Origin: Acidimicrobiaceae bacterium
GTDB taxonomy: Bacteria > Actinomycetota > Acidimicrobiia > Acidimicrobiales > RAAP-2
Length of the DNA stretch: 39,516 bases
Assembly (NCBI GenBank): GCA_003132305.1
Contig: PKXJ01000027.1
Span: 1-39,516, forward strand
Direction of reading: 5' to 3'
In this document: positions 1-39,516 of the stretch, piece by piece
Position numbering within the stretch: position 1 is the first letter of the stretch
Layout: each line of letters starts with the position of its first letter
Position numbers and translations under genes: made by a program
Notes under the pieces: model-generated
Database searches by the model: none
The model's input: only the letters and a program-made list of their open reading frames with translations
Told to the model about the DNA's origin: nothing

Positions 1-29
1 ATAGGAACCGAACTAATACATTTTACTCG

Positions 30-102
30 TGCGCCGGCCGGGACTTGAACCCGGAACCTGTTGATTAAGAGTCAAATGCTCTGCCAATTGAGCTACCGGC
101 GC
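30..102 (-). tRNA. tRNA-Lys (anticodon CTT)
   Basis: On the minus strand a complete cloverleaf can be read. The acceptor arm GCGCCGG (102-96) pairs perfectly with CCGGCGC (37-31), the discriminator base is A at 30, the T arm contains GGTTCAAGTCC, and the anticodon loop CTCTTAA gives anticodon CTT for lysine AAG codons. CCA is not encoded. The outermost pair of the anticodon stem looks mismatched, which is minor. The gene lies downstream of the aldehyde dehydrogenase on the same strand. Confidence 0.95.
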
Positions 103-142
103 GTGACGAGTCTATACCGGCGATGCGTCGATACTCCGTGGA

Positions 143-1567
143 CTAGTTGTGCTGGATCGCCTTCACTTCGAGGAACTCCTCGAAACCGTACTTGCCGAGT
201 TCTCGTCCGATGCCCGACTGCTTGTAGCCGCCGAAGGGAGCGACGACGTTGAAGGCGCCGCCGTTGATCTCCACCTGTCCGGTGCGAAGTTTGCGCGCAA
301 CTTCGAACGCCTTCTCGTCGCTGCCCGCCCACACGCCACCGGCGAGTCCGTACGTTGAGTCGTTGGCAATCGCGATGGCCTCTTCTTCGGTGTCGTAGGG
401 AATGATCGAGAGCACGGGTCCAAAGATCTCTTCTTGGGCAATCGTCATATCGTTTCGAACGTCAGAGAAGACCGTCGGCGCGACGTAGTAGCCCTTTTCG
501 AGACCTTCGGGCGGGGTGACGCCGCCCGCGATGAGACGGGCGCCTTCGTCGACGCCCCTATTTATATAGTCACGCACGCGCTGTTGCTGCGTGGCGCTCA
601 CCAGCGGTCCGAGAAGACTCGATCCGGTAATGGGGTCGGCGGGCGTAAAGCCGGCCGCGGCAGCGACGGCGATGTCTTCCACTTCGCTCAGGCGCGAACG
701 CGGCACGACCATCCTCGTCAGCGCCGAGCACGTCTGGCCCGAGTTCAAGTAGCACTTGAAGACACCGTCACCCACGGCTTTGGCGAGGTCGGCGTCGTCG
801 AGAATGACGTTGGCCGATTTGCCGCCGAGCTCGAGCGAGACGCGCTTGACCATCTCCGCGGCGAGCTGCATGACACGCTTGCCGGCGCGCGTCGATCCAG
901 TGAATGAGACCATGTTGGTCTTCGGGTGAGCGACGATCGCTTCACCGACGACGGGACCGAGTCCCGACACCATGTTGAAGACGCCCTTGGGCAGACCAAT
1001 CTCGTGCACGATGTCGGCGAAGAGAAACGCGTTGATGGGCGCGACCTCGCTGGGCTTTAACACCACGGTGCAGCCGGCCGCGAGTGAGGCGGCCACCTTG
1101 TTGGCTATTTGGTGCAGGGGGTAGTTCCACGGCGTGATCGCGGCGACGACGCCCACGGGTTCGCGAACGAGCGTGGAGTTACCGACTTCCTCTTCCCACA
1201 CGAAGTCCATGGCGCGCTGAGCGTTGTCGCTAAAGGTCATGGTCGGTAGCCCCACCTGAATGCCCTTGGCGAGCATGAGCGGCATGCCCACTTCGTTCGC
1301 GATGACGAGTGCGATTTCGTCACTTCGTTCGGCGAGTTTCTCAGAGATGCGCATCAAGTACTCGCCGCGTTCTTTGGGGCTGGTGTTGGCCCAGCCGCTG
1401 AAGGCCGCGGCGGCCGCGTCGACGGCGCTGTTGGCTTCTTCGATCGTGCCGAGCGGAATAGTGGCGTAGAGCTCGCCGGTGCCCGAGGTCGTGACCTCCA
1501 GGGTTTCACCCGACGTGGCCTTTAGCCACTCGCCGTTGATGTAGAAAGAGTCGCGAACTATGGTCAT
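143..1567 (-). CDS. NAD(P)-dependent aldehyde dehydrogenase
   Basis: The 474-aa product has the normal length of the aldehyde dehydrogenase superfamily, cytosolic enzymes that oxidise an aldehyde to the carboxylic acid with NAD(P)+. Visible hallmarks are the PWN motif at residues 146-148, the cofactor-binding KPSE near 171-174, the FTGST turn near 222-226, the general-base glutamate in LELGGK (Glu246) and the nucleophilic cysteine in NSGQTC (Cys280). EEIFGPV and the C-terminal [13 protein letters not shown] stretch are also present. The start is ATG at 1565-1567, with only a weak GGGGGT upstream. A TAGATT -10-like box lies on the minus strand at 1615-1610. The gene stands alone between tRNA genes, so context does not reveal the substrate. 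Family assignment is certain; specificity is unknown. Confidence 0.95.
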
Positions 1568-1688
1568 GAGAACCCCCAGCAGCGAACGACAATTCGATCG
1601 CTAAAGCGAAATCTACTCGCGATGAGGTGACCCGTGACCGAGGAGAGTCCGCTCGCTCGATACCCAAAAGGTGACGTCAACGTTTGGG

Positions 1689-1762
1689 GTGAGCGACGGG
1701 GATCGAACCCGCGACCTCCAGGACCACAACCTGGCGCTCTAACCAACTGAGCTACGCCCACC
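1689..1762 (-). tRNA. tRNA-His (anticodon GTG)
   Basis: The minus-strand cloverleaf has the acceptor arm GTGGGCG paired with CGCTCAC (one G-T wobble). An extra 5' G at 1762 faces C73 at 1689, the G-1:C73 identity element specific to tRNA-His. The anticodon loop TTGTGGT, between the arms CCAGG and CCTGG, gives anticodon GTG. CCA is not encoded. Confidence 0.96.
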
Positions 1763-1838
1763 AAGACCCACCAATATTACACAGTGATTATCGACGTTGA
1801 CGAAAGATGACGAACTCGTTCACTACGCTTAAATCCAC

Positions 1839-1912
1839 GCCCCTGTAGCTCAACTGGATAGAGCAGACGGTTTCTACCCGTCAGGTTGCGGGTTCGACTC
1901 CTGCCGGGGGCA
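1839..1912 (+). tRNA. tRNA-Arg (anticodon TCT)
   Basis: The acceptor arm GCCCCTG (1839-1845) pairs with CGGGGGC (1905-1911), with one T-G wobble, followed by discriminator A at 1912. The anticodon stem GACGG/CCGTC encloses loop TTTCTAC, giving anticodon TCT for AGA codons. The T arm contains GGTTCGACTCC. CCA is not encoded. Confidence 0.96.
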
Positions 1913-1941
1913 CTGGTCCGCCACGTCTTGACACTCCTCGA

Positions 1942-2019
1942 TGGTCGGGAAGGCGGGATTCGAACCCGCGGCCTCCTGGTCCCAAACCAGGCGCGCTAAC
2001 CAAGCTGCGCTACTTCCCG
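1942..2019 (-). tRNA. tRNA-Pro (anticodon TGG), with encoded CCA
   Basis: The minus-strand acceptor arm CGGGAAG (2019-2013) pairs perfectly with CTTCCCG, followed by discriminator A at 1945. The anticodon loop TTTGGGA, between CCTGG and CCAGG, gives anticodon TGG. The T arm contains GGTTCGAATCC. The discriminator is followed by CCA (1944-1942), so this is the only one of the four tRNA genes here with an apparent genome-encoded 3' CCA. Confidence 0.96.
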
Positions 2020-2071
2020 AGGTCTCCACGTTACACATTCACTCCCGAGTGTCGTAACGAATCGGGTTGCG

Positions 2072-2077
2072 TAGGCT
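2072..2077 (+). promoter_or_regulatory. -10-like box TAGGCT upstream of the MDMPI-family gene
   Basis: TAGGCT fits the actinobacterial TANNNT -10 consensus. It lies 22 nt before ATG 2100, with GGAGGA (2088-2093) between them, so this transcript would have a short leader and a normal ribosome binding site. The 10-mer GTAGGCTTTG recurs in the proS promoter at 37940-37949. No convincing -35 box is visible. Confidence 0.55.
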
Positions 2078-2099
2078 TTGGCGGAGCGGAGGAGAGTCA

Positions 2100-2912
2100 A
2101 TGGCCTACGAGTGGATTAGCGACGCGCTCGACGAGACCTGGTCGTCGATTGACCACACGCTTCGCCTACGACGCGCCGACGCCTACGACGCGCCGACGCC
2201 GTGTCCGGGATGGAGCGTACACGACGTCTTAAGTCACCTCATCGGCTTCGAGTTGATGATGCGGGGCGAGCCCGTACCGGAGCACCGCGGTTCGTGGCCG
2301 CCGTACGTGAAAAACCCGATCGGCGAAATCAACGAGGCCTTCGTCGAGGCCTACCGGGACACGTCCGGCGTCGAAGTGCTGGACCTCTTTCGTGAAACGA
2401 CGAATCGATCGCTCGTCGCACTTCGTGGTCTCGGCGACGAGGCGTGGGAGAAGGTGGGCTGGAGCCCCGAAGGGGAGCGTCCCTACCACCGTTTTCAAGA
2501 GACCCGCGTGCTCGATAGTTGGATCCATCTTCAGGACATTCGTGACGCGCTGCTAGAACCGGCCGACGATCACGGGCCCGGCGAAGAGATCGTCCTCAAC
2601 CGATTCGAAGCGGCGCTGCCCTACGTACTGGCCAAGAAGGCGAAAGCCAAAGACGGCACCCTCGTGCGGATAAATCTCAGTGGACGTCTCGCGCGGACCG
2701 TTCTCCTCGGCGTCGAAGAGGGCCGCGCTCGAGCGCTCGACACCAGCGCGAACGTTCCCAACCTCGAACTGACGACGCCGGTGGCGCTGTTCTGGCGCCG
2801 GGCCGCGGGACGAGTGAGCGCCGACGCCTTTCTTAGCGCTTCAGCAACGGACGTTCGAGGGGACGAGGAGCTGGCGAGAGCGTTCGCCGAGAGCCTCGCC
2901 ATCGTGATTTAG
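2100..2912 (+). CDS. MDMPI/DinB-fold protein (maleylpyruvate isomerase N-terminal family)
   Basis: A 270-aa protein of the actinobacterial family named after mycothiol-dependent maleylpyruvate isomerase, a DinB-like four-helix bundle that binds a divalent metal. The family signature is visible: TPCPGWSVHDVLSHLIG near residues 33-49, with His46 the likely metal ligand, and LDSWIHLQDIRDAL near 138-151. In the characterised enzyme the second and third ligands are Glu-x3-His; here they appear as Asp139-x3-His143. Residues from about 160 form a more variable C-terminal domain. The start is ATG 2100 because GGAGGA sits 6 nt upstream; the frame stays open to a TTG at 2067 without support. The gene stands alone between tRNA-Pro and tig. 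The substrate is unknown, and many relatives are thiol-S-transferases of unknown role. Confidence 0.8.
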   Translation: MAYEWISDALDETWSSIDHTLRLRRADAYDAPTPCPGWSVHDVLSHLIGFELMMRGEPVPEHRGSWPPYVKNPIGEINEAFVEAYRDTSGVEVLDLFRETTNRSLVALRGLGDEAWEKVGWSPEGERPYHRFQETRVLDSWIHLQDIRDALLEPADDHGPGEEIVLNRFEAALPYVLAKKAKAKDGTLVRINLSGRLARTVLLGVEEGRARALDTSANVPNLELTTPVALFWRRAAGRVSADAFLSASATDVRGDEELARAFAESLAIVI

Positions 2913-2931
2913 AACCTTTGGATTGAACCGG

Positions 2932-2937
2932 TAGGCT
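2932..2937 (+). promoter_or_regulatory. -10-like box TAGGCT of tig (short or no leader)
   Basis: TAGGCT ends 10 nt before ATG 2948 and no Shine-Dalgarno sequence lies between them. Transcription would begin at, or a few bases before, the start codon. This belongs to the repeated pattern of -10 boxes set very close to start codons in this window. Confidence 0.55.
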
Positions 2938-2947
2938 GGCGTCTCTT

Positions 2948-4282
2948 ATGCGCGCTACTACCACCTCTCTTGAGAACAACCGAGTCAAGCTCGTCGTCGA
3001 AGTTGACGGGCCCGAGATGGATCAAGCCATCGACACCGCCGCGTCGAAGCTTTCGAAGCAGGTCACCATCAAGGGTTTTCGCAAGGGCAAAGTGCCCAAG
3101 AACGTGTTGATGGCTCACATCGGTGGTCCGACCGCGTTGCGCAGCGAGGCCATTCGAGACGCCATTCCCGACTTTTACGCCCACGCCGTCGCGGACACAA
3201 TGATCGACCCGATCTCGCAACCCGACATCAACATCACCGCCGGCGAAGAAGAGGGCGAACTGGTCTTTGAAGCGGACGTGGAGGTCCGGCCCGAGGTGTA
3301 TCTCTCCGGCCAAAACGAGCTTCGCGTCACCATTCCGTCGCCCGTCGTCACCGACCAGGAGGTGAACGCCCAGATTGACCGCTTCCGCGAGACCGACGCC
3401 ACGTTGCAGGACGTCGATCGACCAATCGTGACCGGCGACCTCGTGACGATGGACGTACACGTGCAACAGATCGCGACCGACGAAGACCCGCTCGACATGA
3501 GCGACTTCATGTACACCGTGGGATCGGGCACAATCACCTCTGGCGTGGATGAGTTGATTCTTGGAATGAAGGCCGGTGAAGAGTTGAAGCTCAACGGCAA
3601 CGCCGGTCCGGGCGTCGTCGCGACCTACGAGTTGAAGCTCAAGAAGGTCCAAGAGCGTGAGCTGCCCGAACTCAGTGACGAGTGGGTTCAAGAGAACACT
3701 GAGTGGCAGAGCGACGAGGAGATGCGCGACGCCATCCTCGATCAGATGCGCCGCATGCGCATCGTCGAAGCGCAGATGGCCCAGCGCGACGCGGTGCTCA
3801 TGGCGCTGAGCGATCTGGTAAGTGAAGACGTCGTGCCCAACGCGTTAGTACAAGACGAGACCAACTCCCGGCTCCACGATCTCGGTCACCGACTTGAGCA
3901 GCAGAAGCTGAACCTTGAAACGTTCTTGCAAGTTACCAATCAGAGCTCCGATCAACTGCTCGAAACTCTTCGCGCCGACGCCGTGCGCGCCGTTCGCGTC
4001 GACCTGGCGCTGCGCGCGCTCGTACGAGCCGAGGACCTCGAACCCACCGACGAGGAGATCGACCAAGAGCTCGAAACCACGGCCGCCTCGATGAACATGA
4101 CGCCCGAACTCTTGCGAACGAATCTGCGCGACACCGGTCGTGTGATTACGTTTCGCGCGGAGGTTGGAAAAATGAAGGCGTCACGTTGGTTGACCGACAA
4201 CGTCACCTATGTGGATCCCGAGGGTGTCGAGATCGACCGTGCGCTCTTGCAGACCGATCAATCAGAGGACCTCGACGCCTAA
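2948..4282 (+). CDS. tig: Trigger factor, ribosome-associated chaperone
   Basis: The 444-aa length is usual for trigger factor, which binds ribosomal protein L23 at the exit tunnel and shields nascent chains. The N-terminal ribosome-docking signature GFRKGKVP lies at residues 43-50. A FKBP-type PPIase domain follows at about 155-240 (GDLVTMDV, then VGSGT and LILGMKAGEE). The long helical C-terminal arms run from about 255 to 430, ending in a short acidic tail. The start is ATG 2948, just downstream of a -10-like box and without a ribosome binding site. clpP follows after 9 bp and clpX after that, the classical tig-clpP-clpX arrangement that couples folding with regulated proteolysis. Nothing in it looks truncated. 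Confidence 0.97.
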   Translation: MRATTTSLENNRVKLVVEVDGPEMDQAIDTAASKLSKQVTIKGFRKGKVPKNVLMAHIGGPTALRSEAIRDAIPDFYAHAVADTMIDPISQPDINITAGEEEGELVFEADVEVRPEVYLSGQNELRVTIPSPVVTDQEVNAQIDRFRETDATLQDVDRPIVTGDLVTMDVHVQQIATDEDPLDMSDFMYTVGSGTITSGVDELILGMKAGEELKLNGNAGPGVVATYELKLKKVQERELPELSDEWVQENTEWQSDEEMRDAILDQMRRMRIVEAQMAQRDAVLMALSDLVSEDVVPNALVQDETNSRLHDLGHRLEQQKLNLETFLQVTNQSSDQLLETLRADAVRAVRVDLALRALVRAEDLEPTDEEIDQELETTAASMNMTPELLRTNLRDTGRVITFRAEVGKMKASRWLTDNVTYVDPEGVEIDRALLQTDQSEDLDA

Positions 4283-4291
4283 GGTAGACAC

Positions 4292-4900
4292 GTGAACGAC
4301 AACTACCGAGCTCAGAACTATCTCGTCCCCACGGTCGTAGAGTCATCGAATCGTGGCGAGCGCGCCTACGACCTCTACAGCCGCCTCCTGCGTGAGCGGA
4401 TCATCTTCCTGGGCACACCCATCGACGACACCATCGCCAACTTGGTCTGCGCCCAGATGCTCTTTCTCGAGTCCGAAGACCCCGAGAAGGACATCAACCT
4501 CTACATCAACTCACCCGGTGGGGACATCACGGGACTGTTGGCGATCTACGACACCATGAAGTACATCAAGCCCGACGTGTCGACGTTCTGTTTCGGCCAG
4601 GCCGCTTCCGCGGCGGCGGTGCTGCTGGGCGCGGGATCGAAGGGAAAGCGCTACGCGCTGCCCCACGCGCGCGTGCTGTTGCACCAACCTTGGGGCGGCG
4701 TCGGGGGACAAGCTTCGGACATTGAAATTCAGGCGCGAGAAATCCTGCGGATGAAGGACATGTTGAACGCCATGCTCGCCGCCGACACCGGTCAATCGGT
4801 GGAGCGCGTCAACAAAGACACCGACCGCGACTTCATCATCAGTGCCGACGAGGCCGTGGAATACGGCCTGATTGACGAAGTTATAGCGTCTCGCGCCTAG
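4292..4900 (+). CDS. clpP: ATP-dependent Clp protease proteolytic subunit
   Basis: The 202-aa serine peptidase forms the 14-subunit degradation chamber that works with ClpX or other Clp ATPases in the cytosol. The catalytic triad can be placed: Ser106 in GQAASAA, His131 in LLHQPWGG, and Asp180 in TDRDF. The NSPGG oxyanion-loop motif is at 73-77. The start is GTG 4292, 9 bp after tig, with AAGG just upstream, suggesting cotranscription and coupling. Actinobacteria often carry two adjacent clpP genes; only one is present here, and clpX follows directly. A second copy may exist elsewhere in the genome. Confidence 0.97.
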
Positions 4901-4927
4901 GTACCTCGATTTTGCGGTGCTGGCCCG

Positions 4928-4933
4928 TAGGAT
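4928..4933 (+). promoter_or_regulatory. -10-like box TAGGAT upstream of clpX
   Basis: TAGGAT lies between clpP and clpX, 33 nt before GTG 4967. GGGGGGAG (4956-4963) near the start codon would serve as ribosome binding site. This suggests clpX can be transcribed on its own as well as from the tig-clpP unit. No -35 box is evident. Confidence 0.45.
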
Positions 4934-4966
4934 GGACCACGGCGGTAGGTCGGTCGGGGGGAGCCC

Positions 4967-6226
<1,260 letters not shown>

Positions 6227-6229
6227 ACC

Positions 6230-7558
6230 GTGCGCTTCGCTTCGTACGCTGAAGCGTTGCACTGGCTTCAATCGCACGTGGACTTCGAGCGAATCGCGCC
6301 CAATCGTCAGCCCGTACCTTCCCTGCAGCCCATTCGCGACACGCTGGCCCAGTTCGCCGATCCCCAAGGTGACTATCCCACCATTCACGTCACCGGCACG
6401 AACGGCAAGGGTACGACGACCACCGTCATCAGTGCGCTGTTAGAGGCGACGGGACTGAGGGTCGGAACCTTTACGAGTCCCGATCTTCACGCGGTGAATG
6501 AGCGAATCGCCGTGGACGCGACGCCCATTGACGACGAAGCATTGATTGGAGTGCTCGAACGCCTGTCGGACGTCGAAACAGTGACCGGGATAGTTCTAAC
6601 GCGTTTTGAACTGCTCACGGTGGCGGCGTTGCTGCACTTCTCCGACGAAGGCGTGGACGTCGGCGTCATTGAAGTGGGCATGGGCGGCACGTGGGATTCG
6701 ACCAACGTCATTGAGTCGGACGTGGCCGTTCTGACCAACGTCGACCTCGATCACACGGCGGTCCTGGGCTCGACGGTGGGCGCGATCGCGAACGACAAGG
6801 TGGGCATTTTTCGACACGACGGCGTCGCCGTTGTCGCGACCACGAACGCCATCGTTGTCGAGATTGCCCAACGACGAGCAGAGGAGGTTGGCGCGACGTT
6901 GTGGTTACTCGGCGACACGTTCGAGCTCGAAGAGAATGAACTGGCCGTTGGTGGGCGAGCGATCACCTTGATGACGCCCTACGACCGCTACGAAGAAGTC
7001 CTCGTGTCGCTGCACGGCATCCACCAGGGCGTGAACGCCGCGGCGGCCGTCGCCGCCGCGGAGGCGTTCTTGGGACGAGCGCTCGGCGAGGCCGTCGTCA
7101 CGTCGACGCTGGGAAGCCTTCAAATGCCTGGTCGGACTGAAGTTATCGCGAGAAATCCAATGATCGTCGTGGACGGCGCGCACAACCCGGCGGGCGTGCG
7201 CGCGCTGGTCGCGACGTTGGACGGCGCGTTTGACGTTCGCGGTGAACGACGATGCGTACTGGGGATGTTGACCGGTCGCGACCTCGACGACATGGTCGCG
7301 CCGCTCGTGGGCGCGGGCTTCACCGAGTTTCACTGTTGTGCGCCACGATCACCGCGCGCGGTTCCCGTCGGCGAGGTCGCCGCGGCACTGCGACGAAACG
7401 GAGCGGTGGCCTTTGAACATCCCAGCGCGAAAGCGGCACTCGCGCACGCGCGCGAGCGATCGACGGACGACGACCTCATTGTCGTCGCGGGCAGCCTCTA
7501 CCTCGTCGCCGAAGTTCGTGGCGAGGTGTTGCACGTCACGTCACGACACATCTCGTGA
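6230..7558 (+). CDS. folC: Folylpolyglutamate / dihydrofolate synthase
   Basis: The 442-aa protein of the Mur ligase superfamily adds glutamate to folates (and, if bifunctional, to dihydropteroate) using ATP in the cytosol. The P-loop GTNGKGTTTT begins near residue 55. The conserved EVGMGGTWDSTN segment follows near 147-158, then TNVDLDHTAVLG, and the C-terminal ligase domain has VDGAHNPAG. The start is GTG 6230, 3 bp after clpX, with no separate ribosome binding site, so translation is probably coupled to clpX. In many actinobacteria valS lies between clpX and folC; it is absent here. Whether it is bifunctional cannot be read from sequence alone. Confidence 0.94.
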   Translation: MRFASYAEALHWLQSHVDFERIAPNRQPVPSLQPIRDTLAQFADPQGDYPTIHVTGTNGKGTTTTVISALLEATGLRVGTFTSPDLHAVNERIAVDATPIDDEALIGVLERLSDVETVTGIVLTRFELLTVAALLHFSDEGVDVGVIEVGMGGTWDSTNVIESDVAVLTNVDLDHTAVLGSTVGAIANDKVGIFRHDGVAVVATTNAIVVEIAQRRAEEVGATLWLLGDTFELEENELAVGGRAITLMTPYDRYEEVLVSLHGIHQGVNAAAAVAAAEAFLGRALGEAVVTSTLGSLQMPGRTEVIARNPMIVVDGAHNPAGVRALVATLDGAFDVRGERRCVLGMLTGRDLDDMVAPLVGAGFTEFHCCAPRSPRAVPVGEVAAALRRNGAVAFEHPSAKAALAHARERSTDDDLIVVAGSLYLVAEVRGEVLHVTSRHIS

Positions 7559-7564
7559 GACTGT

Positions 7565-7570
7565 TAGATT
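7565..7570 (+). promoter_or_regulatory. -10-like box TAGATT of ndk (leaderless type)
   Basis: TAGATT ends 7 nt before the GTG start at 7578 and there is no ribosome binding site in between. Transcription would start at the start codon itself. Confidence 0.5.
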
Positions 7571-7577
7571 GCCTGGC

Positions 7578-7988
7578 GTGAAGAGAACGCTGGTCATCGT
7601 CAAGCCCGACGGGGTCGAGCGTGGGCTCGTGGGCGAGATTCTCTCTCGCCTCGAGCAGAGGCAACTTCGCCTCGTGGCCGCTGATCTGCGGACCATGGAC
7701 GTTGCTACGGCGAAGCGTCACTACGCCGAACACGAGGGCAAGCCCTTCTTCGATCGCCTCGTGGCCTCCATCACCAGCGCGCCGGCGCTGGTGATGGTGT
7801 TCGAAGGGCCCGACGACACGTGGCGGGTCGTTCGAACGATGATCGGCGCGACCAATCCGGCCGAAGCCGCGCCGGGAACCATCCGCGGCGACCTCGCTCT
7901 TGAGATGGACGCAAACTTGATACACGGTTCGGATTCGGCCGACGCCGCGCAGCGAGAAATCGCCATCTTCTTTCCAGACTTGGCTTAA
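7578..7988 (+). CDS. ndk: Nucleoside diphosphate kinase
   Basis: The 136-aa product has the typical length of this enzyme, which transfers phosphate from ATP to nucleoside diphosphates through a phosphohistidine. It opens with RTLVIVKPDGVERGL and has the active-site histidine in NLIHGSDS (His116). The frame is open well upstream into folC, but the family begins exactly at this GTG. The -10-like TAGATT 7 nt upstream supports a leaderless start. It lies 19 bp after folC, and in many actinobacteria ndk is also found near folC. Confidence 0.97.
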   Translation: MKRTLVIVKPDGVERGLVGEILSRLEQRQLRLVAADLRTMDVATAKRHYAEHEGKPFFDRLVASITSAPALVMVFEGPDDTWRVVRTMIGATNPAEAAPGTIRGDLALEMDANLIHGSDSADAAQREIAIFFPDLA

Positions 7989-8022
7989 CGAGTCGAACTG
8001 GTTCGCTGCCGCCTTCTTGCCC

Positions 8023-8028
8023 TAGCCT
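8023..8028 (+). promoter_or_regulatory. -10-like box TAGCCT of the mreBCD-mrdA operon
   Basis: TAGCCT lies 44 nt before ATG 8073, and a ribosome binding site AAAGGGA (8062-8068) sits 4 nt before the start. The operon would therefore have a leader of about 38 nt. No clear -35 box is seen. Confidence 0.5.
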
Positions 8029-8072
8029 TGTAGTCACGCGCGGGGTGTCTCACGCCTCAATAAAGGGATTCT

Positions 8073-9104
8073 ATGGCTGATGGACGTTTCTCACTGTTGG
8101 GCCGTGACATGGCGGTGGACCTAGGCACCGCGAACACGCTGGTGTACGTCCGAGGTCGCGGCATCATCTTGAACGAACCGTCCGTCGTCGCGGTCGACGT
8201 CAAAGACGGCAAACCGCTCGCCGTGGGCGCCGAGGCCAAGCGAATGATCGGGCGCACGCCGAGCAACATCCAGGCCATTCGTCCCTTGAAGGACGGCGTA
8301 ATCGCGGACTTTGAGATCTGCGAGAAGATGTTGCGCTACTTCATTCACCGCGTGCACCAACGCCGCTTCGCCAAACCTCGCATGGTCATCTGTGTTCCTT
8401 CGGGGATCACCGGAGTGGAACAACGTGCCGTGATGGAAGCCGCGGAGTTCGCGGGCGCGCGCAAGGCCTACATCATCGAAGAGCCGATGGCGGCCGCCAT
8501 TGGCGCGGGACTTCCCATTCACGAACCCACCGGCAACATGGTCGTGGACATCGGTGGGGGCACGACCGAAGTCGCGGTGATCTCACTCGGTGGCATCGTG
8601 ACGAGTCAATCCATTCGTGTCGGCGGCGACGAGCTTGACGAAGCGCTCGTGGCGTACGTGAAAAAAGAGTTCCAGCTCGCGCTCGGTGAGAGAACGGCCG
8701 AAGAGATCAAAATCCAGTTGGGATCAGCCTTCCCGCTCCAAGAGGAGTTGCGCGCCGAGATTCGCGGACGCGACCTCGTGACGGGTCTGCCCAAGACGGT
8801 CATCATCTCCACCGAACAGATTCGCCAAGCCATCGAAGAACCCGTGCAGGCCATCGTTGACGCCGTCAAAGTGACGTTGGACCGCACGCCGCCCGAACTC
8901 TCTTCGGACCTGATGGAGCAGGGTATTGTCCTCACCGGTGGCGGGGCACTCCTGGCGGGTCTCGCGGCTCGCTTGGAGTACGAGACCAATATGCCGATCA
9001 TCGTGGCGGACGATCCCTTGAACTGCGTGGCGCTCGGCAGTGGGATGTGTCTCGAAGAGCTTGACGTCTTCGCGCGCATGTTGAAGACCAGCCCTTCGCG
9101 TTAA
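8073..9104 (+). CDS. mreB: Rod-shape determining protein MreB (actin-like)
   Basis: The 343-aa bacterial actin homologue forms membrane-bound filaments that guide lateral cell-wall synthesis. Phosphate-1 motif [12 protein letters not shown] lies near residues 13-24. The nucleotide-binding core continues with [14 protein letters not shown], the phosphate-2 motif [18 protein letters not shown], and the adenosine motif [11 protein letters not shown] near 291-301. The start is ATG 8073 with AAAGGGA upstream. mreC follows after 3 bp. Its presence implies rod-like growth directed by a lateral elongasome, unlike the polar growth of mycobacteria and corynebacteria, which lack mreB. Confidence 0.98.
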
Positions 9105-9107
9105 CGC

Positions 9108-9926
9108 GTGGCCACGGATCGTTCGCGGCGACGTTCGTGGACCCTCGGTGTGGCAGTGGTGGCGACGATTCTCGTGCTCTATCTCACGACGGGTGTCGCG
9201 TCGGGGCTGCGTGGCGGAGCGAACATTGTCATCACGCCCTTTAGCTGGGCCGTCAACACCATCGCGCGACCGATTGGCCACATGTTGGCCGGCACCGTCA
9301 ACTACAGCGACGTCGTCGCGCAAAATGAGAAGTTGCGCTACCAGCTCGGACGGGCGCAAGAGCGCGCCAACGAAGGGTGGTCGTACTTTCGCCAGCTTCA
9401 ACAAATCACGACCGAGTTGGAAGTGCCCTTCGTTGGTTCGCTGTCCACGGTGGCCGCTCAAGTCACCACGCTCTCACCCACAAATTTCTCCGCGACGGTG
9501 GGTATCTCCAAAGGTCGCAACAGCGGGATCTTGGTCGGCATGCCCGTCGTGGCGAACGGTGGACTCGTGGGTCGCGTGATCGCGACCACGACCAACGGGG
9601 CCACCGTTCGACTCATCACCGACACCGCCTCGTCCGTGGGCGTCACGTTGAAGACGGGTAGAGCGACGCTCATCGTGTCGGGTCGAGGTCTGAACAACGG
9701 ACTCGGCGCGACGGCCGTTCCCCTGGGCACGTCGATCGGTCCGGGCACCAAACTCTCGACGGACGGACTCAATGGCGCGCTCTATCCGGCCGGACTGCCC
9801 GTCGCCTCGGTGAAGACCGTCAGCTTGACGCCCGGCGCGGCGACCTACAACCTCACCTTGCAACCAGCCGCGAACCTGCGTGATCTGTCCTACCTCGACG
9901 TCGTGATCTGGGAACCCGCTGCGTGA
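9108..9926 (+). CDS. mreC: Rod-shape determining protein MreC
   Basis: The 272-aa protein links the cytoskeleton to periplasmic wall synthases. A short basic N-terminus (RSRRRSW) precedes one membrane helix at about residues 12-30. A coiled-coil-prone segment follows at about 65-105 (NEKLRYQLGRAQERANEGW), then the beta-rich MreC domain with VVANGGLVGRV and an AALYPAGLPVG-like SNGALYPAGLPVASV region. The start is GTG 9108, 3 bp after mreB. It overlaps mreD by 4 nt (GTGA), pointing to translational coupling. Confidence 0.93.
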   Translation: MATDRSRRRSWTLGVAVVATILVLYLTTGVASGLRGGANIVITPFSWAVNTIARPIGHMLAGTVNYSDVVAQNEKLRYQLGRAQERANEGWSYFRQLQQITTELEVPFVGSLSTVAAQVTTLSPTNFSATVGISKGRNSGILVGMPVVANGGLVGRVIATTTNGATVRLITDTASSVGVTLKTGRATLIVSGRGLNNGLGATAVPLGTSIGPGTKLSTDGLNGALYPAGLPVASVKTVSLTPGAATYNLTLQPAANLRDLSYLDVVIWEPAA

Positions 9927-10432
9927 GACGAGTCCTCGTACCAGTGACGTTGGTCACCCTTTTCATCGTCGCCATCCAACTTTCGGTTTTTTCCGGTCTG
10001 CGTTTCGCGGGCGTGGTCGTCATGATCGTGTGGCTCTGGCCCCTCGCGATGGGTCTCGCGGGACTCACCGTTCTTTCGCTGTGGTGCGCGTTGGTGGCGG
10101 GCGTCTTCTTCGACACCCACGCGTCCACGCCCTTTGGTCTCACCGCCGTCGTGGCGCTCCTGCTCGCCTACGGGGCGTCACGCCTCGGTCGCGAAGGAGT
10201 AGGCGACCTCGATTCGGCGGCGTGGTGGGTCACGCCCCTGCTCGCCGCGGCCGCGGGATTCGTGGCGCCGGCACTCTTCGTGGGTGCGAGTTTCTTCACG
10301 TTCAACTTTTCGCTCTGGCGTGACAGCCTCTTCGCGGCCATGGTCGTGAACGCGATCGCGTTCTTCGTCCTCGCTCGTCCCATGGCGCGCCTAGCGCGCT
10401 GGGTGGGCAATCTCGGGGGATCGCGACGATGA
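9923..10432 (+). CDS. mreD: Rod-shape determining protein MreD
   Basis: The 169-aa very hydrophobic protein has about five predicted membrane helices, as is normal for MreD, the integral membrane member of the elongasome. Sequence conservation in this family is low. The call rests on size, topology and its place between mreC and mrdA, plus the LWCALVAGVFFDTHASTPFG-type central stretch seen in MreD proteins. The start is GTG 9923 overlapping the mreC stop, and the stop overlaps the mrdA start by 4 nt (ATGA). Confidence 0.88.
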   Translation: MRRVLVPVTLVTLFIVAIQLSVFSGLRFAGVVVMIVWLWPLAMGLAGLTVLSLWCALVAGVFFDTHASTPFGLTAVVALLLAYGASRLGREGVGDLDSAAWWVTPLLAAAAGFVAPALFVGASFFTFNFSLWRDSLFAAMVVNAIAFFVLARPMARLARWVGNLGGSRR

Positions 10433-12531
10433 AGGGTTCGTGGCGCAATCGACCGACTGGTCCGTGGTTTTCGCGACTCTGGCGGCCCTGGGTCTCACTG
10501 CACCCCTTTCGCGGCCGGGGACGAACCATCAACGAACCAAAGCCCGTGGGTATTCGCGACCTTATGGCGTCGCCCGACGAGGTGGGCGCGCGTCCCGCGC
10601 GGCGCTGGATCGTCATCGGCGGCTTTTTCCTCATTCTTCTGGTCGCGTTGATCGTTCGTCTCTTTTTCTTGCAAGTGGTCGACTACCAGGCCTCGCTCGC
10701 GGCGGTCCAGTTCAACTCGCTGCGCTTCACGACAATACCCGCGACGCGCGGGGTGATTCTCGACCGCGCCGGAAAGCCGCTCGTAACGAACGTCACCACC
10801 ACCGAGATTCGACTCTCGAGAGCCGAGGCCGTGCTGCACCCCACGATCAAGGGTTCGCTGTCCGCGCTCACGGGCTTGAGCGTGCAAAAGATCAACGGTG
10901 ATCTCAGCAATAAGCAGTACGATCAGTACCAGCCGGCGCCCATCATGAGTAACGCGCCGGCGAGAGTCATCGAGTTCATCAAACTGCATCCCGGTGAGTT
11001 TCCCGGCGTCTCAGTTCTTGACGCCTCGACCCGTTCATACCCCAACGGCGGCAGCGTTGGCGCCCAGGTGCTCGGCTACGTCGGACCCATCACGCAAACC
11101 GAGATCAACGCCAACCCCAACCAGGGTTACCAGACCGACTCCACCTACGGCAAGACTGGCATCGAGAACTACTACGAGCAGTACCTGCGCGGAAAAGACG
11201 GCACCAGCACGCTCGAGGTGAACGTCAACAACCAAATCCTGGGCGCGGTGAAGACCACGGAACCCACGGTGGGCGACTCGGTCGTGCTCAACATCGACAC
11301 ACCGCTGCAAAAGGCGCTCGACGGATACTTGGCGTCCGAGATCCTGGCCGACCGCCACTCCGTTGACCCGGTTTCGGGGAAGGTTCCCGAGGCGCTCAAC
11401 GGCGCGGCCGTGGTACTCGACCCCAACAACGGCGACGTGCTCGCCATGGCGAGCTATCCCTCGTACAATCTCGACTCCTTCGTGAACGGACTCTCGAACA
11501 GTGCGTTCCACCAGCTCCTTAAAACCGGGGCCTTCAACAACTACGCCATTCAAGGTCTCTACACTCCAGGAAGCACGTTCAAACTCATCACCGCGACCAC
11601 GGAACTCCAGACGGGAATCCTCTCCGCGTCCACGCCCGTCGACGACATCGGAACCTTCACCGTGCCCGGCTGTGAGAAGGCCGCCCAGCATAGCCTGTGC
11701 GTCTTTCACGACGACGACAACTCGGCCGCTGGTCTCATCAATCTGCCGTCAGCGCTCACCGTGTCGTCGGACTACTACTTCTACAACTTGGGCTACCTCT
11801 TCTGGTCCCAGACCAACCGTTTCGGTCAGACTCCCATCCAGAACGTTGCCGCGGAGTACGGCCTCACGCAGACCACCAACATCGACCTTCCCCAAGAGGT
11901 CCAGGGTCGCGTTGACTCGCCCGAGGTTCGCCAACAACTCCACGCCGCGGCACCGAAGGCCTTTCCCTACGTCAGTTGGTTCACCGGCGACAACATCGAG
12001 ATGGCCTTCGGCCAGGGCACGACCGCCTTGACGCCGATCGCGTTAGCCAACGCCTACGCCACGTTCGCGAACGGTGGTACGCGCTACGCGCCCGAGGTGG
12101 CCGCCGCGGTCGTCGATCCCCACGGCAAGGTCGTCGTTCGTTACACGCCGCGCGTGCTCGGCCACGTGAGCCTGCCCGCGAGCGTGCGCGATCCGATTCT
12201 CCAGGGCCTGACTGGCGTCGTCGCGGACCCTTCGGGCACGGGGTACGGGCCCTTTCACGCCAACATCAACTTCTCTCTTTCGAGCTTTCCCATCGCCGGC
12301 AAGACCGGCACCGCCAGCAACCGACCGCTCGTCGAGCCGAACTCCTGGTTCGTGGGCTTTGGTCCAACCACCCACCCCCGGTACGTCGTGCTCTGCGTGA
12401 TCGACGAGGGCGGTTACGGCGCCGAAGCCTCGGCGCCGGTGGTGGCCAAGACCTTCAACTACTTGGTCGCGCACCCGGTACCGGCCTTGAAACTGACCGC
12501 CCAGTTGACCACGCCCAAGAAGAAGAAGTAG
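10429..12531 (+). CDS. mrdA: Penicillin-binding protein 2 (elongation transpeptidase)
   Basis: The 700-aa class B penicillin-binding protein cross-links peptidoglycan during elongation. It has a cytoplasmic N-terminus of about 58 residues, one membrane helix at about 60-83, and the PBP dimerisation domain (RGVILDRAGKPL near 107-118). The transpeptidase domain carries catalytic Ser382 in STFK, the SSD motif at 446-448 and KTG at 625-627. The long positively charged N-terminus before the helix is somewhat longer than in E. coli PBP2. It overlaps mreD by 4 nt. The C-terminus ends in a KKKK tail. rodA, the partner glycosyltransferase usually encoded next, is not present downstream. Confidence 0.95.
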   Translation: MKGSWRNRPTGPWFSRLWRPWVSLHPFRGRGRTINEPKPVGIRDLMASPDEVGARPARRWIVIGGFFLILLVALIVRLFFLQVVDYQASLAAVQFNSLRFTTIPATRGVILDRAGKPLVTNVTTTEIRLSRAEAVLHPTIKGSLSALTGLSVQKINGDLSNKQYDQYQPAPIMSNAPARVIEFIKLHPGEFPGVSVLDASTRSYPNGGSVGAQVLGYVGPITQTEINANPNQGYQTDSTYGKTGIENYYEQYLRGKDGTSTLEVNVNNQILGAVKTTEPTVGDSVVLNIDTPLQKALDGYLASEILADRHSVDPVSGKVPEALNGAAVVLDPNNGDVLAMASYPSYNLDSFVNGLSNSAFHQLLKTGAFNNYAIQGLYTPGSTFKLITATTELQTGILSASTPVDDIGTFTVPGCEKAAQHSLCVFHDDDNSAAGLINLPSALTVSSDYYFYNLGYLFWSQTNRFGQTPIQNVAAEYGLTQTTNIDLPQEVQGRVDSPEVRQQLHAAAPKAFPYVSWFTGDNIEMAFGQGTTALTPIALANAYATFANGGTRYAPEVAAAVVDPHGKVVVRYTPRVLGHVSLPASVRDPILQGLTGVVADPSGTGYGPFHANINFSLSSFPIAGKTGTASNRPLVEPNSWFVGFGPTTHPRYVVLCVIDEGGYGAEASAPVVAKTFNYLVAHPVPALKLTAQLTTPKKKK

Positions 12532-12867
12532 TCCTACCGGCGACGATCAGCGTAAATAAGTCAAGTTATGTTGCTCGTGGAGTAACCTTCAGGGGTTGGG
12601 CGTATTGGCACATGGGGTGTCGGACGCAAAAAGAACGTCGTGGTAGCGCAGTGTTTTCGCTCCGCTACGCACAGTATTGAGGACATCTCGTGGTACACGC
12701 CAGTGCGCTGCATTTACTACTTATCGTGAGCGTCCTCTTCGTCACGGCCCAACGAGCCTTTGGCCTTCTTCAAAATCCCGTCGTCGCGAGCATCTCGCCG
12801 CGCGCGGCCTCTACTCGTGGCGCGACGCGTCACGTCCTAATCACTCAGAACGCAAGGAGTACCCGTC
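12532..12867 (+). promoter_or_regulatory. 336-bp non-coding region before the RNase E/G gene
   Basis: No convincing gene is found in this gap. It contains a perfect 6-bp inverted repeat GTAGCG (12643-12648) / CGCTAC (12663-12668). It ends with an AAGGAG ribosome binding site (12854-12859), 8 nt before the GTG start of the RNase E/G gene. Several TA-rich hexamers could be -10 boxes, but none stands out. Long leaders are known for rne genes, where they mediate feedback control by the enzyme; a similar role here is only an inference. A GTG frame at 12690-12908 overlaps the next gene and was not accepted. Confidence 0.4.
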
Positions 12868-14517
12868 GTGAGCGACGAATCCATCCAACCATCTCCCTCA
12901 TCGTCTAGTCCTCGAATTGGCGATACCCGACCCGCACCGCAGATAGGCGACACTCGACCCGGAACCCAAAGTTCGACCACCTCCACGGGATCGTCGCCGT
13001 CAACGTCCAATCAGGGTGGTGGCAATCGTCGTCGCCGCGGGGGACGGGGCCGCGCCGGTCAGGGTAATCGACAAAACCGCGACAACCGCACCGGCCAAGC
13101 CAGCCCGAACGGTCAGGCCAACCAGACGAACCAGCCGCGGCGCGTGGTCGACGCGCCCGTCGAAGCCTCGGCGCCCGAGGCGGGCGATGAGAACGCGTCT
13201 CACCAGGGCCGCGCTCGGCGCCGCCGTGGGGGAGAGCGCCGTACCCGCGCCCAGGGCCGCTACCTCATGGCCGTGCACACGACGAGCGACGGGACCCACA
13301 TCGCCACCCTCGAGGGCCGTTCGATGGTCGAGTACACCGTGGCGAAGAACGCCGACGAGACGAACCAGATTGACGGCAACATCTACGTCGGGCGCATTCA
13401 AAACGTCCTGCCGGGCATGGAACTCGCCTTCGTCGACATCGGTATCCCCAAGAACGCGGTCCTCTACAAGGGTGACGTCTCCTTTGACACGGAGGACGTC
13501 GACGGCGTCGCCACGAACAACAAGCGAATCGAAGAGATGATCAAGGGCGGCCAGACCATTGTCTGTCAGGTCACGAAGAACGCCATCGGCGCCAAGGGCG
13601 CGCGCCTCACCCAAGAGGTCTCGTTGCCGGGTCGATTCGCGGTGCTCGTACCGAACTCGTCGACGATCGGTATCTCCAAGCGTCTGCCCGACGGTGAACG
13701 TCGACGTCTACGAAAGATCATCGACGAAGTGAAACCCGAGCGACACGGGATCATTATTCGCACCGCCGCCGAAGGCGTGACGGCCGACGACTTAGCGCGC
13801 GACGTGACCTCACTCGTCGAGAAGTGGTCGGCCATCGAGGCCGAAGTCGCGAAATCCAACCAACCGCGCCTGGTGTACCGCGACCTCGACCTCGCGGTTC
13901 GAGTTCTGCGAGAAGAGCTCAACGACGAGTACCGCGCGGTACTCATCGACGACCGCACGCTGTACGAAAAAGTGCGCGAGTACGTGCTCGCGGTGAACCC
14001 CGAGCTCGCCGATCGCATTGAGTACTACGACCTTCAAAACGAAGAGCTGCCCCTCTTTGAGCGCTACTTCGTGCACGAACAGCTCCATCGATCGCTCGAT
14101 CGAAAGGTCTTTCTGCCCTCGGGGGGATCACTCATCATTGAGCGCACCGAGGCGCTGACGGTCGTGGACGTCAACACCGGCAAGAACGTCGGTACGAACA
14201 ACCTCGAAGAGACCGTTTTTCGCAACAACCTCGAAGCGGCGGACGAGGTCGCTCGCCAGTTGCGCCTGCGCGACATCGGCGGGATCATCGTCATTGACTT
14301 CATTGACATGGAGTCCAGGGCCAATCGCGAAGCCGTGGCCTCGGCGCTTCGCCAAGCCCTCTCTCGTGACAAGACCCGTACCCAAGTCTTTGACATTTCG
14401 GAACTCGGGCTCGTCGAAATGACGAGAAAGCGCGTGAACGAGGGACTGCTCGAATCGCTCTCGGTGGTGTGCAGCGTCTGTGACGGGCGCGGCTTCATCG
14501 TGAAAACCGGTCTGTAA
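12868..14517 (+). CDS. Ribonuclease E/G family endoribonuclease
   Basis: The 549-aa endoribonuclease takes part in mRNA turnover and rRNA processing. The first 130 residues are disordered, with an imperfect repeat of IGDTRP (near residues 17-22 and 26-31), a Gly/Asn/Gln-rich part and arginine clusters likely to bind RNA. The S1 RNA-binding domain starts around residue 160 (NIYVGRIQNVLPGMELAFVD). The catalytic DNase I-like domain has metal ligands Asp434 and Asn436 in VVDVNTGKN and Asp477 in GGIIVIDFIDM. The Zn-link is at Cys535-x2-Cys538. The long C-terminal scaffold of E. coli RNase E is absent, so E and G cannot be told apart; rng and rne are both used for such proteins. GTG start with AAGGAG 8 nt upstream. 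rplU and rpmA follow. Confidence 0.92.
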   Translation: MSDESIQPSPSSSSPRIGDTRPAPQIGDTRPGTQSSTTSTGSSPSTSNQGGGNRRRRGGRGRAGQGNRQNRDNRTGQASPNGQANQTNQPRRVVDAPVEASAPEAGDENASHQGRARRRRGGERRTRAQGRYLMAVHTTSDGTHIATLEGRSMVEYTVAKNADETNQIDGNIYVGRIQNVLPGMELAFVDIGIPKNAVLYKGDVSFDTEDVDGVATNNKRIEEMIKGGQTIVCQVTKNAIGAKGARLTQEVSLPGRFAVLVPNSSTIGISKRLPDGERRRLRKIIDEVKPERHGIIIRTAAEGVTADDLARDVTSLVEKWSAIEAEVAKSNQPRLVYRDLDLAVRVLREELNDEYRAVLIDDRTLYEKVREYVLAVNPELADRIEYYDLQNEELPLFERYFVHEQLHRSLDRKVFLPSGGSLIIERTEALTVVDVNTGKNVGTNNLEETVFRNNLEAADEVARQLRLRDIGGIIVIDFIDMESRANREAVASALRQALSRDKTRTQVFDISELGLVEMTRKRVNEGLLESLSVVCSVCDGRGFIVKTGL

Positions 14518-14541
14518 CACTTCGGCTTTCGAGCCATCGGC

Positions 14542-14547
14542 TAGTAT
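14542..14547 (+). promoter_or_regulatory. -10-like box TAGTAT of rplU-rpmA (short or no leader)
   Basis: TAGTAT ends 9 nt before ATG 14557. There is no ribosome binding site in the short gap, so rplU mRNA is probably leaderless or nearly so. An L21 leader of the kind known in other phyla has no room here. Confidence 0.5.
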
Positions 14548-14556
14548 GGAAACCTT

Positions 14557-14868
14557 ATGTACGCCGTTATCCGTGTAGGCACATCTCAAGAGCGCGTCAC
14601 CGAGGGCCAAGTGGTCCGCGTTGATCTGCGTTCCGAAGAGGTCGGTGCTGATGTTGAGTTCCAGCCCGTCTTGCTCGTAGACGGCGACCAGGTGGTCGCC
14701 GGTCCCGCGCTGAAGGGGGCCACGGTGACCGCGAAGATCATCGGCGACGAAAAGGGCCCCAAGATCCGCGCGCTCACCTACAAGGCGAAGGCGATCCAGC
14801 GTCGGCGCTGGGGTCATCGCCAGCACTATTCGACCGTCGAAATCACTAAGATTTCGCCCAAGGCGTAA
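14557..14868 (+). CDS. rplU: 50S ribosomal protein L21
   Basis: The 103-aa product matches the usual L21 length and binds 23S rRNA in the large subunit. It opens with MYAVIRVGTSQERVTEGQ. It contains the VLLVDGDQVVAGPALKGATV stretch and ends with a basic YKAKAIQRRRWGHRQHYSTVEI segment typical of L21. rpmA follows after 9 bp, the nearly universal rplU-rpmA order. Confidence 0.98.
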   Translation: MYAVIRVGTSQERVTEGQVVRVDLRSEEVGADVEFQPVLLVDGDQVVAGPALKGATVTAKIIGDEKGPKIRALTYKAKAIQRRRWGHRQHYSTVEITKISPKA

Positions 14869-14877
14869 GGAGCAGCG

Positions 14878-15129
14878 ATGTCCAAGACCAAAGGCGGCGG
14901 CTCTACTCGTAACGGCCGCGACTCCAACGCCCAGCGACTCGGCGTGAAGACCTTCGACGGCACGCTCGTCAAGTCCGGCGCCATCATCGTTCGTCAGCGT
15001 GGTACGCAGTTCCACCCGGGCCGCAACGTCGGCATCGGTAGGGACGACACGCTGTTCGCGCTCGCTGAGGGAACCGTGAAATTCGGTTTCCGGGGCGGCA
15101 GAAAACTGGTTGACGTTCTCGCCAGCTGA
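14878..15129 (+). CDS. rpmA: 50S ribosomal protein L27
   Basis: The 83-aa product has the normal size of L27, whose N-terminus reaches the peptidyl transferase centre. [20 protein letters not shown] and [20 protein letters not shown] are diagnostic. The start ATG 14878 has AAGGAG 5 nt upstream. There is no N-terminal extension of the Firmicutes type that needs cleavage. A strong hairpin terminator follows directly. Confidence 0.98.
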
Positions 15130-15141
15130 GTTTTCCTCCTA

Positions 15142-15185
15142 AAACTAAGCATCCCCCGGGCCGAGGCCCGGGGGATGCTTAGTTT
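15142..15185. terminator. Bidirectional intrinsic terminator between rpmA and the HU gene
   Basis: A perfect 20-bp stem (15142-15161 with 15166-15185) closes on a CGAG tetraloop. The core is CCCCCGGGC/GCCCGGGGG, flanked on the left by AAACTAAGC and on the right by GCTTAGTTT. The T-rich ends read as T-tracts in both directions, so it can stop rpmA transcripts on the plus strand and HU transcripts on the minus strand. Confidence 0.93.
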
Positions 15186-15195
15186 GAAACGAGAA

Positions 15196-15474
15196 CTACG
15201 CGCCCTTGACGGCCTTCTTGAAGGTCGAGCCAATGGAGACTTTCGGAGCTCGAGACGCCTTTACCTGAATCGCTTCTCCGGTCTGAGGGTTGCGCGCCGT
15301 GCGAGCCTTACGCTCAACGCGCTCGAATGATAAGAATCCCGACAGAACGATCTTTTCACCCTTGGAAACGTTGCCCACTACGACATCCTCGAAGGCCTTA
15401 AGAACCTCCGCTACCGTGTTCTTGGTGGCGCCACTCTCGGCGACAATTGCTTCTACCAACTCGGCCTTGTTCAC
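15196..15474 (-). CDS. HU family DNA-binding protein
   Basis: The 92-aa nucleoid protein dimerises and bends DNA. It begins with NKAELVEAIVAESGATK and has the SGFLSFERVERKARTARNPQTG arm region, where the RNPQTG signature of HU/IHF proteins is at the tip of the DNA-binding arm. The start is GTG at 15474-15472, because AAGGAG lies 7 nt upstream on the minus strand; the frame continues upstream to 15522 but without family similarity. There is no lysine-rich C-terminal tail of the mycobacterial HupB kind, so it is a plain, short HU. It is divergent from the next aminotransferase gene across an AT-rich spacer. Confidence 0.95.
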   Translation of the reverse strand: MNKAELVEAIVAESGATKNTVAEVLKAFEDVVVGNVSKGEKIVLSGFLSFERVERKARTARNPQTGEAIQVKASRAPKVSIGSTFKKAVKGA

Positions 15475-15667
15475 CGGTCGACTCCTTACTCTCGTTGAAA
15501 CGGAACTGGGCGTTCCCAGCAACCACCGTTATTTTTAGCGTAAAAACAAGGAAAAATGGGGATATTGGGCTAAGAATTGGCTCTTATTACAATTTTGATT
15601 TCCTAAAATCCCTGTTCGGAATCGTTTTCCCTAAGCTGTCTCACCGAGAATTTCATACTCTAGGGCC
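15475..15667. promoter_or_regulatory. AT-rich divergent intergenic region
   Basis: The spacer between the HU gene and the aminotransferase is clearly richer in A and T than its surroundings, especially 15530-15620. It must hold both divergent promoters. On the minus strand TACGCT (15542-15537) lies upstream of the AAGGAG of the HU gene. No gene is seen inside. Confidence 0.45.
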
Positions 15668-15673
15668 TACGAT
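15668..15673 (+). promoter_or_regulatory. -10-like box TACGAT that sets the aminotransferase start
   Basis: TACGAT abuts a first ATG (15674) and lies exactly 6 nt before a second, in-frame ATG (15680). A promoter with this -10 would start transcription around 15680, so the first ATG would be outside the mRNA. This favours a leaderless start at 15680, in line with the 6-nt spacing seen at several other genes here. Confidence 0.5.
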
Positions 15674-15679
15674 ATGGCG

Positions 15680-17044
15680 ATGGACTCTGTGAATCGCCAG
15701 AAATTAAAGGAGTTAGTGGACGTCGAGCGCGCGAGCTACGTTACTCGTCACCCGCGCTCGAAGGCGCTGAGTGACGCTTCGGTGAACTTACTCGCCGGCG
15801 TGCCGATGACGTGGATGAAGAAGTGGGCCGGCGGCTTCCCCCTGGGTTTTCAAAGTGCCCGAGGGGCCACGATTCATGATCTCGACGGTCACGAGCTCGT
15901 GGACTTCGCGCTCGGTGACACCGGCGCGATGGCTGGTCACTCGCCGGCGCCGCTCATGGAAGCGCTGACGCGTCGCGTGGGCGTCGAGGGCGGCGTGACG
16001 ACGATGTTGCCCAACGAGGACGCGCAGTGGGTCGCCGCGGAGCTGACACGGCGCTTCGGGCTCTCGCGCTGGTCGTTCACCCTCTCGGCCACGGACGCCA
16101 ATCGTTGGATGTTGCGTTTAGCGCGCATGGTTACGAAACGTCCGAAGATTCTCGTGTTTTCTTACTCGTACCACGGCACGGTGGACGAAACCTTCGTGGT
16201 GGTGGATGAAGCCGGCCACGCCCGCTCTAGAGAGGGCAACGTCGCGCCGATGGTCGACCCGACGACGACCACGCGCGTCGTTGAGTTCAACGACCTCGCG
16301 GCCCTCGAGCGCGAATTGAGCTACGGCGACGTCGCGGCCGTGTTGAGTGAACCGGCCCTGACCAACATCGGCATCGTGTTAGCGCAACCGGGATTCCTTG
16401 AAGGCGTTCGCGCGCTCTGCGACGCCTCGGGGACGCTGCTCATCTTGGACGAGACCCACACGTTCTCCGCTGGCCCCGGCGGCGCGACGAAGCGCTACCA
16501 CTTAGCGCCCGACGCGATCACCATTGGCAAGTCGCTGGGCGGGGGCGTGCCCTGCGGCGCGTTCGGACTCAGTGAAGAGCTCGCCGCGCGTGTACTGGAC
16601 GGCGTGAACGAGGGCGTTGATATTGAAGACGTCGGCGGCGTGGGCGGCACGCTCGCCGGTAACGCGCTGAGTCTCGCCGCGATGCGCGCGGTGCTGGGCG
16701 AGGTACTGACCGACGACGCCTTTGGCCCGATGGAGCAGTTGGCCACGATGTTCAGTGAAGGCGTGCAAGCCACGATCGACGCGCGGGGCCTGTCGTGGTC
16801 GATCACTCAACTCGGCGCGCGCTGCGAGTATCGATTCGCCTCGCCCGCGCCCGTGAACGGCGGCGACTCTTTCAAGAGTTCGGATCCACTCTTAGAGGAG
16901 TTCCTCCACCTCTACGGCGTCAATCGCGGCGTCCTACTCACGCCCTTTCATAACATGGCTCTGATGTGTCCCGCGACAACCAAGAACGACGTGACACGTC
17001 ACCAACTCGTCTTCGACGCGGCCGTCGACGAACTCGTTTCCTAA
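15680..17044 (+). CDS. Class III PLP-dependent aminotransferase (glutamate-1-semialdehyde aminomutase-like)
   Basis: The 454-aa fold-type I pyridoxal-phosphate enzyme carries the Schiff-base lysine Lys284 in ITIGKSLGGG, the PLP-ring aspartate Asp257 in LILDETHTF, and DGHELVDFALGDTGAMAGHSP near 69-89. It resembles glutamate-1-semialdehyde aminomutases, but the usual SGTEA motif reads SATDANRW and the DE-V-M-T motif reads DETHTFSAGPGG. A role in haem synthesis is therefore doubtful; it is more likely a transaminase of unknown substrate. The start is taken as ATG 15680 for promoter reasons; ATG 15674 would add two residues. It sits between the HU gene and obgE, interrupting the common rpmA-obgE neighbourhood. 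Confidence 0.82.
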   Translation: MDSVNRQKLKELVDVERASYVTRHPRSKALSDASVNLLAGVPMTWMKKWAGGFPLGFQSARGATIHDLDGHELVDFALGDTGAMAGHSPAPLMEALTRRVGVEGGVTTMLPNEDAQWVAAELTRRFGLSRWSFTLSATDANRWMLRLARMVTKRPKILVFSYSYHGTVDETFVVVDEAGHARSREGNVAPMVDPTTTTRVVEFNDLAALERELSYGDVAAVLSEPALTNIGIVLAQPGFLEGVRALCDASGTLLILDETHTFSAGPGGATKRYHLAPDAITIGKSLGGGVPCGAFGLSEELAARVLDGVNEGVDIEDVGGVGGTLAGNALSLAAMRAVLGEVLTDDAFGPMEQLATMFSEGVQATIDARGLSWSITQLGARCEYRFASPAPVNGGDSFKSSDPLLEEFLHLYGVNRGVLLTPFHNMALMCPATTKNDVTRHQLVFDAAVDELVS

Positions 17045-17068
17045 AGAGGGCCCCCGAAGTCCGGGCCG

Positions 17069-17074
17069 TAGGAT
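17069..17074 (+). promoter_or_regulatory. -10-like box TAGGAT of obgE (leaderless type)
   Basis: TAGGAT ends exactly 6 nt before the GTG start of obgE at 17081. The short gap AGGGGA could also be read as a weak ribosome binding site, but it lies against the start codon. Confidence 0.5.
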
Positions 17075-17080
17075 AGGGGA

Positions 17081-18448
17081 GTGTCCTCCTTCGTCGACAG
17101 CGCGCAACTTCACGCCAAAGCCGGAAACGGCGGCGCGGGTTGCGTAAGTTTTCGCCGTGAGGCCCACGTCGCCAAGGGCGGTCCCGACGGCGGCGACGGC
17201 GGCAAGGGCGGCGACGTCTGGCTCGAGGCCGACCACAACCAGGCCTCGCTGCTGGGCTTTCGCGATCATCCCTTTCGCCGCGGTACCGACGGCCAGCACG
17301 GCACCTCGAAGCGTCAGCACGGCTCGAGGGGAAAAGACGTCGTGGTCTCGGTGCCCGTGGGCACCATGGTCTACGACGCCGAGGGCGAACTCCTCATCGA
17401 CCTGAAGGGCCCGGGCGACCGCTGGCTCGCCGCCGAAGGGGGACTGGGCGGACAGGGCAACGCTCGATTTCTCTCGAATCAACGTCGCGCGCCGGCCTTC
17501 GCCGAGCAGGGTGAGATCGGTGAAGAGCGCTGGTTTGACCTCGAGTTGAAACTTCAAGCCGACGTCGCGCTGATCGGCTTTCCGAACGTGGGCAAGTCCA
17601 CGCTCATCTCGCGCGTGTCGGCCGCGCGACCCAAGATCGCCGACTATCCCTTCACCACCCTGGTGCCCAACCTCGCCGTCGTGCGCGTGGGCGCGAGGTC
17701 CGCTCGACCGAGTGACGCCACCGAATTTGTCATGGCCGACATCCCCGGGCTCATCGAGGGCGCGGCCGAGGGCCGAGGACTCGGTCACGACTTCTTGCGT
17801 CACGTGGAGCGCGCCCGAGTGCTCTGCGTTCTGGTCGATCTCTCGGAGATGGCACCGCGCTCGCCCGCCGAACAGCTCGACGTGTTGCTCGGCGAGCTCG
17901 GGGACTATCAGGCGGATCTGTTGGCGCGCCCGCGCGTCGTCGTGGGCTCGAAGGGCGACGTCGCGGCGTACGAACTCGAGGGCGTCGAGAGTATCTCCGC
18001 CGTAACGGGTGAGGGAGTCGACCAGTTAGTGGGTACGTTGGCGCGACTCGTCACGAGCGCGCGCAACGAAGAAGCCGACGCGCTCGAGCACGAGATCGTC
18101 GTGCACCGGCCCGTGGCCGAGGAGATCACGCTCGAGCGTGACGGACCGAGCGCCTGGACGGTGCACGGTCGCGCGGCCCGACGCGCGGTTCGCTTTCAAG
18201 ATCTCACCGACGATCAGGCCCTCGCCGAGATCATCCATCGACTCCGCGAACTCGGGGTCGAGCGCCTTCTCACGCGCGCGGGCGTGCGCGACGGCGACGT
18301 CGTCACCGTCGGGGCGCTCTCCTTTGAGTGGTGGCGTGACGAAGTGGGCACGGGACTCGACCGCGGCGAGCACCATCGCGCTACTCGTCGTGAGCGGCTC
18401 GCTCGTCACGGCCGACTCGATCTTGGAGGGAGTGACGACGAGTCGTAG
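17081..18448 (+). CDS. obgE: GTPase Obg/CgtA
   Basis: The 455-aa ribosome-associated GTPase works in large-subunit assembly and growth control. The N-terminal glycine-rich Obg fold spans about 1-158 (AGNGGAGCVSFRREAHVAKG, GGDGGKGGDVWLEAD). The G domain has GFPNVGKST near 167-175, the YPFTT switch I, and DIPGLIEGAAEGRGLG as G3. The NKxD equivalent is degenerate, reading GSKGD. A C-terminal OCT domain covers about 345-425. The start is GTG 17081. The end overlaps the likely proB start by 17 nt, matching the widespread rplU-rpmA-obgE-proB-proA order, interrupted here. Confidence 0.96.
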   Translation: MSSFVDSAQLHAKAGNGGAGCVSFRREAHVAKGGPDGGDGGKGGDVWLEADHNQASLLGFRDHPFRRGTDGQHGTSKRQHGSRGKDVVVSVPVGTMVYDAEGELLIDLKGPGDRWLAAEGGLGGQGNARFLSNQRRAPAFAEQGEIGEERWFDLELKLQADVALIGFPNVGKSTLISRVSAARPKIADYPFTTLVPNLAVVRVGARSARPSDATEFVMADIPGLIEGAAEGRGLGHDFLRHVERARVLCVLVDLSEMAPRSPAEQLDVLLGELGDYQADLLARPRVVVGSKGDVAAYELEGVESISAVTGEGVDQLVGTLARLVTSARNEEADALEHEIVVHRPVAEEITLERDGPSAWTVHGRAARRAVRFQDLTDDQALAEIIHRLRELGVERLLTRAGVRDGDVVTVGALSFEWWRDEVGTGLDRGEHHRATRRERLARHGRLDLGGSDDES

Positions 18449-19505
18449 CGTGGTCGTCAAGATCGGCACGTCGTCGGTCACCGACGACGGGGGCAACGTC
18501 GCCTACGACGTGTTGGTGAACGTCGCGGCCGACGTCGTCGCGCTTCGCGATGAAGGTTGGTCCGTCGTGGTCGTGACCTCGGGGGCCATCACGGCCGGTT
18601 GGTCCGAAGTCGGCAACGCGCGACCGCGTCCGCGCGACGCGGTCACCCTCCAGGCGGTCTCGGCCGTGGGCCAGCCGCTTTTGATGCACGCGTGGCGCAA
18701 CGCCTTTGGCGAACACGGCGCCGCCGTGGGTCAAGTGTTGCTCGCGCCGTTGGACTTTTCCCATCGAGGTCAGTACCTGCACGCGCGCGGCACGCTCGAA
18801 GCGCTGGCGACGTTGCACGTCGTGGCGATCGTGAACGAGAACGACGCCGTCGCCGACGAAGAGATCCGCTTTGGTGACAACGACCGTCTCGCGGCGCTGG
18901 TGGCCAATCTGGTGGGCGCGTCGCACCTGGTGCTCTTGACGGACACGGACGGACTGCTCACCGCCGATCCCCGCGTGGACGCCTCAGCCACGTTGATCGA
19001 AGAGGTCACGGCCTTTGACGCCGATCTCCTCGAAGCGGCTGGCACCAGTCGCTCGGGCGTGGGCAGTGGCGGCATGGCGTCGAAGCTCGCGGCGGCGCAC
19101 ATGGCCACGTGGTCCGGCGTTACGACCATCATCGCGCCGGCTCGCGCGAGTCACGCGCTGCGCCAAGCGCTCGATGGTCGCGCCGGCTTTGGCACGACGT
19201 TCGCCGCGCGGCCCGAACGACTGTCGGCGAGAAAGTCGTGGATCGCCTTCGCCGTCGCCAGTCGGGGGTCGCTCACCATTAATCAAGGGGCGCTGCAGGC
19301 GCTCGAGCATCACGGACGCAGTCTGTTGCGCGTGGGGGTCGAGTCCTACGCCGGATCGTTCGTCGAAGGTGACGCCGTTGACGTGAAGGGACCCGAGGGC
19401 GACACGTTCGCCAAGGGACTGGTGCGCGTGTCGGCGGAGTCTTTCGCCGACGGCGACGACGTGGTCGTGCATCGCGACGATCTCGTTCTCCTACGTCGTA
19501 CGTAA
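18432..19505 (+). CDS. proB: Glutamate 5-kinase
   Basis: The 357-aa product phosphorylates glutamate with ATP, the first step of proline synthesis. The amino-acid kinase domain opens with VVVKIGTSSVTDDGG. It continues with TSGAITAGW, the VNENDAV segment, FGDNDRLAALVANLVGA and SGVGSGGMASKLAAA. A C-terminal PUA domain covers about 270-350. The start is uncertain. GTG 18432 has GGAGGG too close (1 nt), while GTG 18450, just after the obgE stop, would give VVVKIG at the very N-terminus with the same GGAGGG 19 nt away. The frame itself is open much further upstream in obgE. proA follows after 22 bp. Confidence 0.93.
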   Translation: MTTSRSVVVKIGTSSVTDDGGNVAYDVLVNVAADVVALRDEGWSVVVVTSGAITAGWSEVGNARPRPRDAVTLQAVSAVGQPLLMHAWRNAFGEHGAAVGQVLLAPLDFSHRGQYLHARGTLEALATLHVVAIVNENDAVADEEIRFGDNDRLAALVANLVGASHLVLLTDTDGLLTADPRVDASATLIEEVTAFDADLLEAAGTSRSGVGSGGMASKLAAAHMATWSGVTTIIAPARASHALRQALDGRAGFGTTFAARPERLSARKSWIAFAVASRGSLTINQGALQALEHHGRSLLRVGVESYAGSFVEGDAVDVKGPEGDTFAKGLVRVSAESFADGDDVVVHRDDLVLLRRT

Positions 19506-19515
19506 CGACGGCCAT

Positions 19516-19521
19516 TACGCT
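19516..19521 (+). promoter_or_regulatory. -10-like box TACGCT of proA (leaderless type)
   Basis: TACGCT in the short proB-proA gap ends 6 nt before ATG 19528, with no ribosome binding site between them. proA may therefore be transcribed separately as a leaderless mRNA in addition to readthrough from proB. Confidence 0.5.
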
Positions 19522-19527
19522 TGGTCT

Positions 19528-20763
19528 ATGACGACGCGTGCATTGGCCACCCAGGGAGCCGCGGTGAAGCGCGCGGCCGTGGAACTCGGCCAGGCCTCGG
19601 ATGAGTCGCGTCAAGCCGTCCTTCGTCACGTCGCCGATCGTCTCGAAGAGGTGCGCGACGAGCTCTTGAAAGTAAACGCCCAAGAAGTTGGCGACTACCA
19701 CGAGTCCGGTCCCGGTCGTGACCGATTGACCTTGACGAAAGACCGCGTGCTCGCCATGTCGAGCGCCCTGCGAGAGATCGCCGAGGCGCCCGATCCGCTC
19801 TTCGAGACCCTGGACCAGAGCACTCGAGCGAACGGACTGCGCGTCGAACGACTGCGCGTGCCACTGGGCGTCATTGGGGTGGTCTACGAAAATCGCCCGA
19901 ACGTCACGAGCGACGTCGCGGGACTGTGCGTGCGAAGCGGCAACGCGGCGTTCTTGCGAGGTTCCTCGACGGCGCTTCGCACCAACGCGTTCATCGTCGG
20001 TCTCTGGCACGAGGCGCTCGAAAAGGAAGGTCTTCTCGCGGCCGGCGTCTCGCTCGTCGAAGACCCCTCGCACGAGACCGTGACGGCCTTCATGCAACTC
20101 ACGGACGTGCTGGACTGTCTCATCCCTCGAGGCGGGCCGAGCCTGATCGCCGCCATGCGCGAGCACGCGCGCGTTCCCTACGTGCTCGACGGCGACGGCA
20201 ACTGTCATATCTACGTCGACGACTCCGCGCGACTCGACCGGGCGGTGGCCATCGTGAAGAACGCCAAGACCTCTCGTCCGGGGGTCTGCAACGCCGCCGA
20301 GACGTTGATCGTGCACGAAGCGGTCGCGGCGACATTCTTGCCGGCGCTCGCCCAAGCGATGCCCGACGTCGAACTTCGAGCCGACGAGCGCGCGCGGGTC
20401 TTTCTTCCCGGCGCGACGCCCGCGAGTGAGGAGGACTTCGCCCGAGAGTTCCTCGATTTGATTCTGGCCGTCAAGGTGGTGTCGTCGCTCGACGAGGCCG
20501 TTGCCCACGTCGCGACCTTTGGCACGGGCCACAGTGAGGCCATCCTCACCGAAGACGCGACGCACGCCGACGCGTGGATCCGAAGAGTCGACGCCGCGGC
20601 CGTCCTGGTGAACGCCTCGACGAGGTTCATTGACGGCGGCGAGTTGGGGCTCGGCGCCGAGGTCGGCATCTCGACCCAGAAGCTGCACGCGCGTGGTCCG
20701 ATGGGCCTGCGCGAGCTGACGTGTTTGAAGTGGGTCGTACGAGGAGAGGGACAGATTCGATGA
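19528..20763 (+). CDS. proA: Glutamate-5-semialdehyde dehydrogenase (gamma-glutamyl phosphate reductase)
   Basis: The 411-aa NADPH-dependent reductase turns gamma-glutamyl phosphate into glutamate semialdehyde, the second step of proline synthesis. Family marks are LRVPLGVIGVVYENRPNVT near 111-129, the GNAAFLRGSS segment, the PRGG loop, and the active-site cysteine in RPGVCNAAETL near residue 255. The C-terminus has INASTRF-like VNASTRFIDGGELGLGAEVGIST. The frame ends in TGA 20761-20763, overlapping the ATG of the following MoxR gene by 4 nt. All of it looks intact. Confidence 0.97.
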   Translation: MTTRALATQGAAVKRAAVELGQASDESRQAVLRHVADRLEEVRDELLKVNAQEVGDYHESGPGRDRLTLTKDRVLAMSSALREIAEAPDPLFETLDQSTRANGLRVERLRVPLGVIGVVYENRPNVTSDVAGLCVRSGNAAFLRGSSTALRTNAFIVGLWHEALEKEGLLAAGVSLVEDPSHETVTAFMQLTDVLDCLIPRGGPSLIAAMREHARVPYVLDGDGNCHIYVDDSARLDRAVAIVKNAKTSRPGVCNAAETLIVHEAVAATFLPALAQAMPDVELRADERARVFLPGATPASEEDFAREFLDLILAVKVVSSLDEAVAHVATFGTGHSEAILTEDATHADAWIRRVDAAAVLVNASTRFIDGGELGLGAEVGISTQKLHARGPMGLRELTCLKWVVRGEGQIR

Positions 20764-21707
20764 GTGCCTTAGATCCGAGAGAAGAGCTCGCCCGACGACT
20801 CGGTCTCTCGAGCGTGCCGCCGGTGCGCTTCGAGTCACCCGACGAGGTTCAAAAGCTTCTCGCGGAGAACGACTACTTGAGCGACGACGCCATCGCGTCG
20901 GTCATCTACCTGGCCGATCGCCTGGCCAAGCCCGTCCTCGTCGAAGGTCCGGCCGGCACCGGCAAGACGGCCCTCGCCAAAGCCGTCGCGGACTCACTCG
21001 GCGCGCGACTCATTCGACTCCAGTGCTACGAGGGCCTCGATGAGTCCAAGGCCCTCTACGAGTGGAACTATCGCAAGCAACTCCTGCGCATCCAGGCCGG
21101 GCGGCCCGAGGGCGCCGGCAGCGAAGAGTGGCACGACCTCGAAGAGGACATCTTCGCCGAGGAGTTCATGCTGACGCGTCCCCTCCTGGAGGCCATCTCG
21201 GCGAGCGACCCGGTGGTGCTGCTCATCGACGAGGTCGACCGCGTGGAACTCGAGACCGAGGCGCTGATGTTGGAGATCCTCTCGGAGTACCAAGTCTCCA
21301 TCCCCGAACTCGGGACGATTCGCGCCAAGCAGATCCCCATGGTGTTCTTAACGTCGAACAACACCCGCGAGCTCTCCGAAGCGCTGAAGCGCCGCTGTCT
21401 CTACCTCTACGTGGGCTATCCGACCGTTGAGCGAGAGCGCGACATCATTCTTTCGCGCGTGCCGGGCATCTCGAGCGCCCTGGCCGAGCAGATCGCCCAG
21501 GTGGTGCGGTCGCTGCGCACGATCGATCTGAAAAAGGCGCCGTCGGTGTCCGAGACCCTGGACTGGGCGCGCACGCTGGTGGTGCTCGGTCGCAGCGAGA
21601 TCGGCGACCAGGACGCCGCGGCGACGTTGCACATCTTGTTGAAGTACCAGTCCGACATCGAGCGCGCCACCAAAGAGTTGCTCGGTCGCTCGAGGCCCGT
21701 TGCTTAA
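20760..21707 (+). CDS. MoxR-type AAA+ ATPase
   Basis: The 315-aa AAA+ ATPase of the MoxR/CoxD type is thought to act as a chaperone that activates metal enzymes or complexes together with a VWA-domain partner. Walker A is EGPAGTGKT at 62-70, Walker B is VVLLIDEVDRVE near 154-165, and sensor 1 is MVFLTSNNTRELS. The start is ATG 20760 overlapping the proA stop (ATGA), with GGAGAGGGA upstream; a TTG at 20721 in the same frame is less likely. The next gene encodes a CoxE-like VWA protein and overlaps by 8 nt, the typical MoxR-VWA pair. No carbon monoxide dehydrogenase or methanol dehydrogenase genes are nearby, so the client is unknown. Confidence 0.9.
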   Translation: MSALDPREELARRLGLSSVPPVRFESPDEVQKLLAENDYLSDDAIASVIYLADRLAKPVLVEGPAGTGKTALAKAVADSLGARLIRLQCYEGLDESKALYEWNYRKQLLRIQAGRPEGAGSEEWHDLEEDIFAEEFMLTRPLLEAISASDPVVLLIDEVDRVELETEALMLEILSEYQVSIPELGTIRAKQIPMVFLTSNNTRELSEALKRRCLYLYVGYPTVERERDIILSRVPGISSALAEQIAQVVRSLRTIDLKKAPSVSETLDWARTLVVLGRSEIGDQDAAATLHILLKYQSDIERATKELLGRSRPVA

Positions 21708-23130
21708 CCTGCTCGGCGACTTCATTGGCGAACTTCGCGCCGCCGGGATTCCGGTGTCGATGAGTGAGCACGTGGACGCGGCGCGCGCCGTCGGGGTGAT
21801 CAACCTGGGCGATCGGTCGCTGCTGCGAGCGACCCTCGGCGCCACGCTCGTCAAGGACGGCGATCACCTGTCGGTCTTTCACACCGCGTTCGACGTGTAC
21901 TTCTCGATACGTTCGTGGGAGAGTGCCGAGGCGCTGTTGGGTGAGCTCGACGTGGACCAGGGTGAGAGTGACGGCGCGGCGGGCGCCGCCGGACCGGGCC
22001 AGTCGCGAGGTCAAGGCGGCGCGGGCTCGTCCCTGAGTGCCCAAGAGCTTTCCGAACTGCTCTTTCGGGCGCTCCTCGACGGCGACGTGAACGCGATGCG
22101 TCTGGGCGCGAACGAAGCGGTCTCGCGCTACGCGGGCATGGAACCGGGGCGACCGGTCGGGGGGACCTACTACCTCTACCGGACGTTACGTAACCTCGAA
22201 CTCGAGGCCCTCGAACAGCGACTGCTCGCGGGCACGCTCGGCGAGAACCCCGACGAACTCGCCCAGCGATTGGCGCACGACGACGTGACGGCCCGGATCG
22301 AACAGTTGAAGGCTGAGATCGAACGAGAGATTCGTGAGCGTCTCGTCGACGACCGCGGATCCGAGGCGCTGGCGAAGTCGGTGCGCAAGCCCCTGCCCGA
22401 AGACCTCGACGTGATGCACGCCAATCGTGAAGAGATGGCCCAGCTCGAGCGCGCGCTGCGACCGCTCAGTCGAAAGCTCGCGGTGCGCCTGGCGCGCCGG
22501 CGCCGCCGCCGCCGCCGCGGTCCGGTCGATCTTCGCCACACCGTGCGGCGCAGTCTGTCGACCGGCGGCGTGCCGCTCGACCTGCGCTTCAAGCCGCCGC
22601 GCCCCGCCAAGCCCGAGATCTTCGTGATTGCCGACGTCTCGGGTTCGGTGGCCTCGTTTGCTCGCTTCACCCTGCACCTGGTGCACGCCATCAGCTCGCA
22701 GTTCTCCAAGGTGCGCAGTTTCGTCTTCGTGGACGGCCTCGACGAGGTGACGCGTCTCTTTGACGGGGTCGAAGATCCCGCCGACGCGGTGGCGCGCATC
22801 AACGCCGAAGCGGACGTGATCGCCTTCGACGGCCACTCGGACTACGGGCGAGCGTTCACCACCTTTCACGATCACTACGCCAAGGACCTCACCAAGCGTT
22901 CGACGGTGTTGATACTCGGCGACGCGCGCAACAACTACCACGAGGCCCACGCCGAAGTGCTCGCCGATCTGCACTACCGCGCCAAGGCCGTCTACTGGCT
23001 CAATCCCGAACCGACGAGTTACTGGAACAGCGGGGACTCCATCGTGTCGCAGTACGCGCCGTACTGTGATCGGGTGATTGAGTGTCGGACCCTTCGCCAA
23101 CTCGAGGCGTTCGTCGGAGAGTTGGCGTGA
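21700..23130 (+). CDS. VWA domain protein, CoxE-like
   Basis: The 476-aa partner of the MoxR ATPase. The N-terminal half is helical and charged, with a Gly/Ala/Ser-rich linker at about 92-112 and a run of seven arginines at about 267-273. A von Willebrand A domain follows, with the MIDAS motif DVSGS (Asp312, Ser314, Ser316), DGLDEVTRLF, and DGHSDYGRAF as the threonine/aspartate part. The C-terminus reads YWLNPEP and resembles CoxE family members. The start is the TTG at 21700, inside the last codons of the MoxR gene, and no better start is seen; coupling is likely. The stop overlaps the phosphatase gene start (GTGA). Confidence 0.87.
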   Translation: MLNLLGDFIGELRAAGIPVSMSEHVDAARAVGVINLGDRSLLRATLGATLVKDGDHLSVFHTAFDVYFSIRSWESAEALLGELDVDQGESDGAAGAAGPGQSRGQGGAGSSLSAQELSELLFRALLDGDVNAMRLGANEAVSRYAGMEPGRPVGGTYYLYRTLRNLELEALEQRLLAGTLGENPDELAQRLAHDDVTARIEQLKAEIEREIRERLVDDRGSEALAKSVRKPLPEDLDVMHANREEMAQLERALRPLSRKLAVRLARRRRRRRRGPVDLRHTVRRSLSTGGVPLDLRFKPPRPAKPEIFVIADVSGSVASFARFTLHLVHAISSQFSKVRSFVFVDGLDEVTRLFDGVEDPADAVARINAEADVIAFDGHSDYGRAFTTFHDHYAKDLTKRSTVLILGDARNNYHEAHAEVLADLHYRAKAVYWLNPEPTSYWNSGDSIVSQYAPYCDRVIECRTLRQLEAFVGELA

Positions 23131-23813
23131 GCCTCGGCGAACTCCTCCCACCCGAAGGATTTCGCCAGCGCGGTCCCTTACCGAGCGGGACGCGTCTAGT
23201 GATGATTCGCCACGGCGAGTGCGTCGCCAACGCGCGGGGTTTCGCGGGGGGACCCCTCGGGGACGGGGGACTGACCGAACGAGGTCGCGCGCAGGCCAGC
23301 GCACTCGCCCGGCGGCTCTCACTGACCCACGAGCTCGCCACGGCCAAGGCCTTCTACACCTCGACGCTGCCGCGGGCCATCGAAACGGGCGCCGTCGTGT
23401 TTCCGGTGATCAACCCGCATCTCGAGGTTGTGGCCGACGAGTCGCTGTGCGAACTCGGCGTCGGCGAGGCGGACGGCCTGACGTGGCTGCAGATCGCCGA
23501 GCGCTACGTGGTACCCGACTGGGACGAGGATCCCTCCAAGACCAACGTGCCCGGCGGCGAATCACTGCTGGGTTTCTTTCAACGCTGCGTTGACGCGATC
23601 GATCGCCTCATAGAACGACACCCGCGAGAGTTGGTCGTGCTCGTCGTGCACGGCGGCTTCATCGAGCAGGCGTTGAAGCTCTACCAGGGACTGAGCGGCG
23701 CCGTGCGACTGCGACCACGAATTGACTACTGCTCGATGAGCGAGATCGAGTTCGACGGCGCGCGGCGCCGGCTCCTTCGTTACAACGACCTCTCGCCGAT
23801 GGGCGTCGAGTAA
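23127..23813 (+). CDS. Histidine phosphatase (phosphoglycerate mutase-like) family protein
   Basis: The 228-aa member of the histidine phosphatase superfamily has the catalytic LVMIRHGE motif near residues 25-32, the second arginine in [10 protein letters not shown], the acidic residue in [12 protein letters not shown], and the second histidine in [11 protein letters not shown]. This catalytic core is complete. The product could dephosphorylate a metabolite or protein; the true substrate is unknown. Start GTG 23127 overlaps the VWA stop by 4 nt and has GGAGAG upstream. The frame continues further upstream but inside the VWA gene. Its last 34 nt overlap the convergent DAHP synthase gene. Tight coupling suggests a shared task with the MoxR/VWA pair. 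Confidence 0.9.
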
Positions 23814-25162
23814 CGCTGCAGGTACTCGGCCACGTGAAAGGCCATGTCGAGCGCCTGGGTGGCGTTGAGTCGGGGATCACAGATCGAGGTGTAGTTCTGG
23901 TTGAGGTCGGACTCGTCGAGACGAGAGCCCCCGCCCAGGCACTCCGTGACGTCGTCACCGGTGAGCTCCACGTGGAGGCCGCCGGGCCAGGTGCCGAGCG
24001 CCTGGTGGATCAGGAAGTACTGCGAGGTCTCGGAGAGCACGTCGTCGAAGCGACGGGTCTTCTGCCCGCCCGACGCGACGAAGGTGTTGCCGTGCATCGG
24101 GTCGCAGGTCCACAGTTCCCGGCGACCGTCGTCGCGCAGGGCCTCCACCAGTGGGGGCAGTAGTTCACTGACGCGGTCGTGGCCCATGCGCGCGATCAAC
24201 GTCAGACGGCCGGGTTGGTTCACGGGATTGAGGACGTCGACGAGACGGCGCAGTTCGTCCACGCCCATGGTGGGCCCGACTTTGAGACCGAGCGGGTTCG
24301 ACACGCCGCGCAGGAAGTTCACGTGCGCGCCGTCGAGCTGGCGGGTGCGGTCGCCAATCCACAACAGGTGCGCGGAGCAGTCGTACCAGTCGCCGGTGAG
24401 CGAGTCCTGTCGCGTCAGCGCCTGCTCGTAGTTCAAGATCAACGCTTCGTGACTGGTGTAGAAGTCGACGCTCTGCAGGGCGCCTTCGGCGTGCAGGTCG
24501 ATCCCGCAGGCCTTCATGAACTGCAGGGCCCGCTCGATCTCGTCCGCGATCACCTCGTAACGCTTGCCCTCGAGTGAGTTCGCCACGAACTCTTGGTTCC
24601 ACGCGTGCACTCGCGAGAGATCGGCGAAGCCCCCGGTCGTAAAGGCGCGCAGCAGGTTGAGCGTCGAGACGCTCTGGTGGTAGGCGCCGAGGAGTCGTTC
24701 GGGGTCGGGGCGGCGCGCTTGGGCGTCGAACTCTTCGGAGTTGACGATGTGCCCGCGAAAGGCCTCGAGGCGCTCGCCGTCGTGCTCCTCGTACTCCTCG
24801 GTGCGGGGCTTGGCGAACTGGCCCGCGATGCGCCCCACTTTGATCACCGGCACGCCGGCCGCGTAGGTCAGCGCCACGGCCATCTGCAAGATGACCTTTA
24901 ACTTGTCGCGAATGGTGTCGGCCGAACTCTCGTAGAAGGACTCGGCGCAGTCGCCGGCCTGCAACAAAAAGGCCTTGCCACTGGCGACCAGGGCCAGGTG
25001 TTCTTGGAGGCGGCGAGCCTCGCCGGCGAAGACGAGCGGTGGCTTGTTGGCGAGTTCTCTCTCCACGCGCTCGAGGTGCTCGAGGTCGGGCCAGGTGGGA
25101 CTTTGCGAAATCGGTAACTCACGCCACGAGCGCGGTGTCCATTCGAGTGACGTGGTCTCCAT
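23780..25162 (-). CDS. aroG: 3-deoxy-7-phosphoheptulonate synthase, class II
   Basis: The 460-aa class II DAHP synthase condenses phosphoenolpyruvate and erythrose 4-phosphate in the first step of the shikimate pathway. The metal-binding cysteine is in [10 protein letters not shown] (Cys72). [38 protein letters not shown] and [10 protein letters not shown] are diagnostic of the class. The start is ATG 25162-25160, with a promoter placed to make a leaderless mRNA. The C-terminal end overlaps the histidine phosphatase gene by 34 nt on the other strand. Class II enzymes are the common type in actinobacteria and plants. The gene is alone on its strand here. Confidence 0.95.
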
Positions 25163-25168
25163 CTACTA

Positions 25169-25198
25169 AGCGTAGGGGCTTCTCTTTGGAATGGTCAA
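25169..25198 (-). promoter_or_regulatory. Promoter of the DAHP synthase gene (-35 TTGACC, -10 TACGCT)
   Basis: On the minus strand TTGACC (25198-25193) and TACGCT (25174-25169) are 18 bp apart, the best -35/-10 pair in the window. The -10 ends 6 nt before ATG 25162, so the mRNA would be leaderless. It overlaps the nadD promoter region on the other strand, so the two genes may compete for RNA polymerase. Confidence 0.65.
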
Positions 25199-25203
25199 TC
25201 CAG

Positions 25204-25209
25204 TATCCT
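25204..25209 (+). promoter_or_regulatory. -10-like box TATCCT of nadD (leaderless type)
   Basis: TATCCT ends 6 nt before the GTG at 25216, with no ribosome binding site. It sits in the 53-bp divergent spacer with the DAHP synthase promoter. Confidence 0.5.
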
Positions 25210-25215
25210 TTGGCA

Positions 25216-25779
25216 GTGAAGGTTCGGCGACTCGGTCTCTTTGGTGGGACCTTTGACCCGCCGCACTTCGGTCACGTCGCCGCGCTCGAGGCCGCCGCGC
25301 GCAGCGGTCGCTTCGACCGTCTCCTGGTCACCGTGGCGGGCGATCCCTACCTGAAGAGCGCGGACGTCCGTCCGGCGGCGCTGCGACTCGCGATGGCGCA
25401 CGCGGCCTTTGACGACCTCGCGCTCGTGGAAGTCTCCGATCTCGAGATACGCCGCCAAGGGCCGTCCTACACCGTCGACACCGTGCGAGAACTGCTCGAG
25501 GACGTCGACGCCGTGGACCTCATCGTGGGTGCCGACCTGGCGACCCAACTCGACGGCTGGCACGAGGCTGAACTGATGCGTGAACTGGTGGCCGTGGGCA
25601 TCGTGCCGCGTCCGGGGTCTAAGAGCGTGGCGCCCGCGGGCTGGCGTTCCTACGAGATTCCCATGGACCCGGTGGACCTCTCGAGTACGTACATCCGTGA
25701 AATGTTCCTCAAACTGGAGAATCTCGGCGAATTCCTGCCCGCGAGGGTCATTCCGCTCTTCGAAGGGGCGCGAGGCTAA
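25216..25779 (+). CDS. nadD: Nicotinate-nucleotide adenylyltransferase
   Basis: The 187-aa enzyme adenylates nicotinate mononucleotide in NAD synthesis. The nucleotidyltransferase signature GGTFDPPHFGH lies at residues 10-20, and the C-terminal SSTYIRE motif (usually ISSTxIR) is near 156-162. The start GTG 25216 begins the protein just before the first beta strand; an open frame further upstream reaches 25039, inside the opposite gene, and is not supported. A small membrane protein and rsfS follow. The order proBA - nadD - rsfS is common in bacteria, here split by the MoxR cluster and the DAHP synthase gene. Confidence 0.95.
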   Translation: MKVRRLGLFGGTFDPPHFGHVAALEAAARSGRFDRLLVTVAGDPYLKSADVRPAALRLAMAHAAFDDLALVEVSDLEIRRQGPSYTVDTVRELLEDVDAVDLIVGADLATQLDGWHEAELMRELVAVGIVPRPGSKSVAPAGWRSYEIPMDPVDLSSTYIREMFLKLENLGEFLPARVIPLFEGARG

Positions 25780-25782
25780 AGT
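25777..25782 (+). promoter_or_regulatory. -10-like box TAAAGT of the small membrane protein
   Basis: TAAAGT overlaps the nadD stop codon and ends 7 nt before ATG 25790. No ribosome binding site lies in the gap, so the small gene could start its own leaderless transcript. Confidence 0.4.
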
Positions 25783-25789
25783 CGACACG

Positions 25790-25966
25790 ATGGCAGTTCG
25801 AATTTTCGACCTGACCGAACCGCAGTCTTCACGGCTGGAGGTTTTGGAGGCGGCGCCCAGTCGTCGGGATGTGCGACGCACGAAACAGCGTTACGCCCTG
25901 GTGGGTGTGCTGGCCCTCGCCGTACCTTTTTTCGCCGCACTGGTCGCTTTAGGAGCTGCCCACTGA
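25790..25966 (+). CDS. Small single-helix membrane protein
   Basis: This 58-aa product is not recognised. A hydrophilic, charged N-terminal part of about 33 residues ends in basic residues (RRDVRRTKQR). It is followed by one hydrophobic helix of about 21 residues (35-55) and a short end. The basic side before the helix predicts a cytoplasmic N-terminus. Its ATG is 7 nt after a -10-like box, and it ends in TGA 25964-25966, overlapping a possible CTG start of rsfS. Small proteins of this shape between nadD and rsfS occur in actinobacteria, where some are longer LytR-type or membrane proteins. Being tightly packed between two conserved genes supports a real gene, but a role cannot be given. Confidence 0.65.
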   Translation: MAVRIFDLTEPQSSRLEVLEAAPSRRDVRRTKQRYALVGVLALAVPFFAALVALGAAH

Positions 25967-26364
25967 GTGAGAGCGTGACGAGCGGCGAGCTTTCTCGCGG
26001 CCCCTACTCTTCGTACGTCTCGACGCTAGTGAACGCGGCCATTGTCGCCGCGGAGGAGAAGATCGGCCTCGACACGGTGGTACTCGACCTGCGCGCACTG
26101 GTGGACTCCTTCGACGCGCTCGTCGTGACGTCGGGTCGTAACGATCGCCAGGTCCGAGCGATAGCGAAAGAGATCGAACGGCTGGTGGACGTAGCGCTCG
26201 ACGTGAAGCCCAATCACGTGGAGGGTCTCGTCGCGGGCGAGTGGGTGGCCCTCGACTACGGCGACGTCATCGTGCACGTCTTTGACGAAACGGCTCGCGA
26301 GTACTACGACTTAGAGCACTTGTGGAACGCCGCGCCGGCGCTTCGCCCCCTCGCGACTCGTTAG
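25963..26364 (+). CDS. rsfS: Ribosomal silencing factor RsfS
   Basis: A product of about 133 aa of the RsfS/Iojap family, which binds ribosomal protein L14 and blocks subunit joining when nutrients are scarce. The core reads LDTVVLDLRALVDSFDALVVTSG, then DRQVRAIAKEIER, GLVAGEWVALDYGDVIVHVF and REYYDLEHLW, all typical. The start is unclear. CTG 25963 has an ideal AGGAG (25951-25955) 7 nt upstream and overlaps the preceding stop (CTGA). GTG 25975 is the first common start codon but lies 19 nt from AGGAG. The stop overlaps the convergent GerMN gene by 4 bp (TTAG). Confidence 0.92.
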   Translation: MSESVTSGELSRGPYSSYVSTLVNAAIVAAEEKIGLDTVVLDLRALVDSFDALVVTSGRNDRQVRAIAKEIERLVDVALDVKPNHVEGLVAGEWVALDYGDVIVHVFDETAREYYDLEHLWNAAPALRPLATR

Positions 26365-26936
26365 TTCAAGAGACTCTCGAAGTTCTTCTGCGACACCAGG
26401 GTCGCGTGCGCGCCGTCGGGCAGGAGCAGACGCTGAGGAACCCCGGCCACCTTGATGATGATGCCCGTCGTGGCGCCCACGTCGTAGGCGGTGAGCACGA
26501 GCTGACCGACCGCGAGGAGTTGTTGGGCCTTCGTCAAGGTGCTGAGGGGCGTGGCGAAGTTGAAGTAGCCGACCTGGCCTCGCACGGTGGCCGAGACCAG
26601 CACCATGTTCGTGGGGAGCGCGGAGGTGTAGCCCGCGGACGTTTCGATCGCCGTGGGCCCGAGGAGGAGCTGTTCGATGACGGTCGCGAGCGCGGGTGGC
26701 GAGGGCACGATGCGACTCAAGGGCGCCAGGTGACCGGTGGCGTCGACGATGTAGACCGGCTGGGTGATGAAGCGAACGCGCGCGTTGTTGGTGCCGGGAA
26801 TCGTCTGATTGAAGAGGCCGTAGGGGTCTTTCAACACGGGAATGCGCACGGGCGACGCGTCGGGCGACACGAAGGTGCAACCCGCCAGCACGAGGGCGCC
26901 GAGGACGATGAGCGCCATCGCGCGGACTCTCTTCAC
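26361..26936 (-). CDS. GerMN domain lipoprotein (LpqB position)
   Basis: The 191-aa exported lipoprotein has an N-terminal signal of about 19 residues with the lipobox LAGC (Cys20), so it should be anchored to the outer face of the membrane. The rest is one GerMN domain (FITQPVYIVDATGHLAPLSR, LLLGPTAIE, NFATPLSTLTKAQQLLAVGQLVLTA-type pattern). In many actinobacteria the gene after mtrA-mtrB is lpqB, which has a GerMN domain plus a long C-terminal propeller-like part and acts on MtrB. This protein is in the same position but has only the GerMN part. It starts with GTG overlapping the kinase stop (GTGA). Confidence 0.85.
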   Translation of the reverse strand: MKRVRAMALIVLGALVLAGCTFVSPDASPVRIPVLKDPYGLFNQTIPGTNNARVRFITQPVYIVDATGHLAPLSRIVPSPPALATVIEQLLLGPTAIETSAGYTSALPTNMVLVSATVRGQVGYFNFATPLSTLTKAQQLLAVGQLVLTAYDVGATTGIIIKVAGVPQRLLLPDGAHATLVSQKNFESLLN

Positions 26937-28324
26937 GAGGTCTCCTCGTCGGCGAGGGGCAACAAGATCTGAAAGCGCGCGCCGCCCTCGGGGCTGTCGA
27001 GTACTCGAATAGTCCCGCCCACGGCGCGCACGTGGTCGTGCACGAGCGCGAGACCGAGACCCGTTCCTCGCACCACGCGGCGATCGTGAGCGGCGCGACC
27101 TCGAAAGAACCGTTCGAAGATCGCCTCACGCTCCTCGACTGGCACGCCGGGGCCCGCGTCGTCGACGTTGATGGCGAACTGGCCGAGCTCGTAGTCCAGT
27201 CGAATCGTCGTCGCGTCACCGGCGTAGTGGTGCGCGTTATCGATCAGATTGGTCATGACGCGCTCGAATCGCCGACGGTCCACCGAGACGAGGGGATCAT
27301 CGAGCGCGACGGCGACTTCAATGGGCGGTTCCCTCAACCCGTGGCGCCGAGCGGCGGAGCGAACGGACTGACGAACGAGTTCGATCGCCGCGACGGTTTC
27401 GATCACGAGCGGCACGGCGTCGGCGTCACTGCGCGCCATCTCGAGGAGGTCCTCGACGAGCGACTGAAAGATCGAAAGGTCGGCCGTCAGCAGATCCAAG
27501 CTCTCTTGGCCGGCCGGCGAAAGCTCGAGACGGTGTTGTTGCAAAACGGTCGCGGTCGTGGCGAGGGTCGTCAGCGGCGAGCGAAGTTCGTGGCTCACGT
27601 CACTGGCGAAGCGCGCGTCGCGCTCTAAGCGTTCCACTAGTTGGCCCACCATCTCGTTGAACGACTCGGTGAGTTGTTGGACCTCTCGGTCGGCGCGCGT
27701 CACTTGCAGGCGAGTCGAGAGATTGCCCTCGGCGATCGCCGCGGCGGCGAGTGAGACTCTCTCGAGTGGACGCACCGTTCGACGCGTGACCCACAGACCC
27801 CCGGCGATGCCGAGGAGGAAGGTCACGAGCGCGCCCGCACCGAGCACCAGCATCAGGTTCCGCAGCGTGTGTTCGAGCGAGCCGAGCTTAAAGACCTCGA
27901 AGAACTGGGTCTCCACCGCCGGGATGGGTACCCCCACGACGTAGATGAGTTTCCCGTTGATACTGAGGATCTGTGAGGTGGGCTCGCCGTGGCGGACGTT
28001 GGCGAGAAAGGCCGGCGACACGTCCTGGGTGGAAGCGCCTTCACTTCGCGAGAGCCACTGGTTGTGGGTCTGCACGAGGACGCTCGAATTGGTGGCGTGT
28101 TCGATCGAGTTGAGAATTCCGCTCAGCGTGGGGGGCGCGGTGTAGAGGGTGCTGCGAACGAGATCGGCGTTGACGTAGGCCTGTTTCAGGTCGGTCTGCA
28201 GGCGTTCGTTGACGAGCACGTGGTGAAATCCCTCGTAGGTCAGTGTGGCGAAAAGTCCGCTGAGTACGACGGCGCCCAGTCCGAAGGTAACTAAGAGTCG
28301 AAGTCGAAGACTCCGACGGCGCAT
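26933..28324 (-). CDS. Sensor histidine kinase, MtrB-like
   Basis: The 463-aa membrane sensor kinase has helices at about 8-28 and 155-178 flanking an extracellular domain of about 125 residues. A HAMP domain follows at about 179-232, then HisKA with the phosphoacceptor His245 in SHELRSPLTTL. The ATP-binding domain has the N box NLIDNAHHYA, DAGPGVP as G1, and GTGLGLALVHDH as G2. It should phosphorylate the response regulator encoded just before it (1-nt overlap TAATG). The gene order regulator-kinase-GerMN lipoprotein resembles mtrA-mtrB-lpqB, which controls wall metabolism and division in actinobacteria; the assignment to that system is by inference. Confidence 0.9.
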   Translation of the reverse strand: MRRRSLRLRLLVTFGLGAVVLSGLFATLTYEGFHHVLVNERLQTDLKQAYVNADLVRSTLYTAPPTLSGILNSIEHATNSSVLVQTHNQWLSRSEGASTQDVSPAFLANVRHGEPTSQILSINGKLIYVVGVPIPAVETQFFEVFKLGSLEHTLRNLMLVLGAGALVTFLLGIAGGLWVTRRTVRPLERVSLAAAAIAEGNLSTRLQVTRADREVQQLTESFNEMVGQLVERLERDARFASDVSHELRSPLTTLATTATVLQQHRLELSPAGQESLDLLTADLSIFQSLVEDLLEMARSDADAVPLVIETVAAIELVRQSVRSAARRHGLREPPIEVAVALDDPLVSVDRRRFERVMTNLIDNAHHYAGDATTIRLDYELGQFAINVDDAGPGVPVEEREAIFERFFRGRAAHDRRVVRGTGLGLALVHDHVRAVGGTIRVLDSPEGGARFQILLPLADEETS

Positions 28325-28998
28325 TAGAGGACCAGCTTGTAGCCCGTTCCTCGCACCGTGACGAGGTAAGTGGGACTGGCGGGGTCGGGCTCGATCTTCA
28401 TGCGCAGGCGCCGAATATGGACGTCCACGAGACGGCTGTCGCCAAAGTAGTCGTAACCCCAGACGTGTTCGAGCAGATCTTCGCGCGACAGCACGCGTCC
28501 GTTGGCGCTCGCTAAGTCGGTGAGCAGTCGGAACTCGGTGGAGGTGAGGTGCAGTTCGGTGCCGTCGAGGTGTCGAACGACGCCTTCGTCGGGCACCACG
28601 CGCAGTTCACCCATCTGAAAAGCGTTCGTGCTCTTGTCGGGACGACGGCGTAGATGAGCACGAACGCGCGCGAGCAACTCTTCGGGGACGAAGGGCTTGG
28701 TGACGTAGTCGTCGGCCCCGGACTCCAGACCGAGGATAACGTCGGCGGTCTCGTCGCGCGCCGACACGATCACGATCGGTAGATCGCTCGCCGTTCGAAG
28801 CGCCTGACAGGTTTGAAATCCCGTCATGCCCGGCAACATGACGTCGACGATGGCCACGTCCGAGGTCATGCGCGAGAAGAGGGCGACGCCCAGCTCACCC
28901 GTGGGGGCGTCGTCAACGATGAAGCCCTCGCCTTCGAACATCAGTCGAAGCGCGGTGCGAATGTGGTCGTCGTCTTCCACGATCAAGATACGGGGCAT
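28324..28998 (-). CDS. Response regulator, OmpR/PhoB family (MtrA-like)
   Basis: The 224-aa regulator has a receiver domain with the phosphate-accepting Asp52 in IVDVMLPGMTG, the acidic pair near residues 8-10 (EDD), and Lys101 in YVTKPF. A winged-helix DNA-binding domain covers about 130-224 (LTSTEFRLLTDLASANGRVLS, RLVDVHIRRLRMKIEPDP). ATG 28998 has AAAGGAG 5 nt upstream on the minus strand. A -10-like TAGTCT lies at 29029-29024, so this operon, unlike its neighbours, has a leader with a ribosome binding site. It is divergent from the recombinase gene. Confidence 0.93.
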   Translation of the reverse strand: MPRILIVEDDDHIRTALRLMFEGEGFIVDDAPTGELGVALFSRMTSDVAIVDVMLPGMTGFQTCQALRTASDLPIVIVSARDETADVILGLESGADDYVTKPFVPEELLARVRAHLRRRPDKSTNAFQMGELRVVPDEGVVRHLDGTELHLTSTEFRLLTDLASANGRVLSREDLLEHVWGYDYFGDSRLVDVHIRRLRMKIEPDPASPTYLVTVRGTGYKLVL

Positions 28999-29023
28999 CC
29001 CAACTCCTTTGGAATCTTCGCCA

Positions 29024-29029
29024 AGACTA
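29024..29029 (-). promoter_or_regulatory. -10-like box TAGTCT of the two-component operon
   Basis: On the minus strand TAGTCT lies 25 nt before ATG 28998. The ribosome binding site AAAGGAG sits between them. It faces the divergent recombinase promoter, with about 30 bp separating the two -10 boxes. Confidence 0.45.
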
Positions 29030-29059
29030 GTAAGTCGTCGCTGAGAACCATGAAATCAC

Positions 29060-29065
29060 TAGCCT
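29060..29065 (+). promoter_or_regulatory. -10-like box TAGCCT of the recombinase gene (leaderless type)
   Basis: TAGCCT ends 6 nt before GTG 29072, and the gap TGACGT has no ribosome binding site. This matches the 6-nt spacing seen upstream of obgE, proA, nadD and the DAHP synthase gene. Confidence 0.5.
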
Positions 29066-29071
29066 TGACGT

Positions 29072-29980
29072 GTGTCGGCTGTGCGTAGAGGCGAGCGGGC
29101 CACCTCTAGGTGGCGCCTGGAGAGTTACGCCGATACCCTGCGCGCCGCCGACCGTGCCGCGGCCACCCAGCGGGCCTACGTGTCCGACGCGAAGGCTTTC
29201 GTTACTTGGGCGAGCGAGCGCGACGCGACAGGTCCGAGCGAGATCACGAAGAAAGATCTCCGCGACTACTTGGTGTTCATGACCGCACGCGGCGACGAGC
29301 GGACCTCGATCATTCGACGCCGGGCGTCGCTGCGCAGTTACTTTGCGTGGCTCGTGGAGCGCGGGCACCTCAGCACCAGTCCGGCCGCGCGCCTGCTCGC
29401 CCCGCGTCCCGCGCAGCAGCTGCCCAAGATCGTGGTTCGTGAACAGCTCGACAATCTCTTGGACGACGACTGGGGCGACGACCAGTGGGCCACGCTCGAC
29501 CGCGCGGTCTGTGAGGTGCTCTACGGCGCGGGACTTCGCGTGTCCGAACTCTGCGGGCTCGACCTCGCGAGCATCGACTTCTCGAAGGGGCTCCTTCGCG
29601 TCCTCGGCAAAGGTCGCAAGGAGCGTATCGTGCCCCTGCACCGTAAGGGCCTCGAGGCGCTGCGCCTGTGGGTCGACGACGCGCGAGAGTACGTCGTACG
29701 CAGCGACTCACCCCCCGAAGCGCTGTTCTTGAATCGACGGGCCCGTCGGATCGGGCCACGCGACGTACGAAGAATTCTCGATCATCGCGTGCTGCGTGGT
29801 CACGTGCATCCGCACGCGCTTCGCCACACCTACGCCACGCACCTCGTCGAAGGCGGCGCCGATCTTCGCGTCGTTCAAGAACTCCTCGGCCACGAGAGTC
29901 TCACTACCACGCAGATCTACACCCACGTCTCAAAGTCGCGACTGCAGAAAGTTCATCGCCAGACCCACCCGAGGGGCTAG
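29072..29980 (+). CDS. Tyrosine recombinase, XerC/XerD family
   Basis: The 302-aa recombinase would resolve chromosome dimers at a dif site near the terminus. An N-terminal core-binding domain of about 15-105 precedes the catalytic domain. The active-site residues can be placed: Arg156 (GAGLRVSEL), Lys180 (GKGRKER), His248 and Arg251 (HPHALRH), His274 (LLGHESL) and the nucleophile Tyr283 (TQIYTHV). The gene is just upstream of rpsB, a place often held by xerC in actinobacteria, but xerC and xerD cannot be told apart by sequence reading alone. No adjacent repeat suggests that it is a phage or integron integrase. Confidence 0.92.
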   Translation: MSAVRRGERATSRWRLESYADTLRAADRAAATQRAYVSDAKAFVTWASERDATGPSEITKKDLRDYLVFMTARGDERTSIIRRRASLRSYFAWLVERGHLSTSPAARLLAPRPAQQLPKIVVREQLDNLLDDDWGDDQWATLDRAVCEVLYGAGLRVSELCGLDLASIDFSKGLLRVLGKGRKERIVPLHRKGLEALRLWVDDAREYVVRSDSPPEALFLNRRARRIGPRDVRRILDHRVLRGHVHPHALRHTYATHLVEGGADLRVVQELLGHESLTTTQIYTHVSKSRLQKVHRQTHPRG

Positions 29981-29994
29981 TTCTAAGAAACGAC

Positions 29995-30000
29995 TAATAT
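29995..30000 (+). promoter_or_regulatory. -10-like box TAATAT of the rpsB operon
   Basis: TAATAT lies about 113 nt before the GTG of rpsB. It would give a leader of roughly 105 nt that contains several hairpins. No clear -35 box is seen 16-18 bp upstream. Confidence 0.5.
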
Positions 30001-30006
30001 AGTCAG

Positions 30007-30112
30007 GCTCTCCCAGAGTGGGCGAGTTAGTGAGTTGTCCCCGTGGTTTCGTACGGTCGCCGTTCGCGGTGCTCTACGGGGTTGAAGCAACCATACGGAA
30101 GGAAACTAGATC
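30007..30112 (+). promoter_or_regulatory. Structured leader of the rpsB-tsf operon
   Basis: Four stem candidates can be drawn. CCCA/TGGG around GAG lies at 30012-30022. An outer pairing joins CCCCGT (30039-30044) and ACGGGG (30076-30081). Inside it is a hairpin ACGG-TCG-CCGT (30053-30063). GGTTG-AAG-CAACC (30080-30092) sits just before the AAGGAAA ribosome binding site, and its first two bases also belong to the outer pairing, so the two are mutually exclusive. Ribosomal protein S2 is known to repress its own operon in enterobacteria through the rpsB leader; a similar control here is inferred. Confidence 0.45.
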
Positions 30113-30841
30113 GTGGCCCTCGTCACTTTGCAAGAACTGTTGGACTCGGGCGTGCACTTCGGGCACCAGACCCGTCGTTGGAATCCCAAAATGCGCCGAT
30201 TTATCCTCGGCGAACGCAACGGCATCTACCTCATTGACCTGCGCAAGACCCTCGCGGGCATTGAGTTGAGTTACGCCTACGTGCGCGACCTCGTCGCCGA
30301 GGGCGGCGTCATTCTCTTCGTCGGCACGAAGAAGCAGACCCAGGGCCCCATCGCCGACTACGCCCAGGCCTGCGGTATGCCCTTCGTGAACCAGCGCTGG
30401 CTCGGCGGGATGTTGACCAACTTCGCCACCGTCGCCGGGCGCGTCAAGCGTCTGATCGAACTTCGCGCCATGGAGCGCGCGGGTGACTTTAACAACATGC
30501 CTAAGCGTGAAGCCCTTCGCCACAGCCGCGAACTCGAAAAGCTCGATCGCAACTTGAGCGGTATCGCGAACTTAGAACGCGTACCCGACGCCATCTTCGT
30601 CATCGACACGAAGAAGGAGCACATTGCCGTCACCGAAGCGCGCAAGCTCGGCCTACCCGTCGTGGCGGTCGTGGACACCAACTGTGACCCCGACGTCATT
30701 GACTACGTGATCCCCGGCAACGACGACGCGATCCGTGCGGGCTCGCTGCTGTGTCGTTTGATCGCCGACGCCGTGACCGAAGGCCGCTTCATTCGCCAGA
30801 ATCGTCCGGCCGTCACGATGACCCCGACGGCCAACGCTTAA
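30113..30841 (+). CDS. rpsB: 30S ribosomal protein S2
   Basis: The 242-aa S2 protein is of standard length. It starts with [24 protein letters not shown] and has [39 protein letters not shown] and VDTNCDPD, all conserved in S2. The GTG start has AAGGAAA upstream. It opens a long block of translation, membrane lipid and isoprenoid genes on the plus strand, with tsf 31 bp downstream. Confidence 0.98.
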
Positions 30842-30872
30842 GTCACTACCGGAATCAACGAGGAGAACCAAG

Positions 30873-31664
30873 GTGACGATCACCGCCAAAGACGTACAGG
30901 CACTTCGCCAGTCGACCGGCGTGGGCATGATGGACGCGAAGAAGGCCCTCGAGGCCAATAACGGCGACAAGGAAGCGGCCACCCAGTGGCTACGCGTCCA
31001 AGGACTCGCCTCGGCCGCCAAGCGCGCCGAGCGCGATGCCGGCGAAGGGGCCGTCGCCGTGGTGCGCGAGGGCAACGTCGCGGCGATCGTCGAGCTTCGT
31101 TGCGAGACCGACTTCGTCGCGAAGTCCGAGGAGTTCGTCAGCCTGGCCGACGAGATCGCCGCGCAGGTGTGTGCCGAGGGCGAAGAGTCCGTGGCTCACT
31201 TCAAGGAGAACATCGAGCAGATGCTCACGACCCTGAAGGAGAACATCTCCATTGGCCGCGTGTACCGACTCGAGGCCGGTCCCGACGAGGTCGTCGATAC
31301 CTACTTCCACCCCCAGTCGGGCCGTGGCGTTAACGCCGTCGCGGTCGTCGTGAAGGGCGCGAACAATGAGGTCGCCCACGAGCTGGCCGTGCACATCGCC
31401 TTCGCGAAGCCGCTCTATCTAAAGCGCGAGGACGTACCCCAGAGCGAAGTGGACAAAGAGCGCCAGACCGTGGAGGAGATCACGCGCAACGAAGGCAAGC
31501 CCGAAGCGGCGATGCCCAAGATCATCGAAGGACGACTGAACGGATGGTTCAAGGAGCGCGTCCTCTTAGAGCAGCCCTACGTCAAGGACGAGAAAGAGAC
31601 CGTCCAGCAGTTCTTGAAGGGCGCCACCGTTAGCGCGTACGCTCAAGTAGTCATCGGGGGATAG
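30873..31664 (+). CDS. tsf: Elongation factor Ts
   Basis: The 263-aa nucleotide exchange factor recycles EF-Tu. The N-terminal TDVGMMDAKKAL-type motif reads STGVGMMDAKKALEA near residues 12-26. The core has ELRCETDFVAKSEEF, the signature of the family, and PLYLKREDVP. The start is GTG 30873 with GAGGAG 7 nt upstream. The usual rpsB-tsf-pyrH-frr order is kept. Confidence 0.98.
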   Translation: MTITAKDVQALRQSTGVGMMDAKKALEANNGDKEAATQWLRVQGLASAAKRAERDAGEGAVAVVREGNVAAIVELRCETDFVAKSEEFVSLADEIAAQVCAEGEESVAHFKENIEQMLTTLKENISIGRVYRLEAGPDEVVDTYFHPQSGRGVNAVAVVVKGANNEVAHELAVHIAFAKPLYLKREDVPQSEVDKERQTVEEITRNEGKPEAAMPKIIEGRLNGWFKERVLLEQPYVKDEKETVQQFLKGATVSAYAQVVIGG

Positions 31665-31673
31665 GTCGTCGTC

Positions 31674-32384
31674 GTGCGTCGAGTGGTCTTAAAACTGTCG
31701 GGTGAAGCGCTCGCGTCAGCCGCGAGTGACGAAACTATCGACGCCTCGACCGTGGACTTTCTAGCCCGCGAGATCGCCGCCGCCATGGAGCGGGGCGGAC
31801 TCGAACTCGCCGTCGTGGTGGGTGGCGGCAACATTTGGCGCGGCGCGACGGGCGCGATGGCCGGGATGAATCGCGCGAACTCGGACCTTATGGGCATGCT
31901 CGGTACCGTCATCAACGCCCTCGCGCTGCAAGACGCCATTGAGAATCACGGCCGGCCGACGAGGGTGATGTCGGCGATCAACATGGACCAAGTGGCCGAG
32001 CCCTACATTCGCCGACGCGCGGTTCGCCACCTCGAAAAGGGCCGCGTGGTGATCTTCGCGGCCGGCATGGGTAACCCCTACTTCACCACCGACACCCCCG
32101 CCGCGCAGCGCGCCGCCGAGGTCGAAGCCGAGATCGTGCTCAAGGGAACCCACGGCGGCGTCGACGGCGTGTTCTCCGAAGATCCGAGAGTGAATCCCCA
32201 CGCCGTTAAGTTCGACGAGATCTCCTTCGATGAGGTGATCGCACGAAACCTGCGCGTGATGGACATGACGGCCATTACGTTCTGCAAAGATAACCATCTG
32301 CCGTTGCGCGTGTTTGACCTGATGGCTGACGGTAACTTAGGACGCGCCCTCGACGGTCGCCCCGTCGGTACGCTGGTGAAGTAA
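31674..32384 (+). CDS. pyrH: Uridylate kinase
   Basis: The 236-aa UMP kinase belongs to the amino-acid kinase fold. It opens with RVVLKLSGEALAS. It includes VVGGGNIWRG, the MGMLGTVINALALQDA region, VVIFAAGMGNPYFTTDT, and DGVFSEDPR. The GTG start follows tsf by 9 bp. The last base of its TAA stop is shared with the frr ATG (TAATG). Confidence 0.98.
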   Translation: MRRVVLKLSGEALASAASDETIDASTVDFLAREIAAAMERGGLELAVVVGGGNIWRGATGAMAGMNRANSDLMGMLGTVINALALQDAIENHGRPTRVMSAINMDQVAEPYIRRRAVRHLEKGRVVIFAAGMGNPYFTTDTPAAQRAAEVEAEIVLKGTHGGVDGVFSEDPRVNPHAVKFDEISFDEVIARNLRVMDMTAITFCKDNHLPLRVFDLMADGNLGRALDGRPVGTLVK

Positions 32385-32953
32385 TGGATAACGAACTCGT
32401 GGACCTCGTGATGGAAGACACGCGCGAGCGTATGGACCGCGCGATTGAGCACGTGAAGAACGAGTTCGGCACGGTGCGCACCGGCCGAGCCACGTCGACC
32501 CTCATCGAGGGTCTCTTGATCGACTACTACGGAACCGAGACGCCGCTCAAGCAGCTGGCGAACTTCTCGGTGCCCGAACCACGTCTCTTGGTGGTCTCGC
32601 CCTTCGACAAGGGTTCGATCGCCGCGATCGAAAAAGCCATCGGGAACGCCGACTTGGGCCTCACGCCTTCGAACGATGGTCAGGTCATCCGCCTCGCCTT
32701 TCCGGCGTTGACTGAGGAGCGTCGCAAGTCCTTCGTGAAGATGGTCAAAACCAAGGCCGAAGAGGGCCGGGTGGCCCTTCGAGGGGTGCGTCGACACGCG
32801 CGCCAAGAGTTGGAAACGCTCGAAAAGGAGCAGGGTCTCTCGAGTGACGAGATCGAGCGGCTCGAAAAGATCCTCGACAAGATGACCCAAGATGAAGTGG
32901 CGGTCGTGGACGCGCTGCTCGCGCACAAGGAGAAGGAACTTCTTGCAGTCTGA
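32384..32953 (+). CDS. frr: Ribosome recycling factor
   Basis: The 189-aa factor splits post-termination ribosomes together with EF-G. The three-helix-bundle pattern is clear: FGTVRTGRATSTLIEGLLIDYYG, the FSVPEPRLLVVSPFDKG stretch, ALTEERRKSFVKMVKTKAEEGRVALRGVRR, and a long C-terminal helix. It starts one base before the pyrH stop ends, showing coupling. The likely cdsA start lies inside its last codons. Confidence 0.98.
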   Translation: MDNELVDLVMEDTRERMDRAIEHVKNEFGTVRTGRATSTLIEGLLIDYYGTETPLKQLANFSVPEPRLLVVSPFDKGSIAAIEKAIGNADLGLTPSNDGQVIRLAFPALTEERRKSFVKMVKTKAEEGRVALRGVRRHARQELETLEKEQGLSSDEIERLEKILDKMTQDEVAVVDALLAHKEKELLAV

Positions 32954-34244
32954 CGACGGATCCACTTTCGACGAACCCACCGGTGAGTTCCCGGTGGCGG
33001 GTACGCACGACCCGCGCGTGACGATTACCGGCGCCGAGATGGCGGCCGACTTTGTCGAGGACGCGCCCGAGGTCGATCCCACGACGTTGTTGCCGCACTG
33101 GACTGACGCGCCCACGGGCCAAGTGCCGATCGTGGTGGCGCGTGAAGCGGCCCAGGGCGACGACCCGTGGTCGGCCGTACCCGCGCCGGCCTGGCGCGAA
33201 GGCGAGGCCGACTGGGTCGCGCACGAAGAACAGTTCGACGCCTCAATTCTCGCGGGCGACGAGAAGGTCGACGACGCGCGTCCCTGGGAGTTCATTCTCC
33301 CCGAAGAAGAGATCGCCGAAGAGGCGGTCACCGTCGAGGCACCACGTCCGATTCCCATGCGCGCCCAGCGCACTCGCCATCGCGCGAGCGCGAACCCCCT
33401 GGCTGGACGGGCGGTGCGTCAGAGTTCGTCGAGCAACGTCTCGAGCGCGACCACGACGGGCCTCTTGCTCGCGGTCGTCGTCTTCGCCGTCTTTTTCGCG
33501 GGACCCGTGGCCCTGACGGTGCTGATCCTGGTCTCGCTGGCCTTCGCTAGTGCCGAAGCCTTCGCCGGCTTTCGCTCGGTCGGTGCGCATCCCGCGACGA
33601 TCTTGGGCATCGTCGCGGTCTTGACGCTCGGGGTCGCTGTCTACAACAAGGGTCTGGTGGTGGTGGGCGCGGTCACGGTGCTCCTGACGATCTTTGGCTT
33701 TATCTGGTACATGAGCGCCGAGCGAAAGATTGACGTGCTCGACGGGCTGGGCGCCACGATCTTCGTCTACGTCTGGGTCGGGGTCTTGGGCTCGTACGGC
33801 ATCTTGATGCTCTCGCCGCACACGTACCTGCACCGCCACGGCATGGCGTACCTCTTCGGCGCGCTGGCCCTCACGATCTGTAACGACGTGGGCGCGATGC
33901 TCACTGGTCGATGGATGGGTCGTCGCCCCTTGAACGCCGCGCTTTCGCCCCACAAGACCGTTGAAGGCACGATCGGCGGCACGATCCTCACGTTGATCGC
34001 GGGCGCGGTACTCCTGCCGCTGGTGAGTCCGTGGACCCTAACCCACGGTCTCGAAGCGGCGCTGGCCCTGTCGATCGTCGTTCCCCTCGGGGACCTCTTC
34101 GAGTCGATGGTGAAGCGCACGTTGGGTCTCAAGGATCTGGGGCGTTTGCTGCCGGGCCACGGGGGCCTACTCGATCGCATTGACGGACTGTTGTTCGCGC
34201 TGCCAGCGATGTACTACCTCCTCCACGTTCTCAAACTGAGCTAA
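32943..34244 (+). CDS. cdsA: Phosphatidate cytidylyltransferase (CDP-diglyceride synthase)
   Basis: The integral membrane enzyme makes CDP-diacylglycerol from phosphatidate and CTP for phospholipid synthesis. The C-terminal half has about eight membrane helices. The NDVGAMLTGRWMGRRPL and PHKTVEGTIGG motifs precede the CDS signature SMVKRTLGLKDLGRLLPGHGGLLDRIDG. The N-terminal part of about 170 residues is hydrophilic and acidic, unusual for the family. TTG 32943 is chosen as start, 5 nt after AAGGA, overlapping frr by 11 nt; the frame extends to 32892 inside frr, and a later ATG near 33040 is also possible. Confidence 0.92.
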   Translation: MQSDDGSTFDEPTGEFPVAGTHDPRVTITGAEMAADFVEDAPEVDPTTLLPHWTDAPTGQVPIVVAREAAQGDDPWSAVPAPAWREGEADWVAHEEQFDASILAGDEKVDDARPWEFILPEEEIAEEAVTVEAPRPIPMRAQRTRHRASANPLAGRAVRQSSSSNVSSATTTGLLLAVVVFAVFFAGPVALTVLILVSLAFASAEAFAGFRSVGAHPATILGIVAVLTLGVAVYNKGLVVVGAVTVLLTIFGFIWYMSAERKIDVLDGLGATIFVYVWVGVLGSYGILMLSPHTYLHRHGMAYLFGALALTICNDVGAMLTGRWMGRRPLNAALSPHKTVEGTIGGTILTLIAGAVLLPLVSPWTLTHGLEAALALSIVVPLGDLFESMVKRTLGLKDLGRLLPGHGGLLDRIDGLLFALPAMYYLLHVLKLS

Positions 34245-34246
34245 CG

Positions 34247-35413
34247 ATGTCGCCCTCGCGCCGAAGCGTGGCGCTGCTCGGCGCGACGGGCTCCATTGGT
34301 GTTCAGACCCTCGACGTGTTGCGACAAGAGAGAGAGCGCTTCGAACTCGTAGCGATTGCCGGCGGCGAGCAGTTGAGCGAACTCGCGGCGATCGCCGCGG
34401 AGTTCAACGTCAAGTACGTCGGTGTAAAGAGTGAGCACCACCGTTCGGTGCTGGCGGATCTCCTTAGCCCTGACGTCGCGATCGTGGTGGGTGACGAGGG
34501 TCTCATGAGTCTCGCGCAGAGTGCGGACGTGGTCGTGAACGCGGTGATGGGTTTCGCCGGCCTTCCGGTCACGCTCGGCGCCCTCGCGGCGGGCAAACGA
34601 CTGGCGCTCGCCAACAAGGAGTCGTTGATCGCGGCGGCGCCACTGGTGGCAATGGTGAGGAACACCCCGGGCGCGGAGTTGCTGCCGATCGACTCGGAAC
34701 ACTGCGCCATTCATCAGTGTCTCGCCAGTTCGCCCGACCTCGCGGGCCACCCCGACGTGAAACGAATCTTGTTAACCGCTTCGGGCGGACCCTTTCGAGG
34801 ATGGAGTGCGGACCAACTAAAGGGCGCGACCAAAGAAGACGCGTTACGCCATCCCACGTGGTCGATGGGCCCCAAGATCACCATCGACTCGTCCACGCTG
34901 ATGAACAAGGGTCTCGAGGTGCTCGAAGCGTCGGCCCTCTTTGGTATTGACGTTGAACGCGTGGAGGTCGTCGTGCACCCCCAGTCCATTGTTCACTCGA
35001 TGGTGGAGTACGTGGACGGATCGGTACTCGCGCAGCTCTCGCGACCCGACATGCGTCTACCGATCGCGTACTGTCTCGGACTGCCCGAACGACTGACGCA
35101 CCCCTACGGCCAGCTCGATTTTTCGACGGCCCTGGACCTCACGTTCGAGCCACCGGACGACGCCGCCTTTCCGGCGCTCGCTCTCGCGTACGAGGCGGCG
35201 CGAGTGGCGGGCGCGGCGCCGGCGTGGTTAAGCGCGGCGAACGAAGTCGCGGTGGCCGCGTTTCTCGCGGACGAGATCCAGTGGTGCGACATCGTGGCGA
35301 TCGTCGCTTCGACGATGGATCACTACGTGGCCGATCCTCTCAACTCCTTGGCGTCGTTGTACGAAAACGACGACGCCGCTCGACGGTGGGCTCGCGCTAG
35401 CCTCAAAAAGTAG
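34247..35413 (+). CDS. dxr: 1-deoxy-D-xylulose 5-phosphate reductoisomerase
   Basis: The 388-aa NADPH- and metal-dependent enzyme converts DXP to 2-C-methyl-erythritol 4-phosphate, the committing step of the MEP isoprenoid pathway. The nucleotide-binding LLGATGSIGVQTLDVL is near residues 9-24. ANKESLIAA, the metal-binding PIDSEHCAIHQCL, and MGPKITIDSSTLMNKGLE follow. The ATG start lies 2 bp after cdsA. ispG of the same pathway follows in the same operon, with rseP between them. Confidence 0.97.
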   Translation: MSPSRRSVALLGATGSIGVQTLDVLRQERERFELVAIAGGEQLSELAAIAAEFNVKYVGVKSEHHRSVLADLLSPDVAIVVGDEGLMSLAQSADVVVNAVMGFAGLPVTLGALAAGKRLALANKESLIAAAPLVAMVRNTPGAELLPIDSEHCAIHQCLASSPDLAGHPDVKRILLTASGGPFRGWSADQLKGATKEDALRHPTWSMGPKITIDSSTLMNKGLEVLEASALFGIDVERVEVVVHPQSIVHSMVEYVDGSVLAQLSRPDMRLPIAYCLGLPERLTHPYGQLDFSTALDLTFEPPDDAAFPALALAYEAARVAGAAPAWLSAANEVAVAAFLADEIQWCDIVAIVASTMDHYVADPLNSLASLYENDDAARRWARASLKK

Positions 35414-35415
35414 CC

Positions 35416-36663
35416 ATGGAACCGTCGTCGTCTCTTCGTCAGTCACCTCTGGCTCTGCTGGTGGGCGTGGTGGCGCTGGTCGCGCTCCTCACCTGGTGGG
35501 CCGGATGGGCGCTGCCGCTCGTGATCTTTCTCATTGTCCTCATGGTGATGGGCCACGAGTTCGGCCACTTCATTACCGCCAAACGCGCGGGCCTCTTGGT
35601 CAGCGACTTCTTCGTGGGCTTCGGTCCCGTGATCTGGTCGACGACGCGCGGCGAGACGCGCTACGGCGTTCGAGCGCTGCTCTTGGGGGGCTACGTGAAG
35701 GTACCCGGCATGACGTGGGGCGTCCCCGTCGATCCGGCGCTCGAAGATCGCACGTACCGTGCGGCGTCGTACCCGAAGAAGGTGCTGTTCGCCTCCGCCG
35801 GATCGTTGATGCACGGCGTGATGGCGCTGGCGCTGGCGTGGGCCTCGTTGGCGTTCATCGGCCTGCCCTCGGCCAGCCACGTGGGCGTGCTGGGTTTTAG
35901 TCCGTGGGTCGGACACCAGGAGAACGCCGCGCAGCTCGCGGGACTGAAGATCGGCGATCAGATCGTCGCCGTTAACGGACACGCCGTCACGAGCACCAGT
36001 GTGCTCGCGAATCTGGTGCACCGCTCCGCGGGTAAGACCATCACCTTGCTCGTCGATCGAAACGGCCACGATCTCACGTTGCACGCGACGCCGGTCAGTG
36101 GCAGCACTATCAAAGAGACCGGCGTGACGCTCACGTCGGGTGGTTACATCGGCATTGACGAAGGCGCCCTCACGGTGCACCGCTCACTGCTCAGTGCGGT
36201 GCCCGGCGCCTTTAGCGACGTCGGCTCGACGGTCAGCGCCGCGGTGCACTCGCTGGTGCACGTGTTTTCGCCCGGCGAGTTCTCGAGCCTCTTTCACCAA
36301 GTCACTTCGGCCAAAGCGGCGACGCTGACGAAGAATCAAAATACGAGACCCGTCTCGATCCTCGGCGTGACGCGCATCCTGGTCCAGGGGACGCAGTCGG
36401 GCGTGGGGGTGTTGATCGCGCTGTTGGTGGAGGTGAATATCTTCGTCGGGGTGCTCAATATGCTGCCGATCCTGCCCGTCGACGGAGGGTACGTGGCGAT
36501 CGCGACGTACGAGCGACTGCGTTCGAGACGCGGCATTCGTTACCACGCCGACATCAATCGCCTGGCGCCCCTGATCTACGCCTTCATGAGCGTCTTGGCG
36601 GTGCTCTTCGCCTCGACGCTCTACCTGGACATCGCGCACCCCATCCCCAATCCTTTTGGCTAG
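35416..36663 (+). CDS. rseP: Site-2 protease family zinc metalloprotease (RseP/Rip1-like)
   Basis: The 415-aa intramembrane protease cleaves membrane-bound anti-sigma factors or other transmembrane proteins. The catalytic zinc motif HEFGH (His47, Glu48, His51) lies within a membrane helix. One PDZ domain follows at about 165-240 (AGLKIGDQIVAVNGHAV). The C-terminal motif NMLPILPVDGGYV supplies the third zinc ligand, aspartate. Only one PDZ is present, as in actinobacterial Rip1 (E. coli RseP has two). It lies between dxr and ispG, which is common in actinobacteria. Confidence 0.93.
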   Translation: MEPSSSLRQSPLALLVGVVALVALLTWWAGWALPLVIFLIVLMVMGHEFGHFITAKRAGLLVSDFFVGFGPVIWSTTRGETRYGVRALLLGGYVKVPGMTWGVPVDPALEDRTYRAASYPKKVLFASAGSLMHGVMALALAWASLAFIGLPSASHVGVLGFSPWVGHQENAAQLAGLKIGDQIVAVNGHAVTSTSVLANLVHRSAGKTITLLVDRNGHDLTLHATPVSGSTIKETGVTLTSGGYIGIDEGALTVHRSLLSAVPGAFSDVGSTVSAAVHSLVHVFSPGEFSSLFHQVTSAKAATLTKNQNTRPVSILGVTRILVQGTQSGVGVLIALLVEVNIFVGVLNMLPILPVDGGYVAIATYERLRSRRGIRYHADINRLAPLIYAFMSVLAVLFASTLYLDIAHPIPNPFG

Positions 36664-36689
36664 ACGCTTCGGATCACCTCCGCGCACGG

Positions 36690-36695
36690 CAGAAT
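36690..36695 (+). promoter_or_regulatory. Weak -10-like box CAGAAT upstream of ispG
   Basis: CAGAAT ends exactly 6 nt before the GTG of ispG at 36702, the same spacing as at the clear leaderless candidates, but its first base is not T. There is no ribosome binding site. The call is weak. Confidence 0.3.
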
Positions 36696-36701
36696 AGAGC
36701 G

Positions 36702-37931
36702 GTGGACGTCACCGCTACTTCTTTAACCCCCCGTCGGGTGACGCGCCAGATTGCCGTGGGGTCCGTGAAGGTCGGCGGTGACGCGCCCATCTCGGTCCAG
36801 TCCATGACGACCACGAAGACCGCCGACGTCGAGGGCACGCTGCAACAGATCTACGCCCTCGCCGCCAACGGCGCCGACATCGTTCGCTGCACCTGCAACG
36901 AGCAGGCCGCGGCCGAGGGCCTCGCCCAGATCGTGCCGCGCTCGCCGGTGCCCATCGTCGCGGACATTCACTTTCACGTCGAGATGGCCCTCGCGGCGCT
37001 CGAAGCGGGCGTGCACGGGCTTCGACTGAATCCGGGAAACCTGCGCAAACCAGCCGAGATCAAACTCGTCGCCAGCGAAGCGCGCGATCGCGGCGTACCG
37101 ATTCGCATTGGCGTCAACGCCGGGTCCCTGCACCCCGAGATCTACGAACGCTTCGGCGGCGCGACGCCCGAGGCCCTCGTTGAGTCCGCGCGTATCGAAC
37201 TGGCCTACTTCGACGAGGTGGGTTTTTCCGACGTGAAGATCTCGGTGAAAGCGTCGTCGGTGGCGACGATGATCGCGGCCTATCGACTGGCCTCGGTCAC
37301 GTTCGATCATCCCTTGCACCTCGGCGTCACCGAAGCCGGGCCCCTGCCCGGGGGACTCTTAAAGGGCACGGCCGGGATCGCGACGTTGCTCGCCGAGGGT
37401 ATTGGCGACACGCTGCGCTACTCGCTGACGGCCGATCCCGTCGAAGAGGCGCGCGCCGGAAGACAGCTGCTCGAATCGCTGGGACTACGCGAGCGAAAGG
37501 GCCTGGACCTCATTGCCTGTCCGAGCTGTGGGCGCGCCGAAGTCGACGTCATCAAGGTGGCGACCGAGGCGCAAGAGGCGCTGAACGCCCTCAACGTTCC
37601 CCTCCAAGTCGCGGTCATGGGCTGTGTCGTCAACGGTCCCGGCGAAGCGCGCCACGCGGACTTAGGGATCGCGGCCGGCAAGAAGCGCGGTCACCTCTTT
37701 ATTCAGGGCCAGATCATCCGCGTCGTTCCCGAAGACGAGATGGTGGGCGCGTTGGTGGAAGAGGCGAAGAAGATCATCGCCGAAGGTGTCGAAGCGCGAC
37801 TCTTGGCGCGCGACCACTCCGCCGAGGCCGAGGCCGAGGCCGATCGCGCGGCGTTGCTCGACGTTCGTGGCGCGGACGTGAATCACACGCAAGAGCGCAT
37901 CGAAAAAATTCGTCGCCACGTCGAGCACTAG
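36702..37931 (+). CDS. ispG: 4-hydroxy-3-methylbut-2-en-1-yl diphosphate synthase (flavodoxin or ferredoxin type)
   Basis: The 409-aa iron-sulphur enzyme makes HMBPP in the MEP pathway. A TIM barrel begins near residue 30 (ISVQSMTTTKTADVEGTLQQI). The [4Fe-4S] ligands are Cys273 and Cys276 (CPSCGR) and Cys308 (MGCVVNGPGE), with the fourth ligand Glu315. Length matches the short bacterial form without the middle domain of plant enzymes. The start is GTG 36702 after a 38-bp gap from rseP; the gap holds a weak -10-like box. Confidence 0.96.
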   Translation: MDVTATSLTPRRVTRQIAVGSVKVGGDAPISVQSMTTTKTADVEGTLQQIYALAANGADIVRCTCNEQAAAEGLAQIVPRSPVPIVADIHFHVEMALAALEAGVHGLRLNPGNLRKPAEIKLVASEARDRGVPIRIGVNAGSLHPEIYERFGGATPEALVESARIELAYFDEVGFSDVKISVKASSVATMIAAYRLASVTFDHPLHLGVTEAGPLPGGLLKGTAGIATLLAEGIGDTLRYSLTADPVEEARAGRQLLESLGLRERKGLDLIACPSCGRAEVDVIKVATEAQEALNALNVPLQVAVMGCVVNGPGEARHADLGIAAGKKRGHLFIQGQIIRVVPEDEMVGALVEEAKKIIAEGVEARLLARDHSAEAEAEADRAALLDVRGADVNHTQERIEKIRRHVEH

Positions 37932-37940
37932 GGCTCTCGG

Positions 37941-37946
37941 TAGGCT
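37941..37946 (+). promoter_or_regulatory. -10-like box TAGGCT of proS
   Basis: TAGGCT lies 23 nt before GTG 37970, and AAGGAG (37960-37965) is in the leader. The surrounding 10-mer GTAGGCTTTG is identical to that upstream of the MDMPI gene at 2071-2080. proS may thus be transcribed independently of ispG. Confidence 0.5.
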
Positions 37947-37969
37947 TTGTCCACTCACCAAGGAGCACC

Positions 37970-39379
37970 GTGGCATCAAAGAGCGTTCTGACCTCACAGT
38001 CCGAGGACTTTCCACGCTGGTATCAAGACGTCGTCGCCAAAGCGGAACTGGCCGATAACGGTCCGGTGCGTGGCACGATGGTTATTCGCCCCTACGGCTA
38101 CGCCATCTGGGAGCGTATCCAGGGCGAGATCGACACGCGCATCAAGGCGGCCGGCGCGAAGAACGCGTACTTCCCCTTGTTCATCCCCGAAAGCTACCTC
38201 TCGAAAGAGGCCGAGCACGTCGCGGGCTTTAGTCCGGAACTGGCGGTCGTCACTCACGCCGGCGGCGAGAAACTCGCCGAGCCCGTGGTCGTTCGTCCCA
38301 CCTCCGAGACGGTGATTGGCGAGTTCATGGCCAAGTGGATCCAGAGCTATCGAGACCTGCCGCTCCTACTCAACCAGTGGGCGAACGTCGTTCGCTGGGA
38401 GCTTCGTCCGCGGCTCTTTCTTCGTAGTTCGGAGTTCCTCTGGCAAGAGGGCCACACGGCGCACGCGACCAGCGACGACGCGTCGGCCTACGCGATACGC
38501 ATTCAGAACGACGTCTACAACGACTTTCTCGTCAACGTGCTCGCGGCGCCCACGTACCAGGGCATCAAACCACCGAGCGAACGATTCGCCGGCGCCATCA
38601 ACTCCATGACCTGCGAGGGCATGATGCGAGACGGTAAGGCCCTGCAGATGGCGACCACGCACGAACTCGGCCAGAACTTTGCCAAGGCCTTTGACATCCA
38701 CTACCAGAGTGAAGCGGGTCAGGCCGAACTCTGTTACACGACGTCGTGGGGCGCCTCGACGCGACTCGTCGGGGGACTGATCATGACCCACGGCGACGAC
38801 GCGGGGCTCCTCGTGCCGCCGCGACTAGCACCCGTGCAGGTGATCGTCGTCACCGTGCGCGACGAACCCGACGTCATCGAAGCGGCCGACCAAGTCGCGA
38901 AGTCACTCCTCGACGCGGGCGTGCGCGTGGAAGTCGATCGGGGTCGCGGGACCTTTGGCCGACGCGTGACCGACTGGGAGATCAAGGGCGTGCCGCTGCG
39001 CGTGGAGGTCGGACCGCGCGACCTCGCCCAGGGCGTCGTCACCGTCGTTCGTCGCGACACGGGCGCGAAATCGACGCACGGCCTTGGCGAACTGGCGGGT
39101 GGCGTACCCACGCTGCTCGAAACCGTGCAGCACGACCTCTTGGCGCGTGCCCAGTCGTACCTCGTGGAGCACACGCACGACGTGACGAGCGTCGCCGGCG
39201 CGATCGACGCCGCGAAGGATGGCTTTGCTCGACTGGCGTGGGACCTCGTGGCGGGCGAGGGAGAGCGTGAGATGAACGACCAGGCCGTGAGCGTTCGCTG
39301 CCTGCAACGTCGAGACGGTTCGATGCCCACGAGCGACGAAGAGGGCGACCTGGTCTGTCTGGTCGCGAAGTCCTACTGA
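37970..39379 (+). CDS. proS: Prolyl-tRNA synthetase, eukaryote/archaea-like type
   Basis: The 469-aa class II aminoacyl-tRNA synthetase charges tRNA-Pro. It is short and lacks the editing insertion of the 570-aa E. coli type. Motif 1 includes the GTMVIRPYGYAIWERIQ stretch, and motif 2 is WELRPRLFLRSSEFLWQEGHTAH. TSWGASTRLVGGLIMTHGDDAGL is motif 3, and the anticodon-binding domain covers about 285-380. The C-terminus ends in tyrosine (AKSY), a feature of the eukaryote/archaea-like class. Only two cysteines lie in the C-terminal domain (VRCLQ and LVCLV), fewer than in the four-cysteine zinc site of some relatives. Start GTG 37970 has AAGGAG 4 nt upstream. Confidence 0.96.
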   Translation: MASKSVLTSQSEDFPRWYQDVVAKAELADNGPVRGTMVIRPYGYAIWERIQGEIDTRIKAAGAKNAYFPLFIPESYLSKEAEHVAGFSPELAVVTHAGGEKLAEPVVVRPTSETVIGEFMAKWIQSYRDLPLLLNQWANVVRWELRPRLFLRSSEFLWQEGHTAHATSDDASAYAIRIQNDVYNDFLVNVLAAPTYQGIKPPSERFAGAINSMTCEGMMRDGKALQMATTHELGQNFAKAFDIHYQSEAGQAELCYTTSWGASTRLVGGLIMTHGDDAGLLVPPRLAPVQVIVVTVRDEPDVIEAADQVAKSLLDAGVRVEVDRGRGTFGRRVTDWEIKGVPLRVEVGPRDLAQGVVTVVRRDTGAKSTHGLGELAGGVPTLLETVQHDLLARAQSYLVEHTHDVTSVAGAIDAAKDGFARLAWDLVAGEGEREMNDQAVSVRCLQRRDGSMPTSDEEGDLVCLVAKSY

Positions 39380-39438
39380 CCGACGTGAAAACCGGTACTT
39401 TCGTCACGCTTTCGTAATTTTCTCCAGCCACTTTCCAA

Positions 39439-39467
39439 TTGTTTCATGGCACTTTGACTGCTACAAT
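39439..39467 (+). promoter_or_regulatory. Promoter-like sequence TTGTTT-N17-TACAAT after proS
   Basis: In an AT-rich stretch after proS, TTGTTT (39439-39444) and TACAAT (39462-39467) are separated by 17 bp. This fits a housekeeping promoter for a gene starting at the window edge. No strong terminator of proS is visible upstream, only a poor bulged inverted repeat near 39385-39408. Confidence 0.45.
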
Positions 39468-39469
39468 TG

Positions 39470-39516
39470 ATGTCTACAGTCCGCTCAGGACGTATGGACT
39501 CGTTTAAGCGCGGGCC
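39470..39516 (+). CDS. Possible start of a gene cut by the window edge
   Basis: An open frame begins at ATG 39470 (MSTVRSGRMDSFKRG), with an in-frame ATG at 39494, and runs to the window end. It follows the promoter-like sequence at 39439-39467. The piece is too short to identify or to prove coding. Confidence 0.25.
   Translation, partial: MSTVRSGRMDSFKRG

Follow-up and report, generated by a model that had tools for sequence, protein, structure and literature searches.

Three ribosomal-protein leaders of E. coli were reportedly found by Fu et al. in 2013 to be widespread among phyla. The leader kind that concerns us is the rpsB motif, a stem P1 capped by a junction of P2 and P3, in which the segment joining P2 to P3 base-pairs with a 3' extension of P1 (Meyer 2009, PMC2704228, in the accessible part of the paper). 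In E. coli the ribosomal protein S2 represses rpsB–tsf via such a leader, with S1 as a needed companion, according to the accessible part of a 2024 review (PMC10931766), which places the ribosome binding site outside the S2 operator and for that reason calls the mechanism of repression unclear. The first-pass annotation of the DNA analysed here had called this kind of control established in enterobacteria and had known of no actinobacterial example. S2-type leaders are not limited to enterobacteria: the accessible part of the motif description lists most Alpha- and Gammaproteobacteria, Cyanobacteria, some Firmicutes and others (PMC2704228), and the model of the E. coli leader (t44, RF00127) matches some actinobacterial rpsB leaders, under its cut-off. 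There is almost no information on ribosomal-protein control in Actinomycetota according to a 2021 paper (PMC8470358, in its accessible part); the mycobacterial rpsO (S15) leader treated there is likewise an autogenous ribosomal-protein leader with a pseudoknot from this phylum, but it involves another protein and another structure. No earlier report of an S2 leader in Actinomycetota was found in the literature searched, and such a report is possible, since key papers lay outside the reach of the search. The leader table of PMC7247131, in the part shown, has no S2 entry.

The window, that is, the whole stretch of 39,516 nucleotides that was analysed, comes from an acidimicrobial genome and carries a leader between xerC (stop at 29980) and rpsB (GTG start at 30113). 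Downstream of rpsB the gene order is tsf, pyrH, frr, a cdsA-like gene and dxr, and tsf is probably in one operon with rpsB. The minus strand of the window at 26933–28998 encodes an MtrA/MtrB-like two-component pair, divergent from xerC, both members of which score under the curated MtrAB cut-offs. Judged by comparison of sequences, the leader is probably an autoregulatory S2-type leader of the rpsB operon, of the rpsB-motif kind in a form specific to Acidimicrobiia, through which S2 would repress by occlusion. Comparative support for the structure is strong, and the leader is probably regulatory; that S2 is its natural ligand and represses by masking the ribosome site is inferred. Its elements and the two genes that follow it are these:

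29995–30000, plus strand: putative –10 box TAATAT of the inferred promoter; TANNNT is kept in relatives
30006–30028, plus strand: P0, 5'-terminal hairpin GGCUC-CCCA/UGGG-GAGUU, from the minimum-energy fold; a similar hairpin is seen by eye in many relatives
30039–30046, plus strand: P1 5' strand, CCCCGUGG, partner of 30074–30081, present in the minimum-energy fold
30047–30057, plus strand: J, the pseudoknot 5' strand, UUUCGUACGGU, pairing with 30090–30100 (duplex swap test)
30058–30071, plus strand: P3, hairpin CGCCG-UUCG-CGGUG (pairing across 102 leaders)
30074–30081, plus strand: P1 3' strand, CUACGGGG (partner swap, near-set covariation)
30090–30100, plus strand: pseudoknot 3' strand, ACCAUACGGAA, extending into the Shine-Dalgarno sequence
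30097–30103, plus strand: Shine-Dalgarno sequence GGAAGGA, 9 nt before the GTG at 30113
30113–30841, plus strand: rpsB, ribosomal protein S2 (TIGR01011, E 3.9e-98), GTG start at 30113
30873–31664, plus strand: tsf, elongation factor Ts (TIGR00116, E 1.1e-65)

A transcript start downstream of the stems would have spoken against a structured leader RNA. We found a conserved –10 box upstream of every stem, which makes it very probable that the stems are part of the mRNA. In 93 of 101 leaders the hexamer TANNNT lay 78–140 nt 5' of the start codon, compared with 29 expected from base shuffles (200 runs, maximum 42), and its position was mostly 110–129 nt before the start codon. A generic sigma-70 promoter scan of the window leader called no promoter, though the relatives share the –10 box. 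From the usual –10 spacing the transcript would start at approximately 30005–30007, directly ahead of the 5' hairpin. The immediate succession of –10 box and P0 (29995–30028 in the window) recurs in many acidimicrobial rpsB leaders, and P0 may serve as an mRNA stabiliser.

The comparison was based on 147 leaders from the 100 relatives, 80 fetched loci and 40 further genome regions, with some near-duplicates (copies of one species) and with many MAGs among the source genomes. RpsB was present in 98 of the 100 relatives, and the nearest of the named loci mostly carry the label Acidimicrobiaceae or Actinomycetes MAG. Three loci were left out beforehand: L008 (contig end), L082 (N-terminus unmatched) and L148 (no start codon found). 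By eye the leaders share a common order of –10 box, 5' hairpin, P1, CGGUC, P3, P1', linker, AACCG, purine-rich Shine-Dalgarno sequence and start codon. The anchor letters GGU and AAC had the required spacing in 142 of the 147, against a mean of 5.5 and a maximum of 11 in dinucleotide shuffles; the five unparsed leaders were L075, L078, L124, L126 and L130. Removal of leaders more than 90% alike left 103, and omission of the truncated L059 left 102 for alignment; these had been picked by the GGU/AAC anchors, so that the invariance of the anchors among them is by construction. The near set consisted of loci L001–L063 and L150–L154 and supplied 34 near leaders, 32 of which (without L151 and L154) formed the near-set alignment. 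The swaps and shuffles used below keep the relatedness of the leaders, and the resulting figures are not probabilities. The element is absent or weaker in some relatives, L130 having no AACC strand and L125 and L143 being weak.

The outer stem that the first-pass annotation had drawn between CCCCGT (30039–30044) and ACGGGG (30076–30081) is present in the letters and is real by comparison with near relatives; it is longer than was stated, with eight pairs, and corresponds to P1. Across the 32 near leaders 92.5% of P1 cells were paired, and double-sided changes were seen at all eight pairs, each in at least one leader. When the P1 strands of each leader were paired with each other or with strands swapped between leaders, the own partners gave –18.2 and the swapped partners –14.3 ± 0.28 kcal/mol (102 leaders); the corresponding values were –17.1 and –11.7 ± 0.47 in the near set, and –18.8 and –15.7 ± 0.36 in the leaders outside it. 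We relied on this leader-by-leader test and on the near-set alignment instead of the fixed columns of the 102-leader alignment, in which P1 was 61.0% paired and its outermost pair 48.5%, in our reading because the aligner shifts the P1 register between lineages. P3 was paired in 100% of cells among the 32 near leaders and in 96.0% among the 102, where its fifth pair showed six standard pair types. For the full structure the covariation score in the 32 near leaders was 0.301, compared with 0.140 ± 0.010 after shuffling and at most 0.093 after sliding. A structured rpsB leader in an actinobacterium had been proposed in the first-pass annotation, with covariation among homologous leaders as the check; P1, P3 and the pseudoknot covary among the relatives, and this part of the proposal holds.

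Folding energy was no better than that of shuffled sequence (–46 versus –42.8 ± 3.7 kcal/mol, z –0.85, with 37 of 200 shuffles as good), as would be expected if the structure were a chance folding of GC-rich DNA; given the outcome of the anchor, partner-swap and pair-count controls we assign that explanation a negligible probability. Nested minimum-energy folds are unable to contain pseudoknots, and that of the window contained the outer stem with an inner hairpin, without P3, and also paired 30034–30038 with 30087–30091. The inner hairpin, formed by ACGG (30053–30056), TCG and CCGT (30060–30063), draws on the last letters of J and the first letters of P3. Evaluated alone, P0, P1 and P3 together (–29.0) were more favourable than P0, P1 and the inner hairpin (–26.7); the full nested fold had –39.2 and the pseudoknot duplex alone approximately –9. 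Of the nested folds of the 102 leaders, 67 contained P3 and 13 an inner hairpin. Folding energy thus leaves P3 versus the inner hairpin undecided, and alternative folds are possible in the closest kin of the window.

The first-pass annotation had read the inner hairpin and a second one, GGTTG (30080–30084), AAG and CAACC (30088–30092), as mutually exclusive parts of a switch that share bases 30080–30081. All the letters named are present, but 30080–30081 belong to the outer stem and to the GGTTG hairpin, and not to both small hairpins, the last two structures listed. The switch would accordingly set the outer stem against the GGTTG-AAG-CAACC hairpin, the two excluding each other and governing access to the ribosome site. 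The letters permit the AACC hairpin in the window and, as a type with at least four pairs, in 12 of the 34 near leaders; hairpins of this sort would be rivals of P3 and would contend with the pseudoknot for AACC, and the inner hairpin has its place in the nested minimum-energy fold described above. The AACC hairpin was possible in only 18 of the 102 leaders, those 12 included, and the inner hairpin in 11, compared with 97 in which a P3-type stem of at least four pairs directly follows GGU. The AACC strand pairs with the GGU of J, and the energy comparison of the isolated elements also favours P3. As a mutually exclusive switch the two hairpins are not conserved, and we rejected them on conservation, their letters belonging to P3 and to the pseudoknot, whose reach onto the Shine-Dalgarno region was absent from that account. 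That such a switch governs rpsB is, in our judgement, very improbable.

The pseudoknot of the window consists of ten pairs and one C.A mismatch at 30054/30093. In its core J ends with CGGU; the partner strand, ahead of the ribosome site, starts with ACCG in 97 of 103 leaders and with ACCA in four. The core was paired in 98.5% of cells among the 102 leaders, a figure that largely follows from the GGU/AAC selection. Compensated change of the core was seen in the unparsed related leaders L075 and L078, with CAGU/ACUG for CGGU/ACCG, and the core of L139 is UGGU with ACCA. Outside the core, UUUCGU pairs with ACGGAA in the group of the window, and other groups have CCCA with (A)UGGG or (U)UGGG, UCCA with (AC)UGGA, UCUA with (UC)AGA, CUUU with AAGG, or CUCA with (U)UGAG. 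The mean duplex energy of own strands was –11.5 kcal/mol compared with –9.2 ± 0.22 for swapped strands, the lowest of 300 swaps reaching –9.8 (97 distinct pairs). For the outer run without the core, the leaders outside the near set had 3.77 pairs against 2.88 ± 0.11, and none of 2000 shuffles was as high (66 distinct). There is hardly any variation of the pseudoknot among the near-set leaders, and no covariation: the outer run had 3.81 own pairs against 3.65, with 659 of 2000 shuffles as high, and in the 32 near leaders 94.7% of cells were paired with zero double-sided changes in ten pairs. Counted by fixed columns across the 102 leaders, the outer pseudoknot pairs were 48.5% and 73.4% paired, which we read as low because of register shifts between lineages. 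In the leader L126 (G082) a hairpin-like stretch is inserted between P1 and the AACC strand, and its pseudoknot, CCCGCGGU with ACCACGGG, has a C.A mismatch as in the window.

When the best match to AAAGGAGGU was taken as the Shine-Dalgarno sequence, the 3' strand of the pseudoknot overlapped or abutted it in 82 of 101 leaders, and in the window this strand covers 30097–30100 of GGAAGGA. Since the strand enters the Shine-Dalgarno sequence, occlusion stabilised by S2 is the simplest reading. The transcript would begin just upstream of the element, at about 30005; P1 and P3 would form the stem, and the inner 5' strand J would pair with the segment that ends inside the Shine-Dalgarno sequence. Free S2 in excess over assembling 30S subunits would then bind and stabilise the pseudoknot, and the stabilised pseudoknot would keep the ribosome off rpsB, lowering the synthesis of S2 and, by coupling, that of the downstream gene products. 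Once ribosomes have taken up S2, the pseudoknot would open or be invaded by the 30S subunit, and translation would proceed. Strain is possible where the 11-nt J stands opposite a 2-nt linker (30072–30073), and opening of the top of P1 would relieve it. The ancient S2 leader might have become a direct lock in Acidimicrobiia, perhaps even in much of Actinomycetota, with J as an anti-Shine-Dalgarno strand and the pseudoknot covering the ribosome site, a form of repression unlike that of E. coli, whose ribosome site is said to be free; we rate the chances of this as even. A pseudoknot that reaches the Shine-Dalgarno sequence would offer a directly testable mechanism for self-repression by S2.

Another ligand (S1 alone, S1 together with S2, or EF-Ts), or control of transcription instead of translation, might be considered here, given that S2 of E. 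coli needs S1 as a companion (PMC10931766, accessible part). No terminator-like site or attenuator was found in 29900–30150, and the entry of the pseudoknot into the Shine-Dalgarno sequence fits control of translation; we hold these variants, taken together, to be improbable.

Compared with the rpsB motif (PMC2704228, accessible part; RF01815), the window leader has the same position upstream of rpsB, P3 within a long P1, and J pairing with the 3' extension that follows P1; the printed consensus of RF01815 contains CCGGU and AACCGG. It differs in that P2 was not seen, the whole of 30047–30057 being the pseudoknot strand. P2 is not strictly required in the motif description, which allows it to be absent or short in several groups (PMC2704228, accessible part). 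The window leader further differs in having no CACAC...GGAGG flanks of P1, in a pseudoknot lengthened into the Shine-Dalgarno sequence, and in being unmatched by the Rfam model. The E. coli rpsB–tsf leader (RF00127) reads ACACACGUAUC...CCGGGGUGCC...GAUACGUGGAGGCAUAACCCC, in which we assign the same succession of P1, GGU-containing strand, hairpin, P1' and AACC strand; in our reading of the sequence, about a dozen bases separate its AACCCC strand from the Shine-Dalgarno sequence downstream, unlike in the window. By topology we therefore place the window leader in the S2-leader kind, outside RF01815 and RF00127 as now modelled because it stays below their score thresholds. A structure without S2 feedback, in which the pseudoknot and the 5' hairpin simply set the level of rpsB translation or the stability of the mRNA, is suggested by the hairpin at the transcript start, which suits a stabiliser, and a ligand is invisible to sequence comparison. 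Against constitutive structure stand other leaders of this topology, for which a response to S2 is known or has been proposed, and the occurrence of the element before rpsB even where lineages differ greatly in sequence; we hold such a structure to be unlikely. We therefore keep to the S2-responsive leader.

Searches with covariance models bear on how far this leader kind extends. The gathering scores are 40 bits for RF01815 and 44 bits for RF00127; a search of the window with Rfam gave nothing above threshold in the leader, and neither RF01815 nor RF00127 had a match there. In 20 leaders from the order of the window, RF01815 gave one full-length alignment, in L121, at the right place and strand, with 24.2 bits and E 0.12, beside which a chance CRISPR match had E 0.11. 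In 40 genomes of the phylum RF01815 had no match over the cut-off and six weak ones (E at least 0.08), none confirmed at rpsB; those in G137, G114 and G118 were on contigs other than that of rpsB. RF00127 gave four weak matches in the 100 relatives, none over the cut-off. In 20 actinobacterial rpsB leaders it gave four sense-strand matches (E 3e-5, 0.0025, 0.13 and 0.18), one of them in L195, from the class of the window itself. In the 40 phylum genomes it gave ten matches, none over the cut-off and the best with E 1.9e-6. Four of these were directly 5' of rpsB (G142, 2.3e-6; G118, 1.8e-4; G114, 2.8e-4; G102, 0.015) and two on contigs other than that of rpsB (G105, G107); the remaining four matches were in G111, G119, G132 and G129. 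Scores of RF00127 in other Actinomycetota reached 37.2 bits. At their cut-offs the Rfam models thus miss the S2-leader class in the Actinomycetota genomes searched.

With model R1, 12 matches with E below 1e-6 were obtained in 296 phylum genomes, and all 12 were directly upstream of rpsB, although the alignment from which R1 was built already contained at least four of them (G000, G039, G074, G079). At E up to 0.1, 136 of the 296 genomes were matched; the weak matches are probably mostly background and were not used. In the genome of the window R1 found one place at 67 bits (a training sequence), and the next at 17.5 bits. R1 links the window with its order and class. G377, a relative from the order of the window, has two rpsB-like genes (contigs C3 and C5, 68% and 66% identical to that of the window), with an R1 leader match at C3 only. 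In the one-contig genome G091, rpsB (contig C1, 632031–632729) contains one in-frame TAG and has an R1 leader match with E 3.3e-6.

Many other Actinomycetota keep E. coli-like flanks, with CACACG before P1 and GGAGG after P1', followed by AACC. Of the 40 phylum leaders, 20 carried the signature CAC...GGAGG...AACC and 25 an anchored P1 stem, the latter count having no null run and including places in L200 and L221 that look like chance; we therefore refrain from extending the element to every class. In the swap test of the phylum pseudoknots, own strands gave –9.8 and swapped strands –8.35 ± 0.33 (39 of the 40 leaders, L226 left out). A joint alignment of 15 other actinobacterial leaders with that of E. 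coli aligned the ends and not the middle, and no model was built from it. These comparisons suggest that an S2 leader kind known mainly from other phyla is carried into Actinomycetota. In the last 130 bases before rpsB, L198 (from the class of the window), L206, L207, L227, L228 and others have the look of a canonical S2 leader. The leader L227 has a compensated pseudoknot, UUAUGGU/ACCAUAA, and other Actinomycetota leaders have compensated pseudoknots of their own.
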